Positions 1 through 54,375 of a stretch of DNA of 54,375 nucleotides are shown here, piece after piece. Made by a program: the position numbers and the translations under genes. The notes under the pieces are model-generated. The model searched no databases. It saw only the letters and a program-made list of their open reading frames with translations, and was not told the DNA's origin. The stretch covers positions 8,463 through 62,837 of the forward strand of contig JACRLJ010000080.1 of assembly GCA_016215105.1 (NCBI GenBank), in the 5' to 3' direction. The stretch is from Candidatus Hydrogenedentota bacterium. GTDB lineage: Bacteria > Hydrogenedentota > Hydrogenedentia > Hydrogenedentales > SLHB01. Each line of letters starts with the position of its first letter. The stretch's first letter is position 1.

Positions 1-681
1 CGGCGCCTGCGTCTCGACCTTCTCCGCGGGCGCGGGTTGGGCTGCTGGATGAGCCGGCGCGGCCGGCGCCTTCTGAACCGATAGACCAAGCGAAGAAGCC
101 GTGAGATCCACGACCTTCTTTTCCCCCTCAAGGACGCGCTCGGCCACGGACTTGAAGCCATTCCAGTCGCACAGGATGGATTTGATCCGCATATCCGGAC
201 AATGCTTGCGTACGGCTTCCAGCGCCTCCTGGTCGAGAGGATTCACCATTGCCAGCGTGACGATCGACCCCAGGCGGTCGAGCGGAAGTACGCTATAGCG
301 GCGGCACAAGTCCTTCGGCACATACTGGAACAACTCGTCATTTACCAGACAATCCAGCAGACTCACGTGGGGAAGACCGAATCGCTTCGCCAGAAACGAA
401 CTGAGCAAATTCCCGTGGAGGTATCCCTTTTCGATGAGAATCTGTACCAGCGACTCGTTGCTGGTCGCATGTAATGCCAACGCCTCTTTGCGCTGCCCCT
501 CGGTAATGACGCCTTCGGTGACGAGGATCTCGCCAAGCGTCTTCGTAATTTTGGGCTTTGCCGGAGCAGAAGCTGCCGCGGCCGACGCACTCGGGCCCCG
601 GGCCGCCGTCGTGACACCCGCCGGAGGGATCACTTTCGCAGGCGCGCTTTCCGTCTTCTTGCTCTTACCCCACCCAAGCAC
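1..681 (-). CDS. MshEN (GspE/PilB N-terminal type) domain protein, 3' part outside window
   Basis: The reading frame is open from a GTG at 681 down to base 1, giving 227 residues, and the gene continues beyond the window edge. The GTG is preceded by AAGGAGA at good spacing. After an Ala/Pro-rich head (residues about 10-45) comes the two-half MshEN pattern, LGEILVTEG (about 52-60) and LVQILIEKGYLHG followed by LAKRFGLPHVSLLDC. The downstream alpha/beta part (YSVLPLDRLG, MVNPLDQEALE) is also typical of the GspE N-terminal domain. The visible part ends in an Ala/Pro-rich linker (residues about 205-227). MshEN domains bind cyclic di-GMP in pilus and type II secretion ATPases. Here the usual RLG of the first half reads TLG, so ligand binding is uncertain. 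Whether an ATPase domain follows cannot be seen; a stand-alone MshEN protein is also possible. Confidence 0.8.
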   Translation of the reverse strand, partial: MLGWGKSKKTESAPAKVIPPAGVTTAARGPSASAAAASAPAKPKITKTLGEILVTEGVITEGQRKEALALHATSNESLVQILIEKGYLHGNLLSSFLAKRFGLPHVSLLDCLVNDELFQYVPKDLCRRYSVLPLDRLGSIVTLAMVNPLDQEALEAVRKHCPDMRIKSILCDWNGFKSVAERVLEGEKKVVDLTASSLGLSVQKAPAAPAHPAAQPAPAEKVETQAP

Positions 682-814
682 GATCAGCTCTCCTTGCTCC
701 AGTCCGCCAGCTGTCGAGAGACAACGATATGATGCGGGAGTTACAAGTGTATTTTCCAGATTCCCGCACTCTCGTTCTTTGGCATTCTAGCACAAGTAGT
801 GATCTGGAATTCAC

Positions 815-863
815 CTCCAAAAAAAACAAACGCGCAACGCCACGGTCGGTCGTGGCGTTGCGC
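815..863 (-). terminator. Intrinsic terminator of the HAD phosphatase gene
   Basis: A perfect 13-bp stem (832-844 with 851-863, arms GCGCAACGCCACG and its complement) has a 6-nt loop. On the minus strand it is followed by a T-rich run with eight consecutive T (A-run at 819-826 on the plus strand). It lies 35 bp past the stop codon at 898, so it is correctly placed to end the minus-strand transcript before the MshEN gene. Confidence 0.9.
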
Positions 864-897
864 AAAGTTTCAGTTATCAGGCCTCTTGGCCGAAGTC

Positions 898-1734
898 CTA
901 GTTCGGGAACAGATACGCAATCAGCTTTTCGGCTTCGCCGAAATCGGCGATCATGATATCTGCTCCGGCCTTGATCAGGCGTGTCCGCTTTTCTTCGTCC
1001 CAGCCGTGGCCGGTCTTTTCGTTGGACGCCACGCCTAGCGCGATACAACCGCTCGACTTGGCGTTGCGGATTTCGACGGGGCCGTCACCGCAGACGATGA
1101 CCTCGCTGCCGTGGAGGTCGTTCTTGGCGATGATTTCCTTGATGATCTTGTCCTTGTTGGACTCTTCGTAGGTCCGCAATGCGCCCCACATGCCGCCGTT
1201 GAAGTATTGGGCGGCCCCGACTTTTCGCGCTTCGTTGCGAACGTCGTCCTGGTCGGTTCCGCTGGCGAGGTACATCGCCAACCCGCGAGCGGAGATCATC
1301 TGGAGGAACTTGAGCGAGCCCCGGACGGTGACTTGCTCAACCGTCAGCGCCCCCGATTCGACTTTCGCGATGCGCTCGTTCACGGGGACCATCAGGCGGT
1401 CGTTGTAGACCTTCTTATACGCGTGCGCATCGAGGATCTTGTCTTCCGGAACCAAGCCGTGCGCACGGACCATCTCGACCAATCGCTCCATCTGGAGGAT
1501 CGTGTTGATGCCGGTCGTCTCTTCGATGACATGGTGTACTTCGTCGATGATCGCTTGGGTAGGTTTCGTATCGCCGCAGATCATTTCGATCATGACGGGC
1601 GCCATTATGCCCTGCCATCCTTCGCGCATGAGGCTTACGGTGCCGTCAAAGTCGAATAGCGCGTGCCGGAGGCGTCCGCGCTCCACTTCGTTTATGATCT
1701 CGATTTCCGTTCCGGGAACATAGTTTCTAGACAT
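898..1734 (-). CDS. HAD-superfamily phosphatase
   Basis: A 278-residue cytoplasmic HAD hydrolase. Motif I is DFDGT near residue 28 (nucleophile and acid/base Asp), motif II is ASGT, motif III a Lys in the NKDK segment, and motif IV GDGPVE. The long helical stretch between motifs I and II is a C1-type cap. The family hydrolyses small phosphate esters such as phosphoglycolate or sugar phosphates; the substrate cannot be read from sequence. ATG at 1734 has GGAGTG upstream. It lies downstream of apt in the same direction but is separated from it by 151 bp holding an inverted repeat, and it ends in a strong terminator. Membership of a single operon with apt and the sigma factor is uncertain. Confidence 0.85.
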   Translation of the reverse strand: MSRNYVPGTEIEIINEVERGRLRHALFDFDGTVSLMREGWQGIMAPVMIEMICGDTKPTQAIIDEVHHVIEETTGINTILQMERLVEMVRAHGLVPEDKILDAHAYKKVYNDRLMVPVNERIAKVESGALTVEQVTVRGSLKFLQMISARGLAMYLASGTDQDDVRNEARKVGAAQYFNGGMWGALRTYEESNKDKIIKEIIAKNDLHGSEVIVCGDGPVEIRNAKSSGCIALGVASNEKTGHGWDEEKRTRLIKAGADIMIADFGEAEKLIAYLFPN

Positions 1735-1757
1735 AACACTCCATTCTTTCTATATAG

Positions 1758-1810
1758 CTTCTTTGTCAGCGTCATCGGCGCAGGAAACGTAGATGTTGCT
1801 GACAAAGAAG
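1758..1810. repeat. 13-bp perfect inverted repeat with 27-nt spacer
   Basis: Arms CTTCTTTGTCAGC (1758-1770) and GCTGACAAAGAAG (1798-1810) are exactly complementary and enclose 27 nt. The element fills the gap between apt and the HAD gene. There is no T-run directly after either arm, so it is not a classic terminator. It may be an RNA structure in the apt-HAD transcript or a copy of a dispersed extragenic repeat. Confidence 0.7.
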
Positions 1811-1885
1811 TCACACCTACGATTCCGAGACTGCGATTAAGGCGGCCCTAATGTGCCGGATTGTGAAAAACCCGTGTGCGCGGGA

Positions 1886-2407
1886 CTATTCCACCATGAA
1901 TTCGACTAACGTATGGACCGGTATCCCCGCCAGCTTGGCGCGTCCGCCGAGCGGAGGAAGCTCGACTACAAACGCGGCTTCCACTACTTCAGCGTCGAGC
2001 TTGCGGACCAATTCGGCGATTGCTTTGACCGTTCCGCCCGTGGCCAACAGGTCGTCGATGATGAGGACGCGATCCCCGCGCTTGAGCGCGTCCGCGTGTA
2101 CTTCCATCACGGCCGTGCCGTATTCGAGCTCGTATTCGGCGGCTATCGTCTCGGCGGGCAACTTTCCTTTCTTGCGGGCTAAGACGATAGGCAGGCCCAT
2201 CGCGTAGGCCAAGGCCCCTCCAAATACGAAGCCGCGGGCATCCGCCGCGACGATCACCGTAATCTTCCCATCGGAGTACCGTTTCTTCCAGCCGTCCACG
2301 ATCTCTCGAAACGCATCCGGGTAAAGCAGCAGCGTCGTGATGTCCTTGAATTGAATCCCCTTCTTGGGAAAATCAGGCACGTTTCGGATGAGGGCGGCAA
2401 GATCCAT
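1886..2407 (-). CDS. apt: Adenine phosphoribosyltransferase
   Basis: Converts adenine and PRPP to AMP in purine salvage. The 173-residue length is normal for the family. The PRPP-binding loop is LIIDDLLATGGT near residue 115-126, and the N-terminal PDFPKKGIQFKDIT is the standard Apt opening. I chose ATG 2407 because MDLAALIRNVPDFP matches the family start; a TTG 24 bp upstream is also in frame but would add an atypical head. AAGGA lies 12-13 nt before the ATG. The gene follows the sigma factor after 43 bp and is probably cotranscribed with it. Confidence 0.95.
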   Translation of the reverse strand: MDLAALIRNVPDFPKKGIQFKDITTLLLYPDAFREIVDGWKKRYSDGKITVIVAADARGFVFGGALAYAMGLPIVLARKKGKLPAETIAAEYELEYGTAVMEVHADALKRGDRVLIIDDLLATGGTVKAIAELVRKLDAEVVEAAFVVELPPLGGRAKLAGIPVHTLVEFMVE

Positions 2408-2450
2408 GCTATTGACATTTCCTTTCAGCAATCAGCAGACGGGGGAAAGA

Positions 2451-3278
2451 TTAGGGCTTGAAGTCTTCTTTGTGCTCCGCGACAAATCCGCGTAGGCGGC
2501 GCATAACATCGTTTTCGATTTGGCGAATGCGTTCGCGGGTAAGATTGAAGTTCTGGCCAGTTTCTTCGAGAGTGTGGGCTCGGCCGTCAAGCAAACCGTA
2601 GCGAAAACGGATGATGCTCTCCTCGCGCTCGGTCAATTGTTTCATCAGCTCTTCCATTTGCTGATCGACGGCGATTTGCGCGATTGCGTCGTCCACGCGC
2701 CGCGGCTCGATGCTCTCCGGGATACCGCGCCCATCGTCATCGTTGGCCGACTGCATGTTGTCGAGCGGCGAGACGTCCTCGACGAACTCCTGCAGCTTTC
2801 GGGCCTCCGCCAGCTTGATCCCCATGGCTTCCGCGACCTCTTCCGGACCCGGAGTCTTTCCCGTGCGGATATACAACTCCTGCGAGGTCTTCTTGTAACG
2901 CGCAACATTGTCTGTGACGTAAACCGGAATTCGCACCGTGCGTCCGTGATTGGAGAGCGACCGGGTAATGGCCTGGCGTATCCACCAGGTTGCATAGGTG
3001 GAGAATTTGCAGCCCCTGTCTGGGTCGTAGCGCTCGACCGCCTTCATAAGTCCGAGGTTGCCTTCTTCAATGAGATCCAGCAGAGGCAATCCGTAGTAAA
3101 GGTATTTCTTGGCTATACTTACGACGAGTCGGAGATTGGATACGATGAGTTTTCGGCGGGCTTCTCCGTCGCCGGTTTGAGCCTTCTTGGCCAGACGGAT
3201 CTCTTCCGATGTGGAGAGCAGCGGAATCTTCGAGATTTCCGCTAAGTACGTACTCAGTCCGTTTTCGCGTGTGTCCAA
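2451..3278 (-). CDS. Sigma-70 family RNA polymerase sigma factor (group 2-like)
   Basis: A 275-residue sigma factor with region 1.2 ([12 protein letters not shown]), region 2 ([43 protein letters not shown]), region 3 and region 4.2 with the helix-turn-helix [20 protein letters not shown]. It lacks the acidic region 1.1 and the long non-conserved insert of primary RpoD, so it is closer to RpoS-type or short SigA-type proteins. Whether this is the housekeeping or an alternative sigma factor cannot be decided from one window. The only start fitting the family alignment is a TTG at 3278 with AAGG about 10 nt upstream. It is the first gene of the minus-strand group with apt. Confidence 0.9.
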
Positions 3279-3698
3279 AGCAGTACTACCTTATCCGATA
3301 CTTCGGCATGAGCGCGGGTCATCTGTACCACGATCCGCCTTTCCTTCCCCAAACGAGGGTCAACGACCCTTCCGGCAGGTCACTTCACTTCATCGCCACC
3401 GTCATCTGTCCAGGTATGTTGACAACACTGACAAGGATGTCAAAACGCCAGCCAAACACGTACGGCCAAGCCGCCCAAGGAAAAGGCGCACGTATCGAAT
3501 TCCAGAGGGAGTCGACACGCCACGATCAGGAAGGCGCGGAGGCGATTGCAGTGTGCTACAGGCGACCTCACGAATCGCTTTTCATTCTATCGGATGAATA
3601 CCATTGAATCAAGAGATCGGCGCCGCGCTATTCGCGGCAACCGTCGCGCGCCGGCCGATTCTTGACTCTCGGACTCGGAAACGACAGAATCCCCGCCT
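3279..3698. other. Divergent intergenic region, no gene seen
   Basis: This 420-bp stretch separates the divergently transcribed sigma factor and tadA. Open frames on the plus strand here have no ribosome binding site or family resemblance. It presumably holds both promoters, but I found no -35/-10 pair good enough to call. Confidence 0.5.
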
Positions 3699-4163
3699 AT
3701 GTTGGATGAACACACGCGATACATGCAATACGCCATCCGCGAGGCGGAGCGGGCGCAAGAAGCCGGAGAAGTCCCCGTGGGCTGTGTTATTGTCCACGAG
3801 AACAACATCATCGGTAAGGCCCACAATCAACGGGAGACTCTCCAGGATCCGACCGCTCACGCCGAGGTCCTCGCGATAACCCAGGCCGCGTCAGCGTTGA
3901 AGAGCTGGCGTCTGGAGAATACGCGCTTGTACGTTACCCTCGAGCCTTGCGCGATGTGCGCGGGCGCGATCATCCTGGCGCGCGTTCCCGAGGTGTATTT
4001 TGGCGCGTACGACCCCAAAGCAGGGGTGTGCGGCACCCTGATGAATCTTCTCGAGGACTCCCGTTTCAACCACCAGCCGCAGGTCACGCCCGGCCTCCTT
4101 GGTGACGAGTGCGGGGCGCTGCTCACGAATTTCTTTCGGGCGATCCGCGGCCAGAGCAATTAG
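3699..4163 (+). CDS. tadA: tRNA-specific adenosine deaminase
   Basis: Deaminates A34 to inosine in tRNA-Arg(ACG), needed for decoding CGN codons. At 154 residues it is full length. The zinc and catalytic motif HAEVLAI (His-Ala-Glu, near residue 53) and PCAMCAG (two Cys ligands near 83-88) are intact, and the N-terminal MQYAIREAERAQEAGEVPVGCVIV is typical. The C-terminal LLEDSRFNHQPQV segment matches the TadA tRNA-recognition tail better than other cytidine-deaminase-fold enzymes. It is a single gene; the next gene has its own promoter immediately after the stop codon. Confidence 0.95.
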   Translation: MLDEHTRYMQYAIREAERAQEAGEVPVGCVIVHENNIIGKAHNQRETLQDPTAHAEVLAITQAASALKSWRLENTRLYVTLEPCAMCAGAIILARVPEVYFGAYDPKAGVCGTLMNLLEDSRFNHQPQVTPGLLGDECGALLTNFFRAIRGQSN

Positions 4164-4168
4164 GTGAA

Positions 4169-4197
4169 TTGCACCCCTCACAGGCGGCTGCTATAAT
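4169..4197 (+). promoter_or_regulatory. Sigma-70 type promoter for the aldolase/dehydrogenase genes
   Basis: TTGCAC (4169-4174) and TATAAT (4192-4197) are separated by exactly 17 bp, starting 5 bp after the tadA stop. The leader to the ATG at 4241 is about 35 nt. Confidence 0.8.
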
Positions 4198-4240
4198 CGC
4201 CTCTCGCATTTGCAGTTGCGCCAACCTTTCGGAGTGAATT

Positions 4241-4996
4241 ATGAGTGACTTGCTGCGGCAGCTAGTTGAAATGTCCCGGTATTTGGGTGACCCGTCGAGG
4301 ACCTACGCCATTCTGGGGGAGGGTAATTCCTCCGCGCGGATTGACTCCGATACCTTTTACGTGAAGGCCTCGGGGACGACCCTATCTACAATCGACGAAT
4401 CCGGATTTGTAGCGGTCTCCATCCCCAAAGTCATGGGAATTCTCGAGGACGAGTCCGCGGGTGACGATGAAGTGACCCAGGTGTTGAAGGACGCGCTGGT
4501 GGACGCGAAGGAAAAGCGCCGGCCGTCGGTCGAAACCATGCTTCATGCGTTCCTGTTGACCATTCCCGAATACAAGTTCATCGGGCACACGCACCCGACG
4601 TTTACCAACATGCTTCTATGTTCGAAGCACTCCCGTGAGGCCTGCGCGGGCCGCATCTTCCCGGACCACATCGTGTCCATGGGCCACAGGTCGGTTTTTG
4701 TGCCCTATGTCGATCCCGGCTTGGTGCTGGCGCGGGAAGTAAAGCGGCAATTCGAGCGTTTTGTCGAAGCGGAAGGTGTGTTGCCGAAAGCCATTCTCAT
4801 GCAGAATCACGGGCTCATTACCATGGGCGACTCGCCTAAGGCCGTCACGAGTTGTACCGATATGACGGAAAAAGTTTCCCAAATCATCGTCGGGACCTAT
4901 GCGCTCGGCGGTCCAAATTTCATGTCGGAGAAAGACGTGGCGCGGATCCACACGCGCCCGGACGAGCACTATCGAATCAAGAGCATTGCCGGCTGA
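4241..4996 (+). CDS. Class II aldolase/adducin family protein
   Basis: A 251-residue protein of the fuculose-phosphate/rhamnulose-phosphate aldolase and epimerase superfamily. Zinc ligands are visible as HTH in FIGHTHPT (about residues 113-120) and the later His of QNHGLIT (about 189-195). The N-terminal GEGNSSARI and VKASGTTL phosphate-binding segments are also conserved. Family members cleave or epimerise ketose phosphates. It is first in a three-gene set with two sugar/polyol-type dehydrogenases, which supports a role in carbohydrate breakdown; the actual sugar is unknown. GGAG lies 6-7 nt before the ATG. Confidence 0.85.
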   Translation: MSDLLRQLVEMSRYLGDPSRTYAILGEGNSSARIDSDTFYVKASGTTLSTIDESGFVAVSIPKVMGILEDESAGDDEVTQVLKDALVDAKEKRRPSVETMLHAFLLTIPEYKFIGHTHPTFTNMLLCSKHSREACAGRIFPDHIVSMGHRSVFVPYVDPGLVLAREVKRQFERFVEAEGVLPKAILMQNHGLITMGDSPKAVTSCTDMTEKVSQIIVGTYALGGPNFMSEKDVARIHTRPDEHYRIKSIAG

Positions 4997-5040
4997 ACTG
5001 ACCGGCGTATCCATTCAAAAACGATACTAAGGAGGCCATC

Positions 5041-6597
5041 GTGTCCAAGTTGAACGAGTACCGCGGCGCCAAACAACCCTTACCTTCAAAGTACGACGCC
5101 TGGCAGATTTTTGGCGCGGGTTTTGAGAACGTCGGCAAAGACGGGAAACCGGTGACCCTGCAGCTGCGCGAACCTCACGATAACGAGATCTTGCTGCGCG
5201 TGGACGTGCTGGGTCTGTGCCTTTCCGACATCAAGATCATTAACCAAGGAAGCGCTCACGCGCGCCTGCGTGGCCGCGATCTCTCCAAGGAACCGACGGT
5301 ATTGGGACATGAATGCGCCGCGACCGTCGTTCGGATCGGAAAGAACTGGGCCAGCAAGTTCAAAGTGGGGGAGCGGTTCATCGTCCAGGCCGACATTTAC
5401 AACGGCGTGGTCGAGCAGGACGAGGGCAACAACGCCACGGTGGCGGAGTCGAGCACCGCCATCCCGGCGCAACTCACCCTCCAGGTGCCGGTCACGCGCC
5501 TCGCCGAGAAAATGTCCTATAACCTGGGCGAGCGCATGGCGTTTTTACCCGGCGGTAGCACGCTGATTGTCCGTGGTGAAGGTTCTGGCGCGTGGGAGAA
5601 ATTGGACCCTGGGGCCAAGATCGTTTCGGCGGATTTGGCGGGCTTGGAGGATGGTCAGACCTTCGACGATATTGTGGTTACGGGTCCGACGCCGGAAATT
5701 GTCGCCGCACTCGCGTCGCGGCTGCGCAAGAACGGGGTCATGTGGCTTGTCGGTCGAGAGAAGTCCAAAGGCCCGGTGTCTATTGACGTGGGCAGGATTC
5801 ACTACGAAGGATTCCGCTTCTACGGTGGCGGCAGTTCGCCCGAAGAGATCCGGCGCGCGAACGAGCGAGGCGATTTGCTGCCCGGTGGCAAAGCGATCTT
5901 CTTTGGGGCCGGCGGGCCGATGGGACAGATGCACGTGCAGCGTTCGATCGAAATCGCCAACGGTCCGAGCCGTGTGGTTGTTACCGATCTCGACCGCGGA
6001 CGCCTCGATCATATTGAGAACCGTTTCTCCGCCTTGGCGAAGGCGAAGGGCGTGGAACTAATCACGCTGGCGCCGTCGCAATTTGAATCCCAACAGGCGA
6101 TGGACGCCAAAGTGCGCGGATTGGCCCCCAACGGCTACGACGACTTGGTGATTCTCGCGCCCGTCGCGAAGCTGGTTCCCGGCGTCGTGGCGCTGGCCGC
6201 GGACAACGCCGTGGTCAACGTTTTTGCCGGTCTCGTCATTGGCAGCATGGCCGACCTTCGGTTGGAAGATCTCTGTCGCGGGATCAAGCTCATCGGTTCG
6301 AGCGGCTCGCGTATCAGCGATCTGCGGAAGGTATTGGCGATGGTCGAAGGCGGAGAGCTAAACACAAACTTGAGCGTGGCCGCTATCGGCGGATTGAACT
6401 CGGCTCGGGAAGGATTGGAAGGCGTAAGCAAGGCGCGTTTTCCGGGCAAGACGGTGATCTATACCCAGATTCCCGATTTGCCGTTGATGGCGCTCGAAGA
6501 CATTCCGGCCAAGCTACCCGAGTTGAAGGACAAGCTCGATCCGAGCGGCGCGTGGACCAAGGAAGCCGAGGAAGCGCTGCTGGAGAAATACGCGTAA
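5041..6597 (+). CDS. Long zinc-type MDR alcohol dehydrogenase with an apparent duplicated Rossmann half
   Basis: At 518 residues this is far longer than the 340-410 usual for medium-chain dehydrogenases. The catalytic domain shows LGLCLSDIK (Cys zinc ligand, about residue 59) and VLGHECA (His-Glu, about 89-94), but not the four-Cys structural zinc lobe. The nucleotide-binding motif is FFGAGGPMGQMH (about 285-296). Two segments, residues about 209-275 (start DDIVVTGPTPEIV) and 367-432 (start DDLVILAPVAKLV), look like copies of the same Rossmann half. GTG start with AAGGAGG 5 nt upstream. The gene lies 44 bp after the aldolase and 1 bp before the sorbitol-6-phosphate-dehydrogenase-like SDR. A sugar-phosphate or polyol oxidoreductase, for example sorbose-1-phosphate-reductase-like, is likely, but the substrate is not shown. 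Confidence 0.75.
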   Translation: MSKLNEYRGAKQPLPSKYDAWQIFGAGFENVGKDGKPVTLQLREPHDNEILLRVDVLGLCLSDIKIINQGSAHARLRGRDLSKEPTVLGHECAATVVRIGKNWASKFKVGERFIVQADIYNGVVEQDEGNNATVAESSTAIPAQLTLQVPVTRLAEKMSYNLGERMAFLPGGSTLIVRGEGSGAWEKLDPGAKIVSADLAGLEDGQTFDDIVVTGPTPEIVAALASRLRKNGVMWLVGREKSKGPVSIDVGRIHYEGFRFYGGGSSPEEIRRANERGDLLPGGKAIFFGAGGPMGQMHVQRSIEIANGPSRVVVTDLDRGRLDHIENRFSALAKAKGVELITLAPSQFESQQAMDAKVRGLAPNGYDDLVILAPVAKLVPGVVALAADNAVVNVFAGLVIGSMADLRLEDLCRGIKLIGSSGSRISDLRKVLAMVEGGELNTNLSVAAIGGLNSAREGLEGVSKARFPGKTVIYTQIPDLPLMALEDIPAKLPELKDKLDPSGAWTKEAEEALLEKYA

Positions 6598-6598
6598 C

Positions 6599-7387
6599 AT
6601 GGGACGATTAGACGGCAAGAAAGCGATTGTGACCGGAGCCGCACAAGGGCTCGGCGCCGCTATCGTCGAGCGGTTGGCGGAAGAAGGATGCGACGTTGCT
6701 GCGTGGGACGTGAACGCGCAGAGTGTGCAAGCTACCGCGGAAGGCGCTGCAAAGCGGTTTGGCCGGACAGTAATTGGCGAAACGGTCGATGTGACCAGCG
6801 CTTCGGCAGTGCGCGCCGCCGTAGACGCGGCGGTGAGCCGGTTTGGCGCTCTCGACATTTTCGTGTCCAACGCCGGCATTCTGTTTTCGGGCGAATCAAC
6901 CGAATTCGATATTGAGAAATGGCGCAAAGTTATCGATATCAACCTCACCGGATACTTCCTCTGTGCACGTGAAGCGGCGCGGGTCATGCTGCCCCGAAAA
7001 TCCGGGTCCATCATCCAAATCAACTCGAAGTCCGGTAAAAAAGGAAGTTTCAGGAACAGCGCGTACGCGGCGTCGAAGTTCGGCGGTATCGGGGTGACCC
7101 AAAGCCTCGCGCTCGAGTTTGCCGAGCAGGGAATCCGCGTGAACAGCGTTTGTCCGGGGAATCTTCTGGATTCTCCGCTTTGGACCCAGAGCCTGTTCAA
7201 GCAATATGCGGCCAATCAAGGCATTTCCGAGGCGGCCGTGCGGCAAAAATACATCGATCAAGTTCCGATGAAACGCGCGTGCCAGTACCAGGACGTAACA
7301 AACGTGGTGGTGTTTCTGGCGTCCGAAGATTCCTCGTACATGACCGGCCAAGCCATCAACGTGACGGGTGGCCAGGAAATGCGCTAG
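6599..7387 (+). CDS. SDR oxidoreductase, sorbitol-6-phosphate 2-dehydrogenase-like
   Basis: A 262-residue short-chain dehydrogenase. The cofactor motif is TGAAQGLG (residues 12-19), NAG follows near 90, and the catalytic Ser-Tyr-Lys set is in INSKSGKKGS and YAASK. Several stretches match enterobacterial SrlD very closely: GYFLCAREAAR, INSKSGKKGS, ASKFGGIGVTQSLAL, PGNLLDSP, YIDQVPMKR and INVTGGQ. SrlD oxidises sorbitol 6-phosphate to fructose 6-phosphate with NAD. The ATG begins one base after the upstream stop codon, so translation is probably coupled to the long dehydrogenase. No transporter or PTS gene is present here, so the physiological substrate may be another phosphorylated polyol. Confidence 0.85.
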   Translation: MGRLDGKKAIVTGAAQGLGAAIVERLAEEGCDVAAWDVNAQSVQATAEGAAKRFGRTVIGETVDVTSASAVRAAVDAAVSRFGALDIFVSNAGILFSGESTEFDIEKWRKVIDINLTGYFLCAREAARVMLPRKSGSIIQINSKSGKKGSFRNSAYAASKFGGIGVTQSLALEFAEQGIRVNSVCPGNLLDSPLWTQSLFKQYAANQGISEAAVRQKYIDQVPMKRACQYQDVTNVVVFLASEDSSYMTGQAINVTGGQEMR

Positions 7388-7458
7388 ACACGCAAAGTCC
7401 TTCTGGTGGCGTTCAAACAGTGTTCCTGCTCAATCTGACTTACAACTGGGAGCGGATT

Positions 7459-8733
7459 ATGAAAGGCATGACGCTAATGTTGGGGGTCCTATCGATTGCA
7501 TTCGCGGGCACGGCGCACGCGGAGTTTCGTGCGGCAGCCGCGGGGCGCGATGTTACCCCGGAAAAGATGCTCCCCGTTTCGGGTGGCGCCGGCCCGTCGA
7601 GTCCGGCAACGAAGAAGCAAGGGCAACTCATCACACGCGCGCTCGTACTGGACAACGGCAAGACTCGGGTTGCTATCGTCGACGAGCCGTTTCTCGGCTT
7701 TCCCGCTTCCTTGTGCGACCGCGTGCGCGAGCTGGTGAAGGGTATTCCGCCCGCCAATGTCATCATCGGCTCCGCGCATATTCACAGTGCGCCCGACTGC
7801 TACGGCTTCCCGTTTCCGATGAAGGATGGCAGTCCTGGTTTCGACCCCGAGTACATTACAACCGTGGTCACGAAGACTGCCGAGGCCATCAACGAAGCGG
7901 TAAGCAAGCTCCAGCCGGCCGGGCTCAGAATAGCCTCTGGAAAGGCTGCCGAAAAGATCGCGTACAACTACTACGCGCCGGAACTATACGACCGCCGTTG
8001 CCACGTGATTCAGGCCGTCGCTAAAGACGGCAAACCCATCGCTACCTTGGTGAACTACGCGAGCCACCCCGAAGTTATTGGTCCTGACCAGGGGATTCTC
8101 AGTCCCGACTTTGTTGGACCGCTGTACGACCGCATTGCGGAAAAGGGCGGCGGCACGGGTATTTTCATGAACGGCGCCCAAGGCGGCATGGTTACGGCGG
8201 ACTGCCGCGGGCCCGACGGCAAGGACATCCAGACCTGGGAAGAGTGCGTTCGTATCGGGAATCTATTGGCGGACGAGGCGTTGCGTATCGTCAGTGCAGC
8301 GCCGCTCCAGGAGAATCCGGAGCTATTCTGCGCCGCCACCACGATCACCTTTCCCGTGGAGTCGCCGATGATGCAGGAACTCCTGAAGTCGGCGCCCATG
8401 CTCCAAGGGAAGAACCAGGACACGACCAAAGTGCAGACGCAGGTGAACGTCGTGAATATCGGCACAGCACAGGTACTTACAATTCCCGGTGAGGCGCTTC
8501 CCAATATTGGGTTCTACTTGAAGCGCAAAATGCACGGGGCAAACGACAACAACTTCCTGTTTGGTCTCACGAACGACGCGTTCGGTTACATGCTGACCCG
8601 AGTCGATTGGCACAGTTTCGACCGCTACAAATATGTCACGGAGACCTCGTTGGGCGAGAACACCGGCGAAATCCTGATCACGGAAGGGCTCAAGTTCGTG
8701 GACTCGTGCCCGAGACCTCAGGCCGGCAAGTAG
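7459..8733 (+). CDS. Exported neutral/alkaline ceramidase N-terminal-like protein
   Basis: A 424-residue protein beginning with a clear Sec signal peptide (MKGMTLMLGVLSIAFAGTAHA, cleaved near residue 21). The mature part starts FRAAAAGRDVTPE, as in neutral-ceramidase-like proteins, and has IIGSAHIHSAPDCYG (zinc-type His pair), NYASHPEVIG and FMNGAQGGMV, all family landmarks. It has only the N-terminal catalytic-type domain, like many planctomycetal homologues, so ceramide need not be the substrate. I placed the start at ATG 7459 with GGGAGC upstream; the open frame extends further but that part overlaps the SDR gene. It follows the SDR gene by 71 bp and may share its transcript. Confidence 0.85.
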   Translation: MKGMTLMLGVLSIAFAGTAHAEFRAAAAGRDVTPEKMLPVSGGAGPSSPATKKQGQLITRALVLDNGKTRVAIVDEPFLGFPASLCDRVRELVKGIPPANVIIGSAHIHSAPDCYGFPFPMKDGSPGFDPEYITTVVTKTAEAINEAVSKLQPAGLRIASGKAAEKIAYNYYAPELYDRRCHVIQAVAKDGKPIATLVNYASHPEVIGPDQGILSPDFVGPLYDRIAEKGGGTGIFMNGAQGGMVTADCRGPDGKDIQTWEECVRIGNLLADEALRIVSAAPLQENPELFCAATTITFPVESPMMQELLKSAPMLQGKNQDTTKVQTQVNVVNIGTAQVLTIPGEALPNIGFYLKRKMHGANDNNFLFGLTNDAFGYMLTRVDWHSFDRYKYVTETSLGENTGEILITEGLKFVDSCPRPQAGK

Positions 8734-8999
8734 CGTCGGTTCACCCTCCCAGATTAGCCTTGGGTCTCGTGCTGTTCCTCTGGCCGAAGCGCGGGAGGAC
8801 CTGATCGGTTGCGCCCACACTATATCACCTATCCCGTTGTCGCGTTCCTCTCGGAATGCCTGATGTCTCCGTGCGCCTCCCAGCAAGCACGCCGAAATCT
8901 ACCGCCAAATCATGCTGCTAAAGTCGCTTTCGGACGTTGCCGATAGATCAGTGCGAAGGTGGTTTAAGGAGAGCCCGATGCTCGAAAAGGAGGCCCGTT

Positions 9000-9194
9000 A
9001 TGGCCGGTTTATCCTCAGTAGGCAGCGTCGGGGCCGTTCTGAGCCAGGCTCAATTCCAAGCCGCTGTTCAGACGCGGGCGCCGAAGGAGCAGCGCACGTC
9101 GGCTGACGGCATGGGAGCAGCAGCATTGAGACTTATTCAGTCCAGTCTGGTAATGGATCAAGCGCTGCAGCGCGGCCTTGATGTGAAGGCCTAG
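9000..9194 (+). CDS. Small YjfB-like putative motility protein
   Basis: A 64-residue protein with a very strong ribosome binding site (AAGGAGG, 6 nt before ATG 9000). It has the shape of the YjfB family: a short Ser/Val-rich head, a LSQAQFQAAV helix, then a Leu/Gln-rich helix, and a C-terminal GLDVKA resembling the LG-x-x-IDV ending of that family. The family's role is unknown but it is linked to motile bacteria. An overlapping ATG at 8979 (42 codons, other frame, also with AAGGAG) is probably not a gene. It stands alone and ends in a perfect hairpin at 9218-9245. Confidence 0.5.
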   Translation: MAGLSSVGSVGAVLSQAQFQAAVQTRAPKEQRTSADGMGAAALRLIQSSLVMDQALQRGLDVKA

Positions 9195-9216
9195 CACTCA
9201 GAGAATCTCCTATCTA

Positions 9217-9246
9217 GGGAGGCGCCGCACGGATGCGGCGCCTCCT
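9217..9246 (+). terminator. Strong hairpin, probable terminator of the YjfB-like gene
   Basis: A perfect 12-bp GC-rich stem (9218-9229 with 9234-9245, arm GGAGGCGCCGCA) has a CGGA tetraloop and starts 24 bp after the stop codon. The following bases (TAAACTATTTATAAC) are AT-rich but lack a continuous T-run. Confidence 0.7.
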
Positions 9247-9440
9247 AAACTATTTATAACATGCTGTTGTATATGTGGTTAGGCGTTGGTTCCGGGGTGG
9301 GTGTGAACGTCAAGAAGTGATCCGATCAGAGCTAGATCTCAGACACATCCCTTCGTGCCATCGTGTCCCGCCTAGTCTTCTCCTTGCGGGCGCGCGACAT
9401 TGTTCCCCTAGACAAACCTAGCAAGGTGTATACTGAAAAC

Positions 9441-9465
9441 CGGTATCGGCGCAATGCCGATACCG
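9441..9465 (+). repeat. Hairpin in the leader of the RiPP-precursor-like gene
   Basis: A perfect 10-bp inverted repeat, CGGTATCGGC (9441-9450) and GCCGATACCG (9456-9465), with a 5-nt loop. It ends 5 bp before the AAAGGG ribosome binding site of the gene at 9483. It could be an operator or a translation-control hairpin. Confidence 0.7.
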
Positions 9466-9482
9466 CACTGAAAGGGAACATC

Positions 9483-9641
9483 ATGGACAAAGTGTATGAA
9501 GCCCCACTAGTGGCGGAGTATGGCCACGTAAATGATATCCTCTTGCAAGGTACGGCGGAGATCGGTAACCAAATCGTATCCTTTGTTGAACACACCACGT
9601 CCGGCACTCCGACGTATTCCCTGTCCAATATCACCGAGTGA
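9483..9641 (+). CDS. Small peptide with lasso-type RiPP leader motif
   Basis: A 52-residue peptide starting at ATG 9483 with AAAGGG 6 nt upstream. Residues 5-24 follow the lasso leader pattern Tyr-x-x-Pro ... Gly ... Thr: Y5-E-A-P8, then Y13-G14-H-V, and G23-T24. The remainder is rich in Ser/Thr/Gly. G28 and E36 are spaced as a possible nine-residue macrolactam ring, but the conserved leader Thr is then at -4 rather than -2, so the core boundary is uncertain. No lasso cyclase (asparagine-synthetase-like), transglutaminase-like protease or RRE protein occurs in the window. It may be an orphan precursor served by distant enzymes, or a peptide of unrelated function sharing the leader. Confidence 0.55.
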   Translation: MDKVYEAPLVAEYGHVNDILLQGTAEIGNQIVSFVEHTTSGTPTYSLSNITE

Positions 9642-9843
9642 ATGTCCCTGAGATCACGGTGGAGTCCCTGAAACACGGCGTTGCGCCTTTCGCCGAGTGA
9701 ACGGCAGGCGCGTTCCGAACCCAGGGTGGAACGCCTTGTTTGTGTGGGCGGCCTGTCGCGCGTTTTGCTCCCAACGGGCCGTAACTTGACCGTCCGGAAT
9801 GCTCCGTCAGATGCGTCCGCCACACCGTGACGGTCTGTTGTGC

Positions 9844-10485
9844 TTACGGTTTGCAGAGTGGACAAGGCGCATACCCTTTTGCGGTCGCATCCGCTCGGGA
9901 TAACGCTATCCGGCCTTTCGCCACGTACCGGCAGGTAGCCAAGTGGAACTTCTTGCCATTCTTGGTGACGTAGACCGTGTCCGCCTTCGTCTCCTCCGAA
10001 GTCTTGGTAGTCTGTGCGGCCGACGGCGTCGCGGTCTTACTGGAATCTAGCCCTTTCTTTGGCGGTGCTGCGGTTTCGGCCTTTGGGAGCGGCGGCGGTG
10101 ACGGCGGCGAAGCCTGTATCGTGTCCAGCGTGGGGGGCTTGCAGGCCACGCATGCTTTGTAGCCTTTGGCGACGGCATCCTTCAAGGTCAGCGGGTTCTT
10201 GCTCCTCCAGAGAAACTTACACCCGTCGCTATGGTAGTTCTTGCCCTTCGCCGTCACATAAACCGTGACTGACTCGGTTGGGTCTTGAACCGCTGGCGCC
10301 GCTTGAGGCGCCTGCAACGGTGGAGGCGGCGCCGGGGACGTTGGCGTTACCAGCGCGGCGCCAGGGGATTTCTCCGGTGTAGACACGCTGCCCGTTGGCG
10401 CATTCTTGGGGGAGGAGCAGGCAGCGAGCACGATAATGCAGATAGAAAGGACCAAAGTGGGGGAATGGCGGTTTCGGTTGTTCAT
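9844..10485 (-). CDS. Lipoprotein with two tandem His/Cys metal-site repeats
   Basis: A 213-residue protein starting at ATG 10485 with AGGCAGG upstream. A signal peptide ends in the lipobox VLAAC, so it is probably an outer- or inner-membrane lipoprotein. After a Pro-rich linker come two copies of one module, VYVT-x-x-GK-x-(Y/F)H-x(3-4)-C-(K/R)-(F/Y), later GYxxCxxCKP, at about residues 85-130 and 168-213, separated by a Pro/Ala/Lys-rich linker. This His + 3 Cys module is known as a C-terminal appendage in nucleases and ComEC-like proteins and resembles small Ada-like metal-binding folds. Zinc binding is inferred. It is transcribed away from the ECF sigma gene and towards the small peptide gene; no partner is evident. 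Confidence 0.75.
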   Translation of the reverse strand: MNNRNRHSPTLVLSICIIVLAACSSPKNAPTGSVSTPEKSPGAALVTPTSPAPPPPLQAPQAAPAVQDPTESVTVYVTAKGKNYHSDGCKFLWRSKNPLTLKDAVAKGYKACVACKPPTLDTIQASPPSPPPLPKAETAAPPKKGLDSSKTATPSAAQTTKTSEETKADTVYVTKNGKKFHLATCRYVAKGRIALSRADATAKGYAPCPLCKP

Positions 10486-10833
10486 GAAGCCTGCCTTTCT
10501 AGGTTGGACTTCTCTGGAAACCATCACCATGCTACCACTGAGTCGCTGGATGCACAACACCGCATCGTAACTCTGCCGCAGGGCATGGCTGCCCAGTCAT
10601 TACAGTGTCTACGGTTGTCGCGCGGAAGATGCTGACAAAAACGTTGATGGCATTCCATTCGTAGAACACCCTTCAACCGCGCTTTCGACTGCCGGACGCC
10701 CTTAACGCACGCATTAATGAACACTGGCGCAAACGAGCGGGGGGCGCCAGCAGGGGCTGGTCACAGAGTAATTTTGTCACGTTGCCGGCGCCCGAAGCGT
10801 CTTTATTGTTACGTAGAGGCCGGTGGCCGTACT
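10486..10833. other. Divergent intergenic region, no gene seen
   Basis: This 348-bp region lies between the lipoprotein (minus) and the ECF sigma gene (plus). The sigma gene's reading frame stays open upstream to 10717, so part of it could be coding if an earlier start is used. No convincing promoter pair, RNA gene or repeat was found. Confidence 0.4.
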
Positions 10834-11571
10834 ATGGACGTTGCACTCAATTCTTGGGTAGGGAAGCCCATCACAGGGAGCGGGCGCGCCAATGCGCGGT
10901 ACGAAGGACATACTCGTGTGATCCAAACCGGGGGCAAGAGTGAGGCGGAGCTCACATCCTTCCAGGCGTATGCGGCGGGTAAACGGCGTCTCTTGCCGGA
11001 TGCCGACCTGATCGAGCGCGTGCTGGCCGGTGACCGGATCTCGTTTGACGTGCTTGTTGTGCGACACTCGCCGTTGGTCTTGGGTTTCCTTTCCTCCCGC
11101 CTATCGAACGTAACCGCTGCGGAAGACTTGGCGCAAGAGGTCTTCCTCTCAGCCTATTCCCACCTCCAAGCGTTGCGCGACCGGAGCCGGTTCGTGCCGT
11201 GGCTGGTACGCATTGCCCGGAACAGACTGCTTGACTACCGCCGCGGCATTTCCCGGCGCCGGGAAACCACACTCCCCGAGAACGACACAGGGATCCCCAT
11301 CGAGGAAGTTCGCGATCCGTCTCCGGGACCTGCGGATACTGCCTCGAACTCTCAGGTTCAGTTGGCGGTGCTCGAAGAAATCGCCCGTATGAAGGAGCGG
11401 TACCGGGCGGTTCTTTTTCCACGACTGGTGGGCGAGGAATCGACCGAGGAAATCGCCCGACGGCTTGGCCTCAAGGTCGACACCACGCGCATGCGTTTGC
11501 TGAGGGGCATGCGGAAATTGCGCAAGGCGCTGACAAGGCGCGGCATCACCTTGGAGGGCGCCGCGCCATGA
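10834..11571 (+). CDS. ECF-type RNA polymerase sigma factor
   Basis: A sigma-70 family member with region 2 (FDVLVVRHSPLVLGF, AEDLAQEVFLSAY, FVPWLVRIARNRLLDYRR) and region 4 (MKERYRAVLFPRLVGEESTEEIARRLGL). The start is uncertain: ATG 10834 gives 245 residues and has only a weak AGAGG about 16 nt away. The frame is open to 10717. Even the short form has about 55 non-family residues before region 2. It overlaps the next gene, a FecR-type membrane regulator, by 4 bp (ATGA), the usual arrangement of an ECF sigma factor and its anti-sigma partner. Together they head the MoxR-Bat gene train. Confidence 0.85.
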   Translation: MDVALNSWVGKPITGSGRANARYEGHTRVIQTGGKSEAELTSFQAYAAGKRRLLPDADLIERVLAGDRISFDVLVVRHSPLVLGFLSSRLSNVTAAEDLAQEVFLSAYSHLQALRDRSRFVPWLVRIARNRLLDYRRGISRRRETTLPENDTGIPIEEVRDPSPGPADTASNSQVQLAVLEEIARMKERYRAVLFPRLVGEESTEEIARRLGLKVDTTRMRLLRGMRKLRKALTRRGITLEGAAP

Positions 11572-13685
11572 TGAAACAGCCAAGGCCCACCGAGGCGGAA
11601 GTCCTGGATGTCGCGCTCGGAAACGCGGACCCGAGTCGCCAGTCGCGCGTCTGCGACGGTGTGAGCCAGGATCTGAAGCTCGCGTCAGAATTCTCTCAGT
11701 GGACTGCGGTGGCGGATGCGCTACGGCGTCAAACAGATCTGGAGCGGGCGTCCATAGGCCTCGTGGCCCAGCGTGTAATGTCCCGCCTTGACGATGTGAT
11801 CGGAAAGCAAGCAATTCCTTACCCGGAGGACGCGCCATCACCGGGTGTCCGCGCACGGATGGAGTTGGCGGTTGGTTTGATTCAGGACATCGCGGCTCAC
11901 CGTCCCAAGTCGCTTGCGGCGGCGTGCGGCGCGGTGGTCCTCGTGCTGGTGGCTGTCTCTGGTATGTGGTACGTAGGCAGCGGGAATTCGGCGGTCGTCG
12001 AACAGGTCGCCGGTGTTGCGCGTGTCATTGACGATACTACCGGCGAGGCGGTCTCCCCAATTCGTACGGGTGATCGGCTCTCGCTGCCAATTCATCTGGA
12101 TTTTGCCGAAGCCTCTGCCGTGACGCTCCGCATGCCACACGGCGCGCGCCTGTCGACTTTGCAGACCCCATGCGACATGTATCTGTCCAGTTCCCGGCTT
12201 GTCCGTCAGAACTCGGGGATTGTGACCTATCGCATCGAGCACAACGGGCGCGGCCTGGCTCCATTCACCGTTGCCGCGCCCCAGGGGCGTGTGGTGGACA
12301 TCGGGACCGAATTTGAAGTAGACGCAGCGAAGCCGAATGCCACCGTGGTTCGGGTGGACGCGGGAAAGGTTCGTGTCGAGCCAAACCACGGGACAACTGT
12401 CGAGGCGAATCAAGGCGAGCGCGCGATCGTGACCGATACGCGCGCTGTGACAGAAACGGTACCCGCTGCTGACGGAAAAGCTACCGGACAATCTGCAGAG
12501 AAGAAGGCGTCCACTTCGCCAGACGAAGTGCGCGTCGTGTATCGGCCCCAGGAAAAGGTCATGTCGCCGACGGATCCCCTTCGCGTGTTCACACGGCCGC
12601 GAACACTAACCCTTGCGCCTGATCCTCCACCTTCGCTGAAGAAACGGCCTCCCTTTACATCGGAACGTCCGGTCATGGGAATGCTCCAAACGTTCGTCGA
12701 GGGGCGCGTCGTGGAGGCGGCAGTCGCTTGCGACCAAAAGCTGGACGGAAAGACGCGTATCTACCTTGACGCGAACCTGAATGGCGATTTGACTGACGAT
12801 CCGACCTTCTCCGAAGGCGAAGAGTTCAAACCTGGCCAGTTGTTCGCGGCCGGACTGCTCGGACACAACGATGCGCTGTGGCTCCGGAGCCCGGTTCGCG
12901 TAGATACCTCGACGTTACCGCCAAAGGTCGAGGGAATTCCGGGCCAACTTGAGTATATAAACCGCGTATACTTATCGGGTGAAGTGGAGGTCCCGTTGTC
13001 ACAGTCGGCGCCGCCAAGACCGCGGAGTGTGTACATGCTTCTCGACACCAATTCGGACGGAAGTTACGTGGACAACGACGGCTCGCTCGCGATTTGGGCG
13101 CAAGCCGACCCGGCAACCGGTGTCCCGGCGTTGTTGAACGCCACCACGCCCACCAAACCCGCCGCTTATATGGGCTATCGCTGGACCTTGTCCCGCGAAC
13201 TCGCAGGCGAGTACACGCTGACCGGAGGCCGCGTAAAGGCTATGGACCGCGCCAACGCGGCGCAGCCGGGCAAGCCTTGGCCCGCGCGGGACGTCACCAC
13301 GATTGATGGGCGTACCATTCGGCTGGCCGCGCCTGCGAAGGGGTACCTGCTGGTCTATGTGTGGTCCTCATGGTATAGCGCGTGTCAGCGCGACGTCCCC
13401 TACGATTTCAATGATCTGTACCCGAAGTTCAAGGACCGTGGACTTGCTATGGTCGGGATCTCGACGGACTATCGCAGTGAGGATCTCAACGAATACGTCC
13501 GCTCGCACTCCATGGAATTTCCACAAATCTACAACGGGCCTGACCTGAGTGAAGGCATCGCGGCGGAACTGGGCGTGGAGCGATCGCCTTTGGCAGTTCT
13601 GGTAGACCCTGGTGGCGTGGTGGTAAGCGTTGGAAAAAGCGCGGATGAACTGTGGACGTTTCTCGACGCGCGACTGCCGAAGTAA
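11568..13685 (+). CDS. FecR-type membrane regulator fused to a degenerate thioredoxin-like domain
   Basis: A 705-residue protein. Residues 1-110 are a cytoplasmic, probably sigma-binding, head; one transmembrane helix spans about 115-136. A periplasmic FecR-like domain covers about 225-290 (FTVAAPQGRVVDIGTEFEV, VVRVDAGKVRV). A linker and a beta-rich part follow, with two EF-hand-like acidic loops at 401-412 (DANLNGDLTDD) and 493-505 (DTNSDGSYVDND). A TlpA/redoxin-like domain covers about 575-700. The thioredoxin active site reads W602-Y-S-A-C606: the first Cys of CxxC is Tyr, so disulfide exchange of the normal type is not possible. Translationally coupled to the ECF sigma factor, it is most likely its anti-sigma factor, with the periplasmic part as sensor. 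Confidence 0.8.
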   Translation: MMKQPRPTEAEVLDVALGNADPSRQSRVCDGVSQDLKLASEFSQWTAVADALRRQTDLERASIGLVAQRVMSRLDDVIGKQAIPYPEDAPSPGVRARMELAVGLIQDIAAHRPKSLAAACGAVVLVLVAVSGMWYVGSGNSAVVEQVAGVARVIDDTTGEAVSPIRTGDRLSLPIHLDFAEASAVTLRMPHGARLSTLQTPCDMYLSSSRLVRQNSGIVTYRIEHNGRGLAPFTVAAPQGRVVDIGTEFEVDAAKPNATVVRVDAGKVRVEPNHGTTVEANQGERAIVTDTRAVTETVPAADGKATGQSAEKKASTSPDEVRVVYRPQEKVMSPTDPLRVFTRPRTLTLAPDPPPSLKKRPPFTSERPVMGMLQTFVEGRVVEAAVACDQKLDGKTRIYLDANLNGDLTDDPTFSEGEEFKPGQLFAAGLLGHNDALWLRSPVRVDTSTLPPKVEGIPGQLEYINRVYLSGEVEVPLSQSAPPRPRSVYMLLDTNSDGSYVDNDGSLAIWAQADPATGVPALLNATTPTKPAAYMGYRWTLSRELAGEYTLTGGRVKAMDRANAAQPGKPWPARDVTTIDGRTIRLAAPAKGYLLVYVWSSWYSACQRDVPYDFNDLYPKFKDRGLAMVGISTDYRSEDLNEYVRSHSMEFPQIYNGPDLSEGIAAELGVERSPLAVLVDPGGVVVSVGKSADELWTFLDARLPK

Positions 13686-13738
13686 ATGAATTGTCAGCCG
13701 GGATCGGTCCCGGCCAAACCTGGGAAGGATTTGAACAA

Positions 13739-14776
<1,038 letters not shown>

Positions 14777-14791
14777 ACGGGACCCAGAACG

Positions 14792-15688
14792 ATGCCCGAA
14801 ACACATCAACGTTTCCTGCAACCTAAGCTGCTCGCGCTGCTCGGGAAGATGGAATTGCGCGCAGCGACGGTGGTTGAGGGCGTAATGGCCGGATTGCACC
14901 GGAGCCCGTACCGGGGATTATCGATAGAATTTGCCGAGTACCGTCACTATCAACCCGGCGATGAGCCCAAGCGCATCGACTGGAAGGCCTACGCGCGATC
15001 CGACCGCCATTACATCAAGGAATTCGAAGACGAAGTCAATCTCGAAGCGCGCATTGTGATGGACGCGAGCGCTTCGATGAGTTTCGGGTCGAACGGCATC
15101 ACAAAGTGGCAGTATACCGGCTATATGGCCGCCTCGCTCGCCTATCTGCTCCAGTCGCAGCGGGATGAAATAGGACTGGTGGTGCTAGACGAGGATATCC
15201 GAGTCGAATTCCAGCCGAAACACCTGCGCGGTCACTTGATTCGTTTGATCGGGGCCATGGAATCTGTGACACCTTCCCGCGAAACCCGTCTTGCGTCCGT
15301 TCTGCATCGTGTCGCCGCGAAGCTGAGACGCCGCGGCATGATAATTGTCTTGTCCGACCTGTTGGACGACCCGGCGGAGGTAATTGCGGCGTTGCGTCAT
15401 TTGCAGTTCGGGGGCAATGACGTGGTGGTGTTTCATCTGCTTGATCCCGCGGAACTGCGGTTCGACTTCTCCGGACCAACCCGCTTCATCGACCCGGAAA
15501 CCAACGCCATGGTCCCTGCATTGGCGGAAGACGTCAAGGGGCCATATCTGGACGCCTTGGGAGCGTTTCTCAAGACCTACCGAGAGGAATTGGGCAAGAC
15601 GAACATTGCGTACACCCTGATTGACACTTCCGAGCCGCTTGACCGCGCGTTGTTGGCGTTCCTGAGCTACCGGATGAAACGAAAGTAA
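14792..15688 (+). CDS. DUF58 protein (MoxR-associated, VWA-like fold)
   Basis: A 298-residue soluble protein with the DUF58 hallmark EYRHYQPGD...RIDWKAYARSD near residues 50-70 and a following VWA-like segment MDASASM. The MIDAS-like D-x-S-x-S is present. DUF58 proteins are nearly always encoded beside moxR and before BatA-like genes, as here (15 bp after moxR, 8 bp before the BatA-like gene). It has no membrane segment. The family's role is presumed to be as adaptor or substrate recogniser for the MoxR ATPase. Confidence 0.92.
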   Translation: MPETHQRFLQPKLLALLGKMELRAATVVEGVMAGLHRSPYRGLSIEFAEYRHYQPGDEPKRIDWKAYARSDRHYIKEFEDEVNLEARIVMDASASMSFGSNGITKWQYTGYMAASLAYLLQSQRDEIGLVVLDEDIRVEFQPKHLRGHLIRLIGAMESVTPSRETRLASVLHRVAAKLRRRGMIIVLSDLLDDPAEVIAALRHLQFGGNDVVVFHLLDPAELRFDFSGPTRFIDPETNAMVPALAEDVKGPYLDALGAFLKTYREELGKTNIAYTLIDTSEPLDRALLAFLSYRMKRK

Positions 15689-15696
15689 ACACGCGC

Positions 15697-17754
15697 ATGC
15701 TTGCTTTTATAAATCCTATGTATCTTCTGGCCGGGACTGCGGTGCTGGCGCCGGTCCTGCTCCATTTGCTCTTGCGCAATCGTCCCCAGCGTAAGATTCT
15801 GCCGACGATGCGGTTTCTTCCTGGCACATCGCAACAGAGCGTGGCGATGCACCGGCTCAAGAACATTCTGCTTCTGATTCTGCGCGCCGCGGCCGTTCTA
15901 CTCATTGCGCTGGCGTTCTCTCGGCCCTATTTCGAGCGGCGGCAGATCGTTCCGGCCCAAGACGAAGCGGGTGAGGCGGTGGTATTTGCCATCGACGCCT
16001 CGATGAGCATGCGCGCCAACGACCGCTGGCGCGTCGCGGTGGATCGCGCAATGACGCTGAACCGCGCGCTCGCGGCCGACAGCCGGCGCGGCGTAGTGGT
16101 GTTCGATCGCGCGCCGCAAGTGGCCTGCGGGGATACGGACGATGCACTAGCCGTGGAAACTGCACTAAAGCAAGCGGCTCCAGGGTATGGATCGACGGAT
16201 CTCGCCGCGGGTGTTCGCGCGGCCGCCGATCTGGCGGCCACAATGAACGCAAAGACCCGCAATGTCTATGTCATTTCCGATTTTCAGAGGGCAGGGTTCA
16301 AACAGATTACCGGTTCGATAGATATTCCCGAGGGTATATCGCTCACGCCAATGCCTATCGCCGAGGAGGAACACTCCGCGAACGTCGCGATCGCGGCATG
16401 CGCTGAGAAGCCCGAATCATTGCCAGGGCATAGGCTGGTGCGTGTGCAGGTGGCGGCGTTCAATACGGACAAAGCGGATGGAACCGTTACCCTCGAGTCG
16501 GGGAACAAGTCCCTGGAAAGCCGGGCGATTCATGTTGGCGCCGGAGACCGAGTGGTCGAGGACTTCGATCTGCCACTATCTCTTGACGCGCAATGCGTCG
16601 TGACTGCGCGCGTTGATATAAAAGATGCGCTGCCGGACGACAATGCGCTCACGGTAGTCCTTCCTGCGCGCGTCACGCTTCCACTTCTAGTGTGTACGCC
16701 AACCGACGTGGTCGCGATGGGCGGCCCCGAAGCCAGTAGAACGGCCTTGCCGGGAGCCAACCCCTACCTCAAGGCGGTCGTCGCGGCATTCGGGGCCACA
16801 GTACGGCCCACCTGGCTGGCGCCGGCGCAAGTCGGGACGTTGCCCGCAAGGGAGTACAGGGCCGCTATCGCAAATGCGCCGGAGTCGTTTCCAGCAAAGG
16901 CGATTGAGTCATTGAAGGCGTTCGTTCGGGACGGCGGCGTGCTGGTCGTGTTCCCCGGCGACGGCGATCCCTCTGTACTGCAGGACTTGGCGGGCGTCCG
17001 CACGGATGGATGGGAATCGTCGATCGATAGGGACCAGTTTCAGTTAGTCACGTATGTCGCTTCGGATAGCGCGTTAACTTCGCTCGATGAGTCCGGAGCA
17101 ACGGTGCTGGGATTTCCGAAGGCATTCCGCTATTTGAAAGTCGTCGAGCAAACCCCCGATCCGGCTGGTTCCGGCGCCATGCACGCTATCGCGCGTCTGG
17201 ACAATAGCCTGCCTTTTGTCGTCGAGCGAAAGATGGGACAGGGTACTGTCTACCTCTTCACTGCGCCCCTCGCGCCCAAAGACTCGGATCTTGTCTTGCG
17301 GGCCGGATTCACTCCTTTCTTGTATCACCTTCTCGACCGCGGCGTCGATCTCATTCGTCCGAAGACGTCCTACATTGTTGGGGACACCCTGGTGGACGCC
17401 ACGGACGGCGCCGTATTGGCGGGTCCCGATGGCCGCGAGTTCGACGCGGAGTTGCTCCGGCGTCCGCTCGCGTCGCCAGGCGCGTACACCTTGCGGCAGG
17501 CGGCGAATGAGCGCGTGTTTGCAGTGCGCACCGATCCCGAGGAGTCGGATCTGACTCCTTTGGACTCACAACGTATCGCTGCGATGGGCCGCACTGCGTC
17601 TATCGACGCTCAAACGCTTGTCGCCAGCGCGGCCGATGTTGCGCGCAACGATTCCGATCCTGACGCAAATCAACAAGTCTGGTGGTATCTCATGGCGGCC
17701 GCCTTGGCGTGTCTGGGCGCGGAAACAATGGTTGCAAGCAGGACGTCCCGATGA
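15697..17754 (+). CDS. BatA-type membrane protein with VWA domain
   Basis: A 685-residue protein with the BatA N-terminal layout. A first helix (residues about 4-26) is followed by RNRPQRKILPTMRFL, the typical family cytoplasmic loop, then a second helix (about 55-75). A VWA domain opens with FAIDASMSM (MIDAS Asp-x-Ser-x-Ser). A later FVRDGGVLVVFPGDGD segment resembles the glutamine-amidotransferase-like fold common in these proteins. A last helix near the C-terminus anchors the protein again. It is likely an inner-membrane component of the MoxR-Bat complex. Confidence 0.85.
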   Translation: MLAFINPMYLLAGTAVLAPVLLHLLLRNRPQRKILPTMRFLPGTSQQSVAMHRLKNILLLILRAAAVLLIALAFSRPYFERRQIVPAQDEAGEAVVFAIDASMSMRANDRWRVAVDRAMTLNRALAADSRRGVVVFDRAPQVACGDTDDALAVETALKQAAPGYGSTDLAAGVRAAADLAATMNAKTRNVYVISDFQRAGFKQITGSIDIPEGISLTPMPIAEEEHSANVAIAACAEKPESLPGHRLVRVQVAAFNTDKADGTVTLESGNKSLESRAIHVGAGDRVVEDFDLPLSLDAQCVVTARVDIKDALPDDNALTVVLPARVTLPLLVCTPTDVVAMGGPEASRTALPGANPYLKAVVAAFGATVRPTWLAPAQVGTLPAREYRAAIANAPESFPAKAIESLKAFVRDGGVLVVFPGDGDPSVLQDLAGVRTDGWESSIDRDQFQLVTYVASDSALTSLDESGATVLGFPKAFRYLKVVEQTPDPAGSGAMHAIARLDNSLPFVVERKMGQGTVYLFTAPLAPKDSDLVLRAGFTPFLYHLLDRGVDLIRPKTSYIVGDTLVDATDGAVLAGPDGREFDAELLRRPLASPGAYTLRQAANERVFAVRTDPEESDLTPLDSQRIAAMGRTASIDAQTLVASAADVARNDSDPDANQQVWWYLMAAALACLGAETMVASRTSR

Positions 17755-17776
17755 GCCAACGGCGAAAGGCATAACT

Positions 17777-20700
17777 GTGGTTCAGGAGTTCATAGCCGCA
17801 AGACAGGCGCTCGCGCCTGCGCGCGAATTGGCCACGCTCTTTGAGAAGATCGCGGTCGTGCGGAAGCGGGTCTTGGCGCTGGCGCTCTTCCGAGCGGTGT
17901 TCGGAGCAAGCTGGCTCTGGTTCGTGTCGCTACTTGCGCTGGGGACACTCTGCGCGTACCTGCCGCTTCCCAGTACGGCGCGCATTGCGCTTCGTGTTCT
18001 GCATGTTGTCCTGATTGGACTGGGCGCCTGGATGGGATTCCGCTACGCGGCGTCTGGGCGCCGCAGCATTCGAAGTCTGGGGCTTCGCGCGTGGGCGCTA
18101 CACTGCGAAGAACTCTTCCCCGCGCTGCGGGGGCGGCTTGCGACGTGCGTGGACTTGGCGCAGGAACCCGGGGGGCAACAGTCGTTCGAGACCAATCCTG
18201 TCGCGAAGGCGCTCCTGCGCGAGACTGCCGTCGGATTTCGATCCTTTGACCCGCTCGACGCGGCGCCCTCGCGGCGCTTTGCCTTGTGCCAGATCGGCAT
18301 TGCAGTTCCGCTCGTCTTTTTTGGAGCCCTACTGCTTCGATATCCGGACTTTACCCGCGCAACGCTTGCCGGTCTATATCAAGATCGAGCACCCGTCACG
18401 TCTGGGAAGGGTGTGACGCTCACGGGCGAGATCAAGGAACTCGATGTGAGGCCCGGAGACATCGATGTGCCTCGCGGAAGTACGGTGGAGATCGCCGCGT
18501 CCGTCACGATGACACCCGCGGCCGTCCTTTCGGATACGGCGACCCTCAAGGTGGTTGAGCGCTCCGAGAAGGGCGATCACACGCAGGCGCTCCCGATGCT
18601 GAAAGACGAGAAGACTCCCTTGTCATTTCATCTGGCCCTGCACGAAGTGAAAAATGCGACCGAATATCAGGTCAGCGCCTTAGCCAAAGGCGCCAGCCGT
18701 CCAGCCGAGAGCGACGTCTTCAAGATCACTCCGTATGATCCGCCCGAGATCGATTCCATGAAGGCCGTGGTTCGTGCGCCAGCGGGCTTGCGTGTTCCCG
18801 ATAAGGAATTTGACGGCGCGTACATTTCCGGTCTTGCGAAGTCCACCGTCGAGCTGACAGTGCATTCGAATCAGGTCTTGCGCTCCGCGCGCCTGCTTGG
18901 AGAGAACAACGAGACGCTCGATGCCCGGGTAGTCCCCGGCGAGGCCGCAACCCAAAGCGGCGCCGCGATTTTCCAGTTCCCGATAACTGCCGACAAGTCC
19001 ATGCGGCTTGTGATTGTAAACACCGCGGACCGGTCGAATGTGGACCCGCCCCTGCTTGTAGTTCACGTGGTTCCCGACGAGCCACCCGTGATTACTGTGA
19101 AACGTCCCGGCGCCGACTGGTCGGTTCATCGTATTGCGGAAATCTCTTTCGAGGTCGAGGCGACGGACGACTTTGGGTTGCGCGACATCAGCATGGAGTA
19201 CCGCGTCAACGACGGCGCCGTTACGACGCTGCCCCTTTTTGCCGCGGCGCCAGACGGACGACTCCCGCTCGCGCAATCGGTCACGACCCTGCTTTCGCTG
19301 GAAGAGCTCAACCTGCAGGTTGGCGATAGCATCTACTATCGTTTCGTGGCTCACGATGCGCAAGCGGCTACGGCGAGCGCTGATGCCGCGGCCGCGCGCG
19401 CCGCGTACTCCCAGCCCTACTTCCTGATCATCCGTCCGTTCGAACAAGTCTTTCTCAATGGGGGACCGGCGGAGGCGGCCAGCGCTCCGCCGGCGCCTAC
19501 CGAACAGCAAGTGATCGTGGCGACCACGCGCGTCGCGGACCGGGGCGACCAGATCAGCGCAGAGGAGAAGAAGGCCACGCTTGACGACATCAGCCGCACA
19601 CAGCGGACGATTGAAGTCAATACGGAGCGTCTTAAAGAGAAACTGGCGGGCGCGCCCGACCTATCCAACCGCGCCGAACGGCTTGCCCACTTGGACAGCG
19701 CCATTGCCGACATGAAAAAGGCTGAAGGGCTGCTCGACGGGGGCGACCCCGCAGCCGCGCTTGCGCCGGAGAACTCCGCGCTGCGCCACTTGATCGCAGC
19801 GCTGGCAGGCCTTCCTGAACTCGAAATCTGGGCCAATGGCGCGATGCCGTCACCCTATCCGCCAAACCCACCGACTTCGCTCTCCGGCCAGAAAGTCGAG
19901 GCCAAGAAGGACAAGTACGAGCTCGCGGATTCCGCTAAAGGCGCGAAGTTGGACAAGAGCCTGGTCGAGGCGCTGGAGAGAGTTCGCGCGTTGGGACAAC
20001 GGCAAAAAGAGTTCATGGAGACTTTGAAACGGGAGGAGCCGCCACAGGGGAGCGGTTCCTCGGGCGCGAACTACGCCGATGTGCGCGCCAACGCCGAAGA
20101 GAGCCGGCGCCAGCTCGAACGTTTGCGCGAAGCCATGGACAAAATCGACGGTTTGGATGATGACACCAAGAATAAACTCACCGAAGGTCTGGATCGCGCC
20201 GCACGAGAACTTGCACGGATGGACGACTCCTTGGCGAAAAAGAACCCGGTCCAGGCGCAGGGCGCCAACGCGCGCGCAATGGAAAAGTTGCACGAGCTCG
20301 AGCTTCGGCTCGAGAAGGCGCGCGGCAAGAATAGCCGGGCAGAACTGCGTCGACTTCAGGACCGTTTGGACGATTGGATGAATCGCCAGCGAGACCTCCA
20401 GGAAGCTTCCGCCGGCCTTAATAGCACTCAGGGGAAGGATCAAAAGGAGACACGGGCCGGCCTGACGCAACGGCAGTCTCAACTGGGCGAAGAGTTTCAG
20501 CGAGAGGCCCAGAGCGCGCCGACTGATAAAGGGATCGGGAGTACCGCTGCCCAAAAGGCGGAAAACCAGGTCGCAAAGAATCTTGAGCAGGCCGCGGGAT
20601 CGAGTGGTCGTGCATCGGAGGACCTCCGGGCTAATCGTGATGCGGCTGCAGTAACGGATCAGGGAGAAGTCCTGAAGGGTCTAGAGGAAGCGCGGGACGC

Positions 20701-21334
20701 GGTCCAACAGGCGTTAGCGAGTGCTCAGGATGATCAGAATTCCAAGCTTGAGCAGGCGCTTGCAGCCGTCCGTGATCTGAGAAGCTCGTTGCCATCCCTG
20801 CCGGACGCGGCCGGACCCAATTCACCAGATTTCCAGAAAGGAACGCAGCCCGCCCCGTCCTCCCTACCGACCCCTAACGAAATCCGCAAGCAATTGGAGG
20901 ACATCCGTTCCATCGTCGGCGAGGATCCTCAAATTGGCCGAGCTATCGAATTGATGATGAGCCAAATGAACCAGAAAGCTCAGAACCCGGAACCCGGTCA
21001 GCAAGGACAGCAAGGACAGCAGGGACAGCAAGGACGACAAGGACAACAAGGACAACAAGGAGGTAGCGGATCTTCCGACGGCGGGACCACTGGGTCGGGT
21101 GGCTATCGTCTTGATGTCGTCGCCGAATATACCATGATGCTCGACAGGCTCGAGGAACTGCTGCTGCAACGCCTCCAACTCGAAGAGCAGGCGCAACGTC
21201 TACAGCAAACTCCGTCCGACGCATTGCCCGCGCGATTCCGGGACATGGCGGCGAGGTATTTCGAGGCGCTTGGCGCCGAGCGCGCCACTACAGCGGCGCC
21301 TAAGACGGGGGCATCCAATGTCCATCCTCAGTAG
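17777..21334 (+). CDS. Large DUF4175-like membrane protein with coiled coils
   Basis: I chose GTG 17777 (AAAGG 7 nt upstream, 22 bp after the BatA-like stop), giving 1185 residues; the frame is open further upstream inside the BatA gene. Two transmembrane helices lie near residues 35-55 and 70-90, with a third near 175-195, in the arrangement of DUF4175 proteins. A beta-rich periplasmic part (residues about 210-570, with PPVITVKRPGADW and ISFEVEATDDFGLRDI, typical of the family) is followed by long charged helices (about 590-1070). A QQG repeat and a final helix with LEELLLQRLQLEEQAQRLQQ close the protein. The role is unknown; by position it is a structural or sensor part of the Bat system. 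Confidence 0.75.
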   Translation: MVQEFIAARQALAPARELATLFEKIAVVRKRVLALALFRAVFGASWLWFVSLLALGTLCAYLPLPSTARIALRVLHVVLIGLGAWMGFRYAASGRRSIRSLGLRAWALHCEELFPALRGRLATCVDLAQEPGGQQSFETNPVAKALLRETAVGFRSFDPLDAAPSRRFALCQIGIAVPLVFFGALLLRYPDFTRATLAGLYQDRAPVTSGKGVTLTGEIKELDVRPGDIDVPRGSTVEIAASVTMTPAAVLSDTATLKVVERSEKGDHTQALPMLKDEKTPLSFHLALHEVKNATEYQVSALAKGASRPAESDVFKITPYDPPEIDSMKAVVRAPAGLRVPDKEFDGAYISGLAKSTVELTVHSNQVLRSARLLGENNETLDARVVPGEAATQSGAAIFQFPITADKSMRLVIVNTADRSNVDPPLLVVHVVPDEPPVITVKRPGADWSVHRIAEISFEVEATDDFGLRDISMEYRVNDGAVTTLPLFAAAPDGRLPLAQSVTTLLSLEELNLQVGDSIYYRFVAHDAQAATASADAAAARAAYSQPYFLIIRPFEQVFLNGGPAEAASAPPAPTEQQVIVATTRVADRGDQISAEEKKATLDDISRTQRTIEVNTERLKEKLAGAPDLSNRAERLAHLDSAIADMKKAEGLLDGGDPAAALAPENSALRHLIAALAGLPELEIWANGAMPSPYPPNPPTSLSGQKVEAKKDKYELADSAKGAKLDKSLVEALERVRALGQRQKEFMETLKREEPPQGSGSSGANYADVRANAEESRRQLERLREAMDKIDGLDDDTKNKLTEGLDRAARELARMDDSLAKKNPVQAQGANARAMEKLHELELRLEKARGKNSRAELRRLQDRLDDWMNRQRDLQEASAGLNSTQGKDQKETRAGLTQRQSQLGEEFQREAQSAPTDKGIGSTAAQKAENQVAKNLEQAAGSSGRASEDLRANRDAAAVTDQGEVLKGLEEARDAVQQALASAQDDQNSKLEQALAAVRDLRSSLPSLPDAAGPNSPDFQKGTQPAPSSLPTPNEIRKQLEDIRSIVGEDPQIGRAIELMMSQMNQKAQNPEPGQQGQQGQQGQQGRQGQQGQQGGSGSSDGGTTGSGGYRLDVVAEYTMMLDRLEELLLQRLQLEEQAQRLQQTPSDALPARFRDMAARYFEALGAERATTAAPKTGASNVHPQ
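20999..21061 (+). repeat. Seven tandem 9-bp units encoding Gln-Gln-Gly
   Basis: Seven near-identical copies of CAGCAAGGA (later copies CAACAAGGA, one starting CGA) lie in frame in the DUF4175-like gene and encode (QQG)n with one Arg. They form a flexible linker and are prone to copy-number change. Confidence 0.9.
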
Positions 21335-23549
21335 CTATTTCGGCAAGGGGATGCTGATTCTGGGTGGCATGCCGATGTGGGCGTTCCCGGTCATACTCGT
21401 GCTCACGGCAGGCTTTGTTGCGGGTGCGTTTGCGCTTCAACGCGGCGCGGTGCGTCGGCCCATCAAGGCCACCGCCTTTCTCCTCCGGTTTGTCGCGCTG
21501 ACGTTGGTGGTGACTGCTTTGGCCACGCCAAAACTGCGAAGCGAAGAGCCGGTACCGCATCAGTCCTTCATCGCGCACGTTTACGATACCTCGGGCAGCA
21601 TGGGTATCTCCGACTATGACGGCCAAGCACGGCTTGCCGCTGTAAATGCAAGCGCGATCTCTTCGCCGGCGCGTGCGGAGCTGGAACGGCTGTACCGCAG
21701 TATCGAGTATTCGTTTGATGAAAAGCTGGCCATGCGGAGCGAACCTGGCGTACCGTCGGCCAGCACGAACGGGACGGATCTAGCCGGCGCCTTTCGCACA
21801 TTGACGGCGCAACTTAAGGGCTTGCCTGTAACCGGCGTTATGCTGTACTCCGATGGCAACGCGACGCTGGGCTCGGACAAGCAGGCGATACTGGACGCGG
21901 CGTCCGGGCTTGGCGCGCCGGTGTATTGCGTCGGCAGCGCGCCGCAGCGCTTGGCGGCCGATGTCTGGATCGAAAAGGCGATCTACCCGGACGAAGTCGT
22001 GCGCGGGGTAAACTCGAAGGTATCCGTCCTAGTCGGGTCACGAGAAGTGCCGGGCGCGTCAATCGAGGTGGCGCTTGTCGAAGACGGAAAGGAAATCGCG
22101 CGCCGAAAGATCTCAGGCTCTCGGGACGAGCGTACCAGCAATGTCGAATTTGCGATTAACCCCGCCGAGGCCGGCCCGCACGGCTATGAAGCGCAGGTGA
22201 CCACTTCCGGCAAAGAGGCGTATCCGTGGAACAATAAGCGGACGTTCTTCATCAATGCTGTCCAGAAGAAGCGGCGCATCCTCTACGTGGAAGGCTACCC
22301 TCGTTACGAGTACCGATTCCTGCGCGCGGCATTCGAGGACGACGATAGGTTCCAGGTTACCTCGATGGTGTTTCTCGACCAAACTGGAAAGACCTACCGG
22401 CAAGGCATAGATGACCCCAGCCAACTCGGAAAGGGTTTTCCGGCGTCACAAGACGAACTCTTCCAATACGACGTAGTCGTGCTTGGAGACATTTCAGCGC
22501 GCCGTTTCAGTCGTGAACAGTTGACGACACTCCGTGAATTCGTTCGCACGAAGGGCGGCGGTCTGCTCTTTCTTGCGGGCCAGGATTCATTCGATCCCAG
22601 CGGGTTCAGCGCCACACCATTGGCGGACGTTCTGCCGTTTTCCTTCAGTGACACGCCGAAGCTGGCAGAAAAGCGCCGAGTTACTCCTACCCGTGAGGGT
22701 ATTGAACGGTCCATGTTTGGTCCGTACGACCCCTCGAAGAGTGGCGAACCGCCGTGGTCAGTTCTTCCGGCAATCCAAGGACTATATCCATTGAATGATC
22801 TCAAACCCGGCGCAATCGCGCTGTGCATGATCGATGAGAACGGCAGCGAAGGCGCCCCTGTAGTGGCGTACCAGCGGTATGGACGGGGAACCAGTCTCAT
22901 TTGTGGAGTTTCCGCGACCTGGCAATGGAAGTTCCAGGTTCCGTCGGAGAATCCATCGTACTCCGCGTTCTGGAAGGAGATGACACTGATTCTCCTCGAG
23001 CAGTCAGCGGAACGACTAAGTGTCAAGCCTACCCCGCCGATGGCGGCGGTGGGACGTGATGTAATCCTCGAAGTTTCCGTATTGGACGATAAGTACCGTC
23101 CCGATGCGGCCGCAAGAGCTACGCTCGAAATTCGCCCGCCTACGGGATCGCCAATTACCGTCGAACCGCAACCAGCTTCTGAAGGAGCTGGCCTGCGGCA
23201 CACACTCACACCGACCGTCCCCGGTATCTATCACATACTGGCGACAGCAAGAACCGGCGCCGGACCTGAGCTGCGGCAAGAATCCATGTTCCTGGTCGAG
23301 CCGGAAGTGTCCGAGTTGTCGGAAGTGCGGCTCAACGAATCGCTGTTGAAGGAAATCGCTGCCGTTACAGGCGGGCAATACGTTCATCTTTCGGAATTCA
23401 ACAATATGCCTCAATTCATCAAGCCGAAGGCCGGCTCAGTTATTAAGGTAAGAGAAAAACCGATCTGGGACCGTGCCTCTCTCTTGACAGCGCTTCTGGT
23501 CGCGTTGGGGTCTGAGTGGCTTATCCGCCGTTTGGGGAATCTGGCATGA
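21318..23549 (+). CDS. VWA-domain membrane protein with glutamine-amidotransferase-like region
   Basis: A 743-residue protein from ATG 21318 (GGGGG upstream), overlapping the DUF4175-like gene by 17 bp. N-terminal helices lie at about 15-40 and 52-72. A VWA domain starts AHVYDTSGSM (intact MIDAS). An IgG-like or beta segment follows, then RRILYVEGYPRYEYRFLR and the YDVVVLGDIS / VRTKGGGLLFLAGQDSF segments, which match the ThuA/GATase1-like fold found in this class of Bat proteins. A C-terminal helix (LLTALLVALGSEWLI) completes it. Together with the BatA-like gene it gives the operon two VWA membrane components. Confidence 0.82.
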   Translation: MSILSSYFGKGMLILGGMPMWAFPVILVLTAGFVAGAFALQRGAVRRPIKATAFLLRFVALTLVVTALATPKLRSEEPVPHQSFIAHVYDTSGSMGISDYDGQARLAAVNASAISSPARAELERLYRSIEYSFDEKLAMRSEPGVPSASTNGTDLAGAFRTLTAQLKGLPVTGVMLYSDGNATLGSDKQAILDAASGLGAPVYCVGSAPQRLAADVWIEKAIYPDEVVRGVNSKVSVLVGSREVPGASIEVALVEDGKEIARRKISGSRDERTSNVEFAINPAEAGPHGYEAQVTTSGKEAYPWNNKRTFFINAVQKKRRILYVEGYPRYEYRFLRAAFEDDDRFQVTSMVFLDQTGKTYRQGIDDPSQLGKGFPASQDELFQYDVVVLGDISARRFSREQLTTLREFVRTKGGGLLFLAGQDSFDPSGFSATPLADVLPFSFSDTPKLAEKRRVTPTREGIERSMFGPYDPSKSGEPPWSVLPAIQGLYPLNDLKPGAIALCMIDENGSEGAPVVAYQRYGRGTSLICGVSATWQWKFQVPSENPSYSAFWKEMTLILLEQSAERLSVKPTPPMAAVGRDVILEVSVLDDKYRPDAAARATLEIRPPTGSPITVEPQPASEGAGLRHTLTPTVPGIYHILATARTGAGPELRQESMFLVEPEVSELSEVRLNESLLKEIAAVTGGQYVHLSEFNNMPQFIKPKAGSVIKVREKPIWDRASLLTALLVALGSEWLIRRLGNLA

Positions 23550-23565
23550 ACACGGTGAGGCAAAG

Positions 23566-24348
23566 ATGATCGGACCGGGCAAAACGCTGTTGACCATCGG
23601 GGTGTGCTTGGCGTATCTCACTGGAGCCAGTCTGGCCGCGTCACGTCAGGATTCGAGAAGTTCGCCCCGCGGCGCCCCCGGGCGGGTCAGTCCCCTGAAC
23701 GACGATGAACCCAACGCGCTGGTGTTCTCCCGTTTCAAGTTTGAAGGGCACATGCCTACGCCTGACGAATGGGACACGCTGCCGAACGGCGACGAGAATC
23801 TGTTGCGCTACGTCTCGCAGGTGACCAACATCAAGCTATCCAGGAAGACGTGGAGAGAACGTGTCGTCGCGGTGAATGACTTCGATAAGATGCATACCAC
23901 GCCCATTCTTTTTATGACCGGCCAAGTTGACTTTGATTTCACTCCCGAAGAAGTCACCGCCATAAACGAGTACTTCAAACGTGGCGGGTTTTTGTACGCG
24001 GACGACTGTGACGCCGACAACAGGTCAGGAATGCTCTTTTACCCGGCGTTCTTGCGCGAGATAGGTAAATTTCCGGATATCCAAGTGAAACGCCTGCCGC
24101 CTAATCACGAACTTTACCATTGCTTCTTCGACATTAGCGCGGGCCATTCGCCCTGGGATCGCGCCTTTCCGCACCAAGCAACCTGGTGGGACCGCTTCCC
24201 GGACATGGGTCTTTACTACAGAAACCGGATGGTGGGGCTCCTTACGGGTTCGGATCAACATTGCGGATGGGCCGGCCGCCGGCGAAACATGCAACCCGAG
24301 GCGCTGAAGTTTGGCGCGAATATCATCGTTTACGCATTGACGCACTGA
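23566..24348 (+). CDS. DUF4159 protein, Sec-exported
   Basis: A 260-residue protein with a Sec signal peptide (LLTIGVCLAYLTGASLA) followed by a DUF4159 domain. It has ALVFSRFKFEG, PILFMTGQVDFDFTPEE, FKRGGFLYADDCD, and a C-terminal DQHCGW...GANIIVYALTH. DUF4159 is a GATase1-like domain of unknown function found beside Bat genes in planctomycetes, myxobacteria and relatives. It is the first of two adjacent DUF4159 genes, 16 bp after the VWA gene; the two share about the same length and landmarks and probably arose by duplication. Confidence 0.88.
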   Translation: MIGPGKTLLTIGVCLAYLTGASLAASRQDSRSSPRGAPGRVSPLNDDEPNALVFSRFKFEGHMPTPDEWDTLPNGDENLLRYVSQVTNIKLSRKTWRERVVAVNDFDKMHTTPILFMTGQVDFDFTPEEVTAINEYFKRGGFLYADDCDADNRSGMLFYPAFLREIGKFPDIQVKRLPPNHELYHCFFDISAGHSPWDRAFPHQATWWDRFPDMGLYYRNRMVGLLTGSDQHCGWAGRRRNMQPEALKFGANIIVYALTH

Positions 24349-24360
24349 AGGATTCCGTTC

Positions 24361-25152
24361 ATGTCTGACGTTTGCACGAGACGCCGTTTTCTGGCGAAGG
24401 CCGCCACGGCCTCCGTCGGCGGGGTCGTGTTGACAGGCGTGGCCGGCGCGGCCCGAACGGCGCCAAATCGGGCCTCCCAACGCGATGAGGACTCCGAGGT
24501 CTTTGTATTCTCTCGCCTGCAGTTCCGAACGATAAACCAGACGCAGGACCAGTGGGATTGCGGAATTGACAAGGAAGAGGACCTGCTAGAATTCCTCCGA
24601 AAGAACACGAGTGTTAGGGTGTCGCAGAAGTCGTTCTATGAGCGCTCAATTTCAATCGAGGATCTGCGCAACGTGTACGCGCGGCCAGGAAATGACTCGG
24701 TGGTCTACACACGCCCCTTTCTCTTCATGACGGGAAGTGGAAAATTCGAGTTCAACGCCCCCGAATCCGCGACCCTCGCCGAGTACCTCCGCCGGGGAGG
24801 CTTCTGGTACATCGACGATTGCATCTCTTCTCCCCGGCATACGTCCGATTTCTACCGTACGTTCCTGCGCGAGGTGCGGAACATTTGGCCGGACCAGGAA
24901 ATGCGTCCGGTACCGCACGATCACGAGATATACCACTGCGTCTATGACGCGCCAGAAGGGGCGCCCTGGGTGCAGGGTGAACATGTGCCCTACATGGGAC
25001 TCTTCATGAAGGACCGCTTGGCGGTCTTCTTGACTGGCGTGGACCTCCACTGCGGGTGGCGATGGGAATGGACGAGCCGTTCCGAACACAAGGACAAGAC
25101 AATCTGCCGGAAAATGGGCGTGAACATCATTGTATACGCTCTTACACACTGA
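24361..25152 (+). CDS. DUF4159 protein with Tat signal
   Basis: A 263-residue paralogue of the preceding protein. The N-terminus CTRRRFLAKAATASVGGVVL is a twin-arginine signal (TRRRFL), so it is probably exported folded, unlike its Sec-exported neighbour. The domain shows FVFSRLQFRT, PFLFMTGSGKFEFN, LRRGGFWYIDDC, DLHCGWRWEW and NIIVYALTH. The use of different export routes for two paralogues suggests this copy binds a cofactor or metal in the cytoplasm, which is inference. Confidence 0.88.
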   Translation: MSDVCTRRRFLAKAATASVGGVVLTGVAGAARTAPNRASQRDEDSEVFVFSRLQFRTINQTQDQWDCGIDKEEDLLEFLRKNTSVRVSQKSFYERSISIEDLRNVYARPGNDSVVYTRPFLFMTGSGKFEFNAPESATLAEYLRRGGFWYIDDCISSPRHTSDFYRTFLREVRNIWPDQEMRPVPHDHEIYHCVYDAPEGAPWVQGEHVPYMGLFMKDRLAVFLTGVDLHCGWRWEWTSRSEHKDKTICRKMGVNIIVYALTH

Positions 25153-25163
25153 GAGGGTTCCAA

Positions 25164-26033
25164 ATGAGCGATCCGCAACATCTTTGGCTCCGTGTGACAT
25201 GCTTTTGCGTCAGCTTGACTCTCGCGGCGTCGGCAGCCGCATCTGACTACGTTATCTTGGTCGGTGGTCTTGGCGGCGAACCGAAGTATTCGGATGAATT
25301 CGCAAAGGCAGTGACGGCCACGCGCGCGTCACTGATCAAGGGAGGCTATGGCGCCGATCACATACGCACTCTGCTCGAAAAGGCAGGACCCTTATCGAGT
25401 GGCGGCGGCGCCGAGGCCGCTCAGTCCACACTGACGAACATTCGAAGTGAGTTCGAGCGGCTTCGTACCGAGGTGTCGGAGGCGGATACGCTGCTACTGA
25501 TCCTGGTGGGCCATGGCCAGTCGGACTATCAAGAGCCACGATTCAATCTACCGGGCTCCGACCTGACCGGCCATGGTTTGGTAGAACTTCTAAGCGCCAT
25601 ACCGTGCAAAGACCAACGCCTGATACTTCTATTCTCGTGCTCCGGACACTTCAGCGAGATTCTCAGCAGCCCGACAAGGACGATTATTGCCTCGACCGAC
25701 GGTCCCCGCCAAGTTTATCACACAGTGACGCTCCCCTATTTCCTCAAGGCGCTCGACAATAACGGTGCGGACTTCAATGGCGATAATAAGATTTCGTCGC
25801 TCGAAATGCTCGATTACTTGTCCGAACAGGTCAAAGAGCACTTTGCCGCAGCCGGCAATTTGCAGATCGAAATGCCTTCTCTCGACGACAATGGCGACGG
25901 AAAGATCACTGCTCGGGCCGACGGCTTGGACGCGGGCGATGGCGAGCGAGCCGGCGTCACGATTCTACTGCCGGCGCCCGGCCGGGCTAGCACTGCCGGC
26001 CAGACGCCGAAGGAAGAAACAGGGAAGAAGTGA
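25164..26033 (+). CDS. Exported caspase-fold (C13/C14-type) cysteine protease with EF-hand loops
   Basis: A 289-residue protein from ATG 25164 (GAGAGGG upstream). Signal peptide to about residue 27, then YVILVGGLGG. The likely catalytic dyad is H117 in LLILVGHGQ and C159 in ILLFSCSGHF, each after a hydrophobic strand as in legumain and caspase-like enzymes; TIIASTDG follows at the usual place. Two calcium-type loops are seen, D203-FNGDNKISSLE214 and D241-DNGDGKIT. The short C-terminus is Ala/Gly/Lys-rich. It lies 11 bp after the second DUF4159 gene and overlaps the following TPR gene by 4 bp. A calcium-dependent periplasmic protease is the simplest reading; activity is not shown. Confidence 0.72.
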   Translation: MSDPQHLWLRVTCFCVSLTLAASAAASDYVILVGGLGGEPKYSDEFAKAVTATRASLIKGGYGADHIRTLLEKAGPLSSGGGAEAAQSTLTNIRSEFERLRTEVSEADTLLLILVGHGQSDYQEPRFNLPGSDLTGHGLVELLSAIPCKDQRLILLFSCSGHFSEILSSPTRTIIASTDGPRQVYHTVTLPYFLKALDNNGADFNGDNKISSLEMLDYLSEQVKEHFAAAGNLQIEMPSLDDNGDGKITARADGLDAGDGERAGVTILLPAPGRASTAGQTPKEETGKK

Positions 26034-29000
26034 ACACGAGTCGAAGACTATATCAACGATCGTATTGGCCTGTCGTTGCGTTCCTAATGGCCTGTGAGTT
26101 CGCCGTCGCTCAAACGGACACGCCCGGCGCTGATCCAGCAGAGACGGAGCGCGTCCTGAAGGCTGCCGTGGACGCGGTCCCCGGTGACTTCGAGCACGTT
26201 AGCGCCTACGTGCGCTTCCTGAACCGGCAGGACCGCTCCGGCGATGCCGCAAATGCCCTGCAATCGCTTCAGCGTAATGATAGTCCGGCCCAATTGCTTC
26301 GCGCTGAAACTCAATGGGCTCAGGGCGACTCGGACGCAATGCGGGAGACGCTCAAATCCATAGCGGAGCAGGACCGCCCCGTGTGGGCTCGCGCGCAGGA
26401 ATTCTTGATCGAAGCAGACTACCTCGAGGGACAGGCGAAAGCGTGCGTCGAAACGTGCTGGGGCCTCCTTAAGTCAGAGCCACTGAACAAGACCGCCCGC
26501 CTTTTCCTTGCGCGCCTGCACATCCGCCACGGAGCCTATGACGAAGCGCTCGGCATGCTTGACGCCGCTGACGCTGCGTGGCGAGACGACCTGGAAATCC
26601 TGGAGTGCCGTGCGGAGCTGTTCGACGCCATGGCGCGCACAGATGAAGCACAACAGCTACGCAGGTCGCTGGTGGACAAAATCAATGCCGCGCCGCCGGA
26701 TACGGCCCGGCTGTTAGTGGCCGGAGCGGCCGCCATGAGGGGTATTCGCGAACCGCGCGCCGCCTCGCAGTGCCTGGACTTGGCCCTGTCGTACGCGCCG
26801 ACTGATCCCTTTACGCTCATTGAGAAGTGCCGCCTCTTTCGCCAGACATCGCAGGTCAAAGTTGCGGCCGCCGCGGCGAACGCCGTCATGGCGCGACATC
26901 CGAAGTGCGCGATCGCGTATTACGAGCTAGCCGAAGTCCTGTGGGATATGAAGTACAGCGCCTCTTGGGTTGAGTCCTTGTGCCAGAAAGCCCTTTCTCT
27001 GGACAATGAACTCTTGCCGGCGCGCTGCCGGCTGATCCGCTATGCGCTCATCGGGGGAGATTTCTCTCGCGCACGGGAATTGATCGAGGAAAACCGAAAG
27101 TTCAATCGAGCGGACCCGAACACCGAGTCACTCTTCTTGGCGGCGGCGATTTTAGAGACGAACGCGTCGAACGCTACCATTAGCGCGACCGAAGCGCCGA
27201 ATGCGGCGCGCGTTGCCGCGATTCTCGGCGAGCTTTGCGCCGCCCGCCGCGATTACCGCCGTAGTCTGGATTGGTTTCTGGTCGCGGTCGAAAAAGAAAA
27301 GGATAATCCGTCCGCCGTGCGTGGAGCCGGTATGGCAAGCCTCCATTGTGGCGAAATGGAGGCGGCCCGAACGCTATTGGAGCGGGCCTTTATTCTGAAC
27401 CGCTACGATCTGAACGTAAAGAACACGCTCGATTTCCTGGACGATTATCAGCGCTCCTTCACTCTGACGCACGGCGCAATTACCGTAGGTTTCCGTGCCG
27501 GCGAAGCCGCGGCCGCGGAATACACCTCGTATCTGGCGCAACAGTTTCTTGTCGAGGAGTGTAGTCGATTCAACGTTACGCTCGAAGGGCAACTGCGTGT
27601 CCAACTGTGTCCGTCGGCGGACGATCTCAACGTCATCGCGCTCGGGATCCCCGCCTGTAGTTCGTGTGGCGGTCCGGCCGGACCAGACGGTTCGCTTGCG
27701 CTGGAAAATGCGGTGTTCGTCGTGAAGCCTGGACCGGGAACCGGACGGGATCATACGTTCCGCTTTGATGAGGCGCTCCACCGGGGCATCACAGAATGTG
27801 TCATCCAGCGCGCGACAGGCCCGCGAACCCCGCTCTGGATGCGCGACGGGGTTGCCCGATACACCGGCATGGCACACAACCCTGAGTGGATTCCTGCCAG
27901 GCTGGACCTATTGCTTGCTGCCCTGCGCAGCGGGAAAACGTATCAATTGAGCGCGCTCGGCGTCCAGTCCTTAGGTGAGTCAAGTCCTCTCACGCGGGCG
28001 TATGGCGCAATAGCCTTCCAATCCTGGTCAGATCGCTACGGCGCCGAGCGAATTCAGGAGTTGTTCGCCCAATTGCGGCTCGGCAAAACCTGGGCCGAAT
28101 CACTGGAGACGATGTTTCAAAAAACGTTGGCGAAGTTGGATTCAGAGACCGTGGCGGACATTCTCAAGCGCTACGAGCGTATTCGTCCTGACGCCGTTGC
28201 GCTGCCATCCTCCGGGGCGCTGCTGTCTGCGCCCATCGCCGGTGACGACGCCGAGATAGAACGATGCGCGCTTTATCTCAACGCGGCCCGCTACGATGAC
28301 GTATTGAACGGGCTCGCGGCCCTCCTTTCCAAAGATGCGCCTCCGGTCCGCGCGCTCTTCCTTGCCGGCCGCGCCGCCCTTGCCAAAGGTGACGCAACCT
28401 CTGCCCGTACCCGAATCGAAGCGGGGCTGGCCCTTGACGCCGCCCTCGGCGAGAACTCCGCGACCGCGAAGGAATACGAGGCCCTTGGGACCGCACTTGT
28501 TGCTCTCGGTGAGTCTGACGCTGCGGTTCGCGCGCTGCGGTCAGCAGTGGAGCTAAATCCCTTGGATCCCGCCGATCACAGCGCGAGCGCCAGACTGCTC
28601 GACCTCCTGGCCCCCAAGGATCCCAAGCCCAGGGAGTACTATGAAGCGCTTGCACTACGAGTTCCGGTGCGCCGCGCAGATGCCTTCTCGCGGCTCGAAC
28701 TGGCGCGGTGGTACGAAAGACAGGATGACGCTAAGCGGGCGCTCGAATGGTACCGCTCTGCCGTTGGAATTCGTCCCGGCTGGGCTGAAGCGCACGCCGA
28801 GCTTGCGCCACTAGCCATGAAACTGAACTCTGCGGACGAAGCGTACCATTCGTACCGGGCTATGCTCGTAGCACGTCCAGACGATACTCGCTCGATCTCG
28901 GCCTTCCAAGCATGCGCCAAGCAACTGGGCAAGGAAAACGATGCGGAGGAATTTCTGGTTAGACTGAAGAAGGCGCCTTCACCGCCAAGCGAACAGGTCA

Positions 29001-29059
29001 CGGAAGAGGGTGGGACATCAACGGTACAAAATGATTATTCATCGCGAATAGGTGGGTAA
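26030..29059 (+). CDS. Exported TPR protein with degenerate peptidase-MA-like domain
   Basis: A 1009-residue protein starting at GTG 26030, overlapping the protease gene by 4 bp. A signal peptide (residues about 12-28) is followed by many TPR-like helix pairs (residues about 40-470). A segment at about 475-720 resembles the gluzincin-type peptidase-MA domain (LEGQLRVQLCPSADDL, PLWMRDGVARYTG), and a second TPR block runs about 745-985. The helix that should carry HExxH reads HRGITECVIQ, so the zinc site is lost or altered. It is last in the 18 kb MoxR-Bat train. It is probably a periplasmic protein-interaction scaffold. Confidence 0.72.
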   Translation: MNTSRRLYQRSYWPVVAFLMACEFAVAQTDTPGADPAETERVLKAAVDAVPGDFEHVSAYVRFLNRQDRSGDAANALQSLQRNDSPAQLLRAETQWAQGDSDAMRETLKSIAEQDRPVWARAQEFLIEADYLEGQAKACVETCWGLLKSEPLNKTARLFLARLHIRHGAYDEALGMLDAADAAWRDDLEILECRAELFDAMARTDEAQQLRRSLVDKINAAPPDTARLLVAGAAAMRGIREPRAASQCLDLALSYAPTDPFTLIEKCRLFRQTSQVKVAAAAANAVMARHPKCAIAYYELAEVLWDMKYSASWVESLCQKALSLDNELLPARCRLIRYALIGGDFSRARELIEENRKFNRADPNTESLFLAAAILETNASNATISATEAPNAARVAAILGELCAARRDYRRSLDWFLVAVEKEKDNPSAVRGAGMASLHCGEMEAARTLLERAFILNRYDLNVKNTLDFLDDYQRSFTLTHGAITVGFRAGEAAAAEYTSYLAQQFLVEECSRFNVTLEGQLRVQLCPSADDLNVIALGIPACSSCGGPAGPDGSLALENAVFVVKPGPGTGRDHTFRFDEALHRGITECVIQRATGPRTPLWMRDGVARYTGMAHNPEWIPARLDLLLAALRSGKTYQLSALGVQSLGESSPLTRAYGAIAFQSWSDRYGAERIQELFAQLRLGKTWAESLETMFQKTLAKLDSETVADILKRYERIRPDAVALPSSGALLSAPIAGDDAEIERCALYLNAARYDDVLNGLAALLSKDAPPVRALFLAGRAALAKGDATSARTRIEAGLALDAALGENSATAKEYEALGTALVALGESDAAVRALRSAVELNPLDPADHSASARLLDLLAPKDPKPREYYEALALRVPVRRADAFSRLELARWYERQDDAKRALEWYRSAVGIRPGWAEAHAELAPLAMKLNSADEAYHSYRAMLVARPDDTRSISAFQACAKQLGKENDAEEFLVRLKKAPSPPSEQVTEEGGTSTVQNDYSSRIGG

Positions 29060-29363
29060 TCGTTGTCATGGGTCTACGGCAGTACGGTCAAGGACAGTGG
29101 CCTCTCACTCGCTCAGGATTGCTCCAAGTGACGATCATTGTTCAGCCTCATGGAGTTTTCTGTTCGGCGGGCTGGTCGGTCCGGCTCTAAGAGTAGTGCG
29201 CAGGAATTGATTGGCAGTGAGCAATCGAGCGAATGACGTGTAAGAGCAGTGATCACAATAGATTGAACTGCCATAGTGTATGTGAGACTGATGCCCGGCA
29301 AACCGCCCAGCACAAAACGAGGCGAGAAGTGTTTAGGAAGTAAACAGATTCATCGAGACCTAA
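29060..29363. other. Intergenic region after the MoxR-Bat operon, no gene seen
   Basis: About 300 bp between the TPR gene and the PilZ promoter. It becomes AT-rich towards 29340. No open frame with a ribosome binding site, no RNA gene and no clear hairpin terminator were found. Confidence 0.5.
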
Positions 29364-29392
29364 TTGACAATTATGAAATAATAGAGTATACT
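29364..29392 (+). promoter_or_regulatory. Consensus sigma-70 promoter of the PilZ gene
   Basis: TTGACA (29364-29369) and TATACT (29387-29392) are spaced by 17 bp in a locally AT-rich stretch. The leader to ATG 29467 would be about 68 nt. Confidence 0.85.
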
Positions 29393-29466
29393 GCGTTTAA
29401 GGATATTAGTGAGCGATTGATTATTCATAACAGTGATGGCAAAGGCGAAGTGGAGGTCGGAATACA

Positions 29467-29886
29467 ATGGGAATTCGACGTAGCTACAACGTTGACGCAC
29501 CGTGGTTTGACCCCTTTGAAACTCGACGGGAGAATCGCTCCGCTCCGCGTTTCGAAATGCCGATGAAGATAACCCTCGCTGTAGAGGACCCTGTGCGCAA
29601 GGGACAGTTGGTTGGGCCGGGATTGGTCGGCGATATTTCGATGTCGGGCGTGTCGGTCCGCACCAAACACAACTTGTCGAAGCAGCAGAAGGTGAACGTA
29701 GAGCTTTCCACAGACATGTGTTCCGAAGACCTCTGCGTGGCGCCGGCTTCGGTCGAGTCGGGCGACGGGACACAGATCCGGGCCGGGCTCCAATTCGGCG
29801 ATTCGCTCATCCAAAACATCGAGTTTGCCATGTTTATCGACCATCTTCAGAGCCGCGCTCGCCAGTCCCAAGTACGAAGGGGGTAG
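29467..29886 (+). CDS. PilZ domain protein
   Basis: A 139-residue single-domain protein. The cyclic di-GMP-binding arginine motif is seen in RRENRSAPRFEM (RxxxR, near residues 20-30), and the second motif is DISMSGVSV (D-x-S-x-x-G, near 58). The rest follows the PilZ beta-barrel pattern (VNVELST, IRAGLQF). Such proteins transmit c-di-GMP levels to motility, pilus or polysaccharide systems. It has its own consensus promoter and no cotranscribed partner. The ribosome binding site is weak (GGAGGTCGG lies 12 nt upstream). Confidence 0.85.
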   Translation: MGIRRSYNVDAPWFDPFETRRENRSAPRFEMPMKITLAVEDPVRKGQLVGPGLVGDISMSGVSVRTKHNLSKQQKVNVELSTDMCSEDLCVAPASVESGDGTQIRAGLQFGDSLIQNIEFAMFIDHLQSRARQSQVRRG

Positions 29887-30254
29887 CTTCACTGCTGGCG
29901 TCACCCCTGTGCGACGCATGGAAGTTGCTTGCGAAGCGTTCAGGCTTGTAGTCCCGGTGTCAGGGTTAGCCTGCCCAGGCGAGAGTCTCCGATAGAAGCC
30001 GCTGCGCTTCGACTGCGCGTCGGCGCGGGACGCAAGGCCAACTCATCCCTGCGTGGCGCCGTCTTCCCCCTGAAATGAATACGCTCCCCGTCTGTAGCGT
30101 CTTTGTCGCAGTGCCTCGAACATCACGACGTGGAAACCCGGATTCAGACGGCAGGGTCACAATCGATGGGAGCCTCCATGAGATTGTCTCTCCTGAACGG
30201 CGCCAACGAGCCCATGGTGCGGTAGTGTCACAGGGGCATCACAAGGAAAACCAA
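29887..30254. other. Intergenic region, no gene seen
   Basis: This 368-bp stretch precedes the FG-GAP gene. The FG-GAP reading frame is open back to 30075, but the upstream part lacks a signal peptide or family match. No promoter or RNA structure was good enough to call. Confidence 0.4.
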
Positions 30255-31634
30255 ATGTCAGGCGTATCTTCGTTGTTCATACTGGGCGGGCTTCTCTTCG
30301 GCGCCGAAGCTCCCCACACCTACCTCATGGAACCCGGCACGGAAGTGTGGGACGTCGCCACGCATGACATGAATGGCGATGGGAAGGCGGAGATCTTTGT
30401 CCTGTGCTGCAACGAGAAGAGCGATCCGCTTGAAAAGTTCATCGCCGTATACTTCGCGGACGCGGAAGGCGCCTATCCCGAAAAGCCGACCAAGAAAGTC
30501 TCCTTGGACCCCAGCGTGGGCGCGGCGTTCTTTGCGAAGGTTGACGGCGCGCCCCCTCTCGAGCTCGTTGCCGTGAACGCCGAAGGGGGAACAATTTACG
30601 CTTTCCGGGACGGTGAGTTCGTCAAGACAGACGAGCCGAGGTTTATTTCGCTCCTTCCCAGCGGCGCCAAGCATCCCATCTTTCTCAAAGACGTCGCAGC
30701 CGATCTTGATGGCGACGAAGTTGATGAATGGGTCGTTCCTGTGCCCTCTGGATACGAAATCCGCAACGCGGCTGAGGTTATTCGGCGGGTCAGTTGCGAC
30801 GTCGTCAGCGATATCCGTAGCAATGACAGTATTACGATAACGCACCGGCTTCCGGCGCATCATTTGATGACTCTGGAAAACCAGAAGAGCAAGGGACTGG
30901 CGTTTCTTAGCGACGAGACCGCGGACTTCTGGTACGGTGATACCTGGTCGGAACACAAGCGATTCAAGATTCCTTTCAATCTCGACGAAAAATGGGAAGC
31001 CAACGCGAAAATGGAGGACATTAATGGTGACGGCCTTCCGGATCTGATCGTGTCGCAGACCAAAGGAACAATCAATATCGAAGCGCATACTCAAGTCTAC
31101 TTGGCTTCGAGCGCCTTCGAGTACCCCGAGAAACCGACCGCGTCTCTGGACGCCAAGGGCGCCGTCACCAGCCCGTATCTAATCGATGTCAATGGGGACA
31201 AGAAGGCGGACCTGATCATTATCACCGTTCCCATTGGGCTCAAGTTCTTCATGAACTACTTCATGATGAACAAGCTCAGCGTCGCTGTCGAAGTGTATCT
31301 GTTCGACGGCGCCGGCTATGGGGCTAAACCGGATTTCAAGACGAGCCTCTCATTTGACGCCCCCGAAGGGCGCCAGACCGCCGCATACGCCATGGGCGAT
31401 TTCAACGGGGACGGACGCATTGATGCGGCCTTCGGCGCCGGGTCGGACAAGATGGAAATCCATACCGGCAGCGCTACGCAGTTCCTCTCATCCAAGCCCT
31501 GGGTTACCCTCTCCTTGCCTCCTTTCGGGGTTGCCCGTACGTGCAATCTGGTGGACGGGAAGAAAGCGAAAGACTTGATTCTCTTCCACCCCGGCGGGGA
31601 CAATAAAACACGGCTTCACGCCATCGTGTTCTAG
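30255..31634 (+). CDS. FG-GAP/VCBS-repeat protein
   Basis: A 459-residue protein from ATG 30255 (AAGGA upstream). The hydrophobic start SLFILGGLLFGAEA is a short signal-peptide-like segment without clear positive residues. At least five calcium-binding-type loops recur: DMNGDGKAEI, DLDGDEVDEW, DINGDGLPDL, DVNGDKKADL and DFNGDGRIDA. This spacing is typical of beta-propeller FG-GAP/VCBS proteins on the cell surface or in the periplasm. No enzymatic domain is seen. It appears to be a single gene. Confidence 0.82.
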   Translation: MSGVSSLFILGGLLFGAEAPHTYLMEPGTEVWDVATHDMNGDGKAEIFVLCCNEKSDPLEKFIAVYFADAEGAYPEKPTKKVSLDPSVGAAFFAKVDGAPPLELVAVNAEGGTIYAFRDGEFVKTDEPRFISLLPSGAKHPIFLKDVAADLDGDEVDEWVVPVPSGYEIRNAAEVIRRVSCDVVSDIRSNDSITITHRLPAHHLMTLENQKSKGLAFLSDETADFWYGDTWSEHKRFKIPFNLDEKWEANAKMEDINGDGLPDLIVSQTKGTINIEAHTQVYLASSAFEYPEKPTASLDAKGAVTSPYLIDVNGDKKADLIIITVPIGLKFFMNYFMMNKLSVAVEVYLFDGAGYGAKPDFKTSLSFDAPEGRQTAAYAMGDFNGDGRIDAAFGAGSDKMEIHTGSATQFLSSKPWVTLSLPPFGVARTCNLVDGKKAKDLILFHPGGDNKTRLHAIVF

Positions 31635-31640
31635 GAGTTT

Positions 31641-31717
31641 GGCCAGAAAGCGTCTGTAAGTTGTTTGACACCAGCGCCCGCTTTTGCCGGGTCTTGGTAA
31701 GAGGAGGCTTTCTGGCC
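31641..31717. repeat. 11-bp inverted repeat flanking a 55-nt spacer
   Basis: GGCCAGAAAGC (31641-31651) and GCTTTCTGGCC (31707-31717) are exact complements, beginning 6 bp after the FG-GAP stop codon. It may form a long-loop terminator or be an extragenic repeat. A single arm-like GCTTTCTGGCC also occurs at about 45526-45536. Confidence 0.55.
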
Positions 31718-31818
31718 GCGCCTCTAGTCGCGAAATCAGTACCCCCTCGGAACGCCGGTTTCGACTTCAACGGTCTGTCTGAGCCGATCGTCGCCAATGG
31801 AAATAGAGGCAGGTCAAA

Positions 31819-32694
31819 ATGAATTCCGTAGAACAAGTGGGGATTATCGGTCTGGGACTGGTGGGCAAGGCCCTCGCCAGTCGATTCCTGGACGCAGGCG
31901 CCGTTGTCGCCGGGTACGATATCGACCCGGCTGCGCGTGCTGTGGCGCGAGCCATGGGAGTGGTCGTCGACGATGATCCCCGGGACGTAGCTCGGCAGTG
32001 CAGCACTCTCCTTCTCAGTCTTCCAAACCCCGCGGTCATACGGGATGTCCTATGGGGAGAGCAAGGAATTGCCTCAGCATGTCGACACGATTCATTGATC
32101 CTCGACACCTCGACGACTGATCCGGCGGATACGGTCGAGCATCACGAGCGCCTAGACGGCATCGGGATTAAGTACGTGGACGCCTGCTTGGTCGGAGCCA
32201 GTGATGCCATAGCACGAGGCGAGGCCGTGGTATTGGTCGGAGACACCGAGGCGAGCGCTAGCTACCTTTCCTCGCTGCGAGTCATATCGGGCGCACTGTA
32301 CTTTCTCGGGAGCCCCGGCGCCGGCAATCGCGCGAAACTAGCCGTCAATCTGGTTCTGGGGCTCAACAGACTGGTGCTCGCCGAGGGCCTTAGTTTTGGA
32401 GTCAAGGCTGGACTTGACCCGGCGCAACTTCTCCAAATCCTCAAGAGCAGCGCCGCGTATTCCAAGGTAATGGAGAATAAGGGGGACAGGATGTTGAATG
32501 CGAACTTCGAACCCGTCGCGCGGATTTCTCAGCACGCTAAGGATGTGGACCTCATCATTGCGGCGGCCGAGTACTGCGGGGCCAGAGTCCCCTTGACTCA
32601 CTTGCATGCGGAAATCCTGAGTGACGCCATTGCCGCAGGTTGGGGAGAACTGGACAACTCCGCGGTTATCAAGACCTACACCGAAAGGGGGTAG
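31819..32694 (+). CDS. 3-hydroxyisobutyrate dehydrogenase-like NAD(P)-dependent oxidoreductase
   Basis: A 291-residue beta-hydroxyacid dehydrogenase. The NAD(P) motif is GIIGLGLVGKALA (residues 8-20). The substrate region is VDACLVGASDAIARGEAVVLVGD. The catalytic Lys is in GNRAKLAVNL (G-x-x-x-K-x-x-x-N), and the C-terminal HAKDVDL is conserved. The usual DAPVSGG is replaced by DACLVGA, so the substrate probably differs from classical tartronate-semialdehyde or hydroxyisobutyrate enzymes. A single gene between unrelated neighbours. Confidence 0.85.
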   Translation: MNSVEQVGIIGLGLVGKALASRFLDAGAVVAGYDIDPAARAVARAMGVVVDDDPRDVARQCSTLLLSLPNPAVIRDVLWGEQGIASACRHDSLILDTSTTDPADTVEHHERLDGIGIKYVDACLVGASDAIARGEAVVLVGDTEASASYLSSLRVISGALYFLGSPGAGNRAKLAVNLVLGLNRLVLAEGLSFGVKAGLDPAQLLQILKSSAAYSKVMENKGDRMLNANFEPVARISQHAKDVDLIIAAAEYCGARVPLTHLHAEILSDAIAAGWGELDNSAVIKTYTERG

Positions 32695-32781
32695 GCGGCA
32701 ACTTTTTCTCAGGGGGGCGCACGACTTGTGCTCGTCTGGCCTCCACAGGGTTGTGCAAGGAAGTTTTTTCCTGGATATCTG

Positions 32782-32810
32782 TTGCCAAGAACAACTAAAC
32801 ATGCTACACT
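32782..32810 (+). promoter_or_regulatory. Probable sigma-70 promoter of the TPR/FleS/FleR-like operon
   Basis: TTGCCA (32782-32787) and TACACT (32805-32810) have a 17-bp spacer. The leader to ATG 32996 would be about 180 nt, long enough to hold leader regulation, though I see no known riboswitch there. Confidence 0.6.
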
Positions 32811-32995
32811 GGACTCCGGTGGGCCGGCCAAAAGAAGCACATAGGCCGCCGAGGTTAGCTTCCTGCGGTCACACCGCCTAACTTCATTGCAAGTAACAGC
32901 CACGTTGCTCGCACAGATAGAGCCAACAGGGAAGTTATGCTAGTGAATACATCGTCGCGGTTGTACCGTCTCGGGTAGCCATTTAAGGTAACCGG

Positions 32996-35900
32996 ATGTC
33001 TCAAGAGAAAGAACACGGCGCGGAAGAAAAACAGCGCGGCGAAGCCGACATCGCCCTGCCCATGAGCCAGGACGAACTCGACGCGCTTCTTTCCACGCTG
33101 GACGATAAGCCGGTGCCCTCTCCCTCCTCTGGTAGTGCGGACGCTTCTCCCGACGCTCCTCCCGCCAATGGGGCGTCTGCACCCCACGATTTCCCCGCAG
33201 ATGTGGCCCCGGAACCGGACGCCGTTTCACTGGAGGAAACCGACAATCAGGCCGCCGACATCGACGGTCTGTTAGGGAAAGACTCCGAACAACCGCTAGT
33301 GAATCATGACCTCGATGAGATGTTACCGGCGGCTCCGACGGCAGCGGGCGGGCCGGATGCCGAGGGCGTGCTCGGTCAGTCCGAGATCGACGACCTCCTT
33401 GCCAGCCTTCAGGGCGTTTCGGCGCCCGCGAGCGCAGCCCCGCCGGCGCCACCACCCCAGAATAACGAAGACGATTCTGCTATCACTCAGGACGTCCTTG
33501 CTGCCCTGATGAACGCGGGCAATGATGTCGCTTCCGCAGGCGCCTCGATAACCAACGAGAATCTGGCTGCCGCCGTTCCACCTGACGAGACGGACGAATC
33601 CGCGATCTCCCAGGACATCCTCGATGCGCTAACCAAGGAAGCCGCGGTCTATGTTCCACCTCAGGAACGCAGCCCGCAAGTTGTTGCCGCCGTTCCCGAG
33701 GCGCAAGCCAACGACTCCGCCGCCCTTCCCGAACCGAAAAGCAAGATCGAACGTTCCCAGGCGCCGCGGGAAGAGCGTTCTCGGGCGCCAGAACAGCCCC
33801 CCGAAGGCGGTCCGTTGCCCGGCGAGCCTCCATCGGTGCGCATGCGACGCCAAGCGCCGCGTTCCGCCGTTAGCCTCCTGAAGATTGTCAGTTCCTTGGC
33901 TGCCGGGATAATTATCGCATCGGGTACCTACGTCTATCTCGTGCGCCACCAAGAAGTGACTCCCGATCTCGGCGCGGTAGCGCCCGCGCAGAAGTCAACG
34001 GACTTGCGAACCGCGATGACGGATGCGAGCGCCAAGTTGAAGGCCGAAGCGTATTCCGATGCGATCGCTCTAATCGACCCAGCAATAGCCGCCAATCCAA
34101 AAAGCCCGGATCTGATCGACGCGCAGTATTTGCGGGCGGAAGCAAAGGTCCGTGAACTCGGCATTCTGTCCGGCGCGGCGCAGAAGGCTAAGGACCTTCC
34201 GGTAAAGGCGACCGCACTGGAGGGAGAGAAGAAAGGCGAGGGGACAAAACCGGCCGTCTCTCGCGGAGAGGCCCTGGATTCCCTTCTTGGAGATTTGGAT
34301 AAGCTGACCCATTCGGCGCCAGACCATCCCAAGGTCGAGCAGGCGCTGCTTTGGCAAGCCCGAATCAATGACCTTCAAGACAACCCGATTGAGGCGCGGC
34401 GAATATACAACGAAGTCCTTGAGAAGTTTGCAACGACCCCGGATCTCGATCATGTTCTGCTCGCGGCCTCGAAGACCGCGATCAAGCTGCGCCTTGGACC
34501 GGAGGCCGTCGCGCTCTTAAGCCGGCTGACGCACGATATCCCGGGGTCACCTTTAGCGGGAGAAGCGCATGTGCTGCTGGGAGACGCCTACGCGCTCTCG
34601 GGGGACGCAAAGAACGCCAAGTCCGAATACGACCGCATCGTAGAGGCGCAGCCTGATACCGCGCTCGGCGCGGAGGCCTACGCCCGGTTGGGACAACTGG
34701 CGTACGACGGCGGAGACTTCTTGGAGGCAATTCATCAGCTCGAAAAGCGGCTGAGTTCAGCCACCACCATCCAGGGAAACGAGCCGGTCTATCTGATGTT
34801 GGCGCGCTCGTACAAATCGGCGGGCAAACTCAAAGAGGCGGAAAGGGTCGTGCGCGAACTGCTCGACTTCTTTGAGCCGGGTGACACCACTCCAGCCGCG
34901 TTCGTGCTACTGTGCGAAATTCTGGACGCGGAAGGCCAGCGCGACGAAGCCAAACGGCTCGCTAGTCAGACCTCCTTGCGCTATCCCGAGAATCCAATGG
35001 CGCTGGCAAATGAGGGGAGACTCCTGGGCGAGTCCGGCGAGTTTGACGCGGCCGGCAAGGCGCTAATGGCGGCGGACGCGGCCGGCGCCAACGATCCGAA
35101 TGTTCTACTTGCAGCCGGAAAGTACTTTCGCCAAGCGGAACAATTTCCGGACGCGAAGACTGCCCTGGAAAAACTCGAGGAGAACTATGGCGGGCAGCCC
35201 GAAGCGTTCGAGGGCAACATCGAGTTGTCGAAGACCCTGTACGATATGGGCAAAATCCGAGACGGATTGCAGCGTCTCGAAGACCTCTCGACAGCGACCG
35301 AAGGTAAGCCGCAACGCCTTCCGGTCTTGTTGGCGCTGGGAAAGATGTACCAGGACTTGGGACTCGATACCCGCGCGGCAGGCATCTTGCGGGAGGCCTC
35401 CTTTCTGACGGCAGAGCCGGAAGTATTGGCGAAAGCCGCCACCGCGCTGCTGAGCGCAGGTCTTGGAACCGACGGACTATCTCTCGCCGGCCGAGTAGAC
35501 GTGTCCAAGCTCAAAGGGAAGTCGGCCTACGAATTCCTGTCTCGCTACGGCGAGGCGTTACTTCGCACGGATTCCTCGAAGGCCATCGAGAAGATGGAAG
35601 AGGCTTATGCTTCGTATCCGGAAGAACGCACCGAGCGGGGCGATCAAAAACTGCTCGAAGCGTACTTGACCACGGACAGGTCAGCGCGGGCCCGGGCGTT
35701 GGTTATGGATATCGAGGCATTGGCGCGGCGCAAACCGGTCGAGCACGCCCGGCTCGAACGCGCTGCGAACGCCTGGGGCAACTACCTCTACGCGCGCGGT
35801 GATTTTAGGGCCGCCGCGGACGCCTACGCGCTGTCGGAGAACGGAGCCGACCCCGCGAGCACGGAGGCCCAGTGGGCGGCCTATCAGCGCGCCAATGCGC

Positions 35901-36070
35901 TTCGGCGCCTTTCCGACTTTTCCGCCAGCGAGGCCATCTACGACAAAATATCCAAGGGCACGGCAGCCTGGAAGGAAAACGCCCGCGTGAAATCGGAGTA
36001 CGTGAGACTTCAAGAACGTCTGCGGGAAAATCCGCTGGCGCTGACCGCTGGGGAGCCTGTCACGCCGTGA
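32996..36070 (+). CDS. Membrane TPR protein with four FliM-type N-terminal peptide motifs
   Basis: A 1024-residue protein, ATG with AAGG 7 nt upstream. Residues 1-288 are disordered (Pro/Ala/Glu-rich) and hold four copies of a FliM-N-like peptide: SQDELDALL (24-32), GQSEIDDLL (127-135), TQDVLAALM (164-172) and SQDILDALT (205-213). One transmembrane helix spans about 291-315. Residues about 330-1010 are TPR repeats, predicted periplasmic. In FliM the peptide SQAEIDALL binds phosphorylated CheY. The gene overlaps the next one by 3-4 bp, and a histidine kinase and response regulator follow. It may recruit a receiver domain or flagellar-switch-type partner to the membrane. No named family was recognised for the whole protein. 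Confidence 0.75.
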   Translation: MSQEKEHGAEEKQRGEADIALPMSQDELDALLSTLDDKPVPSPSSGSADASPDAPPANGASAPHDFPADVAPEPDAVSLEETDNQAADIDGLLGKDSEQPLVNHDLDEMLPAAPTAAGGPDAEGVLGQSEIDDLLASLQGVSAPASAAPPAPPPQNNEDDSAITQDVLAALMNAGNDVASAGASITNENLAAAVPPDETDESAISQDILDALTKEAAVYVPPQERSPQVVAAVPEAQANDSAALPEPKSKIERSQAPREERSRAPEQPPEGGPLPGEPPSVRMRRQAPRSAVSLLKIVSSLAAGIIIASGTYVYLVRHQEVTPDLGAVAPAQKSTDLRTAMTDASAKLKAEAYSDAIALIDPAIAANPKSPDLIDAQYLRAEAKVRELGILSGAAQKAKDLPVKATALEGEKKGEGTKPAVSRGEALDSLLGDLDKLTHSAPDHPKVEQALLWQARINDLQDNPIEARRIYNEVLEKFATTPDLDHVLLAASKTAIKLRLGPEAVALLSRLTHDIPGSPLAGEAHVLLGDAYALSGDAKNAKSEYDRIVEAQPDTALGAEAYARLGQLAYDGGDFLEAIHQLEKRLSSATTIQGNEPVYLMLARSYKSAGKLKEAERVVRELLDFFEPGDTTPAAFVLLCEILDAEGQRDEAKRLASQTSLRYPENPMALANEGRLLGESGEFDAAGKALMAADAAGANDPNVLLAAGKYFRQAEQFPDAKTALEKLEENYGGQPEAFEGNIELSKTLYDMGKIRDGLQRLEDLSTATEGKPQRLPVLLALGKMYQDLGLDTRAAGILREASFLTAEPEVLAKAATALLSAGLGTDGLSLAGRVDVSKLKGKSAYEFLSRYGEALLRTDSSKAIEKMEEAYASYPEERTERGDQKLLEAYLTTDRSARARALVMDIEALARRKPVEHARLERAANAWGNYLYARGDFRAAADAYALSENGADPASTEAQWAAYQRANALRRLSDFSASEAIYDKISKGTAAWKENARVKSEYVRLQERLRENPLALTAGEPVTP

Positions 36071-36510
36071 ATAATGTATCGCTGAGCGAGCGTATGAAAG
36101 ATTATTTTACGCGTCAGATCAACTGGCTCGATGAGTTGGTGATTGGATTTGATTCGCTCGAAATTGACCTCGCTGCAAACGATTTGCGGCGATTGATGGA
36201 CAAGCAAGCGGAGAACGCGAAGAAGACACAGGATTTGGAGCTGGAGTTTTCCGCATTGTGGAAAGAGTGGGAGGCCTCATACGGTTCGATTCCGGAATCC
36301 GAACGCGAAGACATTGCCGCGATGGCGCGCCGCGCGGAGGAATTGTCGCTGCGCCTTGCCAGTTTGAGCGAGAACGCGGTAAACCGTGTCGAGGAAGAGC
36401 TCACCGAAGTGAAGGACGCAATTCTGTTTGCGCGGCGCAGCAGGGAGAATATGAGGCGCTATTCCCAGGACTCCGGGCCGGATCCAGGCTTCATGGATAA
36501 GAAAGCATGA
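36067..36510 (+). CDS. Small helical coiled-coil protein, function unknown
   Basis: A 147-residue all-helical protein. GTG 36067 overlaps the preceding stop codon (GTGA); ATG 36094 is an alternative start. Its stop overlaps the kinase ATG (ATGA), so it is translationally coupled on both sides. Charged heptad-like stretches and the C-terminal NRVEEELTEVKDAILFARRS segment recall small flagellar chaperones of the FlgN/FliT kind, but the similarity is only in general shape. Its place between a FliM-motif protein and a FleS-like kinase makes a flagellar or switch-related role plausible, not shown. Confidence 0.6.
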   Translation: MNNVSLSERMKDYFTRQINWLDELVIGFDSLEIDLAANDLRRLMDKQAENAKKTQDLELEFSALWKEWEASYGSIPESEREDIAAMARRAEELSLRLASLSENAVNRVEEELTEVKDAILFARRSRENMRRYSQDSGPDPGFMDKKA

Positions 36511-37658
36511 CCGAAACCAATGTGGATATGCGGACGCTTGCCGAGGCGTTCGAGTTGTTCAACCAAACCACCCGCTCACTCGAAGAGTCCTATCGTCTGC
36601 TCGAACAGCGTGTGCGGGAATTGGACCAGGAACTGGCGGCGAAGAACCGCGAGCTCGCGTTTACCAGCGACTACCTCAATTACATTCTCGAAAGCATGTC
36701 GGACGGCGTGATTGCGATAGACTCCGAAGGTATCGTTACTGCGTTCAATCGCGCGGCGGGCGAAGTGCTAGGCTATTCCCCGGAGGAGGCGGTTGGCAAT
36801 CCATTCCAGCAAGTCTTTGGCCGGGAGTTCTCCGCCGAGAGCGGACGCGCTCGCATCATCGAATTGACGGCAAAAAGCGGCAAGCGGGTTCCTGTAAGTG
36901 AAAATGACTCACCGCTTCACGATCGGACCGGGCGCCGAATCGGAACCGTGAAAGTATTTCACGACCTGAGCGAGGTCGAGGCCCTGCGTGAGCAGGTCCG
37001 CCGCAAAGACCGTCTGGCTGCAATAGGAGAGATGGCCGCGACCGTTGCGCATGAGATTCGAAATCCCTTGGGTGGTATCCGTGGCTTTGCCGCGCTTTTG
37101 GCGCGCGATTTCGATGACCTCGACCCGCGCAAGCGCCTCGTCGAAAAAATCCTCACCGGAACACGAAATCTCGACCGCGTGGTCACGGAGCTACTCGAGT
37201 ATACGCGGCCTGTCGAGCTTCGTCTTCGCTCGACCCTTTGCTCCGACTTGATCGAGGCGGCGGTTGGCTATCTTGAACTGGGAAACCGGGCGGTTTCCAT
37301 CAATAACCGGGTCGGCGCCGATGTCTGTGCGCTGGCCGACCCCGATAAGCTGCGCCAGGTGCTGCTCAACATCCTGATCAATTCGGTCCAAAGCATTGAA
37401 CAGTGCGGGCTGATCGAGATCACGGCCTCCACGGACAAAGACGCCATCACTATTCTCGTGCGCGATACGGGTTGCGGCATGAGCCGCGAACACCTGGAAC
37501 AAGTCTTTTCGCCTTTCTTCACGACGAAGGAGAAAGGTACCGGTCTTGGGTTGGCAGTGGCCGCCAAGATCGTTGAAGGCCATGGCGGCTGGTTGAAAGC
37601 GGAAAGTGAACTGGGCAAAGGGACCACCATGATGGTTTGTCTTCCCAGGGCGGATTGA
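36507..37658 (+). CDS. FleS/FlrB-like PAS histidine kinase
   Basis: A 383-residue soluble sensor kinase. The N-terminal AEAFELFNQTTRSLEESY and the following LEQRVRELDQELAAKNREL coiled coil match the opening of FleS/FlrB, the kinases of the sigma-54 flagellar hierarchy. A PAS domain spans about 50-160 (ILESMSDGVIAIDSEG). The phosphoacceptor is in the H-box VAHEIRNPLGG near residue 185. The N-box QVLLNILINSVQ and G-boxes DTGCGMS and GTGLGLAVA are complete. No transmembrane segment is present. It lies 3 bp before its response regulator. Similar NtrB-type kinases share the domains, so assignment to FleS/FlrB rests on the N-terminus. Confidence 0.85.
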   Translation: MTETNVDMRTLAEAFELFNQTTRSLEESYRLLEQRVRELDQELAAKNRELAFTSDYLNYILESMSDGVIAIDSEGIVTAFNRAAGEVLGYSPEEAVGNPFQQVFGREFSAESGRARIIELTAKSGKRVPVSENDSPLHDRTGRRIGTVKVFHDLSEVEALREQVRRKDRLAAIGEMAATVAHEIRNPLGGIRGFAALLARDFDDLDPRKRLVEKILTGTRNLDRVVTELLEYTRPVELRLRSTLCSDLIEAAVGYLELGNRAVSINNRVGADVCALADPDKLRQVLLNILINSVQSIEQCGLIEITASTDKDAITILVRDTGCGMSREHLEQVFSPFFTTKEKGTGLGLAVAAKIVEGHGGWLKAESELGKGTTMMVCLPRAD

Positions 37659-37661
37659 ACT

Positions 37662-39035
37662 ATGGCGACAGCGAGAATACTGGTAATAGACGACGAATCC
37701 CTGATGCGCGACTACGTGCAGGAGGCGTTGAGCCGGGCCGGATACGACGTCGAGGCCGCGGCGAACGGAAAAGACGGCATCGAAACCATGCGCCAGCGGT
37801 CATTCGATGTCGTGATCACGGATCTCAAGATGGCGCCGATGGACGGCCTCGAAGTGCTGCGGAAGGTCGCTGACGATAGTCCCGATACGTGTTGTATCGT
37901 CATGACTGCGTACGGAACCATCGAGACCGCGGTCGGGGCCTTGAAAGCCGGCGCCGACGACTACATCCTCAAGCCCTTCGCGCCGGACGAACTCGAGGTC
38001 GCTGTAACGCGCGCGCTCGAACGCCGCCAACTCGCGCAAGAAAACCGGTACCTGCGGGCCGAGATCAACCAACGCTACGACTTCGGTTCGATGGTGGGGG
38101 AGAGCCCCGCCATCCGTCAGGTGTACGAACAAATCAAGAAGGTTGCAAATAGCCGCGCCACCATACTCATCCGGGGCGAGAGCGGCACCGGCAAAGAACT
38201 CGTCGCCCGCGCAATTCACTTTTCCGGCGCGCGGCGTGACCGCCCGTTTATCAAAGTGAACTGCGCGGCGCTGTCCGCAGGCTTGCTCGAAAGCGAGTTG
38301 TTTGGCCACGAGAAAGGCTCTTTCACGGGCGCTCACGAGCGCAAAGTCGGCCGTTTCGAGTTGGCCGACACCGGGACGCTGCTGCTCGATGAAGTGAGCG
38401 AGATCAGCCTCGAGCTCCAACCCAAGCTCCTGCGCGCGTTGCAGGAACGTGAATTCGAGCGAGTGGGGGGGACGCGGACCATTTCTGTCGACACCCGCAT
38501 CATCGGCACCTCCAATCGCAACCTCGAAGACGCCGTGCATCGGAATACATTCCGCGAAGACCTCTTCTTCCGTCTCAACGTGATTCCCATCCACTTGCCG
38601 GCCTTGCGTGATAGAAGAGAAGATATTCCGGCCCTCGCCGACTTCTTCCTCAAACGTTACGCGTCCGAAAATGGACGCGACGCTACCGGATTCAGCCCAC
38701 AGGCGCTGGCCCTTTTCCAAGACTATCCGTGGCCCGGCAACATCCGCGAACTGTCCAACGCGGTCGAACGCGCCGTGGTCATGTCCTCGGGGCCAGTCCT
38801 TGGCGTGGACCTATTCTCGCTGACCGGTGGCCGGCCCAAGACGATCAACGGAAACGCAGTTAGCGTTGCGATGGGCGCCACCGTCGCAGAAATGGAACGC
38901 GAACTCATCATGCGCACCCTCGAACATTGCAGCCAAAACCGCACCCAAGCGGCAAAAGTGCTCGACATCAGCGTCCGCACCCTCCGCAACAAACTAAAAG
39001 AGTACGGCGCCGCCGACGACGGAGACGGAGAGTGA
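37662..39035 (+). CDS. FleR/FlrC-like sigma-54 dependent response regulator
   Basis: A 457-residue NtrC-family activator. The receiver domain has phosphoacceptor Asp in VVITDLKM (near residue 51) and KPF near 106. The AAA+ domain has Walker A GESGTGKE, the sigma-54 contact loop GSFTGA (a common variant of GAFTGA) and Walker B TLLLDEVSEI. A Fis-type helix-turn-helix ends the protein (CSQNRTQAAKVLDISVRTLRNKL). As partner of the FleS-like kinase it should activate sigma-54 promoters, classically for mid-class flagellar genes, none of which are in the window. Confidence 0.88.
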   Translation: MATARILVIDDESLMRDYVQEALSRAGYDVEAAANGKDGIETMRQRSFDVVITDLKMAPMDGLEVLRKVADDSPDTCCIVMTAYGTIETAVGALKAGADDYILKPFAPDELEVAVTRALERRQLAQENRYLRAEINQRYDFGSMVGESPAIRQVYEQIKKVANSRATILIRGESGTGKELVARAIHFSGARRDRPFIKVNCAALSAGLLESELFGHEKGSFTGAHERKVGRFELADTGTLLLDEVSEISLELQPKLLRALQEREFERVGGTRTISVDTRIIGTSNRNLEDAVHRNTFREDLFFRLNVIPIHLPALRDRREDIPALADFFLKRYASENGRDATGFSPQALALFQDYPWPGNIRELSNAVERAVVMSSGPVLGVDLFSLTGGRPKTINGNAVSVAMGATVAEMERELIMRTLEHCSQNRTQAAKVLDISVRTLRNKLKEYGAADDGDGE

Positions 39036-39039
39036 CCCG

Positions 39040-39393
39040 GTGACGCAATTGGCGAGAACGACCAAAGAATCTCTTGGACCCCGCGTTCAACAGATTCTCG
39101 GACAGCTGCGGTCTCGTCTTGAGGCGCTCTATGGCGAGCGGATGGAGAAGCTCGTACTCTTTGGCTCGTACGCCCGAGGCGAAGCCGAACCCGATTCCGA
39201 TATTGACGTTATGGTGGCGCTTCGGGACCCCGTGGATGTCCACGAGGAGATACTGCGGTCAGAGCACATTGTCGCAGCCCTTTCACTTGAGTTTGATACA
39301 GTCCTATCGTGCGCCTTTGTTTCAACATCGCGCTTCGACGCAGAGCAGAGTCCTTTGCTTATCAATGTTCGGCACGAAGGGGTTGCTATATGA
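39040..39393 (+). CDS. MNT-type minimal nucleotidyltransferase
   Basis: A 117-residue protein starting at GTG 39040. The nucleotidyltransferase motif LFGSYARGEAEPDSDIDVMV (G-S and D-x-D) is intact. It overlaps the HEPN gene by 4 bp (ATGA). MNT proteins of this type act as antitoxins that add AMP to, or otherwise inactivate, a HEPN ribonuclease toxin. It begins only 4 bp after the FleR/FlrC-like gene, so it may be read through from that operon. Confidence 0.85.
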   Translation: MTQLARTTKESLGPRVQQILGQLRSRLEALYGERMEKLVLFGSYARGEAEPDSDIDVMVALRDPVDVHEEILRSEHIVAALSLEFDTVLSCAFVSTSRFDAEQSPLLINVRHEGVAI

Positions 39394-39764
39394 CTGACCA
39401 TCAGGCGGCGCTCGTGGAGAAAGCACGATCAAGCATAGACGCGGCCTCGTTCTTGGTAGAGAAAGGGTTTTTCGATATTGCCGTTTCTCGCGCTTACTAC
39501 GCCATGTTCTATGTCGCCGAAGCGTTTCTGCACGGCGAAGGTCTGGAGTTCTCAAAACACTCTGCCGTTGTCGCAGCGTTTGGACAGCGGTTTGCGAAGA
39601 CCGGCCGCGTCCCGGAGGCGTACCATCGGTACCTGATTTCTGCCAATCAAGCTCGCACGGACAGCGACTACGACGTAAGAGCGGCGTTTTCGATGGAAGC
39701 CGCCCATGTACAGATTGAACGCGCGCGCGAATTTCTGAGCTTCGGCGAAAAATATCTTTCATGA
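39390..39764 (+). CDS. HEPN domain protein
   Basis: A 124-residue helical protein of the HEPN superfamily with the signature SRAYYAMFYVAEAFL (residues 30-44). The canonical R-x(4-6)-H ribonuclease motif is not obvious: the C-terminal half has R91-TDSDYDVR rather than RX4HXY. Thus it may be a substrate-binding or inactive HEPN, or a toxin of a divergent type. Together with the MNT gene it forms a standard two-gene toxin-antitoxin-like module. I used ATG 39390; the frame is open upstream within the MNT gene. Confidence 0.82.
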   Translation: MTDHQAALVEKARSSIDAASFLVEKGFFDIAVSRAYYAMFYVAEAFLHGEGLEFSKHSAVVAAFGQRFAKTGRVPEAYHRYLISANQARTDSDYDVRAAFSMEAAHVQIERAREFLSFGEKYLS

Positions 39765-40088
39765 GTGGCGGCTGTCTTGGCATCGTGAGTCACTCCCTTC
39801 TGCTTGCCACCGTTTATTTGTCTGCTACTGGTATCCATCAGGCTAAGCCCCCCGAATTCCGGAGCCGGGAACGGGCCTGCTTGTGGCAAGGACTTCGAGT
39901 AAAGGCGTTGTCGCCGGGAGGGCGAATGTCCTCATTCTCCGGTCCGGCCGGCTATACCAGCTCTTGTGCAAGCGGTTTGCCCAAATCCCTGGCCTTGTCT
40001 TCGCACCGGCCCATGGTTAGACTTGGGCGCTCGAAAGCAGTTCCGATATTCGGACGCGTACTGCCCGTCGTATAGAGAGGATCTGAAG
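39765..40088. other. Intergenic region, no gene seen
   Basis: This 324-bp stretch separates the HEPN gene from the GH38 gene. The GH38 frame is open from 39966, but the strong start is at 40089. I found no promoter, terminator or RNA gene that can be supported. Confidence 0.4.
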
Positions 40089-42566
40089 ATGAACCGTCTG
40101 CACATGATCTGTAACGCCCACCTTGACCCGGTGTGGCAGTGGGAGTGGGAAGAGGGCGCCGCTGAAGCCATATCCACGTTCCGGCATGCGGCGGACTTCT
40201 GCGAGACCTTTGACGGGTTCGTCTTCAATCACAATGAAGTTACCCTCTATCGCTGGGTCGAAGAATATGAACCGGAACTCTTCACGCGCATTCAGCGCTT
40301 GGTCGCCGCGGGGAAGTGGCACATCATGGGCGGCTGGTATTTGCAGCCGGACTGTAACATGCCCAGCGGCGAATCGTTTGTGCGCCAAATCCTCATTGGC
40401 AGGCGCTATTTTCTGGACAAGTTCGGCGTCCAACCCTCGACGGCGATCAACTTCGACCCCTTCGGCCACAATCGCGGGCTGGTGCAAATAGTGGCCAAGT
40501 CCGGATACGACTCGTACCTATTCTGCCGCCCCAATCAGAACGATTGCGTGCTGGAAACGGACGACTTCACTTGGGTCGGTTTCGACGGTTCGGAGATCAC
40601 CGGGCACCGCGCCTCGACGTTCTACAACAATTCCCTCGGCAAGGCGCGCGAGAAGATCGAGAACTGGATGAATACCTACGCTGGCAAGCAAGTCGGCATT
40701 GTACTTTGGGGCATCGGGAATCACGGTGGCGGCCCATCGCGCATTGACCTCGAGCGTCTCGCGGAACTTCAAGCCGAGTGCGCGGAGTATCAGATACTCC
40801 ATTCGACGCCGGAGAATTATTTCAGAGAGCTCCGCGCCAGCGGCGCCACGCTGCCGCGCCACGAAACCGACATCAACCCGTGGGGGCCAGGATGCTACAC
40901 GTCGCAGGTCCGCATTAAACAGAAGCATCGCCTCCTAGAAAACATGCTCTATCAGACAGAGAAGATGCTCGCGAACGCCGCGTTGCAGGGCCTCGTGGAG
41001 TATCCTCGCGAAGACCTCGCTGAAGCACTGCGAGATCTGCTGGTCGCGGAGTTCCACGACATCCTGCCCGGCTCATCGATCCAGCCTGTCGAAGAGATGG
41101 GATTTCGTCTCATGGACCACGGCCTGGAAATTCTATCCCGTATCCGCGCGCGCGCGTTTTTTGCGCTGGCGAGCGGTCAGCCCAAGGCCAACGAAGGCGA
41201 GATTCCCATTCTCGTGTACAGCCCGCACCCGTTCCCGGTGCGCGCCGTGGTCGAATGCGAGTTCCAGTTGCAGGACGCGATTTGGGAAGAGCAATTCACC
41301 GTGGCGACCGTACATCAGGATGGGGTCGCCTTACCCACCCAGATCGAAAAGGAATTCGGGAACCTGGCCCTGGATTGGCGCAAACGGACCGTGTTCACCG
41401 CTGAACTGGCGCCATCGCAAATGAACCGATTCGATTGCACGCTCACGGTATTGCCCAAGCGGCCGCTTCCTGCGCTCGTACCCGAGGCCGGCGCATACCG
41501 CATTAAGACGGACGACCTCGAGTTTCATATCAAAACCGCGACAGGCCGCGTCGACAAGTTCGCCGCGAATGGATACGACTACTGCCATCCCGACGCCTTC
41601 AAACTGCTCGTTATCCGTGACAACGACGATCCGTGGGAAACCCAGAAGCAGAGTTTCCGCGAGGTCATGGGCGCGTTCGAGCTGATGACGGCGGAAGACG
41701 GAACGCGCTTCTCCGGAGTCACCGGCGGCACGATCCAATCCGTCCGCGCGATAGAAGACGGCGGAGTTCGTACCGTCATTGAAGCGATATTCCGCTATGG
41801 CGACTCCTTTGCCATTATCCAATACAAGATTCCCAAGCACGGCTGCGCGGTGGAAGTCACTCTTCGTGTTCACTGGAACGAAAAGAGCAAGATGCTCAAA
41901 CTAGCCGTTCCTACCGTATGGGCGGATGCGGGGTACTGTGGGCAAGTCGCCTACGGCGTCCAGGAGTTTCCAACGACCGGCCGCGAACTTGTCGCTCAGA
42001 AATGGGTCGCCGCGTATTCCATGAAAGACGACAAAGCGCTGACCGTCATTAACGACGGCAGCTACGGGTCCGACTGCGCCGAGGGCGAAATCCGTTTGAG
42101 CCTGTTGCGTTCCGCCGCCTACGCCGCGCACCCCATCGGTGAACGCCCCCTCGTCCTCCAGGACCGCTATACTGAGCGCATCGACCAGGGCGAACGCCTG
42201 TACCGTTTCTGGTTTACCCCCGGCGCGCGCGCCGACCGTCTCCAACGCGTTGACCGGGAAGCGCTCGCACGCAACGAGGTCCCCTTTGCCATTTCGTTCA
42301 ATCCGTCGGGCCACGGCGTGAAACCGCTACCGGGTGTTACGCTCAGCGACGACGTGGTGCAGATGACCGCCCTGAAATTGGCGGAGGCCTCGGACCACTA
42401 CGTCATCCGCCTCTTCGAGCCCACCGGTACCCCGCGATCCACGACGCTACGTATCCCCGCCGCGAATGTGGAGAAGAAAATCCAACTCGGAACCTTCGAG
42501 ATCAAGACCATCTTGTTCGATTCACACACAAAGACCTTACGGGAGACCGACCTTCTCGAAAAGTGA
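40089..42566 (+). CDS. Glycoside hydrolase family 38 alpha-mannosidase-like
   Basis: An 825-residue cytoplasmic enzyme; ATG 40089 has GAGAGG upstream. The N-terminal CNAHLDPVWQWEW supplies zinc ligands H11 and D13; the nucleophile Asp is in NFDPFGHNRG near residue 120; a third zinc His is in EFHDILPGSS near residue 322. These are the GH38 landmarks, and the middle and beta-rich C-terminal domains are present, so the protein is full length. GH38 enzymes cleave alpha-mannosides, including those of glycans. No signal peptide, so the substrate is probably imported oligosaccharide. Confidence 0.9.
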   Translation: MNRLHMICNAHLDPVWQWEWEEGAAEAISTFRHAADFCETFDGFVFNHNEVTLYRWVEEYEPELFTRIQRLVAAGKWHIMGGWYLQPDCNMPSGESFVRQILIGRRYFLDKFGVQPSTAINFDPFGHNRGLVQIVAKSGYDSYLFCRPNQNDCVLETDDFTWVGFDGSEITGHRASTFYNNSLGKAREKIENWMNTYAGKQVGIVLWGIGNHGGGPSRIDLERLAELQAECAEYQILHSTPENYFRELRASGATLPRHETDINPWGPGCYTSQVRIKQKHRLLENMLYQTEKMLANAALQGLVEYPREDLAEALRDLLVAEFHDILPGSSIQPVEEMGFRLMDHGLEILSRIRARAFFALASGQPKANEGEIPILVYSPHPFPVRAVVECEFQLQDAIWEEQFTVATVHQDGVALPTQIEKEFGNLALDWRKRTVFTAELAPSQMNRFDCTLTVLPKRPLPALVPEAGAYRIKTDDLEFHIKTATGRVDKFAANGYDYCHPDAFKLLVIRDNDDPWETQKQSFREVMGAFELMTAEDGTRFSGVTGGTIQSVRAIEDGGVRTVIEAIFRYGDSFAIIQYKIPKHGCAVEVTLRVHWNEKSKMLKLAVPTVWADAGYCGQVAYGVQEFPTTGRELVAQKWVAAYSMKDDKALTVINDGSYGSDCAEGEIRLSLLRSAAYAAHPIGERPLVLQDRYTERIDQGERLYRFWFTPGARADRLQRVDREALARNEVPFAISFNPSGHGVKPLPGVTLSDDVVQMTALKLAEASDHYVIRLFEPTGTPRSTTLRIPAANVEKKIQLGTFEIKTILFDSHTKTLRETDLLEK

Positions 42567-42664
42567 CGCCGGTTCCCTGTTGTTTTCAGATTCTCTCTTG
42601 ATGTGTTTGGCGCGCTGACCGATAAACACTGCTATGGTATGGTCCGCGAATGGAGGAGGCGCAG

Positions 42665-43612
42665 ATGGATGATCCCATATGCTGGAGCGATACCGGTATA
42701 GCAGAGGATGCATTCTGGCGCTACGTTCGAGAGCAGATTTACACGTTGCCCGGCGTGCAGCGTCCTGAGGATGCCTTTACCGTGTTGCTTACAGGCAGCC
42801 GGGACGTGGGAGCGCAGACGCCCCGATCCGATGTGGATATCGACGTGATTTGCGCCGAGCCGGTTTTCCACTCGGTTCATGCTGCTGCATTTGCGTCCGG
42901 ACTGATTCGGTCTTCTTCAAGTTTCTACTTGGTTGCGCCTGAGACGGAATGGGAGCAGTACTTCGGCGCCAACAGGGGCCGCCCGCACATTTCGGTGACA
43001 TCCATCGAGGAGGTAAAGCGGCAATTCCGCGATTTTGAGGACGTTCCTCTCTGGATTTGGACACGCGCAAAGATCGCGCACGATCCTGGTCACCGGTTTC
43101 ACGACATCGTCCAGACGTTTCGAGGGTATCCGCATGACGTGCTCGTGCGCAGGATCAAATACCGGGCGTTGCTCGCGTGGTACTGGGACGTCGACGTGTT
43201 TCCCCACCATGAGCGTTCCGATGACCGGCTGCTCGCGGCGTCCACCGCAGTCCTGAACAGCATTAACGAATTTCTGCGTCTGTTCTTCTTTGTGGAGGGC
43301 TCGCCTTTTCCGTACACGGAGCAACTCTGGGCGCTGAGCCGGACTACGCGCCTGGGTCACCAGTTTGGCGGCATGTTCAAGAAGGCAGTAGACCTCGTGA
43401 CAGGAAACGCCAGTCCTGAAATGTCCGCATGGGACCGGATTTGCGCAGCCCACACGATGCTTTGCTGCAGCGACCTGTCCGAAGAGTGCCGTAGACTCGA
43501 CGAGGCCGTAGACAAGGCGATGTTGGCTGCCGGCGTCGAGCCGGAATGGGTGGCGGCTGGGTACAGCAACATCGACGAACTAACGCTGGGATCGCTTGGT
43601 CCGCCACCGTAG
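42665..43612 (+). CDS. Nucleotidyltransferase-domain protein
   Basis: A 315-residue protein. The polymerase-beta-type motif LLTGSRDVGAQTPRSDVDID (G-S ... D-x-D) lies near residues 40-60, followed by an all-helical C-terminal half. I chose ATG 42665 because GGAGGAGG lies 5 nt before it; the ATG at 42650 overlaps that ribosome binding site. Members of this broad class modify small molecules (for example aminoglycosides) or proteins. The substrate is unknown, and no resistance context is visible. Convergent with the PilT-like gene. Confidence 0.75.
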   Translation: MDDPICWSDTGIAEDAFWRYVREQIYTLPGVQRPEDAFTVLLTGSRDVGAQTPRSDVDIDVICAEPVFHSVHAAAFASGLIRSSSSFYLVAPETEWEQYFGANRGRPHISVTSIEEVKRQFRDFEDVPLWIWTRAKIAHDPGHRFHDIVQTFRGYPHDVLVRRIKYRALLAWYWDVDVFPHHERSDDRLLAASTAVLNSINEFLRLFFFVEGSPFPYTEQLWALSRTTRLGHQFGGMFKKAVDLVTGNASPEMSAWDRICAAHTMLCCSDLSEECRRLDEAVDKAMLAAGVEPEWVAAGYSNIDELTLGSLGPPP

Positions 43613-43643
43613 CGTACTCCCTCGATTGGTTATGTCGACACAC

Positions 43644-44684
43644 TTACTGAGCGGTCATCGCTTGGCGCGCAGTCGCCTCCGATATGACGTGTTCGTCGAG
43701 CAACCGCTCGATGTGTTCTCCCATGGTCTGGCAGCAATCGGACCAGGGGCTCTTGCGCGCCATGAAGTCGGCTCCCGATGCGATGGCGTTGCGCATTTCC
43801 GCGTCTGGAATGAGAACGCCGTATGCGGCGACGCGTCCGTGACCGTCGGCGCGTGGGAGTAGACGCTGGGCGCAAACAGCCCTCAGCGTCGCAGCTAACG
43901 TTTTGCGCGCCGTTGGACGCAGTTCGTCGGGGAACACCTCGAGGATGCGGTAGACGGTGCCTTCGGGCGAATCCGCGTGAATCTGCGTCAGCACGAGATG
44001 GCCGGTTTCGGCGACCGTCATGCAGGCTTGAAGTTCTTCGACGGTCGTGACTTCACCCACCATAAGTACATCCAGATCCTGCGCCATAGCAGCTTGAATC
44101 CCGGCTAGACGAGTGGGAACGTCCTGGCCGACTTCGCGTTGCTGGATTAACGCCATCTTTGGCGTTACGTGAAGGTGGGCTGGAGACTCCACGGTGCAAA
44201 TATGGCGCGCCAAATGAGCGTTGATGTGGTCAAGCAATCCATACATCGCCGTCGTCTTCCCCGAACCGGTGAGGCCGGCAAACACGATTAGGCCGTGAGC
44301 CGCGAACCCCGCGTCTACCACGGCCTCGGGAAGGGCCATTTCTTTGACCCCGTAAATGGTTGGAGGCATCACGCGGAACGCCAATGTGTACCCGCAACGC
44401 GAGCGGGCGACGGCGACACTCAAGTTGAACTCGCCGGGGCGGCCGCACGACCGTTGAAACTCGCCAAGTTCCAGGCCGATGCGCGCCAGATTCTCCTCGC
44501 CGATGAGTCCGGCCGCCAATTCGCGGGTCCGCTCCGCGGAGACCTCTTCCAAGTCCATCCGCTCGAGCTTTCCCCGCAAGCGCAAAGTGGGGGGATCGCC
44601 TGGGATAAGGTGAAGATCGCTCGCGTCGGCGTCCAACGCCGTACGGACCAAACGCTCCAGTTCAGGTGTGAAAGAGGAAACCAT
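43644..44684 (-). CDS. PilT-like ATPase
   Basis: A 346-residue secretion-type ATPase. The N-terminal part ASDLHLIPGDPPTLRLRGKL is typical for PilT. Walker A is GLTGSGKTT, Walker B VLMVGEV, and the conserved His box AETGHLVLTQIHADS is present. In PilT, Walker B usually reads ILVGEMRD; here it is MVGEVTTVEEL. The C-terminal retraction motif AIRNLIREG is changed to EMRNAIASG. PilT powers pilus retraction; this one may be a divergent retraction or secretion motor. AAGGGAG precedes the ATG. It lies 20 bp after an ECF sigma gene on the same strand. Confidence 0.85.
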   Translation of the reverse strand: MVSSFTPELERLVRTALDADASDLHLIPGDPPTLRLRGKLERMDLEEVSAERTRELAAGLIGEENLARIGLELGEFQRSCGRPGEFNLSVAVARSRCGYTLAFRVMPPTIYGVKEMALPEAVVDAGFAAHGLIVFAGLTGSGKTTAMYGLLDHINAHLARHICTVESPAHLHVTPKMALIQQREVGQDVPTRLAGIQAAMAQDLDVLMVGEVTTVEELQACMTVAETGHLVLTQIHADSPEGTVYRILEVFPDELRPTARKTLAATLRAVCAQRLLPRADGHGRVAAYGVLIPDAEMRNAIASGADFMARKSPWSDCCQTMGEHIERLLDEHVISEATARQAMTAQ

Positions 44685-44704
44685 AGTATTCTCCCTTCGT
44701 AAGT

Positions 44705-45292
44705 TTAGAACGGCAAGTCCGTAGGACTCGATTTTGTGTTGCGTACTTCATGACCATCGTCGAGAAATCCCAGCAACATGTCGCGTAAGCGCGCCCGAGC
44801 GTCAAACAATCGCCGTCGTACCGTGCCTGGTGGTACGGACAGAGTTTGAGCGATCTCGGAGCATCGCTGCTGCTCGATATAGAATCGTACGGCTGTGTCA
44901 CGCTCCGTCGGTGGGAGCCTATCCAATGCGTCCCGCACGATCTTGTGGAGTTCATCGCGTTCTACACGTTCGTTCGGGCAAGCGTCTTCCGCCCCAATTT
45001 GCTCGGCGTCCCACGGGACCGCATCCCCGTACTTTCGAGTCATTCGACCCGCCTGACGCCGGAGTATTTGCCGCAGCCAACCGGGAAAAGCGTCTGCGTC
45101 CCGCAGACCGTCGAGCCCCCGTAGCGCGGCGAGGAACGTCTCTTGAACGACATCCTCTGCGAGTCCATCGTCGTGAACCAGCGCCCGCGCGAGATCGAGC
45201 GCCCAATGCCGAAACCTGCCAACCAACGCCGCGACGGCGTCCGCATCACCGGTCCGGCATCGCTGCAAGAGTTCACTCAGCGTCTCAACCAT
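44705..45292 (-). CDS. ECF-type sigma factor paired with the PilT-like gene
   Basis: A 195-residue sigma-70 family ECF factor. ATG 45292 has AAGGAG at 5 nt; a longer open frame to 45343 is less likely. Region 2 is seen in LARALVHDDGLAEDVVQETFLAAL and FPGWLRQILRRQ; region 4 in LPPTERDTAVRFYIEQQ and CSEIAQTLSVPPGTVRRRLFDAR. No anti-sigma gene is next to it; the downstream partner is the PilT-like ATPase after 20 bp, which is an uncommon pairing. Confidence 0.85.
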   Translation of the reverse strand: MVETLSELLQRCRTGDADAVAALVGRFRHWALDLARALVHDDGLAEDVVQETFLAALRGLDGLRDADAFPGWLRQILRRQAGRMTRKYGDAVPWDAEQIGAEDACPNERVERDELHKIVRDALDRLPPTERDTAVRFYIEQQRCSEIAQTLSVPPGTVRRRLFDARARLRDMLLGFLDDGHEVRNTKSSPTDLPF

Positions 45293-45651
45293 CGCGCTCC
45301 TTCGATATGCTCTATTCGCATGAAGGTGTATGCCAGTAGACAAAAGGTTCGGTCCCCGAAGGAAACTGTATCACAAGTGCGGGCGCATGCCTCTTCCTTG
45401 CCCGATTCCGGATTGCGAGTACGCGCAGTCGTAGAATCTCGGATGAGCGCGATTCTGTGGCCGAGTATGTTGCGCCTCTTGAGGCGCGGCTAGTGCTTGT
45501 ACTGAAGGACGTACAATCGCTTTCTGGCCGATCCGCGTCAAAAAGTCGACTTTCCGGCCGGATTCCTACCTCAGGTGGGCTCTGAACATTGGATTGTACT
45601 ACGTCTTGGATTGGCCGGATGCTCAGTCAACGCTCATGGCCAGTGAGTTGG
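45293..45651. other. Intergenic region, no gene seen
   Basis: This 359-bp stretch lies between the ECF sigma start and the stop codon of the MBL-fold gene. It should hold the sigma gene promoter on the minus strand, but no good pair was found. A GCTTTCTGGCC word near 45526 also occurs in the inverted repeat after the FG-GAP gene. Confidence 0.4.
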
Positions 45652-46479
45652 TCAAATCGGCTTCGGCAGTTCGGGCAGTTCTGCGGGATCGTGCGCGCAG
45701 AAGACTTCTACTTCGTTGCCGTGCTGGAGCCGTAGCTGCCGCAGGCGATCCTGATTGCGGAGCCGGGCGCCGCGGTCCATATCCAAGAAACATTGGAGCA
45801 GGCCTAGACCGAGAGGGCAGTGCGGATGTTCGGCGGCCATTTCGTGGTGGGAAAAGTACGCGTCCCCGCAATGCAGCAGCCAGCCTTTCGAATGCCGTAT
45901 CGCTACTCCACAATGGCCACGAGTATGTCCATACAACGGAATGAGAAGTACCTCGGTCGACATAGGGCTGAGCGCTTGAACGCTCTCAAAGCCGAACCAA
46001 GTCTCCCCCGTCAAACGGTGTATTTGCCATTTCGGTTCGTGCGCCCATTGCGCCGGGATGTAGCGGTGGCGCTCGATGAACGCTTGGCGATGGTGCGCCG
46101 CCTCATGCTCTCGCTCGGAAACATGTATCTGGGCTTCAGGAAAATCCGCTAGCCCGCCCGCATGGTCTACGTCCAGGTGAGTTAATACGACGTGACGAAC
46201 GTCTTCCCGCTTGAATCCCAAGCGGATGATTTGTTGCAGCGCGGTTTCCTCGGGATTCAGCCGGGGGCGGGCAACGGCGTGAAATGTGGTCCCTAATCGC
46301 TTCGGGTCAGAGATGTCGTCCATCCCGAGGCCGGTGTCCACCAAAATCAGTCCCTCACTGCTTTCGACGAGGACGCAATGACACACCAGGCGTGTTCGCG
46401 AGAACAATCCGCCGCCCCCTCGAATCAGACTGGCTCCGTAAGGGCACATCGTCGCACAGTTGAGATGGTGAACCCGCAT
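45652..46479 (-). CDS. Metallo-beta-lactamase-fold hydrolase (lactonase-like)
   Basis: A 275-residue MBL-fold enzyme with layout closest to the N-acyl-homoserine-lactonase class (long loop before the metal site, LILVDTGLGMDD). The metal motif is H101-LDVDH106: the second His of HxHxDH is Asp, so the metal site is a variant. The other ligands GHTRGH and CGDAYF are present. It lies 44 bp after the KAS III gene in the same direction and is the last gene of the desaturase-diiron-KAS III group. It may act as a thioesterase, lactonase or ester hydrolase on the product of that group. Confidence 0.8.
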   Translation of the reverse strand: MRVHHLNCATMCPYGASLIRGGGGLFSRTRLVCHCVLVESSEGLILVDTGLGMDDISDPKRLGTTFHAVARPRLNPEETALQQIIRLGFKREDVRHVVLTHLDVDHAGGLADFPEAQIHVSEREHEAAHHRQAFIERHRYIPAQWAHEPKWQIHRLTGETWFGFESVQALSPMSTEVLLIPLYGHTRGHCGVAIRHSKGWLLHCGDAYFSHHEMAAEHPHCPLGLGLLQCFLDMDRGARLRNQDRLRQLRLQHGNEVEVFCAHDPAELPELPKPI

Positions 46480-46523
46480 TAGCGTATTTCTCCATTGATG
46501 ACATGAGGCCGGAGTAGTGCGGC

Positions 46524-47579
46524 CTAATGGATATAAAGGAAACCGCCCAACATGAACTTGGTGGCCTCAGCTCCCAGCACAAGCACCTTGCTTCCTGACT
46601 TCAACTTGCCTGAAGTGCGGAGTCTGTGGAACGCCATCCAGATGGATGCCGATCCGGTGTTGCCATATTCGGTCGCACAAACGAAAATCTTCTCGCGCGG
46701 TACTCCCAATTCGGGGGCGAGTACCTCGTCCATCCGGCCATTGGCCTGATGGGGGATGATCCAATCAATGTCCGACAACTCGAGACCCGCCTGCAAGGCC
46801 ACATTCAGACCCGTTCGGATCAACTCCATGCCGGATTCCTTGACATGCGTGAAGTCGTGACGAAACGCCGTTAGATCGTGCGCTTGCGACGATCCACCCA
46901 TGTACAGCGTCAGTCCCGGCTTCTTCCCGTGGCCTAGCGTGCCATAGTAGACGAACGGGATATGCGACCCGCGGTGACCATTGCGGCGGGCGACAACGAT
47001 CGCGCCGGCTCCATCGCCCATCTGAGCAGTGTTCACAAGCTGATCACGATCTTCGTCGATCAGACGCGTATCCAAGTAAACCGTTCCGGTCTCGCTCCCG
47101 ACGATCCCAATCGCTCGTTCGTCCTCGCCGTTCAACATACCCACCGCCAGCATCATCGCGTTCGCAAAGCCGGTGCATGCCTGACGAATCTCGGCGTATG
47201 GTCCGTCGTACTCAAGCCGGTCCGCAACCCACGAGGCGTTCGGGGGTAGGCTCGTATGCGGCGACGTTGTGTGTGTCAGCAGGTATTGCAGATCGTTCGC
47301 GGTGATCCCTGCTTCGTGCAGGGCTTGTTCAAGTGCGCTGGACGCAAGTTCCGGATTTGTTGACCCCGCGCACGGTGTTTCGACGGGACTCTCGGCGGCT
47401 CGGCAAAAATACCGGTTGTTGACGCCCAGCTTCTTGGCAATTGCGCCGCAGAGCTTGGCGCCTTTCACTCCCATGCGATCAAGCTTCAGGACTAACTCTT
47501 CGGTCGTTACCGGCGCGCCGGGTACCGCCAAGCCGGTTCCCAAGACTGCCAAGTCGCAATTCGATATCCGGACCGTCAT
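46524..47579 (-). CDS. KAS III (FabH-like) beta-ketoacyl synthase
   Basis: A 351-residue thiolase-fold enzyme. The Cys-His-Asn triad is complete: C135 in RQACTGFAN, H277 in IPHQANGR and N307 in EYGNTGSAS. FabH joins an acyl-CoA and malonyl-ACP. The absence of fabD, fabG or acpP here, and the neighbours (diiron protein, desaturase, MBL hydrolase), suggest a special-purpose enzyme rather than the housekeeping FabH. Its ATG overlaps the diiron gene's stop by 4 bp (translational coupling). Confidence 0.88.
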   Translation of the reverse strand: MTVRISNCDLAVLGTGLAVPGAPVTTEELVLKLDRMGVKGAKLCGAIAKKLGVNNRYFCRAAESPVETPCAGSTNPELASSALEQALHEAGITANDLQYLLTHTTSPHTSLPPNASWVADRLEYDGPYAEIRQACTGFANAMMLAVGMLNGEDERAIGIVGSETGTVYLDTRLIDEDRDQLVNTAQMGDGAGAIVVARRNGHRGSHIPFVYYGTLGHGKKPGLTLYMGGSSQAHDLTAFRHDFTHVKESGMELIRTGLNVALQAGLELSDIDWIIPHQANGRMDEVLAPELGVPREKIFVCATEYGNTGSASIWMAFHRLRTSGKLKSGSKVLVLGAEATKFMLGGFLYIH

Positions 47580-48325
47580 GAGGTTTTTCTAGCCAAGATT
47601 CGCTTGAAGAGCTGGTCGGCGTCCACGCCCAACGTGTCGAGCGCCTCATGGGTGTCGGAGAGCATCTCTACGATTCGTGTTCGGATGGGTTCGGCTTCCT
47701 CTAGTCGCTCCGACAACGTCATCCCCAATTCGACCACGCGCTCACGAGTCGCTCGGACGTGCCCGGCCTCGTCGTCGCGGATATGCGCCGCGATCTTGGA
47801 GAGCGCTGGACTCGTGGCCAGTTTGCCTGTGCCGGTAAGCAGGCCGTGCATAATCATGCAGACCACTGAATCGAGTTCCGATATACGGAAGAAGTGGTAC
47901 TTCGGTTCTGGATGCGCCAGCCTCAGGTAAAAGTGCCGGGCCCGCCTGCGTAACTCATGGTGCCGTTCATCGTACGGAAGCAATTCGGACACACGCGTCA
48001 GCATCAGGTCGTGCAGCGTCTCCTCTTTGGCGATGCGATACATGATCGCCTGACTCTGAAGAAACGAGCTCTGCGAAGCGCCGATGCGGTCGCCTTCGTT
48101 ATAAAACACGTGTATCGCGGATTCCTCGCCGCACGACAGCAGTTGAATCGTCTGCGACAATGCGTCGCCGGCCTCCTCGGTCAACCCGGAAAGCAAATCG
48201 CAACTGGGCACGCTCAGCAGCCCGTGGTCGTCTGGCTCAGGCACACTATCCGCGACCCGCCTGATACTCTCCGAGACGGCCGCCCGATTGGGCTTTGGAA
48301 AGCAGCGTCTTATGTTCGTGGCCAT
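47576..48325 (-). CDS. Ferritin-like diiron protein
   Basis: A 249-residue helical protein. The diiron ligand pattern E ... ExxH ... E ... ExxH is seen at E67/E68 (CGEESAIHVF), E102-H105 (AKEETLHDL), E150 (RISELDS) and E186-H189 (RDDEAGHV). This is the arrangement of four-helix-bundle diiron oxidases/oxygenases. I do not recognise a close named family; an oxygenase acting on an acyl or amine intermediate is possible. TAAGGA lies 5 nt before ATG 48325. Tightly coupled to the KAS III gene. Confidence 0.7.
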   Translation of the reverse strand: MATNIRRCFPKPNRAAVSESIRRVADSVPEPDDHGLLSVPSCDLLSGLTEEAGDALSQTIQLLSCGEESAIHVFYNEGDRIGASQSSFLQSQAIMYRIAKEETLHDLMLTRVSELLPYDERHHELRRRARHFYLRLAHPEPKYHFFRISELDSVVCMIMHGLLTGTGKLATSPALSKIAAHIRDDEAGHVRATRERVVELGMTLSERLEEAEPIRTRIVEMLSDTHEALDTLGVDADQLFKRILARKTS

Positions 48326-48340
48326 TTGATCCTTATAGAA

Positions 48341-48360
48341 CTAGCCTAAGGTAGCCTAGC
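48341..48360 (-). promoter_or_regulatory. Direct repeat upstream of the diiron gene
   Basis: TAGCCTA occurs twice (48342-48348 and 48352-48358) with a 10-bp period, one helical turn, just upstream of the ribosome binding site of the diiron gene. It may be an operator. No regulator gene is adjacent. Confidence 0.3.
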
Positions 48361-48454
48361 CGCAAATCCGCGCTCAACTATATGACTTCACTATCAATGG
48401 CATCCATACGTCCTGCGAACGAGACGCCGATATCAACGCACTTGAATCCAGAAC

Positions 48455-49411
48455 TTATGCCGAGACGGCGGCTTGAGTCCTAGGGTTGCTGTCCAGTTTC
48501 TCGTGATACCGGTGGAAGAAACATCGGACACACAACGGACACACAAACAAACATTTCATCAACGCGGTAACGTACCCCCGCTCATAGACCGCGCCCTTCT
48601 GCTGCATGATGGGCTTGACCGTTGGTGTCAAGTACCGCCAATTGGGCAGGGGGACGTTCGGATAGGCGTGGTGTTCCGCATGCCGGTTTTCCCCGTTCAA
48701 TACCCAGAAACCAAATCTGTCGCAGTCCAGCGACCGTGAACACTCGGTTTCTCCGGTCGTGGGCAAACCTTGATGGTAGACAATGTCAATAAGGCTGCCC
48801 CAAACAATGGCCGAAGCCAGAGTGGCCGCAAGCACGATCAGACCGCTCGCGGGAAGCGTCGTGATGAGAAGCCAGATGACCACCGCATACAAGGTCACAG
48901 GTAGCAGCAACTCGGCCGCAACCCGCCGGGCCGAGCCGTGCATTGCCCCGAGAAACGGAACCCTGATCCAGATGAAAATTGCTGCGCCAATTACGCTGGC
49001 TATCGTGATCAGGGCCGCAGTGACCACGCGGCTCTTGGGAAACGTATTCACGACGTCCTGCGGGTCATCTTTTTGCCTCAAGAGAACATGATGGCGCAAA
49101 TGGCACACCCGGTAGGCGTGGAACGAGGTGCCGAGCACCGCGGCCAGAAAAGTACCGAGCGCGTCATTCACCTTGTGGTTCTTGGATAGGTGAAAATGGG
49201 ATGCGCCGTGCAGCAAAGCGTACAGCCCGATGAACTGAGTGTCGGCCCCGATTATCCAGACGGGCTTCCAGGGAAGCGAAACCCATACCGCCATCGAAAC
49301 GCACACAATGAGGCCGGCGAGATGTACGAACGGCTTGTATACATACCAGGAGGGCGGATTGGCGAATCGCTTGATCTGGTCGAGGACTTGAGAGTCGGTC
49401 AACGAATCCAT
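48455..49411 (-). CDS. Membrane fatty acid desaturase-like protein
   Basis: A 318-residue integral membrane protein from ATG 49411 (GAGGTAG upstream). Three His boxes are present: H68-GASH72, HLRHH (104-108) and HAEHH (244-248), as in membrane diiron desaturases and hydroxylases. Hydrophobic segments near 30-55, 57-70, 85-97, 130-150, and 170-205 agree with the fold. It is first of four genes on the minus strand, separated from the diiron gene by 129 bp. The substrate could be a free or carrier-bound acyl chain, or a carotenoid-like lipid. Confidence 0.85.
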   Translation of the reverse strand: MDSLTDSQVLDQIKRFANPPSWYVYKPFVHLAGLIVCVSMAVWVSLPWKPVWIIGADTQFIGLYALLHGASHFHLSKNHKVNDALGTFLAAVLGTSFHAYRVCHLRHHVLLRQKDDPQDVVNTFPKSRVVTAALITIASVIGAAIFIWIRVPFLGAMHGSARRVAAELLLPVTLYAVVIWLLITTLPASGLIVLAATLASAIVWGSLIDIVYHQGLPTTGETECSRSLDCDRFGFWVLNGENRHAEHHAYPNVPLPNWRYLTPTVKPIMQQKGAVYERGYVTALMKCLFVCPLCVRCFFHRYHEKLDSNPRTQAAVSA

Positions 49412-49660
49412 AGAACTACTACCTCGCCGAAATACAACAAAGACGCACCCGCTCTGCCAGCAGGCGCCGAGGCCAATTCGCTTCTCGGTCAGCGTCATCT
49501 ACGTGGAATACATTGCTGTCGCTGAATAGGAAGCCACACCGATGGCAATGAAACTGCCGCTGAACCACCCTCGCGCAAGCCAACTCTCTGGGTGACAGCT
49601 ACCGAACGCGGCAATTGTAGCGTGTACTCCGCCGCGAATCAATGACTGCTCGGAGACGGA

Positions 49661-50887
49661 CTACTTGGGCGTCAGGTCAACGTGTTCGCTGCTGACGGCG
49701 AGATCGCGATTGTCAATCACGTTGAAGTAGTAGACGGTTGTTCCTTCGGGTAACGTGGCGGTTGCCCGTCCTTGGACGGCATCCAACTGCGCGGGCGCGC
49801 TTTCCCACTTGCGGTCTTGCCACTTGCCGGTATCTTTGGTGTAGTTGAGTTCGGCCTTGGCCAAAGCAGTCTTCGCGGCGAATGAGACCCACGCTTCCAT
49901 GCCGTCCCGTCCCTGTCCTGTAATCTTGGCGAGAGGCGCCTTCCCATTGAGGATATTCTCGGCAAAAGCGTGGATTTCCTCGGGATTCTCGCCCGGTCCG
50001 CCGTGTCCGTGCGCCATGCGGATGCGAAGACAGAGCGTCCGCGCCCCCGTGGGCAAGCGGTACGATTTCTGCAACGAATCCATCGGATAGGCGAAGTCGT
50101 TGGTGCCGGTCACCCACAGCATGGGCATGGCCGCGCGGGAAAGGTACTCCGACGGGTCCCACTGGCCGAGCCATTTGGCCGACTTCTCCGGGCCCATCTT
50201 CTTGAAGTCGCTAAGCCAAGCCGAGTCCTCGCCGAGAAAGCCACACCCGTAGACCGGTACGGCCAGTTTGAAGCGTGGGTCAACACCCGCGGTTATGCAC
50301 GTCAGGTAACCTCCCCAGGAGATACCGGTGATTCCGGTGCGTTCCGGGTCCACCTCGGGGAACGAGCGAATCAGCGAATGCGCCAGGATGATGTCCGCCA
50401 CGGCCTGGTACGTCCATTGATCCGTGATGGGATGGTATACCTGATCGAAACCGCCCCAACCCGCCGGCCCGCCCGCGGCGTGCCGCTGCCAATCCCCGTA
50501 CTTGCCTTTCGGGACGCACCCACAGGTGTCCATCGCGATAGCGGCGTAGCCACGTTTGACCCACAGCCGCACCCATTCCGCGAAGGCGGTGCCGCCGCCG
50601 CCATGAACCAACACCATTGCCGGACACTTCTGGCCCGCGCTCAGTTTCGGGATGCCATACCAAGCGAAAGCCTGCGTCGGTCTGCCTTGATAGGGGAGAC
50701 CTTCGTAGAAGATGGCGGTTACACCTTCTTCTTGAAATTCTGTTGTGGGAAAGATCTTGGGCGCCGTCGAGAGCGTCTTGATATTCCACGGCATCGCCGA
50801 CGGCTCCGCATTCGCGGAAGGGCAGACTAACCCAAGAGCAACGCATGTAAACGCAAACAATGGCGCCGAAACACGTCCAGACAACAC
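49661..50887 (-). CDS. Exported acetylxylan-esterase-like alpha/beta hydrolase
   Basis: GTG 50887 is preceded by AAGGAG at 7 nt and gives a 408-residue protein with a signal peptide cut after SANA. An ATG at 50914 is in frame but weaker. The alpha/beta fold has VLVHGGGGTAFAEW (oxyanion), the nucleophile elbow TGISWGGYLT, Asp in TGTNDFAYPMD and His in MAHGHGGPGE. A beta-rich C-terminal add-on of about 90 residues (KITGQ...VDLTPK) follows. Such enzymes deacetylate polysaccharides or cleave small esters in the periplasm. The upstream region has a palindrome over an extended -10. Confidence 0.82.
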   Translation of the reverse strand: MLSGRVSAPLFAFTCVALGLVCPSANAEPSAMPWNIKTLSTAPKIFPTTEFQEEGVTAIFYEGLPYQGRPTQAFAWYGIPKLSAGQKCPAMVLVHGGGGTAFAEWVRLWVKRGYAAIAMDTCGCVPKGKYGDWQRHAAGGPAGWGGFDQVYHPITDQWTYQAVADIILAHSLIRSFPEVDPERTGITGISWGGYLTCITAGVDPRFKLAVPVYGCGFLGEDSAWLSDFKKMGPEKSAKWLGQWDPSEYLSRAAMPMLWVTGTNDFAYPMDSLQKSYRLPTGARTLCLRIRMAHGHGGPGENPEEIHAFAENILNGKAPLAKITGQGRDGMEAWVSFAAKTALAKAELNYTKDTGKWQDRKWESAPAQLDAVQGRATATLPEGTTVYYFNVIDNRDLAVSSEHVDLTPK

Positions 50888-50953
50888 GTCAATCTCCTTC
50901 TGCACTTGGCTCATACGTCTATTGATGTCCTCGGCCCGAGAATGGCCCACTCG

Positions 50954-50968
50954 GTGGTACTATACCAC
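50954..50968 (-). promoter_or_regulatory. Extended -10 promoter overlapped by a palindrome, esterase gene
   Basis: On the minus strand TGGTATAGT (50967-50959) is an extended -10 element. The palindrome GTGGTA-CTA-TACCAC (50954-50968) covers it, as expected for a repressor operator. No matching -35 was found. Confidence 0.4.
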
Positions 50969-51200
50969 GGTGCCTTCCGTCCCTCACCCCGGCGCTGGCA
51001 GTGTCTGCTCGATCCGAACTCTTATTCCGCGTCACTTCATGTGCCTGAGACTCGGGCAAATTTGTCCCGCGGCTCTCGCTTGCAGTACACTTAGCGATCC
51101 ACGAATGTTCCGCCAGCTGCCGAATGGCGCCCTTGCCCATCGTGCGTGCGGCGCATCTCATACTTGTCAGTCCTTCGCGACAAGCTGCGAGGTCTCGATC
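50969..51200. other. Remainder of the divergent region before the DUF2225 gene
   Basis: Together with 50888-50968 this forms the 313-bp divergent gap. The DUF2225 frame is open upstream through it, but without a family match. No plus-strand promoter was identified. Confidence 0.4.
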
Positions 51201-52244
51201 GTGTTGAAGTCACCGCTTATCAGCAAATCGCTGCCCTGCCCTGCCTGCAAGAAGGAGCACCAGCAACGCTTTTTTCGCCAACGGATGTTTGTGCCCAATG
51301 TCGTCGAATCAGACCAGCACGTGGTAAGTTACAAGTGGCTGGCGAACGATGTCGAGAAGGCGTATCCCGGCTATTACTTCGTCTACTTCTGTCCAAGCTG
51401 CGGCTATGCCGACACGACGGAGGATTTCGCGAAGCCGCCCGCGAGCCCTGCGCTGGGACAAGTGCTCAAAGAATACCGGAAAAACGGCACCGCTGACCCG
51501 GTGGCGCAAATGTTGGTCAAGGAGATCGACTACGCAAATATCGACTTCACGGGCGCGTTGCGCCTGTATTTGCTGGCGTTGCGCGTGCATTCGATGGGAG
51601 CCGATGAGTCGATTCGCGACACCTACAAGTTGGGCCGAATCTGTCTGCGCATCGCATGGCTGTACCGCGAGCGGAACGCCGCCGCGCAAGAACCGGACGC
51701 GGACGCCGCGCCGGAAACGCTTGATCAAGGTCTGGCGGAGCTTCGGGCCCTATGGCCGGATGCGCCGCTTACCGAGCGGGATGCCATGCTGATGGCTGTG
51801 CAGTTCTTCAAACGCGCCCTGTTGACGGATACCCGATTCGATAGCACCGCCAATCACATGAAGGTTTCGCTATTGACCGCCGATCTCGCGATTCGGTGCG
51901 ACGACTATGCCGCCGCGATGGAAGTGGCCCGCGGCATGTACCAGCCCGCGGTCGACGAGCGGGGCCGGATTCAAGAGAAGATGCAGAAGAAGGACACTCC
52001 CGAATCCGAGCAACGTCAGTTGCAGGTGGGCATGAAGCGCGTCTCCGAAGCGCTCGAGCGCGCCGGCGAACTGCGGCGCGAGATCCTGGAGATGATGGAA
52101 AAGCGGGAAATGCCCCGGATTACACGCATCGCGCGCGAGACCGGCGCCAAGGGAGATGACCTGGAGCGCGCCCTGCTGGACAACGGGATCTTCCCCGAAG
52201 TAGTCGCGGAACTCAAGGGCCGCGACGCGTTGCGACGATTCTAG
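51201..52244 (+). CDS. DUF2225 zinc-ribbon/helical protein
   Basis: A 347-residue protein from GTG 51201 (GAGG upstream). Two CxxC pairs, PCPACKKEH near residue 12 and FCPSCGYAD near 68, form a zinc ribbon in the usual DUF2225 place. TPR-like helices follow (ALRLYLLALRVHSMG, TYKLGRICLRIAWLYRE, AVQFFKRALL), then a charged coiled coil and a short C-terminal helix (ETGAKGDDLERALL). DUF2225 function is unknown. Single gene, divergent from the esterase. Confidence 0.8.
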   Translation: MLKSPLISKSLPCPACKKEHQQRFFRQRMFVPNVVESDQHVVSYKWLANDVEKAYPGYYFVYFCPSCGYADTTEDFAKPPASPALGQVLKEYRKNGTADPVAQMLVKEIDYANIDFTGALRLYLLALRVHSMGADESIRDTYKLGRICLRIAWLYRERNAAAQEPDADAAPETLDQGLAELRALWPDAPLTERDAMLMAVQFFKRALLTDTRFDSTANHMKVSLLTADLAIRCDDYAAAMEVARGMYQPAVDERGRIQEKMQKKDTPESEQRQLQVGMKRVSEALERAGELRREILEMMEKREMPRITRIARETGAKGDDLERALLDNGIFPEVVAELKGRDALRRF

Positions 52245-52873
52245 TGGAACGCGCCAAGTTAGACCGTTAGTCCGGTTCTCCTAGCCTTTCTATCTCTGGG
52301 GCCTCCTATGGGGTTCATTCGAGCGTATCGAAGCAGGCCGCACGCCAGATCCAGTCCGCCGGGACTGACCCCTCGGGATGACAAGATCCGTCCCGGCTCC
52401 AACGACAGGCCCCCATACATATAGGCGTGCCGTTTCGGCTCTTTGGGGCATTGGGGGCGCCGAATATATTGACAAAGACCAATCACTGCGGCGTCCTGCG
52501 CGTATGTAGCGCTGGCTTCAGCCGGGGCCGGCAAGACGACCTCACTGCTAGAGCAGGGGTTTTCCAAACAAGGGGTAAGACAGGGTAATCCATTGCAGCG
52601 TACCGGGTTTGGTGGATCATGGCGGAGCGGGTTGCGCTGTAGGGGCGGACCGGCGCGGAAGGGGTGAATTCGTGAAACGAGGGGGAATTAATTGTCGTAT
52701 TATGCTGATTAAGAGATTACTGGAAAGAGCAAGATAATCTGCAGGTTTTCGCAGTTGAGTTAACGACGAATCAAGACGGTCACTTTTCGAGTGGTCCGTA
52801 TTCCGTGGCGGAATGCCGGACGGTATCGTGTTGGACGCAGGCGCCATTTGCGCTCATCTCGACGCGATACTAA
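52245..52873. other. Intergenic region of 629 bp without a supported gene
   Basis: Open frames on the minus strand (52259-52567 and 52617-52847) lack ribosome binding sites and family resemblance. Base composition is mixed, becoming AT-richer near 52680-52740. No RNA, repeat or mobile-element end was recognised. Confidence 0.4.
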
Positions 52874-53857
52874 CTACAGGGCGTACAAGATCATGTCAAC
52901 GAATGTAGCCCAGTTGCGGGACGCGGGGTATCTCCCTGGATACTTTAGAAACTCGACGTGACCATCCATAAATAGCACGTTGGATCCGCCTGGACTGTGA
53001 TTGAGCGCGATTGGCTTTGCCTTTATGCCATCGTACATTACCACGACCCTATTCTGACCCACGGACGATGACGCTGGATTATTGATGTCCGTAATAAGAA
53101 AACGCTCGACTCCCTCGCGTAAACGCATAACTCTGTCGGAGCCGGCGTTCCCCAGTCCATGCCCTTGAAATTGCGGGTTGAAGGCGACGTCAGCGTCCAT
53201 GAGCCTGTTCACTTGCTCCGGGTCGGTCGGTATGATCTGGAGGGAGCGCTCGACGATGGTGACCAGGAAGGCGTAGAACTGCGAGGGGCAATACGCTTGG
53301 CCCGTCAGTGGCTCGACGACCTGCATCGATCTCAGTAGCGGGATCAGAGGGTCCGTTTCGGTCACCAATTGCGAAGCATCCAGATCGTCCATGCGGTCGA
53401 GCACGTATCCCCAATAGCTGTAGCTGGCGTCGATGGCGCGCGCGCACGTATCGTGCTGTTGACCTGTCCGGTACCAACACCACTTGCCATCTACTTTGGC
53501 GCGCGTGTCCCTGATCACCTCGGCGTCCCGGTCGGATGGGCAGAACGCGATATTGGGGTCGGTCAGGTATTCAGGGTACAGCTCCATGGCGTCCGGGCCG
53601 GCGTCGAAGTGGACAATTCGGGCGCCGGCGTCGTTGATGGTGTACATTCCGTACATCAATCGAGGCCATTCTCCGCCCTTCATCTCGCCGGCATACATCT
53701 TGAAGATGGCGCCAAATTGCTTCAGATTGTTCGCGCAGCTTGCGCGCCTGGCCGATTCGCGGGCGCGGGATAACGCGGGTAGCAGGATTGCCGAGAGAAT
53801 TGAAATAATGGCAATCACAACCAGCAACTCGATAAGTGTAAAGCCTCTTCTCTGCAT
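52874..53857 (-). CDS. Prepilin-type protein with H-x-DG motif
   Basis: A 327-residue type II secretion/pilin-like protein. The N-terminus [20 protein letters not shown] is a standard prepilin leader (cleavage after G5) with the N-methyl Phe and conserved Glu5 of the mature form. The C-terminal [18 protein letters not shown] is the H-x(9-10)-DG signature of the large planctomycete/Lentisphaerae prepilin family. It has one extra residue between His and Asp-Gly. ATG has GGAGGTGA 6 nt upstream. Such genes usually occur singly and in many copies per genome, presumably exported by a pseudopilus. Confidence 0.92.
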
Positions 53858-54375
53858 CGCCGTTCACCTCCCCGTTGAAGCGCTATTGTGAAACCAACGA
53901 ACCCCTACGCATGTTATTGGAAGCCTCTACTATGCATACTTGCGGACGGCGCGTTATGTGTTCATGACTGCAATTCGTTGAGCGGTGACATCTCGCCGAG
54001 CGCGAAGCCACCGGCGGATTGTGGAGCAAAGGAAGAGAGAGCTGGTATCCCCCTTTGGGCCAGGTGTTGCGCTTGGTGTTTAATCCCCGGTCTAAATCCC
54101 CGCCAACTGGCTTGATCGTAGGCATCGTACGGCATCGCGCGGCGCGGCTGCAAACTGAGTGCGAGCGCCTAGACAATCGTGTCGAAACGTCGCGCTTTGG
54201 GTTTCCCCTACACGGAAAACAGCAGGAGGGCTGTGAACCCAGGGTAAGGCGCCTGCGCAAAGCCTCCGGCGCCTTACCCTGGGTCCCTAATCTTCAACAT
54301 CGTGAAAGACTTTCGCATTTCATCAGGCTGCTTTGGGGTTAAGTTGTTGAATGGTTGCATTTTGGGCGAGGAGGA
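53858..54375. other. Noncoding end of the window
   Basis: No gene was supported in the last 518 bp apart from the hairpin described separately. Short plus-strand frames lack ribosome binding sites. A gene may start beyond the edge. Confidence 0.4.
54237..54284. repeat. 17-bp perfect inverted repeat
   Basis: ACCCAGGGTAAGGCGCC (54237-54253) and its exact complement (54268-54284) enclose a 14-nt loop. No T-run follows on either side. It may be a bidirectional terminator without a T-tail or a dispersed palindromic element. Confidence 0.75.

Follow-up and report, generated by a model that had tools for sequence, protein, structure and literature searches.

The window analysed here, a stretch of 54,375 nucleotides of a Candidatus Hydrogenedentota genome, encodes a membrane protein that repeats a nonapeptide resembling the N-terminus of the flagellar switch protein FliM. 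This raises the question of which cellular machine such a protein serves, and which partner its peptides would bind. A preliminary description of the locus had suggested a multivalent receiver-binding platform, perhaps for switch, pilus or signaling complexes.

Architecture of the protein and of its motif array

The first 296 residues of the 1,024-residue protein are acidic and rich in proline and alanine, and no folded-domain match was found in them. They are followed by a single hydrophobic helix (approximately residues 297-316) and then by TPR-family matches in Pfam. An AlphaFold2 model of the part extending from this helix to the C-terminal end, built with 42 homologues, revealed an all-helical TPR superhelix with a mean pLDDT of 91.6 and no strand of three residues or longer. 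Taken on its own, the tail was predicted to be disordered in a single-sequence prediction (mean pLDDT 47.6), with short helices of low confidence located solely at the four motifs, at a SENLAAA-like element and where the membrane helix begins. Analysis of the charges flanking this helix in 44 homologues gave a mean net charge of +2.5 on the N side versus -0.6 on the C side, the N side being the more positive in 35 of the 44, and this bias would place the tail in the cytoplasm and the TPR part in the periplasm. The succession of disordered N-terminus, membrane helix and TPR array announced by the preliminary description is the one predicted from Pfam, AlphaFold2 and the charge bias.

Table 1. 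Features of the motif-bearing protein and of the genes that follow it, in window positions
Feature	Position	Strand	Basis and remarks
Membrane TPR protein, 1024 aa (disordered tail, predicted cytoplasmic; one TM helix; TPR superhelix)	32996..36070	+	ORF, Pfam, AF2, homologues
Motif 1, SQDELDALL, aa 24-32, preceded by M	33065..33091	+	FliM-type; predicted helix aa 25-35, low confidence
Motif 2, GQSEIDDLL, aa 127-135	33374..33400	+	Predicted helix aa 128-138, low confidence
Motif 3, TQDVLAALM, aa 164-172, degenerate (A for D)	33485..33511	+	Predicted helix aa 165-181, low confidence
Tail element TNENLAAA, consensus (G)SENLAAA	33551..33574	+	26/44 homologues, 58-132 aa N-terminal of the TM helix
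Motif 4, SQDILDALT, aa 205-213, membrane-proximal copy	33608..33634	+	Predicted helix aa 203-215, low confidence
Transmembrane helix, N-terminus inside by charge	33884..33943	+	AF2 helix; flank charges over 44 homologues
All-helical TPR superhelix, probably periplasmic	33998..36040	+	Pfam TPRs; AF2 model without strands, mean pLDDT 91.6
Small helical protein, possibly a FlgN/FliT-like chaperone (candidate)	36076..36510	+	Immediately downstream of the TPR gene in almost every relative
PAS-HisKA-HATPase histidine kinase, FlrB/FleS position	36507..37658	+	Pfam; conserved order
Receiver-sigma54 activator-Fis NtrC-type regulator, FlrC/FleR position	37662..39035	+	Pfam; conserved order; receiver without K92 and K119 equivalents

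The four nonapeptides first noticed by eye are all present (Table 1), and many relatives have SQDMIDSLI or a close variant in place of the fourth. None of 20,000 shuffles of the 296-residue tail contained at least three such motifs (shuffle mean 0.024). As the motif pattern was read off the data itself, the independent test is provided by the homologues. At least one motif was found in 42 of the 44 same-phylum homologues, with copy numbers from 0 to 18; the homologues of G001 and G002 have no strict motif. The tails contain 162 strict motifs in 15,804 residues, where shuffling gave a mean of 0.08; none was found in the 29,688 residues of membrane-helix and TPR sequence of the same 44 proteins. 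Chance repetition is ruled out by the shuffles and the homologues together, and the motifs, conserved in relatives and confined in their strict form to the tails, behave as the preliminary description had anticipated.

The tail consensus is L-[SDT]-Q-x-[DE]-[LI]-D-A-L-[IL], or more tightly LSQ[DE][DE][LI]DAL[IL], and a hydrophobic residue directly precedes the motif serine in about 92% of the tail motifs, as in FliM. Copies are often spaced by 28-33 residues, and the highest number, 18, is reached in the 1,560-residue protein of G055, where 84-bp DNA units are 95% alike; such near-identical units indicate that arrays grow by tandem duplication. A second conserved element, (G)SENLAAA, lies in the tail beside the FliM-type motifs. 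The tail of the window protein also includes two weaker motif look-alikes, ADIDGLL and HDLDEML. A further repeated pattern, approximately PLVxxDMDERL, occurs between the motifs in the tails L042, L048 and L058, and the window reads PLVNHDLDEML at about 33290-33330.

Flagellar association and known motor scaffolds

Strong homologues of the TPR protein were found in 46 of 60 genomes of the same order, and in 35 of 48 at E<1e-40. When each genome was scored both for these homologues and for the C-ring domain FliMN_C (PF01052), 45 genomes had both, 15 had neither and 5 were discordant (Fisher p=3e-10, uncorrected for phylogeny). The discordant genomes are all incomplete MAGs, one with the TPR protein only (60% complete) and four with the C-ring only (66-84% complete). 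Both are absent from G006 (family f1), G046 (f6), G028 (f5) and most of f10, in which genus g35 has both, and absences spread over several families argue against one inherited coincidence. Within f10 (G033, G039, G048, G054, G056, G058-G064), the C-ring is mostly absent, as are CheA and MCPs where scored; g35 has all of them.

Gene order points in the same direction. The TPR gene, the small helical ORF, the PAS kinase and the NtrC-type regulator follow each other in nearly every relative with sufficient downstream sequence, which bears out the operon link to a FleS/FleR-like pair put forward initially. In G052 this operon continues with a flgB-like gene, fliF, fliG, fliI, a MotE-like gene, flgD, flgE, motA and motB, and flgB/fliF also lie downstream of it in G015, G009, G040 and G035; no flgB/fliF-type genes follow the operon in the window genome. 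On these genomic grounds the protein is flagellar. Its flagellar nature and the small helical ORF, for which no significant Pfam or NCBIfam match was obtained, had both been overlooked by the preliminary description. Among the options that it left open, the switch was rightly guessed, as the protein tracks the C-ring; judged by this co-occurrence with the C-ring, a type IV pilus platform is not supported.

Some observations concern the surroundings of the operon. The window contains, by eye, a GspE/PilB-like ORF (1-681, minus strand) and a PilT-like ORF (43644-44684, minus strand), which makes type IV pili probable in this genome as well. A PilZ-domain ORF (29467-29886; Pfam, 29.7 bits) lies upstream of the operon, and at 39040-39764 an MNT-like nucleotidyltransferase ORF followed by a HEPN-like ORF resembles an MNT-HEPN toxin-antitoxin pair. 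In G052, a second copy of the TPR protein with a shorter match (G052:C138:17677-19431) may be a paralogue or derive from a mixed strain.

The layout of tail, membrane helix and TPR array is shared with two flagellar proteins, a likeness that qualifies the earlier statement that no described protein has this architecture. PflB, located at the rim of the proximal disk in Campylobacter and Helicobacter, has a cytoplasmic N-terminal tail, one membrane helix and a TPR array, and deletion of its tail halves motility (PMC11870540). In PflB an antiparallel beta pair joins the mid-domain and the C-terminus (PMC11870540), whereas our model of the window protein has no such strand pair; the tail of the window protein is also longer and carries FliM-type motifs. 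The resemblance to PflB is one of layout, and sequence kinship is not claimed. FlcA, the collar protein of Borrelia and other spirochetes that contacts the stators, likewise has a long acidic disordered N-terminal tail, a membrane helix and a TPR part of about 600 residues (PMC8609358), and its tail and membrane helix were also visible in the spirochete FlcA frames that we read, a spirochete flagellin N-terminus query having served solely as a route to spirochete genomes. Membership of the FlcA family (NF047371) was rejected, the window protein scoring 26.4 bits over one TPR stretch against a curated cut-off of 300. The protein looks PflB/FlcA-like in its working but, given this score and the missing strand pair, is filed as neither.

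No LSQxxΦDxLL array was seen in 14 spirochete FlcA frames. The spirochete tails (L202, L209, L212) have repeats of their own, such as LNLDDLDLPD and FSLDDL, which suggests that arrays of docking peptides, with another partner, may exist on scaffold tails outside this phylum as well. MotC/MotK and PflA, the TPR partners of the MotE/FlgY/FlbB E-ring (PMC13023049), are comparable as TPR scaffolds of motors with an E-ring protein, the G052 operon including a MotE-like gene; unlike the window protein, they are described without a membrane helix and motif tail. A Foldseek search with the model placed 9hmf_K, a periplasmic scaffold chain of C. jejuni, at rank 8 amid many unrelated TPR superhelices, and this is weak evidence since TPR folds match widely; PflB was not among the PDB fold matches listed, which is no evidence of difference. 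We found no described protein with multiple FliM-type motifs in the open-access literature searched. The motif array thus appears to be what is new, the scaffold layout being already known.

The FliM N-terminal peptide and its link to chemotaxis

The tail motifs are matched by the N-terminus of FliM itself. In these genomes FliM starts with a nearly invariant MADILSQDEVDLLLSAV, the FliM of the window genome reading MADILSQDEVDLLL; the E. coli protein has ILSQAEIDALL, and CheZ ends in ASQDQVDDLLDSLGF, which includes the stretch ASQDQVDDLL. FliM N-termini, FliY N-termini and the CheZ C-terminus have the core LSQxxΦDxLL in common with the tail motifs, and in the tail the core SQxx(I/V/L)DxLL likewise sits in an otherwise disordered segment. 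A profile of 20 positions was built from 61 tail motifs, with FliM left out. In the 6.7-Mb genome, the FliM N-terminus was the best non-self match (E 0.097), ranking behind the two best sites of the TPR protein itself, which are part of the profile by construction; the remaining non-self matches, inside release factor 1, an aldo/keto reductase and a sensor kinase, were judged to be due to chance. Among 177,635 PDB sequences, the top match was FliM residues 3-20 (E 0.0039), and 4iga_B, a 20-residue FliM peptide, was also listed amid chance matches of similar score. Homologues, shuffles and both profile searches therefore agree with the proposal of multivalent, membrane-tethered FliM-type peptides. 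Unlike in FliM, the tail peptides are repeated many times and belong to a membrane-anchored protein outside the C-ring, position 9 is often I instead of L, and the protein has neither the FliM middle domain nor a Pfam match to the SpoA domain (FliMN_C, PF01052). Adjoining FliM, an ORF at L037:7593-8516 (minus strand) has a FliY-type look, with a long N-terminal part and a FliN domain, and no N-terminal FliM-type peptide of its own.

In FliM, the N-terminal EIDALL motif is the site of a first, high-affinity capture of CheY-P before the middle domain, and this capture raises the CheY-P level at the switch (PMC9126983); in Caulobacter the peptide faces outward (PMC7534056). We compared motif counts with chemotaxis genes across 43 genomes that encode the TPR protein, excluding G057 and scoring CheA by PF02895. 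The mean number of strict motifs was 5.0 in genomes with CheA (n=31) versus 1.9 in those without (n=12; one-sided Mann-Whitney p 0.002, permutation within families p 0.0015). Seven flagellated genomes without CheA or MCP signaling domains (G002, G019, G026, G034, G037, G040, G050) have 0-3 motifs, with a mean of 1.7 (stratified p 0.0028), and in genus g30, G037, which has no chemotaxis genes, has 3 copies while its congeners have 8, 12 and 18. These comparisons are affected by MAG gaps, by incomplete tails that make the counts lower bounds and by residual relatedness, and the correlation is weaker than the p values imply because the relatives are not independent. Where FliM was read in the genomes without CheA and MCPs, its N-terminal peptide was intact; together with the 0-3 motifs that persist, this indicates some use of the peptide beyond chemotactic CheY.

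The window genome has a chemotaxis cluster (G000:C99) that encodes CheA, CheW, CheX, CheD, a CheR-like protein and CheY, the CheX gene adjoining that of CheY. This CheY (L222:1492-1860) has 123 residues and shares 39% identity with the E. coli protein. It retains residues equivalent to K92, Y106 and K119, which are part of the FliM-binding face. In the neighboring NtrC-type receiver, CheY positions 92 and 119 are occupied by I and A. From these residues, CheY is a more likely docking partner than the regulator of the operon.

A putative CheY-P capture array and its alternatives

Based on these observations, we consider it fairly probable that the protein is a motor scaffold resembling PflB and FlcA, with tails that together make up a multivalent capture array for CheY-P beside the C-ring. 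As an accessory motor component anchored in the inner membrane, it would contribute its periplasmic superhelix to a scaffold around the stators and the E-ring, a position suggested by analogy with the known scaffolds, while its long disordered tail would hang beside the C-ring and offer several FliM-N peptides (LSQxEΦDxLL). Judging from its likeness to the FliM N-terminus and the CheZ tail, each copy would fold into a short helix when bound to activated CheY, at its alpha4-beta5-alpha5 face. A ring of tails could then gather CheY-P into a cloud along the rim of the rotor, where it would be locally enriched, or buffered before passing to FliM/FliN; in this way the tails may act on switching. 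Copy number would have grown by tandem duplication in strongly chemotactic lineages. Against this reading, the regulators encoded next door suggest that a role in assembly or regulation is also possible.

The main rival to CheY as docking partner is the MinD-like ATPase FlhG, alone or together with FliM/FliN, the tail then being a platform for bringing C-ring subunits to new motors or for counting them there. In monotrichous flagellates, the N-terminus is the part of FliM through which FlhG binds it (PMC12826062). FlhF was found in 48 of the 60 genomes, a set that covers almost every flagellated one, and FlhG adjoins it in all four loci read. The regulators and possible chaperone of the operon fit this function, as does the survival of the FliM N-terminus and of up to three motifs without CheA and MCPs, which FlhG, or another CheY-like protein, could explain. 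However, copy number drops without chemotaxis while FlhF stays, as in the contrast within g30, and it is not evident why FlhG binding would call for 8-18 copies, so that we regard this explanation as unlikely. Somewhat better placed, if still doubtful, is a mixed arrangement that refines and overlaps the CheY-P array, in which the membrane-proximal copy (SQDMIDSLI-like, near SENLAAA) serves an assembly partner and the distal tandem copies capture CheY-P in chemotactic lineages. G037 retains mainly membrane-proximal copies, and the near-identical copies spaced by 28-33 residues in other genomes are distal and, at the DNA level, recent (G055), but some chemotactic genomes have just one or two copies.

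Two further explanations appear weaker. The array could be a sink for CheY-P, or a site for CheX/FliY phosphatases near the motor, and damp the signal; CheZ has the same type of peptide, and the genome encodes CheX by CheY as well as a FliN-family protein with a long N-terminus by FliM. The TPR protein itself has no phosphatase domain, however, and a sink would be better sited away from the C-ring, which makes this improbable. Docking of the receiver domain in the FleR/FlrC-like protein encoded nearby, the operon-coupled option of the preliminary description, has in its favor that the genes are operon neighbors across the phylum; with K92 and K119 replaced, and with a motif number that follows the chemotaxis genes while the regulator is always present, we give it hardly any weight.

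The CheY-P array can be taken further, to a tentative proposal whose chances we judge slightly below even: a scaffold ring would present dozens to hundreds of repeat-expanded FliM-N peptides per C-ring, acting as a CheY-P antenna whose copy number outside the C-ring sets the sensitivity of the switch. CheY-P is thought to get to the switch by diffusion and then to be captured first on one FliM-N per FliM. Copy numbers of 0-18 among relatives make the idea directly testable. If true, the motor would have a new means to tune its sensitivity, in the form of an additional and expandable peptide set on a stationary scaffold, and this would provide a function for the cytoplasmic tails of motor scaffold proteins, such as the PflB tail needed for motility (PMC11870540).
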